DNA of 21,566 nucleotides from a virus. Shown here piece by piece: positions 1-21,566 of this stretch. The first letter of the stretch is position 1. Each line of letters opens with the position of its first letter. A program made the position numbers and the translations under genes. The notes under the pieces are model-generated. The model was not told the origin of the DNA. It ran no database searches and was given only the letters and a program-made list of their open reading frames with translations. The stretch is from positions 1 to 21,566 of the IMG/VR virus record IMGVR_UViG_3300046007_000416; one strand, written 5' to 3'.

Positions 1-43
1 GGAGAAAGGAGAGTTCCACAAGACAAGGACGGCGCATCTGTGA
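1..43 (+). CDS. 3' end of an upstream gene (partial)
   Basis: Reading from base 2, an open frame gives 13 residues (EKGEFHKTRTAHL) and stops at TGA 41-43. The stop overlaps the GTG start of the next gene in a GTGA arrangement, which is the coupling used throughout this operon, so I take it as the tail of a real gene that begins before the window. The fragment is too short to assign a function. In this position a head or portal-region structural gene would be expected, but that is inference from context only. Confidence 0.55.
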   Translation, partial: EKGEFHKTRTAHL

Positions 44-129
44 GTAAGCCTAAAAAGCTAGCCAGCGGTGGCGTTACCCGTGCAGACGGTATTGCTCAGC
101 GTGGTAAGACACGCGGAAAGATGTGCTGA
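40..129 (+). CDS. Tiny basic phage protein (29 aa) with ADGIA-x2-GKT-x-GK motif
   Basis: This 29-residue Lys/Arg-rich protein starts with MSKPKKLASGG, continues ADGIAQRGKTRGK and ends in MC. I chose the GTG start at 40 because it overlaps the upstream TGA (GTGA) and an AAGGAC sequence lies about ten bases before it. It has no membrane segment or recognisable fold. The ADGIA..GKT.GK stretch closely matches the N-terminus of the small protein at 3248-3436, and I recall the same tail on many environmental-phage virion proteins. The function is unknown. Its place in a late structural operon makes a virion-associated role plausible. The real frame could extend upstream of the window, but the overlap argues against that. 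Confidence 0.65.
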   Translation: MSKPKKLASGGVTRADGIAQRGKTRGKMC

Positions 130-130
130 T

Positions 131-307
131 ATGGCAACCGTAAAACCAGCAGCTAAAGTAGTTAAGTCTTTAAAAAAGGCTGGGTTTTATGGTGCAGCCG
201 AACCTAAACGGCTGGCTATTATTAACAAAGTTACAACTAAACCCCAGCGGATAAAGATGGTTGATAAGATGTTTTTAGCCAAGAAAACTAAAGGTAATCC
301 AAAATGA
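131..307 (+). CDS. Small Lys-rich phage protein (58 aa), unknown function
   Basis: This is a 58-residue, very basic protein beginning MATVKPAAKVVKSLKKAG and ending KTKGNPK. The frame stays open upstream to an ATG at 68, but that start would overlap the better-supported gene at 40-129 almost completely. ATG 131 lies just after that gene's stop with GGAAAG about ten bases before it, so I prefer it. The stop overlaps the next ATG (ATGA). No cysteines, membrane segment or known domain are visible. The protein is probably a soluble, possibly nucleic-acid-binding or virion-associated polypeptide, which is inference from charge and context only. Confidence 0.7.
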   Translation: MATVKPAAKVVKSLKKAGFYGAAEPKRLAIINKVTTKPQRIKMVDKMFLAKKTKGNPK

Positions 308-579
308 TGCCAAGCCGTGGTATGGGAGCCATATCCCCAAGCAAAATGCCCGGTGCAAAGAAAAAAGCACGTCGGGACGATACTGACTTTACTCAGTATA
401 AAGAGGGCGGCAAAGTTAATGCTGCTGGCAATTACACCAAACCCGGCCTTCGTAAGAGAATTGTGTCTCAGGTAAAGTCCGCAGCAACCCACGGTACAGG
501 CGCAGGCCAATGGTCAGCCCGTAAAGCACAACTTGTTGCTAAGAAGTACAAAGAAGCTGGCGGAGGGTACAAAGATTGA
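304..579 (+). CDS. Small basic phage protein with GQWSARKAQL motif (91 aa)
   Basis: This 91-residue basic protein has an N-terminal MMPSRGMGAISPSKMPG segment and a central KEGGKVNAAGNYTKPG stretch. Its C-terminal half contains GTGAGQWSARKAQLVAKKY and ends in AGGGYKD. The C-terminal motif (G-x-G-Q-W-S-A-R-K-A-Q-L...K-Y-K...GGGYK) is one I recognise from small uncharacterised proteins of many phages, large DNA viruses and bacteria; I cannot confirm a Pfam number. The biochemical role is unknown. The start overlaps the previous stop (ATGA), and the next gene starts within this gene's own stop (TTGA), so translation is coupled on both sides. A second in-frame ATG immediately follows the first and could equally be used. 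Confidence 0.82.
   Translation: MMPSRGMGAISPSKMPGAKKKARRDDTDFTQYKEGGKVNAAGNYTKPGLRKRIVSQVKSAATHGTGAGQWSARKAQLVAKKYKEAGGGYKD
562..567 (+). promoter_or_regulatory. Shine-Dalgarno GGAGGG for the TTG-started gene at 576
   Basis: GGAGGG lies eight bases before a TTG codon (576-578) that overlaps the preceding TGA as TTGA. The next frame has no nearby ATG or GTG. The strong ribosome site together with the overlap decides the unusual TTG start. Confidence 0.6.
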
Positions 580-809
580 AAGCTCCTCAAAAATCGCTCA
601 AAGATTGGGGTGACCAGAAATGGCGCACTAAGTCTGGTAAACCGTCAAGTAAGACGGGAGAGCGATATTTGCCTGAAGCGGCTATTAAATCTTTAAGCCC
701 AGCAGAATACGCAGCTACAACCAAAGCCAAACGTGCTGGTAAAGCATCTGGTAAACAGTTTGTGGCGCAACCTAAAACTATTGCAAAGAAAACGGCGGGG
801 TTCAGATAA
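576..809 (+). CDS. Small basic phage protein SLKDWGDQKWRTKSGKPS type (77 aa), TTG start
   Basis: This is a 77-residue, Lys-rich protein with an N-terminal SLKDWGDQKWRTKSGKPS motif. A TGERYLPEAAIKSLSPAEYA segment follows, and a K/R-rich tail ends KQFVAQPKTIAKKTAGFR. I recognise this architecture as a small family common in environmental phages, with no established function. TTG is used as start: it overlaps the upstream TGA, GGAGGG lies at the right distance, and the family's motif starts right behind it. The stop overlaps the next ATG (TAATG). High positive charge and co-transcription with structural genes suggest a virion or nucleic-acid-associated role, which is inference. Confidence 0.82.
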   Translation: MKAPQKSLKDWGDQKWRTKSGKPSSKTGERYLPEAAIKSLSPAEYAATTKAKRAGKASGKQFVAQPKTIAKKTAGFR

Positions 810-1915
810 TGGCATCTCTATACGAACAATTAATGGCTTCTAAAGGCGCTCCAAAGGCAGCCGCAGCCACAAACTCTACACAACTTCGTAAAGCTCCCGT
901 GAGCCTGCGTTCTGCCATGCGTAAGTATGCAGAGGGTGGTGATGTTACTAGCGCCGCTCCGGATTACAGCCGCGCGAATGATGCGTTTGGTGGAGCCGGT
1001 GGTGTTAATGATTTGCGTAATCAATTTTTGAGTATGGGTTTAGACGAAAACGCAATTGGTTCTATCTTTTCAAAATATTACGCGCCTGAAACGTCACAAC
1101 CTGCGCCGCAAACAACAACGCTATCAGACCCAATTCCTTACAGCCCGGGCGAAGGTGGAAGAGGGATACCTACACCAGACCCACGCCCAGAGCCTCGCTA
1201 TGAAGAGCCACGCCGTCCAGAGCGCCCCGTTATGCCCGAAATTTATCCACAACAACCGCAAGGGCCGCGCACCTCTTACCGTCAAGAGGCTGATGGCACA
1301 TTAACTGAGATTGGCTACGATGGTCAGCCCATTTCTGGTTATACGGAACAACAAACAGCAATGGATAGGGCTACAAGAGGTCTTGATCCATCTGAGTATC
1401 GTTATGTTTGGAACGGAGAAGGCTATACCAAAGTGCCAAATGGCCCTCAGATTGGGTATAACCCAGAAGAAAACGTGCCACCACCTTCACGGGAAGATCC
1501 ACAAGAAGAGCCACGGTTTTACGAGCCCGAAGTAAATTACGATGATAGGATGCCTGTACTTCCTCCTGTGTACGATGACTTAATGCCTGTACCTCCTCCT
1601 GAGGTTTTCCCACAGTATCCAACAAACCCCGGTTTTTATCAGCGGCCTGTGGATTACTACAACCCATCACCCCCTATGGACTTTACACAAGACCCGGGGT
1701 TTGCTCCAACGCCAACGCCCATAGGGATAGCAAAATCTGCGGCAAGAGGCGGTGATCTTGGAAAGCTGTTACAAGACTTAACTTCACGTTCAAAAGATCG
1801 AACTGGCGGTGACGTAGCTAAGTTGGTTGCGGAACTGCTTGCTAGAAATGGTGGAGGCGGTTCGTTAGAAGAACAACGCAGACTAATGGAACTTCTTGGT
1901 TCAATCAGAGGATAA
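809..1915 (+). CDS. Pro-rich virion-type protein with FGG/MGLD N-terminal module (368 aa)
   Basis: This 368-residue protein has four parts. A basic N-terminus (about 1-45) ends in KYAEGGDV. A compact putatively helical module at 60-93 contains FGG, NDL, MGLD and AI at fixed spacing. A long Pro/Tyr/Glu-rich, probably disordered region spans about 95-300. A C-terminal Gly-flanked helical segment at about 310-368 carries KLLQDL, KLVAELL and EEQRRLMELLG. The 60-93 module aligns without gaps with residues 18-52 of the giant protein at 14624-20689, and in both proteins a Pro-rich stretch follows. I do not recognise a catalytic domain. Position between the small basic proteins and an adaptor gene suggests a minor virion or scaffold-like component, which is inference. 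TAATG overlap fixes the start. Confidence 0.75.
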   Translation: MASLYEQLMASKGAPKAAAATNSTQLRKAPVSLRSAMRKYAEGGDVTSAAPDYSRANDAFGGAGGVNDLRNQFLSMGLDENAIGSIFSKYYAPETSQPAPQTTTLSDPIPYSPGEGGRGIPTPDPRPEPRYEEPRRPERPVMPEIYPQQPQGPRTSYRQEADGTLTEIGYDGQPISGYTEQQTAMDRATRGLDPSEYRYVWNGEGYTKVPNGPQIGYNPEENVPPPSREDPQEEPRFYEPEVNYDDRMPVLPPVYDDLMPVPPPEVFPQYPTNPGFYQRPVDYYNPSPPMDFTQDPGFAPTPTPIGIAKSAARGGDLGKLLQDLTSRSKDRTGGDVAKLVAELLARNGGGGSLEEQRRLMELLGSIRG

Positions 1916-1918
1916 GCA

Positions 1919-2854
1919 ATGACTACTACCGGCTCAACCCTCTTTAACATGGACTTCACGGAGATCGCTGAAGAGGCGTGGGAGAGGGCTGGCCGTGAGA
2001 TGCGTTCTGGTTATGACCTGCGTACAGCACGTCGCTCAATGAACCTAATGACTGTTGAGTGGCAGAACAAAGGCATCAACATGTGGACGATGGAGCAGGG
2101 GATCATTAACTTGACCCCCGGTTTAGCCACGTATGCACTGCCGACTGACACCATTGACCTTCTAGAACATGTAATCCGTACTGGATCTAACACTGCTTCT
2201 ACGCAAGCCGACTTAACCATTTCACGCATTAGCGTCTCTACTTATGCAACTATTCCAAACAAGCTTAGCCAAGCTCGCCCAATTCAAGTCTGGATTCAGC
2301 GCCTTTCTGGGGAAACTAACCCAACCAATTCGGTCTTGGTGGGCGCAATTACGGCGACGGACACCACAATAACGCTTAACACCATAGTGGGTTTGGCTGG
2401 CTCTGGTTTTATTCGCCTTGGCACAGAAGATATTTACTACACATACGTATCAGGGAATACCCTTGGTGGCGTATTCCGTGGCCAAAACAATACAACAGCA
2501 GCGGCCCAAGCAGATGGCGTTGCGGTGTTTGTACCCCAGTTGCCAGCAGTAACAGTTTGGCCTACACCGGATAACAGCACACCATATCAGTTTGTGTACT
2601 ACCGACTGCGTAGAGTGCAAGACGCTGGCGCTGGTGTTGAGACCGCCGACATGAACTTTCGTTTTTTACCGTGCCTTGTAGCTGGTTTGGCGTATCACAT
2701 TGCAATCAAAGTACCTGAATTGATGCCCCGCATTCAGATGCTTAAACAGATTTACGATGAAACTTTTGAGATTGCCGCTGGTGAAGACCGAGAGAAAGCT
2801 CCACTTCGACTTGTTCCTAGGCCAATGTTTATTGGAAGTGGCGGGGGTTACTAA
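1919..2854 (+). CDS. Head-tail adaptor / tail-tubular-A-like virion protein (311 aa)
   Basis: I recognise this as a phage structural protein of the kind placed at the head-tail junction of short-tailed phages (T7 gp11 / P22 gp4-like role). The N-terminal FTEIAEEAWERAGREMRSGY and helix to about residue 55 are typical. So are the ATYALPTDTIDLLEHVIRTG strand region (70-90), the WPTPDNSTPYQFVYYRLRR segment (213-232) and a C-terminal helical part with FRFLPCLVAGLAYHIAIK (248-264). Residues about 134-207 look like an inserted beta-domain (TATDTTITL...G-T-E-D-I-Y-Y-T...G-V-F-R-G). Exact equivalence to gp11 or gp4 is inference from architecture. The gene starts three bases after the previous stop and ends in TAATG with the next. 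Confidence 0.75.
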   Translation: MTTTGSTLFNMDFTEIAEEAWERAGREMRSGYDLRTARRSMNLMTVEWQNKGINMWTMEQGIINLTPGLATYALPTDTIDLLEHVIRTGSNTASTQADLTISRISVSTYATIPNKLSQARPIQVWIQRLSGETNPTNSVLVGAITATDTTITLNTIVGLAGSGFIRLGTEDIYYTYVSGNTLGGVFRGQNNTTAAAQADGVAVFVPQLPAVTVWPTPDNSTPYQFVYYRLRRVQDAGAGVETADMNFRFLPCLVAGLAYHIAIKVPELMPRIQMLKQIYDETFEIAAGEDREKAPLRLVPRPMFIGSGGGY

Positions 2855-3237
2855 TGGGTAATCGGTACGCATCCGGCAAAATAGCGATTGCTGAATGTGA
2901 TCGCTGTGGTCAGCAATTTAGGTTAAAACAACTTAAGACTGAAATCATTAAACAGCGTAAGTATGAGTTGTTGGTTTGCCCTGAGTGTTGGGATCCAGAT
3001 CAGCCACAGTTGATGTTAGGTACGTTTCCAGTAGATGACCCACAAGCTTTGCGTAACCCACGTAGGGATACAACGTATGTAACTTCTGGTGTTAACTTTA
3101 ACGGCAACTTGTCAGGTGGTTCACGAGACATTCAGTGGGGCTGGGCTCCAGTTGGTGGGTCTAGATTTTTTGATAATGAATTGACACCAAACTACTTGGT
3201 GGCAACGACATTTGTTGGTACAGTAACGGTTAGTTAA
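2854..3237 (+). CDS. Zinc-ribbon phage structural-operon protein (127 aa)
   Basis: This 127-residue protein has an N-terminal zinc-ribbon signature: CDRC at residues 15-18 and CPEC at 42-45, four cysteines able to bind one Zn(II). A segment with PQALRNPRRDTTYV follows. The C-terminal part is Gly/aromatic-rich with IQWGWAPVGG and ends in a beta-like VATTFVGTVTVS. The family occurs next to adaptor genes in related environmental phages, as far as I recall, and has no assigned function. The ATG overlaps the previous stop by one base (TAATG), so it is translationally coupled to the adaptor. A role in head-tail joining or as a structural zinc protein is inferred from context. Confidence 0.7.
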   Translation: MGNRYASGKIAIAECDRCGQQFRLKQLKTEIIKQRKYELLVCPECWDPDQPQLMLGTFPVDDPQALRNPRRDTTYVTSGVNFNGNLSGGSRDIQWGWAPVGGSRFFDNELTPNYLVATTFVGTVTVS

Positions 3238-3247
3238 GGAGATTAAA

Positions 3248-3436
3248 ATGGCATTTAGAAAATCAGCCGACGGTATTGCTAAAAAAGGTAAAACCGAAGG
3301 TAAAAATTTAGGTGATAGCGGCCCTACTGCTGGCATGATGCACGGCGGTAAAGGCAAAGGTAAGGGTAAAACCAATGCCGATATGAAGACTATGGGTCGT
3401 AACTTGGCAAAAATTGCCAACCAGAAACGAGGCTAA
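3248..3436 (+). CDS. Small Lys/Gly-rich phage protein (62 aa)
   Basis: This 62-residue protein is very rich in Lys and Gly. It starts MAFRKSADGIAKKGKTEGK, carries a GGKGKGKGKT run in the middle and ends IANQKRG. AAGGAG lies seven bases upstream of the ATG, a strong ribosome site. The N-terminal ADGIA-x2-GKT-x-GK motif is shared with the 29-residue protein at 40-129. No fold is recognisable, and nucleic-acid or charge-based interactions are plausible but unproven. Confidence 0.75.
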   Translation: MAFRKSADGIAKKGKTEGKNLGDSGPTAGMMHGGKGKGKGKTNADMKTMGRNLAKIANQKRG

Positions 3437-3438
3437 TC

Positions 3439-3702
3439 ATGGCTACATACAGCAAAAAACTGATGGGTAAAGAAGTTGGCGATGCCAAAGTCTATGCCAA
3501 ACCACACACGATGTCTGGCAAAGCTGTCAAAGCTACTGACAACCCCGGTTCTGGCCCTGACCACAGTGATGCAAATACAGTCAATATGTCTGTAGGCAAC
3601 ATCTCTCGCCGTCCACAGCCAGCCGCTAAAACATCCGGTATTAAGGTACGCGGTACTGGCGCGGCTACCAAAGGTTTGATGGCTCGCGGCCCAATGGCAT
3701 AA
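3439..3702 (+). CDS. Small phage protein with GIKVRGTGAATKG C-terminus (87 aa)
   Basis: This 87-residue basic protein begins MATYSKKLMGKEVGDAKVY and has a central DNPGSGPDHSD stretch. It ends in GIKVRGTGAATKGLMARGPM followed by Ala, a C-terminal motif I recognise on small proteins of many environmental phages. The function is unknown. It lies two bases downstream of the previous gene and four bases upstream of the second adaptor-like gene, inside the connector block. A virion-associated role is inferred from context. Confidence 0.78.
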   Translation: MATYSKKLMGKEVGDAKVYAKPHTMSGKAVKATDNPGSGPDHSDANTVNMSVGNISRRPQPAAKTSGIKVRGTGAATKGLMARGPMA

Positions 3703-3705
3703 ACT

Positions 3706-4557
3706 ATGGCAATGACATACGCCCAACTCGTGGCTGCGGTACAGGACTACACGCAGAACACGTTTGACACGACTACGATCAATACAATGATTAAGCAGGC
3801 GGAGCAGCGCATCTATAACACGGTGCAGATTGCTAACTTGCGTAAGAATGTCACGGGTGTACTAACTACTGGTAATAAATACTTGCAGTGTCCTCCGGAC
3901 TTCCTGTCGGTATACAGCCTTGCCATATACCCGTACAACTCAACAACTGCTACGGGTACATCTGGGCTTAAAACCATCGTGGTAGCGAGCACAACAGGTA
4001 TTGCTGTGGGTCAGCAGGTAACGGGTTCAAACATTGGAGCTAACGCTTTAGTGCGTAGCATCAGCGGTACAACAATTACTCTGACAGTGGCAAACAGCGG
4101 AACGGTAAATGGTGCTGTAGTCTTTCAGGGTGATTACCTGTACCTCCTAAACAAGGACGTGAACTTCGTTCGTGAGGCGTATCCATTGAGCGCGGTAGCT
4201 TCTGAGCCTAAACACTACGCTATCTTTGGCCCTCGCTCGGACAATGAAACTGAACTTACGTTCATTGTTGGCCCAACACCTAATTCAGGGTACACCGCAG
4301 AACTGCACTATTTCTACATACCTGAGTCTATTGTTACTGCTAATACTTCGTGGTTAGGTGACAATTTTGATTCTGCATTGTTGTACGGCACTCTGTCTGA
4401 GGCTGGAACTTACATGAAGAGCGCACCAGAAGACGGCATGTACAAGCTGTACCAAGAACGGTACGTTCAAGCTATGGCGCTTCTCAAGAATTTGGGTGAT
4501 GGTAAACAACGCGCTGACGCTTATCGTGATGGTCAAATTAGGGTGGCAGTATCGTGA
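3706..4557 (+). CDS. Second adaptor / tail-tubular-like virion protein (283 aa)
   Basis: This protein starts MAMTYAQLVAAVQDYTQNTF and has an N-terminal helical pair (INTMIKQAEQRIYNTVQ, 25-41). Strands follow (GNKYLQCPPDFLSVYSLAIY, 56-75), then SEPKHYAIFGPRSDN (166-180), LTFIVGPTP and a helical C-terminus (FDSALLYGTLSEAGTYMKSA, 221-240). I recognise the family as a structural protein of short-tailed phages, probably an adaptor or tail-tube-like ring component; the exact role is inference. Residues about 82-141 form a separate Gly/Thr/Val-rich beta-insert (GLKTIVVASTTGIAVGQQV...SGTTITLTVANSGTV). A second ATG two codons downstream could be the true start. The stop overlaps the next gene's GTG (GTGA). 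Confidence 0.75.
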   Translation: MAMTYAQLVAAVQDYTQNTFDTTTINTMIKQAEQRIYNTVQIANLRKNVTGVLTTGNKYLQCPPDFLSVYSLAIYPYNSTTATGTSGLKTIVVASTTGIAVGQQVTGSNIGANALVRSISGTTITLTVANSGTVNGAVVFQGDYLYLLNKDVNFVREAYPLSAVASEPKHYAIFGPRSDNETELTFIVGPTPNSGYTAELHYFYIPESIVTANTSWLGDNFDSALLYGTLSEAGTYMKSAPEDGMYKLYQERYVQAMALLKNLGDGKQRADAYRDGQIRVAVS

Positions 4558-4970
4558 GTAACATTCTTCAAACCCAGACTACTAGCTTTAAACTGGAGCT
4601 TTATACAGGTGTTCACAACCTGTCTTCAAATACCTTAAAGGTTGCTTTGTATACGGCTAATGCCAATTTAAACGAATCTACAACCGCGTACAGTGCAACC
4701 AACGAGGTAAGTGGTGGTGGGTACACGCCGGGCGGCGTAGCCTTATCCGGGGTCACAATCAGCTCTGATGGGTACACAGCCTTTGTGAACTTTAATGACG
4801 CTGTGTTCAACGCCTCGGTGACAGCTCGTTGTGCGTTGATTTACAATGTTACTCAGGCAAATAAATCTATTGCAGTATTGGATTTTGGGTCTGACAAAAC
4901 ATCGAGTAATTTTACTATCGTGATGCCCGCTAACACGGCATCTTCTGCTTTAATTCGTAGTTCTAACTAA
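4554..4970 (+). CDS. Beta-rich minor virion protein (138 aa)
   Basis: This 138-residue protein contains SFKLELYTGVHNLSS near the N-terminus and LKVALYTANANLNESTTAY. It continues with NEVSGGGYTPGGVAL, then ALIYNVTQANKSIAVLDFG and a C-terminal PANTASSALIR. I recognise this architecture from a widespread phage minor structural family lying just before tail-fibre genes. It is predicted all-beta, with no catalytic motif or membrane segment. The start is GTG at 4554, overlapping the upstream TGA as GTGA; no other start preserves the conserved N-terminus. A role in the tail or neck is inferred from context and family neighbours. Confidence 0.75.
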   Translation: MSNILQTQTTSFKLELYTGVHNLSSNTLKVALYTANANLNESTTAYSATNEVSGGGYTPGGVALSGVTISSDGYTAFVNFNDAVFNASVTARCALIYNVTQANKSIAVLDFGSDKTSSNFTIVMPANTASSALIRSSN

Positions 4971-4979
4971 GGAGTCATC

Positions 4980-5558
4980 ATGACTATTGAGAAAACCAAA
5001 GCCACTGACGTTGTTTCTAGTGGCCTGACTTGTAACACCAAAGCCGGTGAGGACGCAAAAGCGACCGGCGTATTTGAAATCAAATGCCATGACAAAGATG
5101 GCAACTTGAAGTGGTCTGCTGAGTCTAAGAACTTGGTGGTCAACGTTGGCCTCCAATATATGGCGGGCAGTGCTTTGACCTCAGTGAGCCAGATTACCAC
5201 TTGGTATCTTGGGTTGTACGGCGCTGGCGCTTCTAATACACCTGCGGCGGGCGACACAATGGCTTCCCATGCTGGTTGGACAGAAGTTACTGCTTACAGC
5301 AATGCTAACCGTGTGACTGCTACGTTTGTAACCGCTACAACTGCCAATCCATCCGTGGTAACTAATACAGCTTCACCAGCCGTGTTTAACATTAACGGCA
5401 CAACAACTGTTGGCGGCGCGTTTTTGACAAGCGAAAACACTAAGGGTGGCACAACAGGAACATTGTTCTCTGCGGCTGACTTTGGTTCACCCGGTGACCG
5501 CTCTGTGGTAAACAGCGATACTTTGTCTGTGACTTACACATTCAGCTTGGCGGCTTAA
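4980..5558 (+). CDS. Phage structural-operon protein, NLVVNVGLQYM family (192 aa)
   Basis: This 192-residue protein has AGG-AG spacing (AGGAG, seven bases before the ATG) and an N-terminal polar region with two cysteines. The segment NLVVNVGLQYMAGSALT is followed by WYLGLYGAGASNTPAAGDTM and ASHAGWTEVTAYSNANR. The C-terminal beta-rich part contains FNINGTTTVGGAFLTS and DFGSPGDRSVVNSDTLSVTY. I recognise this as a common uncharacterised phage family found between adaptor and tail-fibre genes. The domain order suggests a secreted or virion beta-sandwich protein, but no function is established. It is followed after one base by the repeat protein. Confidence 0.75.
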   Translation: MTIEKTKATDVVSSGLTCNTKAGEDAKATGVFEIKCHDKDGNLKWSAESKNLVVNVGLQYMAGSALTSVSQITTWYLGLYGAGASNTPAAGDTMASHAGWTEVTAYSNANRVTATFVTATTANPSVVTNTASPAVFNINGTTTVGGAFLTSENTKGGTTGTLFSAADFGSPGDRSVVNSDTLSVTYTFSLAA

Positions 5559-5559
5559 C

Positions 5560-6567
5560 ATGGCCGGGTGGGGTGACGGCGCATGGGGGGACAGCGGTTG
5601 GGGCGGCTTTGTCGCCTACGACAGCACCATCGACGAAACCTCTACAGGCACAGACGTAGTTGTAGCAAAGTTTGACACATCTGGTTTAGTAGGTGAAACA
5701 GCTACTGGATCGGATGTAATTGCGGCAGGTAAAATATATACCTCAACGATAACGGAAACGTCAACAGGAACAGACGCTTCCGAAGGGGGGCCGTTGTATG
5801 CTACGACGGTAACGGAGACTGCCACAGGTTCAGATGTGGTTTCTTCTGCTATTTCTGTAGGGGCAATAATTACCGAAACTGCTACGGGTACAGATGCAAC
5901 AGTAGGCGGGGAAGTTTATTCGGCAACGATTGCTGGAACGGTTTGGGGGCAAAACAGTTGGGGTAGTAATTCGTGGGGTGGAGAAGGTGAGTTAGCCACC
6001 GCTACTGATGCGGTAGCTTCTACTTTAACGCTTAATCCAACAGTAAGCGAAACGGCAACGGGCACAGATGTTGTAACAGCGGGTATAGCGTTTGTTTCTG
6101 TAATAACAGAAACAGCTACGGGCACAGATTCTGTAACTGCTACACGGGTTTTAAGTCCCGCAGTAAATGAAACAGCAACTGGCACAGATGTTATTTTGGC
6201 TAACGCAGGGTTTGCAAGTGCGGTGGCCGAGACAGCAACCGGAACAGATAACATAGCCGGAAGTCTTGTATATTTTGGTGATGTGCAGGAAACGGCGACA
6301 GGCACAGATGCAGTAACGGCGATAGTTGTAATTAATGCAACAATTACAGAAACTGCTACGGGGTCAGATGTAATTACGGCACAAGTAGGATTTAAAGGCA
6401 CAATTACTGAAAATGCAGTAAGTGTAGAAACTTTGATAGCAGCAGCAGCTTTTGTAGCTTCTATTAGTGAGTTAGCAACAGGTACAGATGGATTGACTGC
6501 ACGCCCATTCTGGGATGTAATTGATGATACACAGACTGCCAACTGGGTTGCAGTCACAACGAACTAG
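5560..6567 (+). CDS. ETATGTD-repeat virion/appendage-type protein (335 aa)
   Basis: This 335-residue protein has an N-terminal aromatic GWGDGAWGDSGWGG element. Fourteen units of exactly 20 residues follow, each beginning E-[TL]-[AS]-T-[GA]-[TS]-D. Five units start at residues 26, 46, 66, 86 and 106. An 18-residue insertion (126-143) repeats the WG element (WGQNSWGSNSWGG). Nine more units start at 144 through 304; the one at 284 has lost the core motif. The region past 310 (PFWDVIDDTQTANW) is non-repetitive. The regular period with alternating Thr/Val suggests a beta-solenoid or fibrous fold, which is inference. A tail-appendage role fits the position before the fibre genes. The start lies one base after the previous stop, with no clear ribosome site, so it is probably coupled. 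Confidence 0.78.
   Translation: MAGWGDGAWGDSGWGGFVAYDSTIDETSTGTDVVVAKFDTSGLVGETATGSDVIAAGKIYTSTITETSTGTDASEGGPLYATTVTETATGSDVVSSAISVGAIITETATGTDATVGGEVYSATIAGTVWGQNSWGSNSWGGEGELATATDAVASTLTLNPTVSETATGTDVVTAGIAFVSVITETATGTDSVTATRVLSPAVNETATGTDVILANAGFASAVAETATGTDNIAGSLVYFGDVQETATGTDAVTAIVVINATITETATGSDVITAQVGFKGTITENAVSVETLIAAAAFVASISELATGTDGLTARPFWDVIDDTQTANWVAVTTN
5635..6489 (+). repeat. Fourteen diverged 60-bp units coding the 20-residue ETATGTD repeat
   Basis: Units of 60 bp run from 5635 to 5934 (five), then a 54-bp insertion at 5935-5988, then nine from 5989 (the last only as its seven-residue core). At the DNA level only the start of each unit is well conserved (for example gaaacngcnacgggcacagat); the rest has drifted while length stays exact, which indicates an old repeat kept by structure. 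Confidence 0.85.
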
Positions 6568-6576
6568 GAGTTAAAA

Positions 6577-7563
6577 ATGGCAAGTACATGGTCAGCGCTT
6601 AAAATAGAGTTGCTTGAAACAGGACAGAACTCAGGTCAATGGGGTAACCTTACCAACGTCAATCTGGGCGACGCAGTACTGGGTGAGGCCATTACAGGTC
6701 AAGCCACAGTAGATTTTGCAACGGACGCAGACGTAACAATTACGCTTACCGACTCGGCAACATCCCAATCGGCTAGAAACTTACGTTTAAACATTACAGA
6801 AAGCTCTTCTGGTGTAGGGTCTGTGCGTAACTTGATACTGGGTTCTGGTTGCCAGATTGAGAAGTTTTACCTTATCAATAACACCGGCACTGGCGCTAAA
6901 ACAGTGAAGAACACTTCAGGTACGGGCATTTCTGTTCCTGCGGGTAAGGCCACGCTGGTCTTTAACAACGGCACTAACGTTGTTGATGCGGCTTCGTATT
7001 TCACCTCTTTGACTCTGGGGTCTGCGCTCCCGGTTGCTTCTGGCGGCACAGGTATAACATCTCTCGGCGCAGGTGTTGCTACATTTCTTGGCACACCATC
7101 TTCTGCAAACTTAGCCTCCGCAGTTACAGATGAAACTGGATCCGGTGCATTGGTGTTTGCTACATCCCCCACACTTGTAACACCCGCACTGGGTACTCCC
7201 GCAAGTGGCGTACTTTCAGCCTGTACAGTAGATGGCACAAACAAAGTTGGCTATCTCAACATACCAAACTCAGGTGCTAAAACAACAAGTTACACCCTTG
7301 CTATTGGCGATGTAGGTAAGTTTATTGAACTTGGTACTGGCGGCGATGTTGTAGTCCCTGCATCTGTGTTTGCGGCTGGCGATGCAATTAGTATCTTTAA
7401 TAACACAGGATCGTCTATTTCCTGCACTTGTTCTGCGGTAACAACCGTTTATAAAGGCGGTACAGATGCAGATATTTCTTCTTTTAGCGTGACTACAAGG
7501 GGCGTAGCCACTATTCTGTTTATCACTGCCACAGTTGCAGTAGTTACGGGGAACTTAGCATGA
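6577..7563 (+). CDS. Tail-fibre-type protein (328 aa)
   Basis: This 328-residue protein starts MASTWSALKIELLETGQNSG. It carries the phage fibre elements WGNLTNVNLGDAVLGEAITG (22-41), the LPVASGGTGITSLGAGVATF linker (about 150-170) and an AVTDETGSGALVFATSPTLV segment with TPALGTPASG. I recognise this series as the repeated shaft-type module of many phage tail fibre proteins. The C-terminal part (YTLAIGDVGKFIELG...AISIFNNTGSSISC) is a beta-rich end domain. An AGGAG sequence lies nine bases before the ATG. The stop overlaps the start of the adhesin-like gene (ATGA), so the two may form one appendage. No depolymerase motif is visible. Confidence 0.85.
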   Translation: MASTWSALKIELLETGQNSGQWGNLTNVNLGDAVLGEAITGQATVDFATDADVTITLTDSATSQSARNLRLNITESSSGVGSVRNLILGSGCQIEKFYLINNTGTGAKTVKNTSGTGISVPAGKATLVFNNGTNVVDAASYFTSLTLGSALPVASGGTGITSLGAGVATFLGTPSSANLASAVTDETGSGALVFATSPTLVTPALGTPASGVLSACTVDGTNKVGYLNIPNSGAKTTSYTLAIGDVGKFIELGTGGDVVVPASVFAAGDAISIFNNTGSSISCTCSAVTTVYKGGTDADISSFSVTTRGVATILFITATVAVVTGNLA

Positions 7564-8657
7564 GTGGAATGATGCTTAACTTTGCTGGGGTAACGGCAAC
7601 ATCAGTTCCCGGCGCGCCTACAATTGGAACAGCTACGGCTACAGGCACATCAACGGCAACTGTTGCATATACCGCTCCCGCAAATAACGGTGGGTCTGTT
7701 ATTACATCTTATACCGCTACCTCAAGTCCTAGCGGTATTACTGGAACAATAAGTCAAGCAGGGTCAGGAACAATTACTGTTTCTGGATTGACATTTTCTA
7801 CATCTTATACTTTTACTGTAACAGCTACTAATGCTATTGGTACTGGCCCTGCTAGTGCGGCGTCAAACAGCATTACAACATCAGCACCGATAACTTGTGC
7901 CACATACACAACTGCTGGCAGTTTTACATTTGTTGTTCCTGCGGGGGTGACTTCCGTTGCGGCATTGACTGTTGGCGGTGGCGGTGGCGGTGCTTATGCT
8001 ATTTTTAGCCCCGGATTTGGCGGCGGTGGCGGTGGATTACGATACAAAAATAGTCATTCAGTTTCGCCCGGCGATTCCTATACGGTAGTTGTTGGAGCGG
8101 CGGGGCTTGGTGCTGTGGTTAATAACAATGCCACAAGCGGCGGTAATTCTTCTTTTGTTAATCTCTGTACTTTATTTGGTGGGGGTGGCGCTTCTGGTGT
8201 AACTGGCGGCCCCGGCGGAACGGGAACCACAATTGGCGGATCTGTTGGCGGAGGAAATGGGGGAACGACAAAGATGCCGTTTTCTTGCGGTGCTAATGGC
8301 TCAACTGGTGGCGGTGGCGCAGGCGGATATTCTGGTAACGGAAACACTGGAACAGGGGGTTCTGGTGGGCAAGGTGGGTATGGCGGTAGTAACTGCTGTG
8401 GTGCGTTTCGAGCGCCAAATGGTGGTGGCGTAGGTTTGTACGGACAAGGTGCTAGTGGCTCAAATGGCGGAACTGGAACCAATGGCGGGGCTGGTTCGGG
8501 TGGTTCTGGTGTGACACATGGCGCTGGAGGTGGCGCTGGTGGCTCTGCTAGCAATGTTGGCGGGCAAAACGGCGGTGTTGGCGCAGTCCGTATTGTCTGG
8601 TGTGTCTGTGGCGCTCGTGGAACTCCCTCATTCCCCTCAACTAATGTTGGCCCTTAA
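7560..8657 (+). CDS. FN3 + Gly-rich adhesin-like tail tip protein (365 aa)
   Basis: Residues about 15-108 read as a fibronectin type III domain (VPGAPTIGTATATG...ATVAYTAPANNGGSVITSYTA...LTFSTSYTFTVTATNAIGTG). A short strand pair follows with TTAGSFTFVVPAGVTSVAAL. The rest, about 135-350, is a glycine-rich domain with many GGGGG runs. The Gly-rich half holds six cysteines, including adjacent CC and C-x-C pairs; a seventh lies just after the FN3 domain. Gly-rich tips of this kind occur in phage receptor-binding adhesins, such as the polyglycine-helix adhesin of Salmonella phage S16, so a role in host recognition is plausible though not shown. The start is fixed by ATGA overlap with the fibre gene. 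Confidence 0.78.
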   Translation: MSGMMLNFAGVTATSVPGAPTIGTATATGTSTATVAYTAPANNGGSVITSYTATSSPSGITGTISQAGSGTITVSGLTFSTSYTFTVTATNAIGTGPASAASNSITTSAPITCATYTTAGSFTFVVPAGVTSVAALTVGGGGGGAYAIFSPGFGGGGGGLRYKNSHSVSPGDSYTVVVGAAGLGAVVNNNATSGGNSSFVNLCTLFGGGGASGVTGGPGGTGTTIGGSVGGGNGGTTKMPFSCGANGSTGGGGAGGYSGNGNTGTGGSGGQGGYGGSNCCGAFRAPNGGGVGLYGQGASGSNGGTGTNGGAGSGGSGVTHGAGGGAGGSASNVGGQNGGVGAVRIVWCVCGARGTPSFPSTNVGP

Positions 8658-8672
8658 TTTTTTGGGGAAATC

Positions 8673-9173
8673 ATGAAACTTTATATTGAAACTGAAAACG
8701 GCGTAACTAAGAATCACCCTGCTCTTGAGGACAACCTCATCCAAGCGTTTGGTTTAATTCCAGCACATTGGGAGCCGTTTGCTCGTGTTGAGCGTCCTGC
8801 GATTGATGTTTATCAAGTGCTTGAAAACCAAGAAGCTGTCTATGCAAAAGTAGATGGCGTTTGGACTGATGTGTGGACGGTGCGTGATATGACTGCCGAA
8901 GAAAAAACTGCAAAACAACAAGCAGTTTTGAATGTTTTTAATGAGCGCGAGTACGCTTTAAATTGGTCTGCTTGGACACTTGATGAGGCTACTAACACAC
9001 TGGTTCCCCCAATTCCGCGTCCAGAAAAAGACCAAACTAAACTTAATGCTGGCATCATGACATACTGGTGCGGCGCGGATGCAAACTGGAAAGACACTCC
9101 AGTCAGACCTGCTGATGGAAATCAATATAAGTTTGATTTTTTTGCTTGGGAATGGGTTCAAGTTGTAGACTGA
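8673..9173 (+). CDS. Tail-fibre assembly / chaperone-like protein (166 aa)
   Basis: This 166-residue soluble protein is rich in Trp and acidic residues. An N-terminal MKLYIETENGVTKNHPALED region precedes a helical segment (DMTAEEKTAKQQAVLNVFNE). The C-terminal part has two typical short motifs, LNWSAWTLDEATNTLVPPIP and NQYKFDFFAWEWVQV. The pattern of W-x-x-D/E-x-W strands ending a fibre operon resembles the tail-fibre-assembly proteins that often follow fibre genes, so I assign that role tentatively. GGGG lies about nine bases before the ATG. An unrelated structural role is possible. Confidence 0.6.
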   Translation: MKLYIETENGVTKNHPALEDNLIQAFGLIPAHWEPFARVERPAIDVYQVLENQEAVYAKVDGVWTDVWTVRDMTAEEKTAKQQAVLNVFNEREYALNWSAWTLDEATNTLVPPIPRPEKDQTKLNAGIMTYWCGADANWKDTPVRPADGNQYKFDFFAWEWVQVVD

Positions 9174-9198
9174 TAGCCCAACCAACAAGGAGAGAACC

Positions 9199-9900
9199 AT
9201 GGCCCAGACCGCCGCAAAGAAGTTAAAAGTAAAAGTATGCAAAGCCGCCGAATCGGTAGCTGAAGTGGTCAAGAACACACAGCTTCAAGTTGCATATCAC
9301 TTTCCATGCCCAATCTACATCATTGAGCGCCCTGATTTTTTAGAAGCGGTTAACACTGTCTCTGAAGAAGGTTTGGCAGAATCCCGCAAGACTCAGTCAC
9401 TTAACGAAATCTATCCTTTGTACATGACGGGCAGCTACTTTGGCGACCCACGCATGGTTGGATTTACGGAGTTTGTTGGCGCTACTGCTTGGAACATCCT
9501 TAATGAGCAGGGCTACGCCATGCAGGACAAGGCGGTGCAGTTTACGGAGATGTGGACTCAAGAACATTACAAGCATTCTGCAATGGACGCACACGTTCAT
9601 GGATTTGGTTCACAGATTGTAGGCTTCTACTTCCTTGAGACTCCAGAAGATTGCTCTCGCGTTGTGTTCCATGACCCCCGTGCAGCTAAGGTGCAGATTG
9701 ACCTACCAGAGCAAGACATAAACGCGGCCACACCTGCCAGTAAAGCAATCAACTTTACACCCAAACCCGGCATGATGATCTTTGCTAACTCATGGCTGTC
9801 TCATTCGTTTACCCGCCACGCTGCTGATTTGCCAATCAAGTTTGTACATTTTAATTTGACAGTAGTACCTGCTCCGCAACAAGCCGCTGAAGTAATATGA
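9199..9900 (+). CDS. Putative 2OG-Fe(II) oxygenase (233 aa)
   Basis: This 233-residue protein resembles the phage and bacterial 2-oxoglutarate/Fe(II)-dependent dioxygenase family with a double-stranded beta-helix fold. The metal-binding site is suggested by AHVHGFGSQIVGFYFLETP (H132 and H134). It is followed by VVFHDPRA (155-162) and a distal segment PKPGMMIFANSWLSHSFTRH (189-207) with the second conserved His H202 and a candidate 2OG-binding Arg R206. The usual H-x-D carboxylate ligand is not obvious, so the exact ligands are uncertain. Such enzymes hydroxylate amino acids, nucleobases or small molecules; the substrate here is unknown. A strong AAGGAG site precedes the ATG. Its place after the fibre genes suggests modification of virion or host components, which is inference. 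Confidence 0.72.
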   Translation: MAQTAAKKLKVKVCKAAESVAEVVKNTQLQVAYHFPCPIYIIERPDFLEAVNTVSEEGLAESRKTQSLNEIYPLYMTGSYFGDPRMVGFTEFVGATAWNILNEQGYAMQDKAVQFTEMWTQEHYKHSAMDAHVHGFGSQIVGFYFLETPEDCSRVVFHDPRAAKVQIDLPEQDINAATPASKAINFTPKPGMMIFANSWLSHSFTRHAADLPIKFVHFNLTVVPAPQQAAEVI

Positions 9901-10157
9901 ACACCTACCAAATCAGGTTCAATAAAAGCCGAGGCCAAGCAGGGCGCGGTTCTATGGATCACGTCTGGCGCGTCTTTGAAAACGGCAAAGAGTTTCTGTT
10001 TAAGAACCTTGACATTACGACCCCAATCAAAAGCGAGAAAGACGCTAATGGGATTGACTACAACATCACTTGCCAAGGCTACATGACAATTGATCGGGAT
10101 ACCTCGACAGCAGTTATAACAGCCAAAGTCAAGAAGAAAATACCAGAGCCAGCGTGA
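9897..10157 (+). CDS. Conserved small phage protein, unknown function (86 aa)
   Basis: This 86-residue protein starts MNTYQIRFNKSRGQAGRGSM, continues DHVWRVFENGKEFLFKNLDI and ends with a strand-rich C-terminus (YNITCQGYMTIDRDTSTAVI). It looks like a small all-beta protein, and I recognise it as a recurring uncharacterised family in related phages. It has one Cys and no membrane segment. The ATG overlaps the oxygenase stop (ATGA), and its TGA overlaps the start of a tiny membrane protein (TGATG). The tight coupling to the oxygenase may mean a shared role, but nothing in the sequence shows what it is. Confidence 0.7.
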   Translation: MNTYQIRFNKSRGQAGRGSMDHVWRVFENGKEFLFKNLDITTPIKSEKDANGIDYNITCQGYMTIDRDTSTAVITAKVKKKIPEPA

Positions 10158-10249
10158 TGTGGGACTGGGCTGAAGCATTCATTGCCGCAGCCTGCCTTGT
10201 GGCCCTTGTCGTCTTTGGCACGTACATGATTGCATGGAGTTGGTCGTGA
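10157..10249 (+). CDS. Tiny membrane protein (30 aa)
   Basis: A 30-residue frame, MWDWAEAFIAAACLVALVVF followed by GTYMIAWSWS, is almost entirely one transmembrane helix capped by tryptophans. It overlaps the previous stop in TGATG. I treat it as real because it sits in a run of similarly overlapping tiny membrane genes leading into the lysis genes. A lysis accessory or membrane-anchored role is inferred from context. Confidence 0.55.
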   Translation: MWDWAEAFIAAACLVALVVFGTYMIAWSWS

Positions 10250-10252
10250 TGT

Positions 10253-10405
10253 ATGAAGTGGCTGTTGGTGATCTTTATGCTAGCGCCGCAAACGTCTAGT
10301 CAAAAAAAGAAAGATGAATACCGCTGTGTGCGCTGGGCTTGGACAGGAGATGTCTATAACCGCAAAGTAGTATGCCTTGAGTGGCAAAAGGTTGAACGGA
10401 AATGA
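10253..10405 (+). CDS. Small putatively exported protein (50 aa)
   Basis: This 50-residue protein begins MKWLLVIFMLAPQTSSQKKK, which reads as a short signal peptide or N-terminal membrane helix followed by basic residues. A YRCVRWAWTGDVYNRKVVCL segment follows with two cysteines (C25 and C41) that could form a disulfide in the periplasm. I recall similar CVRW..GDVYNRKVVC proteins in other phages near lysis genes. It has no lipobox cysteine, so it is not a classical outer-membrane spanin. The stop overlaps the next ATG (ATGA). GGAGT about twelve bases upstream is the candidate ribosome site. Confidence 0.62.
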   Translation: MKWLLVIFMLAPQTSSQKKKDEYRCVRWAWTGDVYNRKVVCLEWQKVERK

Positions 10406-10899
10406 TTGATCCTGTTACCGCACTGGCTGGCATACAGTCGGCAATCAGCTTGGTTAAGAAAGCGGCGGGTGTTGCCCAAGACCTAGGCTCACTTGCCCCC
10501 ATGATTGCGAAGCTATTTGACGCTAAGTCTGTAGCTACAAAGGCCATGCTTCAGGCCAAGCAGTCGGGAAAAGGCTCCAACATGGGGACGGCCTTGCAGA
10601 TTGAGATGGTACTGGAGCAGGCCAGAGCGTTTGAGGAAGAGCTAAAGATGCTCTTTATGCAGACTGGCAAGATTGATGTTTGGAACAAGATTAAGGCTAG
10701 GCAGGCCGAGATGGACTTGGCAGATGCCAAAGAGATAAGTGCGCTAAAGAAGGCAGAGAAAGCAGCCAAAGAGAAAGAACAAGAAATGAATGAGATAGCT
10801 ATGATTATTGGCGCTTTATTCTTTTCATTGTTTATATTGTTTTGGGGTGTTTATGAGTTGGTGGATTTTTGTGCAACAACCAGAAGGTGTGGAAGATGA
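10402..10899 (+). CDS. Phage membrane protein with coiled-coil and C-terminal helix (165 aa)
   Basis: This 165-residue protein starts MIDPVTALAGIQSAISLVKK and is helical for most of its length. A charged coiled-coil-like region (about 66-130: LEQARAFEEELKML, ADAKEISALKKAEKAAKEKE) is followed by a hydrophobic segment at about 131-153 (NEIAMIIGALFFSLFILFWG). The last twelve residues are polar, with two cysteines. I recognise the family from cyanophages and other marine or freshwater phages, where it lies near lysis genes; its function is unknown. One possibility is a spanin or holin accessory, but the topology (a C-terminal helix) does not match a standard inner spanin. The gene overlaps both neighbours by four bases. 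Confidence 0.72.
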   Translation: MIDPVTALAGIQSAISLVKKAAGVAQDLGSLAPMIAKLFDAKSVATKAMLQAKQSGKGSNMGTALQIEMVLEQARAFEEELKMLFMQTGKIDVWNKIKARQAEMDLADAKEISALKKAEKAAKEKEQEMNEIAMIIGALFFSLFILFWGVYELVDFCATTRRCGR

Positions 10900-10985
10900 C
10901 TTGGCTTGATATAGTGCTTTGGTCTGCCGTCCCTGTTAATTATTTCTTTTGGATAGTTATTTATCCAAGGCTGGGAAATGAATGA
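10896..10985 (+). CDS. Tiny membrane protein (29 aa)
   Basis: The frame MTWLDIVLWSAVPVNYFFWI followed by VIYPRLGNE is 29 residues with one probable transmembrane helix and a short polar end. Its ATG overlaps the preceding TGA (ATGA), and its end overlaps the next gene by eight bases. Like its neighbours, it is credible from the overlap pattern and hydrophobicity rather than from homology. Confidence 0.5.
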   Translation: MTWLDIVLWSAVPVNYFFWIVIYPRLGNE

Positions 10986-11127
10986 GTATCAAAAGCAATT
11001 TGACCTCTTTCTTAAAGTTTTTGTCAGGCTGTGCATTGCATGGTGGGTGCTTGGCCTGCTACGGTTCCTGCCGGATGAGTTGGCGGGGAAAATTGTCGAT
11101 AAACTACTTGGAATGATTGGACTATGA
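10978..11127 (+). CDS. Small membrane protein (49 aa)
   Basis: This 49-residue frame starts MNEYQKQFDLFLKVFVRLCI, has a hydrophobic helix (FVRLCIAWWVLGLLRFL, about residues 15-31) and an amphipathic tail (PDELAGKIVDKLLGMIGL). It overlaps the tiny gene before it by eight bases and the next start by four (ATGA). It could be a lysis accessory or an antiholin-like peptide, but nothing specific can be said from the sequence alone. An overlapping alternative frame from ATG 10982 gives a cysteine-rich peptide with no helix and is less likely. Confidence 0.55.
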   Translation: MNEYQKQFDLFLKVFVRLCIAWWVLGLLRFLPDELAGKIVDKLLGMIGL

Positions 11128-11432
11128 ACGAACCAAACGAAAAACACGCTTTGATTGAGAAGGTGGCGTTTGCCATCTTGCCAATTCTGTTTACTTGTGT
11201 TGTGTACTTAATGAATTCACTTTCCCACTTGTCGCATGAAGTGACTGTGCTAAACAACAAGATTAGTTTGGTTGTTACTTCAGACAACAAACAAGCTACC
11301 AATACGGGAGCAGAACTAGCCCGTGAGAAGCTACGTCAAGATTTGGAAAAAGAAATCCAAAAGAACCGTGATGACATCATGCACAACCGGCAAGACATTG
11401 CCGTTATCTACGAAAAACTGGGGAAAAAATAA
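11124..11432 (+). CDS. Membrane-anchored coiled-coil lysis-cassette protein (102 aa)
   Basis: This 102-residue protein has a polar N-terminus with one helix (about 14-33, VAFAILPILFTCVVYLMNSL). A long charged coiled-coil follows (about 63-100, GAELAREKLRQDLEKEIQKN, then DDIMHNRQDIAVIY). A type II anchor with a helical periplasmic domain resembles inner-membrane spanins (Rz-like) or small phage holin accessories. The length is short for Rz, and no outer-membrane spanin partner is recognisable, so the assignment is tentative. It is directly followed by the holin-like gene, whose ATG overlaps this gene's TAA by one base. Confidence 0.58.
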   Translation: MNEPNEKHALIEKVAFAILPILFTCVVYLMNSLSHLSHEVTVLNNKISLVVTSDNKQATNTGAELAREKLRQDLEKEIQKNRDDIMHNRQDIAVIYEKLGKK

Positions 11433-11935
11433 TGCTATCTTTATTCTCAACACTTGGCGGCTTGTTAATCTCAGGCTTGCCCAAACTGCTTGACTTTTTC
11501 CAGAACAAGGCAGATCAACGCCATGAGTTAGCCTTAGCGCAGATTCAAGTGCAGATGCAACTACAGATGATGGCGCAGGGCTTTGCGGCTCAAGAGCGCA
11601 TGGAAGAGATTCGCACCGACCAGATTGCTATGGAAACAGACGCGCAAATGACCGTTGCCGCCTACGACCACGACAAGAAGATCATGGACAACGCCAGCCG
11701 CTGGGTAGTAAACTTTGTAGGTACTGTGCGCCCGATGGTCACCTACATCTTTGTACTGGAACTATGTGCCATCAATGCTTGGATTGCCTATTACGTCTAC
11801 AGCAACCCACGGCTTGTCTTGAGCATGGAAGACTTGATTCGTGTATCTGACATCATTTTCTCCACAGACGAGATGGCAATGCTTGGAGGCATCATTGGTT
11901 TCTGGTTTGGCTCACGTAGCTGGAGCAAGAAATGA
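11432..11935 (+). CDS. Phage holin, 3-TM superfamily type (167 aa)
   Basis: This 167-residue membrane protein has a hydrophobic N-terminal stretch (LLISGLPKLLDFF, about 11-23) and a Gln/Met-rich amphipathic helical region (about 30-90). An R-P pair (R100-P101) leads into a helix at about 102-124 (VTYIFVLELCAINAWIAYYV). A last helix at about 149-161 contains GGIIGFWFGSR. The RP-helix and the short glycine-rich final helix before a charged tail are the features I associate with the three-TM holins of proteobacterial phages. Holins form the lesion through which endolysin reaches the wall. Position immediately before the endolysin (4-base ATGA overlap) supports the call. Confidence 0.72.
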   Translation: MLSLFSTLGGLLISGLPKLLDFFQNKADQRHELALAQIQVQMQLQMMAQGFAAQERMEEIRTDQIAMETDAQMTVAAYDHDKKIMDNASRWVVNFVGTVRPMVTYIFVLELCAINAWIAYYVYSNPRLVLSMEDLIRVSDIIFSTDEMAMLGGIIGFWFGSRSWSKK

Positions 11936-12438
11936 AACTAGGCAAAGCTGGCGCTGATTTGATGCACCAGTGGGAGGGGTATCGCACTAAGCCGTACCTC
12001 TGCCCAGCCCACATTTGGACGATTGGCTATGGCCATGTGCTGTACCAAGATCAAATCCGCCTGCCTGTAGTCAGGGTAGAGGGCAAAGAAACACCCATGA
12101 TCCGCAAAGAGATGCCATTAAAGCCGGAGGACAATCGTGTCTGGACTAAAGAAGAAATCGAGAAACTATTCGAGGATGACGTCGGCCCTACTGAACGTGG
12201 TGTTCTACGACTTGCTCCCGCTTTATCTGGTCGTCAAGGCGCTTTCGACGCGTGCGTCAGCTTTGCCTTCAACGCCGGAGTGGGGGCTTTTCAGCGTTCT
12301 TCTATTCGGATGAAAATCAATCGTGGTGATTGGGAAGGTGCAGCCGATGCCCTCTTGCTGTACTGCATGGCAGGGGGTAAAATTCTCTTAGGGCTAAAAA
12401 AGCGCAGGGACGCTGAAAAAGCACTGTTTCTATCCTAG
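11932..12438 (+). CDS. Endolysin, GH24 lysozyme-like muramidase with E-C-T triad (168 aa)
   Basis: This 168-residue protein has the GH24 phage lysozyme signature: E15 in WEGYRTKPY, then TIGYGH at 30-35. It also has the C-terminal helical core with CVSFAFNAGVGAFQRSS and a small-domain region ending in WEGAADALLLYCMAGGKILL. Spacing E15-x8-C24-x5-T30 matches the catalytic pattern of phage lysozymes, but the middle residue is cysteine instead of the aspartate of T4 lysozyme. The P1 Lyz endolysin also has an E-C-T triad. There is no N-terminal signal or SAR helix, so export should depend on the upstream holin. It cleaves the glycan backbone of peptidoglycan at lysis. Confidence 0.88.
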   Translation: MKLGKAGADLMHQWEGYRTKPYLCPAHIWTIGYGHVLYQDQIRLPVVRVEGKETPMIRKEMPLKPEDNRVWTKEEIEKLFEDDVGPTERGVLRLAPALSGRQGAFDACVSFAFNAGVGAFQRSSIRMKINRGDWEGAADALLLYCMAGGKILLGLKKRRDAEKALFLS

Positions 12439-12446
12439 GACTGCTC

Positions 12447-14351
12447 ATGCCACTTAAAAAAATACTTTTCCGCCCGGGTGTAAACCGCGAAAACACACGG
12501 TACACCACCGAGGGTGGTTGGTATGAGGGCGATAAGGTTCGTTTCCGTCAGGGCAACCCTGAAGTAATTGGTGGCTGGGTACGTATTTCTACCAATACAT
12601 TTTTAGGTATCTGCCGGTCTTTGTGGAACTGGGTTTTATTGGACGGCAAGAATATTATTGGTCTTGGCACAAACCTCAAGTTTTACCTTGAGAATGGCGG
12701 TGCTTACTATGACATCACACCCATCCGGGCAACCAGCACAATTAACACCAACCCTTTTGTGGCTACAAACGGCTCTGCCGTTATTACCGTTACAGACACA
12801 GCGCATGGCGCTGTTACAGGGGACTTTGTAACCTTCAGTGGCGCGACCAGTCTGGGCGGCAATATTACCGCTACGGTGTTAAACGCTGAGTATCAGATTA
12901 CTGTTCTAACCGCCAATACATACACTTTTGTAGCCACAGCTACAGCTAACGCAACAGATGCTGCGGGTGCGGGTGGTGGCGCTTCTGTGGTTGCAACCTA
13001 TCAAATTAGTGTTGGCCCTGAAGTGCAACAAGTGTTAGAGGGCTGGGGTTCTGGCGGATGGGGTTTAGGTACATGGGGTAATGGCGCTCCCGTAGCAACT
13101 GTCTTTGGTGCTTTACGAATCTGGAGCCAGCAGAACTTTGGCGAGGATTTAGTATTTAACCCTCGCGGCGGTGGTTTGTATTATTGGGACGCTAGTGGTG
13201 GTTTAAACACCAGAGGTGTTTTGGTGTCTAGCCTAATGGGTGCAGATGCTGAAGTGCCTTCGGTTGTTAATTTAGTTGCAGTCTCAGATACATCCAGATT
13301 TGTTTTTTGTTTTGGCTGCGATGATTATGGAAGCTCCGTATTAAATCCAATGTTAATACGCTGGTCAGATCAAGAAAACCTACTTATCTGGAATCCACTT
13401 CCTACCAATCAAGCTGGTAGTGTGACGCTGTCACATGGCTCTGAGATCATTGCTGTGGTGCAGTCAAGGCAGGAGCAGATTGTCTTTACAGACTCTGCGG
13501 TGTATTCATTACAGTATCTCGGCCCGCCAGTTGTTTGGCAAACCCAACTCTTGGGTGATAACACATCCATCTATGGCCCGAACGCAGCCGTCCTTGCTTC
13601 AGGTATTGTGTACTGGATGGGCATAGACAAGTTCTATAAATACGATGGCCGGGTACAGACATTGAACTGCGACCTGCGCAGGTTTATTTTTAACGACATT
13701 AACAAAAATCAAAACTTACAAGTCTTTGCTGGATTAAATGAAGGTTTTAATGAGATTTGGTGGTTTTACTGTTCAAAAAACAGCACAGAAATTGATCGAT
13801 ATGTTATTTATAACTACATCGAGAACGACGGTAAAGGTGTGTGGTACTACGGCACTATGGGCAGGACAGCTTGGCTGGACTCAGGGCTAAGAGACTACCC
13901 ATTGGCAGCGACGTACCAACCAAATAATACAGGTAACCTTGTAGAGCATGAAAACGGTCTGAACGACAACGCAACGGGCACAGAAGCGGCTTTAGACGCT
14001 TACATCTCATCTTCTGAGTTTGACATTGAAGACGGCCATAACTTTGGTTTTGTTTGGAGAATTCTTCCAGACTTGACGTTTGGTGATTCTACAAACAGTC
14101 CAACCGCTGTCACCCCACGAGTTACTATCAGCCTGTTGGGGTTAAGTAATTCAGGCTCTGGCGTAACTGAAACTGCCTCTTCTTTAGTTACTAAAGGCAG
14201 TACCTATGTCATTACGGAAGAATTTACAGGACAGATCTATACCCGAATACGGGGACGGCAGATGATCTTTAAGATTGCTAGTAACCAGATCAATACTCAG
14301 TGGCAACTGGGCGCTCCTAGAATTGACATCAGACCCGACGGGAGGCGGTAA
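12447..14351 (+). CDS. Nozzle / tail-tubular-B-like virion protein (634 aa)
   Basis: This 634-residue all-beta protein begins MPLKKILFRPGVNRENTRYT. It has the EGGWYEGDKVRFRQGNPEVI segment (22-41), and later LRIWSQQNFGEDLVFNPRGG and RWSDQENLLIWNPLP. VYSLQYLGPPVVWQ is followed by blade-like stretches (SIYGPNAAVLASGIVYWMG, DKFYKYDGRVQTL). I recognise the family as a large structural protein of environmental short-tailed phages, probably the nozzle or hub (T7 gp12 / P22 gp10-like role) with a beta-propeller. The exact role is inference. Residues about 103-187 are a separable Gly/Ala/Thr-rich insert (VTDTAHGAVTGDFVTFSGA...). A GWG-x-GG-WG-x-GT-WG element lies at 199-211. Confidence 0.72.
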   Translation: MPLKKILFRPGVNRENTRYTTEGGWYEGDKVRFRQGNPEVIGGWVRISTNTFLGICRSLWNWVLLDGKNIIGLGTNLKFYLENGGAYYDITPIRATSTINTNPFVATNGSAVITVTDTAHGAVTGDFVTFSGATSLGGNITATVLNAEYQITVLTANTYTFVATATANATDAAGAGGGASVVATYQISVGPEVQQVLEGWGSGGWGLGTWGNGAPVATVFGALRIWSQQNFGEDLVFNPRGGGLYYWDASGGLNTRGVLVSSLMGADAEVPSVVNLVAVSDTSRFVFCFGCDDYGSSVLNPMLIRWSDQENLLIWNPLPTNQAGSVTLSHGSEIIAVVQSRQEQIVFTDSAVYSLQYLGPPVVWQTQLLGDNTSIYGPNAAVLASGIVYWMGIDKFYKYDGRVQTLNCDLRRFIFNDINKNQNLQVFAGLNEGFNEIWWFYCSKNSTEIDRYVIYNYIENDGKGVWYYGTMGRTAWLDSGLRDYPLAATYQPNNTGNLVEHENGLNDNATGTEAALDAYISSSEFDIEDGHNFGFVWRILPDLTFGDSTNSPTAVTPRVTISLLGLSNSGSGVTETASSLVTKGSTYVITEEFTGQIYTRIRGRQMIFKIASNQINTQWQLGAPRIDIRPDGRR

Positions 14352-14621
14352 ATGGCACAACTTAATGCTAAAGCGCCAAGCTTACCTTTAGCCGGTAATG
14401 AATACGAGCGTGAGTATTTTGATAAACTTACAAACGTTTTGCGTCTGTACTTTAACCAGTTAGACAACCCCGGGCCTATAGGTGCAACCAGTTTAAACTT
14501 TGATTTAAACAACCTACCCACAGACGCTGATCTGGCTAATTTAAGGCTAGGTGATGTCTATCGAGACACACAAGACGGTGTTCAAGATACCAGCCAGATG
14601 CTTCGTATAAAGACTTCATAA
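14352..14621 (+). CDS. Small phage tail-region protein (89 aa)
   Basis: This 89-residue protein has an N-terminal LPLAGNEYEREYFDKLTNVL helix and RLYFNQLDNPGPIGATSLNF. It ends with LPTDADLANLRLGDVYRDTQ and a short beta tail. The N-terminal helix followed by N-Q-[LI]-[DS]-N-P-G-P is a pattern I recognise from small conserved phage proteins next to nozzle genes. The function is unknown. The ATG directly follows the nozzle stop, with GGAGGCGG just upstream inside that gene, and the giant protein begins two bases after its stop. Confidence 0.72.
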   Translation: MAQLNAKAPSLPLAGNEYEREYFDKLTNVLRLYFNQLDNPGPIGATSLNFDLNNLPTDADLANLRLGDVYRDTQDGVQDTSQMLRIKTS

Positions 14622-14623
14622 TC

Positions 14624-17600
14624 ATGGCATTACCAACAAATTTTTCTAATGCTTATGAAGACGTGTATGACGTTTTTGGTGGGCGGGATGCTACCAATGA
14701 CTTGCTGACAACATTAAGGGGTATGGGTTTAGATGATGCTGCAATTGCGTCTACTTTAGCCCCGTATCGACCAGCCACTACTCCTGCCGCTGTTCAAACT
14801 CCCGCCGCTGTTGAAACTCCCGCCGCTGTAACCACCCCTGCCGCTGTAACCACCCCTGCTGATACAAGCGCCGCCGCTGTTGAAACTCCCACCGCAAAAA
14901 CTACTGACATAGTAGACGACTACATTGCGTCTATTCCTGAGTCTGATATGACGGTTGAGGATTTGTATACAACCATTCTTGGTCGTCCATCAGATGCAGG
15001 TGGTAAGGCATTCTGGGAAAACGCATTTGGGCCTACTGTAGATGAGTCGGAAAAAGCTGACTTCTTGCAAGCCGCCCAATCAGAACTTGCCAACCGGTCT
15101 GTAGAAGAACAAGCGGTACTAGCCCCCAATCTTGTGGCTACTGTAGACACACAAGTACAACCTAACTATAGACAAATGGTGTTGGATCGCTACGCTTCTA
15201 TTGGGCGTACAGGGGTCGGTACTGAAGCATCCAACGTTGATAAAGAAAGTCTTGACGCATGGACTGCGGCTTTGGAAACTGGGCAAATCAAACCAGAGGA
15301 TTTAAACAATACATTTCAAGCCGCTGTTGTTGACTACCTATCAAGCAATCCTGAAGATAAATACAGTACTTATGTCACGGACTATCTAACAGATACCAAA
15401 CCTGCTGCGGTTTCAGGTATTGTTAGTCTGTACGAAGACGTGCTGGGACGTAAACCTGATGCTAAAGGTTTAGCAGACTGGTTTAAAGCGGTTGGTTCTG
15501 AGATTAGCCCAGAAGATCGCGCAATATTTGAAACTGCGGCGCAAGCAGAACTGGATAGCCGAATTCAAGATTTGTACAGCGAATTTATGGGGCCGGGAAG
15601 AATTGCAGAGGAAGAGGGAAAGAAATACTGGAGAGACCGTTTTGGTAACGAGATTGACGCCTCTGAGCGGGAGAAGTTCCGTACTGCCGCCGCCGCAGAG
15701 TTGTCTGGTGCATTTGGCGCGGGTGGTGTTAATTCGTTAGCTGGTTTTAAATACGCCAAAGATCTTGGCATTAGCGATGCTGGTTTAAAAGCAACTCTTG
15801 GTGAAGCTTTATATAACCAGTACAAAGATCAACTTAAAACTACTACAACCACAAGCATTAACGACATTATTGCAGACAACTCCGCAACGTTTGAAGAGTC
15901 GCAAAAAGTTTCCAAATTAGCTCGTGATCTTGGGTATAACTCACAACAACTTGCCGACCTGACGGGTAAAGACAAGTCTCTGTTTGATACTCTTTTAACA
16001 AGCTACGACACCAACCGCAACAAAATCATCAACGATACCCTCACAGGCCCGAACGTTTTAACAGATGCTGACAGGGTAATTGCTAGTTACGCTTTAGAGA
16101 AACAGTTTGGCTTTACTGATGATGACATTGCAAAAGCTACTGGCGTTGATGTTAAGGTTATTCAGAACAGCCTGAACCCCGTCAGAAACTTTGAGACAGA
16201 CTTTTCAAAAATTGCTAACAACACGGACTCAACCACTCAGCAACTTAAAGACTTCGTAATTAGCTCAAAGGCAAATTCAGCCATTGACAAGTTGTATGGC
16301 AGTGCTTTGACTGGATACGAGAACAAGATTGCAGAACTTGAAACAAAGTGGAGTGCGTATGGATCTGACGCTATCCAGTCAGAAAATTTATTTCAGCAAC
16401 TAAACGCTCAGAGGAACGCACTAGGCGGTCAGTATTTCCAAGGTGTGTTTGGCGACTTGGAGAACTCCGCCGCGCTACTTGTCAAAAAAGGTTTAGACAC
16501 TATTGGTGACCTTGGTCAGAAAGACAAGTTTACAACAACATCGGCATTTGAACAATTTTTCATGGCTGATGGTAAACCAGTTATTAAGCAGGGCAATGAA
16601 TACCTTGTGCCAATAACGGACGCGGAAGGCAACCCCACGTCGTATGAAAAAGTTGACCCTTCTAAAGTTACAAAAAAATACTTTAAGCACGTCTTCGAAG
16701 GCAGTGGAGAGAATTCCACCGTCTCAGTTGTGCCGTTGTCTGAGGCGGAGTTGGCAACACTTAAAGATGGAACTTACCAACATAAAATTGGTAGCGTTGT
16801 CATTGACAAAGACACTGGTGCAGAGCTTACTGATATCTCAGGTCAATTAGCTTATCAAAGAAGCGGTGGCCATTTAAAGGGTAGAAAGAATTGGTTGAAT
16901 GTAAAGTTTACAGAAGACGGTACGCCATACCTCACGGCAACTTCAGAAAAAACAGGAATATACGGATTTGTAAGCGAGATGGGGCCAATGGTCATCTCGA
17001 TTGCCGCCATGATCCCGGGGCCGCACCAGCCCTTTGCAATGATGGCAAATGCGGCGTTAGCTATAGAGCAGAAGAACTACCTTGGCGCTGTGCTGAGTGG
17101 CTTAAATGCGGCTGGTTCTTTTGCTGGAACCGAGTTGTCAACGCTGAAAACAGCAGAAGCCGCTGGAGACATTGTCAATACCTCGCGAATTCTTGATTTG
17201 CAAAACACGGTATCAAACGTCAAGCTCGCCCAGACAGCCATTTCTGGGGTTGCCGCTCTTCAATCTGAAAACATTGCTGGTGTTATTAACGCAAGTTTGT
17301 CAGCGTACGGTCAAACTGGTGGAACACTTCCATCAGGCGTCACAACAGCTTTTCAAGCCGCAAACTTAGCACTTGCAATTAAAGATGACAACCTTTCAGC
17401 CGCTTTGGTTTCTCTTGGCGACCTGACTGGCAGTAAAGACCTGTACGTCGCGGCTTCTGCAAAGAACTTGGTTGACGCGCTTAAGAGTGGTAACGAAACA
17501 AATATTATTCAAGCTGGCATAACGTTTGGTAACGCTTTTCAAGCGTCTAATCAATCAACAACGACAACCAATACAAGCGATACTAAAACTAACGTAGTGG

Positions 17601-20600
17601 ATAACACTACGTTGCAGAACACCGACGTTACAAATGTTTTGGCTAACGCTGGATTAACAGACGGCAATGCAACAACCGATGGCGTTCAGTTAGCAAGTGT
17701 TGTTAATAACGTAGTGTCTGATGCTGGGAACGGCGTGACTTTAAGTGGCGTTGACGCAAAAACCCAAGCAGATTTTGACGCCATGAAAGAGGTTGACAAA
17801 ATTGGCGCTGCGGGCACTGCGAGCACTGACGTTGTAACAAATCTTCAAAATGCGGGCTTAACCGAGGACACTGAGTTCGGTGATTTGCAAGGTGCTATTG
17901 ATAAAAACACAGCCGCTGGTACAAAGGCCGCGTCTTTTAAAGACGTTTATGCTGCTAATCGCTTAGCCTTTGGGCCCAATACAACTTTTGAATGGACTAA
18001 CCCTGCGACGGGCGTAACAGGTAAATACACAACCGAGTCGGCCACCGAAGCAGAGAAAAAAGCTGATGCAAAGATTGCTTCAATTAATCAGTCTAACCTA
18101 GCCACAATTACTGATGCGGGTAAAACAGTAGCCGCTCAAAATGACACAGCCGCCCGTAACGCTTCACTTAATGCAACCGCTGCACGAATTGCCGCGCTTA
18201 AAACTTCCAATGCCGACAACGGTGGTAGCTACGTAAATGATGTTCAATACGACGCAAACGGCAATGTGACCGGTGGCAGTATGAATTTGTCTGAGCGCGG
18301 CAAGATTGCCGAGTATGCTGGTGCGTTAGCAGTAGACTCAACATCTCAAATTGCTTCATTTGTTACGGGTACTCTTAAAGCTATTAACGTTTTAGAACGT
18401 GGCGGTACGGTAGATCAAGCTGTTAGTGATTACGCTGCTTTTTCTAAAGCTAAAACGCCAGAAGAAATGAAGGCTGCTAGCTCGGACTTTAATAAAAACA
18501 TGGCCGCTGCTAAAGATGGCTGGGAAGCTTTGGCTGTTGTAGGTAAAACAATTGTTAGTAACCCCGGGTTTGTAGCCTATAACGTAGCGTCTGAAATTCT
18601 TCAAGAAGGCACGCAACTGCTTGCATCTGGGGGCGTGCTTACTGCGGCTAAATTAGTTGGCGCAGCGCCAAGAATTGCTAGGGCTTTAGGTATTTCTACC
18701 GAAGTTGTTTTAGACATGATGGAGTCAGGTGGCGGTGCTGCTGAAGATGCTTACAAACGCGCAAAAGACGCTGGCATGTCGGACAAAGACGCTCAAACTG
18801 CGTCACAAAAGGCGCTAGCTCTTGGTGCAGTAACTACAGGTACACTCAATTTAGTTCCCGGCGGTAACGCACTGACCAAACAAATTTTTGGAGATACCGC
18901 AGGTAAAGTTGGCGCAAAAGAAATAGCCACAACTGCCGCTAAAGTGGGTGTTAAAGAAGGTACTGGAGAAGGCGTAGAAGCTGGCATTATTGAAGGCGGT
19001 ACGCAAAAAATAATCAAACCCGACGATGATTTAAACTGGACTAAGATTGCCGGTACAAGCGCATGGGAAGCAGTTATTGGCGGCAAAACCACGGCGACTA
19101 TTAGCGCCGCCGACTCTACTGTTTCAGCGCTTCAAGACTCTGGGTTGTCCGAGACCCAAGTTAAGTCTGTTGCGGATACTGCGGCAACTACGTTAAAGAA
19201 CAGCACTTCTCCAAGCAATGCGTCTGATACGCTCATTACGCAATTACAAGATGCTGGGCTTACAGAAGATCAGTCCATTACTGCGTCTAATGAAATCATT
19301 GGCGACCAAATTTTAGGTAGCAAAGAGACACTTGATAACTTAGGTGTTACAAAACTTAACGGTGACCAAGTTGTAGCTACAGATTCTGAGGGTAAACCCG
19401 TAACTCTGGCCGAGCTGCTTGGTGAATCGGCAACAGGTAAAACTTCAGGCGAAGTAAAGGTTGATACGTCTGCGGTCATTGGCACAAACGCTAAGGGCGA
19501 GAGCGTAACCGTTGCTGACCTAAACGCTATTACGTCTAACAAAACAACTACGGGTACAACCACTGCGGTTGATACGGCTCAGCAAACTATGGCTGATCTT
19601 GGGCTTAAAGTTTCAGATGAAACGGCAACGTCGTTAGCAACTAAAATTGAAAACGCTACTAAAGCTGACGCTACGGTTGGCGCTAAAGCTGATGTAGTTT
19701 CTGAGCTACAAACTGCGGGGTTAACTGAGACTAAAGCTAACACTGTTGCAGATGTGCTTACAGACACCAAAGCAGATACTAAGGCTGACACCAAAGCAGA
19801 TACTAAGGCTGACACCAAAGCAGATACTAAGGCTGACACCAAAGCAGATACTAAGGCAGATGTAGTTGCAGACATCAAAGCAGATACTAAAGCTGACACT
19901 AAGGCAGATGTAGTTGCAGACACTAAAGCAGATACTAAAGCTGACACTAAGGCAGATGTAGTTGCAGACACTAAAGCAGATACTAAAGCTGACACTAAGG
20001 CAGATGTAGTTGCAGATACTAAAGCTGACACTAAGGCAGATGTAGTTGCAGATACTAAAGCTGAAACCAAAGCTGAGACCAAGACCGAAGCTGAAACCAA
20101 AGCTGAGACCAAGACCGAAGCTGAGACCAAGACCGAAGCTGAAACCAAAGCTGAAACCAAGACCGAAACTAAAGCAGAAGTTGAAACTAAGGACGAAGTT
20201 AAAACAAAAGCAGAGGTTGACGACATCATTGACGACTTAGACGATGACGTAATTGACAAGGTTACTACCCTGATAGATGACCCAATTATTGATAAAATTA
20301 TTGCTGATCCAACTAAGTCACCGCCGCCTAAGCCGCCTAAGAATCCAAAGGTTCCAAGTAAGCAAACGGGTTTAACTTGGCCTCAAGCTACCGCACTTGC
20401 AGGTACTTTTGGCGTACCTCAATTGGCCAACGTGTTCTACTACGGCAAAGAATTTGGGTCTAAGAAACAGAAGGTTGGCAAGAAAGGCCAGTTGGAGCAA
20501 GAAGAATACAAGGCGCTGAGCGTTACCAAAGCCGGTGCTGAAGGTGAAAAGATTGAGGAAGAAGCACTTGCCCAGAAGGGCAAAACCGACGAAAATGACA

Positions 20601-20689
20601 TCGAAGAATTGCTTAAAAAGATTGAAGGGTCAAGCGACAACGCTGCGACTCCTGAAGAAATTGCAGAAATCATAAGGCAAGGAGCTTAA
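14624..20689 (+). CDS. Giant multi-repeat, probably internal/ejected virion protein (2021 aa)
   Basis: Domains in order by residue: the FGG...MGLD module (18-52); four P-A-A-V-x-T linker repeats (54-77); four DUF4214-like units (about 108-158, a degenerate one at 183-241, 265-314, 315-361; core L-Y-x-x-x-L-G-R-x-x-D-A-x-G, then W). Three HTH-like helical units follow (about 375-404, 428-461, 487-518). A mixed segment spans 640-770 and a Gly/Ala-rich hydrophobic stretch 775-970. Another at 1230-1465 includes GFVAYNVASEILQEGTQLLA, GISTEVVLDMMESGGGAAED and EGVEAGIIEGGTQKI, which resembles internal ejection proteins of large phages. The ADTK/AETK repeats (1714-1860) and a basic C-terminus end it. 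Length and hydrophobic patches suggest a protein ejected with DNA, which is inference. The gene takes up 28% of the window. Confidence 0.7.
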   Translation: MALPTNFSNAYEDVYDVFGGRDATNDLLTTLRGMGLDDAAIASTLAPYRPATTPAAVQTPAAVETPAAVTTPAAVTTPADTSAAAVETPTAKTTDIVDDYIASIPESDMTVEDLYTTILGRPSDAGGKAFWENAFGPTVDESEKADFLQAAQSELANRSVEEQAVLAPNLVATVDTQVQPNYRQMVLDRYASIGRTGVGTEASNVDKESLDAWTAALETGQIKPEDLNNTFQAAVVDYLSSNPEDKYSTYVTDYLTDTKPAAVSGIVSLYEDVLGRKPDAKGLADWFKAVGSEISPEDRAIFETAAQAELDSRIQDLYSEFMGPGRIAEEEGKKYWRDRFGNEIDASEREKFRTAAAAELSGAFGAGGVNSLAGFKYAKDLGISDAGLKATLGEALYNQYKDQLKTTTTTSINDIIADNSATFEESQKVSKLARDLGYNSQQLADLTGKDKSLFDTLLTSYDTNRNKIINDTLTGPNVLTDADRVIASYALEKQFGFTDDDIAKATGVDVKVIQNSLNPVRNFETDFSKIANNTDSTTQQLKDFVISSKANSAIDKLYGSALTGYENKIAELETKWSAYGSDAIQSENLFQQLNAQRNALGGQYFQGVFGDLENSAALLVKKGLDTIGDLGQKDKFTTTSAFEQFFMADGKPVIKQGNEYLVPITDAEGNPTSYEKVDPSKVTKKYFKHVFEGSGENSTVSVVPLSEAELATLKDGTYQHKIGSVVIDKDTGAELTDISGQLAYQRSGGHLKGRKNWLNVKFTEDGTPYLTATSEKTGIYGFVSEMGPMVISIAAMIPGPHQPFAMMANAALAIEQKNYLGAVLSGLNAAGSFAGTELSTLKTAEAAGDIVNTSRILDLQNTVSNVKLAQTAISGVAALQSENIAGVINASLSAYGQTGGTLPSGVTTAFQAANLALAIKDDNLSAALVSLGDLTGSKDLYVAASAKNLVDALKSGNETNIIQAGITFGNAFQASNQSTTTTNTSDTKTNVVDNTTLQNTDVTNVLANAGLTDGNATTDGVQLASVVNNVVSDAGNGVTLSGVDAKTQADFDAMKEVDKIGAAGTASTDVVTNLQNAGLTEDTEFGDLQGAIDKNTAAGTKAASFKDVYAANRLAFGPNTTFEWTNPATGVTGKYTTESATEAEKKADAKIASINQSNLATITDAGKTVAAQNDTAARNASLNATAARIAALKTSNADNGGSYVNDVQYDANGNVTGGSMNLSERGKIAEYAGALAVDSTSQIASFVTGTLKAINVLERGGTVDQAVSDYAAFSKAKTPEEMKAASSDFNKNMAAAKDGWEALAVVGKTIVSNPGFVAYNVASEILQEGTQLLASGGVLTAAKLVGAAPRIARALGISTEVVLDMMESGGGAAEDAYKRAKDAGMSDKDAQTASQKALALGAVTTGTLNLVPGGNALTKQIFGDTAGKVGAKEIATTAAKVGVKEGTGEGVEAGIIEGGTQKIIKPDDDLNWTKIAGTSAWEAVIGGKTTATISAADSTVSALQDSGLSETQVKSVADTAATTLKNSTSPSNASDTLITQLQDAGLTEDQSITASNEIIGDQILGSKETLDNLGVTKLNGDQVVATDSEGKPVTLAELLGESATGKTSGEVKVDTSAVIGTNAKGESVTVADLNAITSNKTTTGTTTAVDTAQQTMADLGLKVSDETATSLATKIENATKADATVGAKADVVSELQTAGLTETKANTVADVLTDTKADTKADTKADTKADTKADTKADTKADTKADVVADIKADTKADTKADVVADTKADTKADTKADVVADTKADTKADTKADVVADTKADTKADVVADTKAETKAETKTEAETKAETKTEAETKTEAETKAETKTETKAEVETKDEVKTKAEVDDIIDDLDDDVIDKVTTLIDDPIIDKIIADPTKSPPPKPPKNPKVPSKQTGLTWPQATALAGTFGVPQLANVFYYGKEFGSKKQKVGKKGQLEQEEYKALSVTKAGAEGEKIEEEALAQKGKTDENDIEELLKKIEGSSDNAATPEEIAEIIRQGA
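14783..14854 (+). repeat. Four 18-bp units coding P-A-A-V-x-T linker
   Basis: Four in-frame 18-bp units at 14783, 14801, 14819 and 14837 encode PAAVQT, PAAVET, PAAVTT and PAAVTT. A single degenerate echo (AAAVETPT) follows shortly after. The last two units are identical at the DNA level except for their first codon (ccc/cct), which suggests recent duplication of a flexible Pro/Ala linker between the N-terminal module and the DUF4214-like region. Confidence 0.85.
19763..19858 (+). repeat. Four tandem 24-bp units coding DTKADTKA
   Basis: Units start at 19763, 19787, 19811 and 19835. Each encodes two ADTK tetrapeptides that use different synonymous codons (gac-acc-aaa against gat-act-aag), so the 24-mer rather than the 12-mer was duplicated. 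The four units are identical except for the last base of the final one. This indicates recent tandem amplification in frame. Confidence 0.9.
19856..20059 (+). repeat. 48-bp tandem units coding ADVVADTKADTKADTK
   Basis: Three 48-bp units start at 19856, 19904 and 19952 and encode 16 residues each; they differ at only one position. A 36-bp shortened unit at 20000 has lost one ADTK. A further start at 20036 runs into the next repeat type. The first unit shares three bases with the preceding 24-bp array. The pattern fits unequal exchange or slippage that kept the reading frame. Confidence 0.9.
20060..20167 (+). repeat. 30/18-bp units coding AETKAETKTE
   Basis: Units of 30 bp start at 20060, 20090 and 20138, with an 18-bp shortened one at 20120. 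They encode A-E-T-K-A-E-T-K-T-E. Acidic Asp of the earlier arrays is replaced by Glu, and codon usage shifts from act to acc. The tract then decays into K-A-E-V-E-T-K-D-E-V-K-type sequence up to about 20220. Confidence 0.88.
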
Positions 20690-20690
20690 T

Positions 20691-21566
20691 ATGGATGATG
20701 AAAATCAACAAGTTGACTGGAGCGTAGACGACAGCGGGTATGCCACTGCTGGGGCAGAGCTTAATGACTACATGACCTCCCAAGGTTATGAGGATGTTCA
20801 GCCATGGCAAAATGTATCTACTACAGGTGACACCACCTCCGGTAATATGTATGGCAACAGCAGTCTATTTAGCGGCTCAGACCTTGCTAAACTGTTTAAA
20901 GATTCGCCCTTGCTCCAAACTTTGGGCGCTGTTGGTATGGGCAAGTTGGCAGACAAACTTTTTGATGTACAAAAAGGCCCCGGTGGTTACAGAGGTGGTA
21001 TCCCCACTTTAACTGCGTATCGCCAACAGTACGCAGTGCCAACTACTGGAGTGCCAAGTACATACAAACCATCAGATACTGAGATCCGTGACTACGCCCT
21101 GCGCCCCGGTATTAACGATGCAATGGTAGCTAGGGGTATGAATCAATTTGGAGTCAGCCCAGAGCGTATGGCTGGCATTATGCAGTTGCCTGTTGACCAA
21201 GTTCAATCTCGCTACCAAGCAGCTATGGGGCCAAACATGGTAGCTCGCCGACCCGGTTCTGGCGGTGTTACGTACTTCAGCCCAATGCAGTATCTCAAAG
21301 CCGGTCAAACACCTGCGGGTACAACTCCTGCGGCTCCAGTAACTCCACCTGCTGAATCTGTTGCTGCGCCTGTGGAGTCTACAGGTTTGGCAGCGGGTGG
21401 TATTGCTAACTTGGGTGGCTACTCAGATGGTGGTCGACTACTTAAAGGCCCCGGTGATGGCGTGTCTGATAGCATCCCAGCTATGATTGGTAAACGCCAA
21501 CCTGCTCGGTTAGCCGACGGCGAATTTGTAATCCCAGCACGTATTGTCTCTGAATTAGGCAATGGC
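20691..21566 (+). CDS. Phage structural protein with GPGDGVSDSIPA C-terminal motif (partial, 292+ aa)
   Basis: The frame runs 292 codons from ATG 20691 to the window end without a stop, so the 3' end is missing. AAGGAG (20678-20683) lies seven bases before the ATG, inside the giant gene. The N-terminus is acidic (MDDENQQVDWSVDDSG). An HTH-like NQFGVSPERMAGIMQLPVDQ lies at 151-170 and a Pro/Ala linker at about 208-228. GGYSDGGRLLKGPGDGVSDS leads into IPAMIGKRQPARLADGEFVI and PARIVSELGNG. The G-P-G-x-G-[VT]-S-D-S-I-P-A...L-x-x-G-E-F-V-[IV] motif is one I recognise from the C-termini of many phage virion and tail proteins. The function is unknown; as neighbour of the giant protein it may be another ejected or internal component. 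Confidence 0.75.
   Translation, partial: MDDENQQVDWSVDDSGYATAGAELNDYMTSQGYEDVQPWQNVSTTGDTTSGNMYGNSSLFSGSDLAKLFKDSPLLQTLGAVGMGKLADKLFDVQKGPGGYRGGIPTLTAYRQQYAVPTTGVPSTYKPSDTEIRDYALRPGINDAMVARGMNQFGVSPERMAGIMQLPVDQVQSRYQAAMGPNMVARRPGSGGVTYFSPMQYLKAGQTPAGTTPAAPVTPPAESVAAPVESTGLAAGGIANLGGYSDGGRLLKGPGDGVSDSIPAMIGKRQPARLADGEFVIPARIVSELGNG

Follow-up and report, generated by a model that had tools for sequence, protein, structure and literature searches.

Ejection proteins of phages are known to diverge fast (PMC8954989). As a result they are difficult to identify, and giant genes without a name abound in the genomes of uncultured phages. One such gene dominates the window analysed here (21,566 nt; positions 1 to 21,566 of IMG/VR record IMGVR_UViG_3300046007_000416) and encodes a 2021-aa protein. 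We asked what this protein is and what it may do for the phage. The best reading, which we hold with good confidence, is an ejected protein with a swappable front end that acts on the cell envelope.

Gene position and neighbourhood

The gene is one unbroken ORF covering 28.1% of the window, in line with the extent and 28% share given in an earlier sequence-only reading. It is intact in four other contigs (99-100% identity) and in a fifth (90%). On one side of the ORF lies a homologue of the nozzle protein of phage SU10; on the other lies a cassette of four genes that includes a relative of the SU10 ejection proteins gp21/gp22. The relevant genes in the window are as follows.

3706..4557, + strand: SU10-type head-tail adaptor (PF24175, SU10_adaptor)
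12447..14351, + strand: 634-aa protein homologous to the SU10 nozzle protein gp17 over the C-terminal half of the latter (phrog_3287)
14352..14621, + strand: 89-aa protein without cysteine, a putative needle or plug by its position
14624..20689, + strand: gene for the 2021-aa protein without cysteine, the first of the large genes in the ejection cassette
20691..21566, + strand: next cassette gene, 5' part only, cut by the window end; cysteine-free (330 aa in relative L003)

The nozzle homologue matched phrog_3287 at 2.9e-60, and SU10 gp17 falls in the same PHROG. Two genes downstream of the 2021-aa gene, a 311-aa neighbour gave a modest match (3.4e-4) to phrog_4287, the PHROG of SU10 gp21 and gp22; both are lost when the genome is released, as experiments have shown (PMC9509320). 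The gene cut by the window end has an HTH-like unit in common with other members of the family to which the 2021-aa protein belongs. Matches occur in 80 IMG/VR contigs, and the family has 56 members once redundancy is removed. Its gene order is kept throughout: the nozzle gene was found upstream in 43 representatives, and the downstream genes of 330, 311 and 513 aa were present in 52, 49 and 42, respectively.

No part of the 2021-aa protein matched PHROGs, so its link to proven ejection proteins runs through neighbourhood and composition and not through the protein itself. Searches of PHROGs, SU10 gp20-gp24 and named phages revealed no sequence relation of its own to a proven ejection protein. 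In tblastn searches of named phages, neither the whole protein nor its C-terminus nor the ends of other members gave a match, and the family profiles found none either. No clear transmembrane helix was predicted in the protein.

Cysteine content of the cassette

The family contained 0 Cys in 65,846 aa, and the three following genes contained 0 in 17,332, 15,060 and 23,045 aa (55,437 in total). The giant protein ending the cassette had 8 Cys in 56,669 aa. For comparison, cysteine made up 0.8-1.2% of the nozzle (218 in 26,840 aa) and of the upstream genes (178 in 14,934 aa). The cassette of a single genome (G002) had 0 Cys vs ~32 expected (P 1.6e-14). Known ejection proteins show the same near-total lack, with 6 Cys in 16,233 aa when pooled: N4 vRNAP (0/3500), SU10 gp20-24 (0/2956), SP6 gp35-37 (0/2487), P22 gp7/20/16 (0/1309), T7 gp14-16 (1/2261), Sf6 gp11-13 (1/1326) and epsilon15 gp15-17 (4/2394). 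This signature was measured in our analysis and is not a published criterion. A narrow phrase search of the literature found no such rule, and in view of its limited reach the rule may already be published; a review of ejection proteins (PMC8954989) does not mention cysteine. A plausible reason is that threaded proteins refolding in the oxidising periplasm would suffer stray disulfides.

Cysteine is also absent from some needles and scaffolds (P22 gp26 and gp8, SU10 gp18), and fibres can be cysteine-poor. We weighed whether the protein is an external tail part, such as a giant needle, a tip or a fibre, remaining outside the cell and binding receptors through adhesin-like DUF4214 domains. Its gene follows the nozzle gene at a short distance, in the place that the needle gene has in P22 and SU10, and its N-terminal domains differ strongly among relatives, as those of receptor-binding proteins do. 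DUF4214 typically occurs in surface and secreted proteins of bacteria, which would also suit such a role. However, the needle slot is already occupied by the 89-aa gene and its relatives of 113-223 aa, and the phrog_4287 ejection gene and its immediate neighbours exclude cysteine equally. The other external or fibre-like gene checked in the window, which encodes an fn3/Gly-rich protein, has 7 Cys in 365 aa, and no trimerisation or beta-helix signature was seen in the 2021-aa protein. We consider an external tail part improbable. The sequence-only reading had raised ejection conditionally, with the DUF4214 units touching the envelope or lining a channel. The place of the gene, its SU10-type neighbours and the total exclusion of cysteine now point to an ejection protein and support the ejection half of that idea well.

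Anatomy of the protein and its variable N-terminus

The following features were mapped on the gene.

14645..14779, + strand: N-terminal tag, aa 8-52, SNAYEDVYDVFGG...MGLDDAAIAS, common to ORF 809-1915; precedes the hydrolase domain in relative L084
14945..15097, + strand: DUF4214 unit 1, aa 108-158 (17.8 bits alone, below the Pfam cut-off)
15161..15388, + strand: NYRQMV unit, aa 180-255
15410..15562, + strand: DUF4214 unit 2, aa 263-313 (above the Pfam cut-off)
15554..15712, + strand: DUF4214 unit 3, aa 311-363 (akin to units 1 and 2)
15734..16198, + strand: three weakly similar helical units, aa 371-525 (AlphaFold2 and shuffle z)
16949..17536, + strand: conserved Gly/Ala-rich helical domain, aa 776-971
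17828..19522, + strand: 565-aa region, aa 1069-1633
19748..20220, + strand: tandem-repeat linker of TKAD, VVADTKAD and TEAE units (TRF)
20429..20686, + strand: conserved C-terminal domain, aa 1936-2021, NVFYYGKEFGSKKQK...IIRQGA, the family signature

The N-terminal tag, already singled out in the sequence-only reading, recurs in ORF 809-1915 (40% identity, E 4e-5; shuffle z 12.5). That reading had also proposed four DUF4214-like units and named a domain search as one check. The search returned PF13946 (DUF4214) for the whole protein (E 6e-9; 36.3 bits vs a gathering cut-off of 23.2) and for the first 450 aa of a relative that is nearly identical (E 1.6e-11). Three of the four units hold: aa 108-158, 263-313 and 311-363 are mutually related (shuffle z 11-18), and aa 263-313 is the only one to clear the Pfam cut-off alone (26.0 vs 23.2 bits). 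When units were searched singly in Pfam, neither aa 311-363 nor aa 180-255 had a DUF4214 match of its own. The fourth, aa 180-255, is another type, which we call NYRQMV, and shows no detectable relation to the other units (z <= 2.3). Profile comparison (probability 0.7%) did not support its being a divergent DUF4214.

The three units described earlier as HTH-like fared less well. AlphaFold2 models them as helices (pLDDT mostly 70-88), but they resemble one another weakly (z -0.7 to 3.4) and had no significant Pfam HTH match (best HTH_ParB, E 0.13). The model of aa 101-560 has usable secondary structure (pLDDT 73.6) and gave no significant fold match in the PDB. Searches of bacterial genomes with the DUF4214 module matched patterns and no relative.

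Across the family, all members have the gene order, the conserved C-terminus and a low-complexity linker preceding it in common, and the N-terminal 450 aa have a mean column identity of 13%. DUF4214 was detected by Pfam in 3 of 44 members (E<=0.01) and by a family-specific model in 9 of 61 sequences. In relative L084 the same short tag is followed by a GDSL/SGNH hydrolase (esterase-type) in place of DUF4214. Many other members carry HTH-like helical units at the N-terminus. MSCRAMM matches of another relative (L008) were rejected as low-complexity. Judged from these sequences, DUF4214 is an optional N-terminal module. Because it is optional and an SGNH hydrolase can replace it, the mosaic is a swappable N-terminal region with no single fixed layout, and the formation of a channel cannot require DUF4214.

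The variable N-terminus could also reflect decaying or random shuffling without function, with only the core and C-terminus mattering. The absence of DUF4214 from most members and the low column identity fit this. However, the modules are well conserved where present (84-88 bits for DUF4214 in the window protein, 116-141 bits for NYRQMV), and the L084 hydrolase exceeds the Pfam cut-off and retains the GDS and GND motifs as well as a late histidine. We give functionless shuffling hardly any credence.

The Gly/Ala-rich hydrophobic stretches noted earlier correspond to the conserved domain at aa 776-971, which is present in 44 of 49 long family members; comparison with PDB and PHROGs gave nothing useful. 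The 565-aa region is 84-98% conserved in the close relatives aligned, and its profile matched 15 of 61 sequences in all. The AlphaFold2 model of this core (aa 1060-1640) was too poor for use (pLDDT 47.5). We do not claim homology of the core to the terminal giant protein: one pair reached z ~5, the result was not repeated with three other giants, and profile comparison saw no relation. Pfam matches to COMM_HN and DUF3243 at aa 1497-1554 were put down to chance similarity within a short repeated LQxAGLTE motif. PDB matches of the protein tail (ribosomal protein L29 and others) were rejected as low-complexity.

The tandem charged tail of the earlier description is the TKAD/TEAE repeat. Its copy number is the main difference among near-identical genomes, and length differs by 8-16 aa between otherwise near-identical phages. 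Gly/Ala-rich helical segments and length-variable repeats would fit a ruler, scaffolds are often cysteine-free, and the syntenic protein of phage DSL-LC04 is labelled tail tape measure protein, all of which could suggest an internal tape-measure or scaffold-like protein that never enters the cell. Yet a ruler would not tolerate such length differences, and the podoviral tail machinery (nozzle, SU10 adaptor) needs none. A scaffold gene would be expected beside the capsid gene, as in the P22, SU10 and T7 order, and not here. The label on the DSL-LC04 protein seems to stem from annotation transfer. A tape measure or scaffold is very unlikely in our view, even more so than an external tail part.

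Proposed role and comparison with known systems

In our interpretation, this uncultured short-tailed phage has an ejection cassette of the SU10/P22 type, and the 2021-aa protein is probably its first component and the most variable one. The protein would be carried in the head, exit via the portal and nozzle ahead of the DNA, and help to open a path through the cell envelope. The N-terminus may serve as an exchangeable effector or contact region, built of DUF4214 and NYRQMV units here, a GDSL/SGNH hydrolase in L084 and HTH-like helical units elsewhere; contact of the DUF4214 units with the envelope is possible on sequence grounds. The Gly/Ala-rich helical domain forms the shared core. The linker, quick to change in sequence and copy number, may act as an extended tether, and the conserved last 86 residues probably dock with another component of the cassette or tail.

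The observations behind this proposal are the gene order, the homology of the neighbours to SU10 nozzle and ejection proteins, the family architecture, the changes in linker length and the lack of cysteine. A previously unnamed family, with no PHROG match for the window protein and no match in named phage records, thereby gains an anatomy and a likely job. Cysteine exclusion and gene order can mark ejected proteins where sequence search fails, and the rule covers the 3500-residue N4 virion RNA polymerase as well as this family. More tentatively, and with somewhat more doubt than belief, we suggest that the family is a delivery chassis bringing envelope-acting domains into the periplasm with the genome, and that the complete lack of cysteine can serve as a general rule for ejected phage proteins, a consequence of their threading and refolding in an oxidising environment. 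A conserved core, fast-changing tether and docking end would then bear DUF4214 repeats, an SGNH hydrolase or helical units. If the N-terminal region truly delivers such varied domains, this points to a way in which the entry machinery of short-tailed phages becomes adapted to different hosts.

Bacterial surface and RTX-type proteins with DUF4214 (PF13946) resemble the window protein in its three related units, one above the Pfam cut-off. They differ in that the window protein has no RTX repeats and carries DUF4214 as one optional module among several. The 760-aa protein of DSL-LC04 and its equivalents in pelagiphages HTVC023P and HTVC027P are likewise cysteine-free, follow a phrog_3287-type gene and precede an ejection-type gene. 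However, the C-terminus of the DSL-LC04 protein is nearer to the window's next gene (GPGxxxSDSIPAM...DGEF motif), and neither the family C-terminus nor the core was found in the three genomes. The P22/Sf6 ejection proteins (gp7-gp20-gp16 in P22) are also encoded after head-closure (nozzle-position) and needle genes and lack cysteine apart from a single residue in Sf6 gp11. They differ in being three proteins of 229-665 aa without a repeat linker or visible sequence relation. SU10 (Kuravirus) differs in its first ejection slot, which holds gp20, a 260-aa transglycosylase with no detectable sequence relation to the 2021-aa multi-module protein; none of gp20-gp24 matched it. In other respects the likeness is broad: the gene order after the nozzle gene is comparable, the window's neighbours share PHROGs with gp17 (nozzle) and gp21/gp22 (ejection), and gp20-gp24 are all five cysteine-free, the last one being giant.

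The gene and its repeat units

The window protein is encoded on the plus strand without interruption from 14624 to 20689 (2021 aa, 28.1% of the window), as the sequence-only reading had proposed. The window itself is an IMG/VR virus record of 21.6 kb. The protein recurs in four further contigs at 99-100% identity and at 90% in a fifth, L005, which is part of a 63-kb contig (G002) that also encodes terminase, portal, capsid, polymerase, and helicase. The suggested presence of DUF4214 was borne out by a Pfam match (E 6e-9). Tested alone, residues 263-313 scored above the Pfam DUF4214 cut-off and residues 108-158 under it; tested singly against Pfam, residues 311-363 and 180-255 gave no DUF4214 match of their own. 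Residues 108-158, 263-313, and 311-363 are mutually related (shuffle z 11-18), but residues 180-255 showed no relation to these three by z or profile comparison. The four DUF4214-like units originally described are therefore three, plus one distinct NYRQMV unit. The proposed HTH-like units are helical in an AlphaFold2 model, but their mutual similarity is weak, and the charged tail is a genuine tandem array. The roughly 40-residue N-terminal tag (14645-14779) is also found on a Pro-rich 368-aa protein encoded far 5' (809-1915).

A family with a conserved C-terminus and an exchangeable N-terminal region

Searching with the last 86 residues of the window protein returned 80 loci, and removal of two weak matches and near-duplicates left 56 non-redundant members, 42 of them complete (647-2037 aa). 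A low-complexity stretch reaches the C-terminal domain in all 42 complete members, with linkers of the TKAD, AxAKA, TPTQP, and VTPEVTP kinds; a PEVK linker occurs in L038, an incomplete relative. Of the 49 long members, 44 carry the Gly/Ala-rich domain (window protein residues 776-971). Within two groups of almost identical genomes, members differ by repeat-number changes of 8, 16, and 14 aa, for which assembly error is possible, and by one substitution at residue 1751.

Model searches over 61 sequences detected DUF4214 in 9, the NYRQMV unit in 13, and the HTH-like SD unit in 22. Pfam's own DUF4214 model reached E<=0.01 in 3 of the 44 N-termini searched, two of those slightly under the cut-off. 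In a relative (L084:4828-6177), the protein in the same slot begins with the window protein's tag (YESIYDVFGGKDATND...). Behind the tag, in the place of the DUF4214 block, lies a hydrolase domain of the GDSL/SGNH type (PF13472, 52.4 bits against a cut-off of 32.9) that has both the GDS and the GND motif as well as a late histidine. One further member matched RTX calcium-binding repeats. The HTH-like unit also occurs in the 330-aa neighbor (z 8.5; 59 bits), so modules move between adjacent genes too.

Genomic neighborhood and cysteine exclusion

Upstream, the window contains matches to a phage lysozyme and to the adaptor (PF24175) of the Kuravirus SU10. The gene immediately 5' of the window-protein gene matches phrog_3287, a PHROG to which the SU10 nozzle protein gp17 also belongs over its C-terminal half. 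Downstream in relatives are proteins of about 330, 311, 513, and 1946 aa. Across representatives, a nozzle homologue lies 5' of the family gene in 43, with the 330-, 311-, and 513-aa genes found 3' of it in 52, 49, and 42; most absences reflect too little DNA on the side concerned. The 311-aa protein matches phrog_4287, the PHROG of SU10 gp21 and gp22, which are present in virions and absent from the genome-release intermediate (PMC9509320). The terminal giant carries a PLxRFG C-terminal domain (NF032893, 1e-32). Its 1946-aa version (G002:C1:38416-44256; L005:17473-21949, P0002) contains the metallopeptidase-like motif VLHELLHA, and the N-terminal part varies among close relatives. In the window, the family gene is followed by:

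20691-21566, following gene, within which the window stops

The motif at the end of this gene, GPGDGVSDSIPAM...ADGEFVIPA, also occurs in proteins of MinM2, Caulobacter phage RW, and DSL-LC04; several proteins with this motif carry tape measure or calcium-binding annotation. Elsewhere in the window, a 335-aa protein of TETATGTDVV-type repeats (5560-6567), possibly a fiber or decoration protein, is encoded 3' of the SU10-type adaptor gene. The structural region also harbors a 2OG-Fe(II) oxygenase gene (9199-9900), as it does in the related phages DSL-LC04 and HTVC023P. L005/G002 and the window have near-identical ejection cassettes, but most of their fiber-region genes 5' of the lysis genes, upstream of the lysozyme gene, are unrelated, which suggests that the host-recognition block is exchanged between such genomes.

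The six ORFs of the G002 cassette region contain no cysteine in 5255 aa, against about 32 expected at the rate of the remaining structural-side proteins (P 1.6e-14). Across loci, cysteine counts were 0/65,846 aa for the family, 0/17,332, 0/15,060, and 0/23,045 aa for the three genes after it, and 8/56,669 aa for the terminal giant, versus 218/26,840 for the nozzle and 178/14,934 for genes 5' of the nozzle as controls. Counts were similarly low in T7 gp14-16 (1/2261), SP6 (0/2487), Sf6 (1/1326), epsilon15 gp15-17 (4/2394), and N4 vRNAP (0/3500), all of them known or annotated as ejected proteins. The N4 protein, gp50 (L122:8524-19026), is a 3500-aa virion RNA polymerase, cysteine-free like nearly all ejection proteins checked. 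The proteins of SU10 (gp20-24, 0/2956) and P22 (0/1309), whose ejection is documented in PMC9509320 and PMC8402733, respectively, also lack cysteine. Needles and some scaffolds are likewise cysteine-free, so the absence alone is no proof of ejection. Exclusion over such a length and number of members is a strong sign that the window protein is an ejection protein.

Proposed action and comparison with known phages

As an ejection protein, the window protein would be housed in the phage head, exit via the portal and nozzle, and act in the host envelope. The N-terminal region may confer host- or envelope-specific action, with the repeat linker as a putative flexible tether and the C-terminus as the probable docking part. 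The tie to proven ejection proteins is by homology of the neighbors, not of the window protein itself.

By terminase and nozzle protein, the closest named phages are DSL-LC04, 023Pt_psg01, the pelagiphages HTVC027P and HTVC023P, MinM2, and the roseophages CRP-901/902. Their layout is similar to that of the window, but the proteins in the window-protein slot are unrelated. In T7-like phages, ejection proteins swap functional domains in mosaic fashion (PMC8954989). In SU10, the matching slot holds a 260-aa transglycosylase, gp20, an enzyme for the same barrier.
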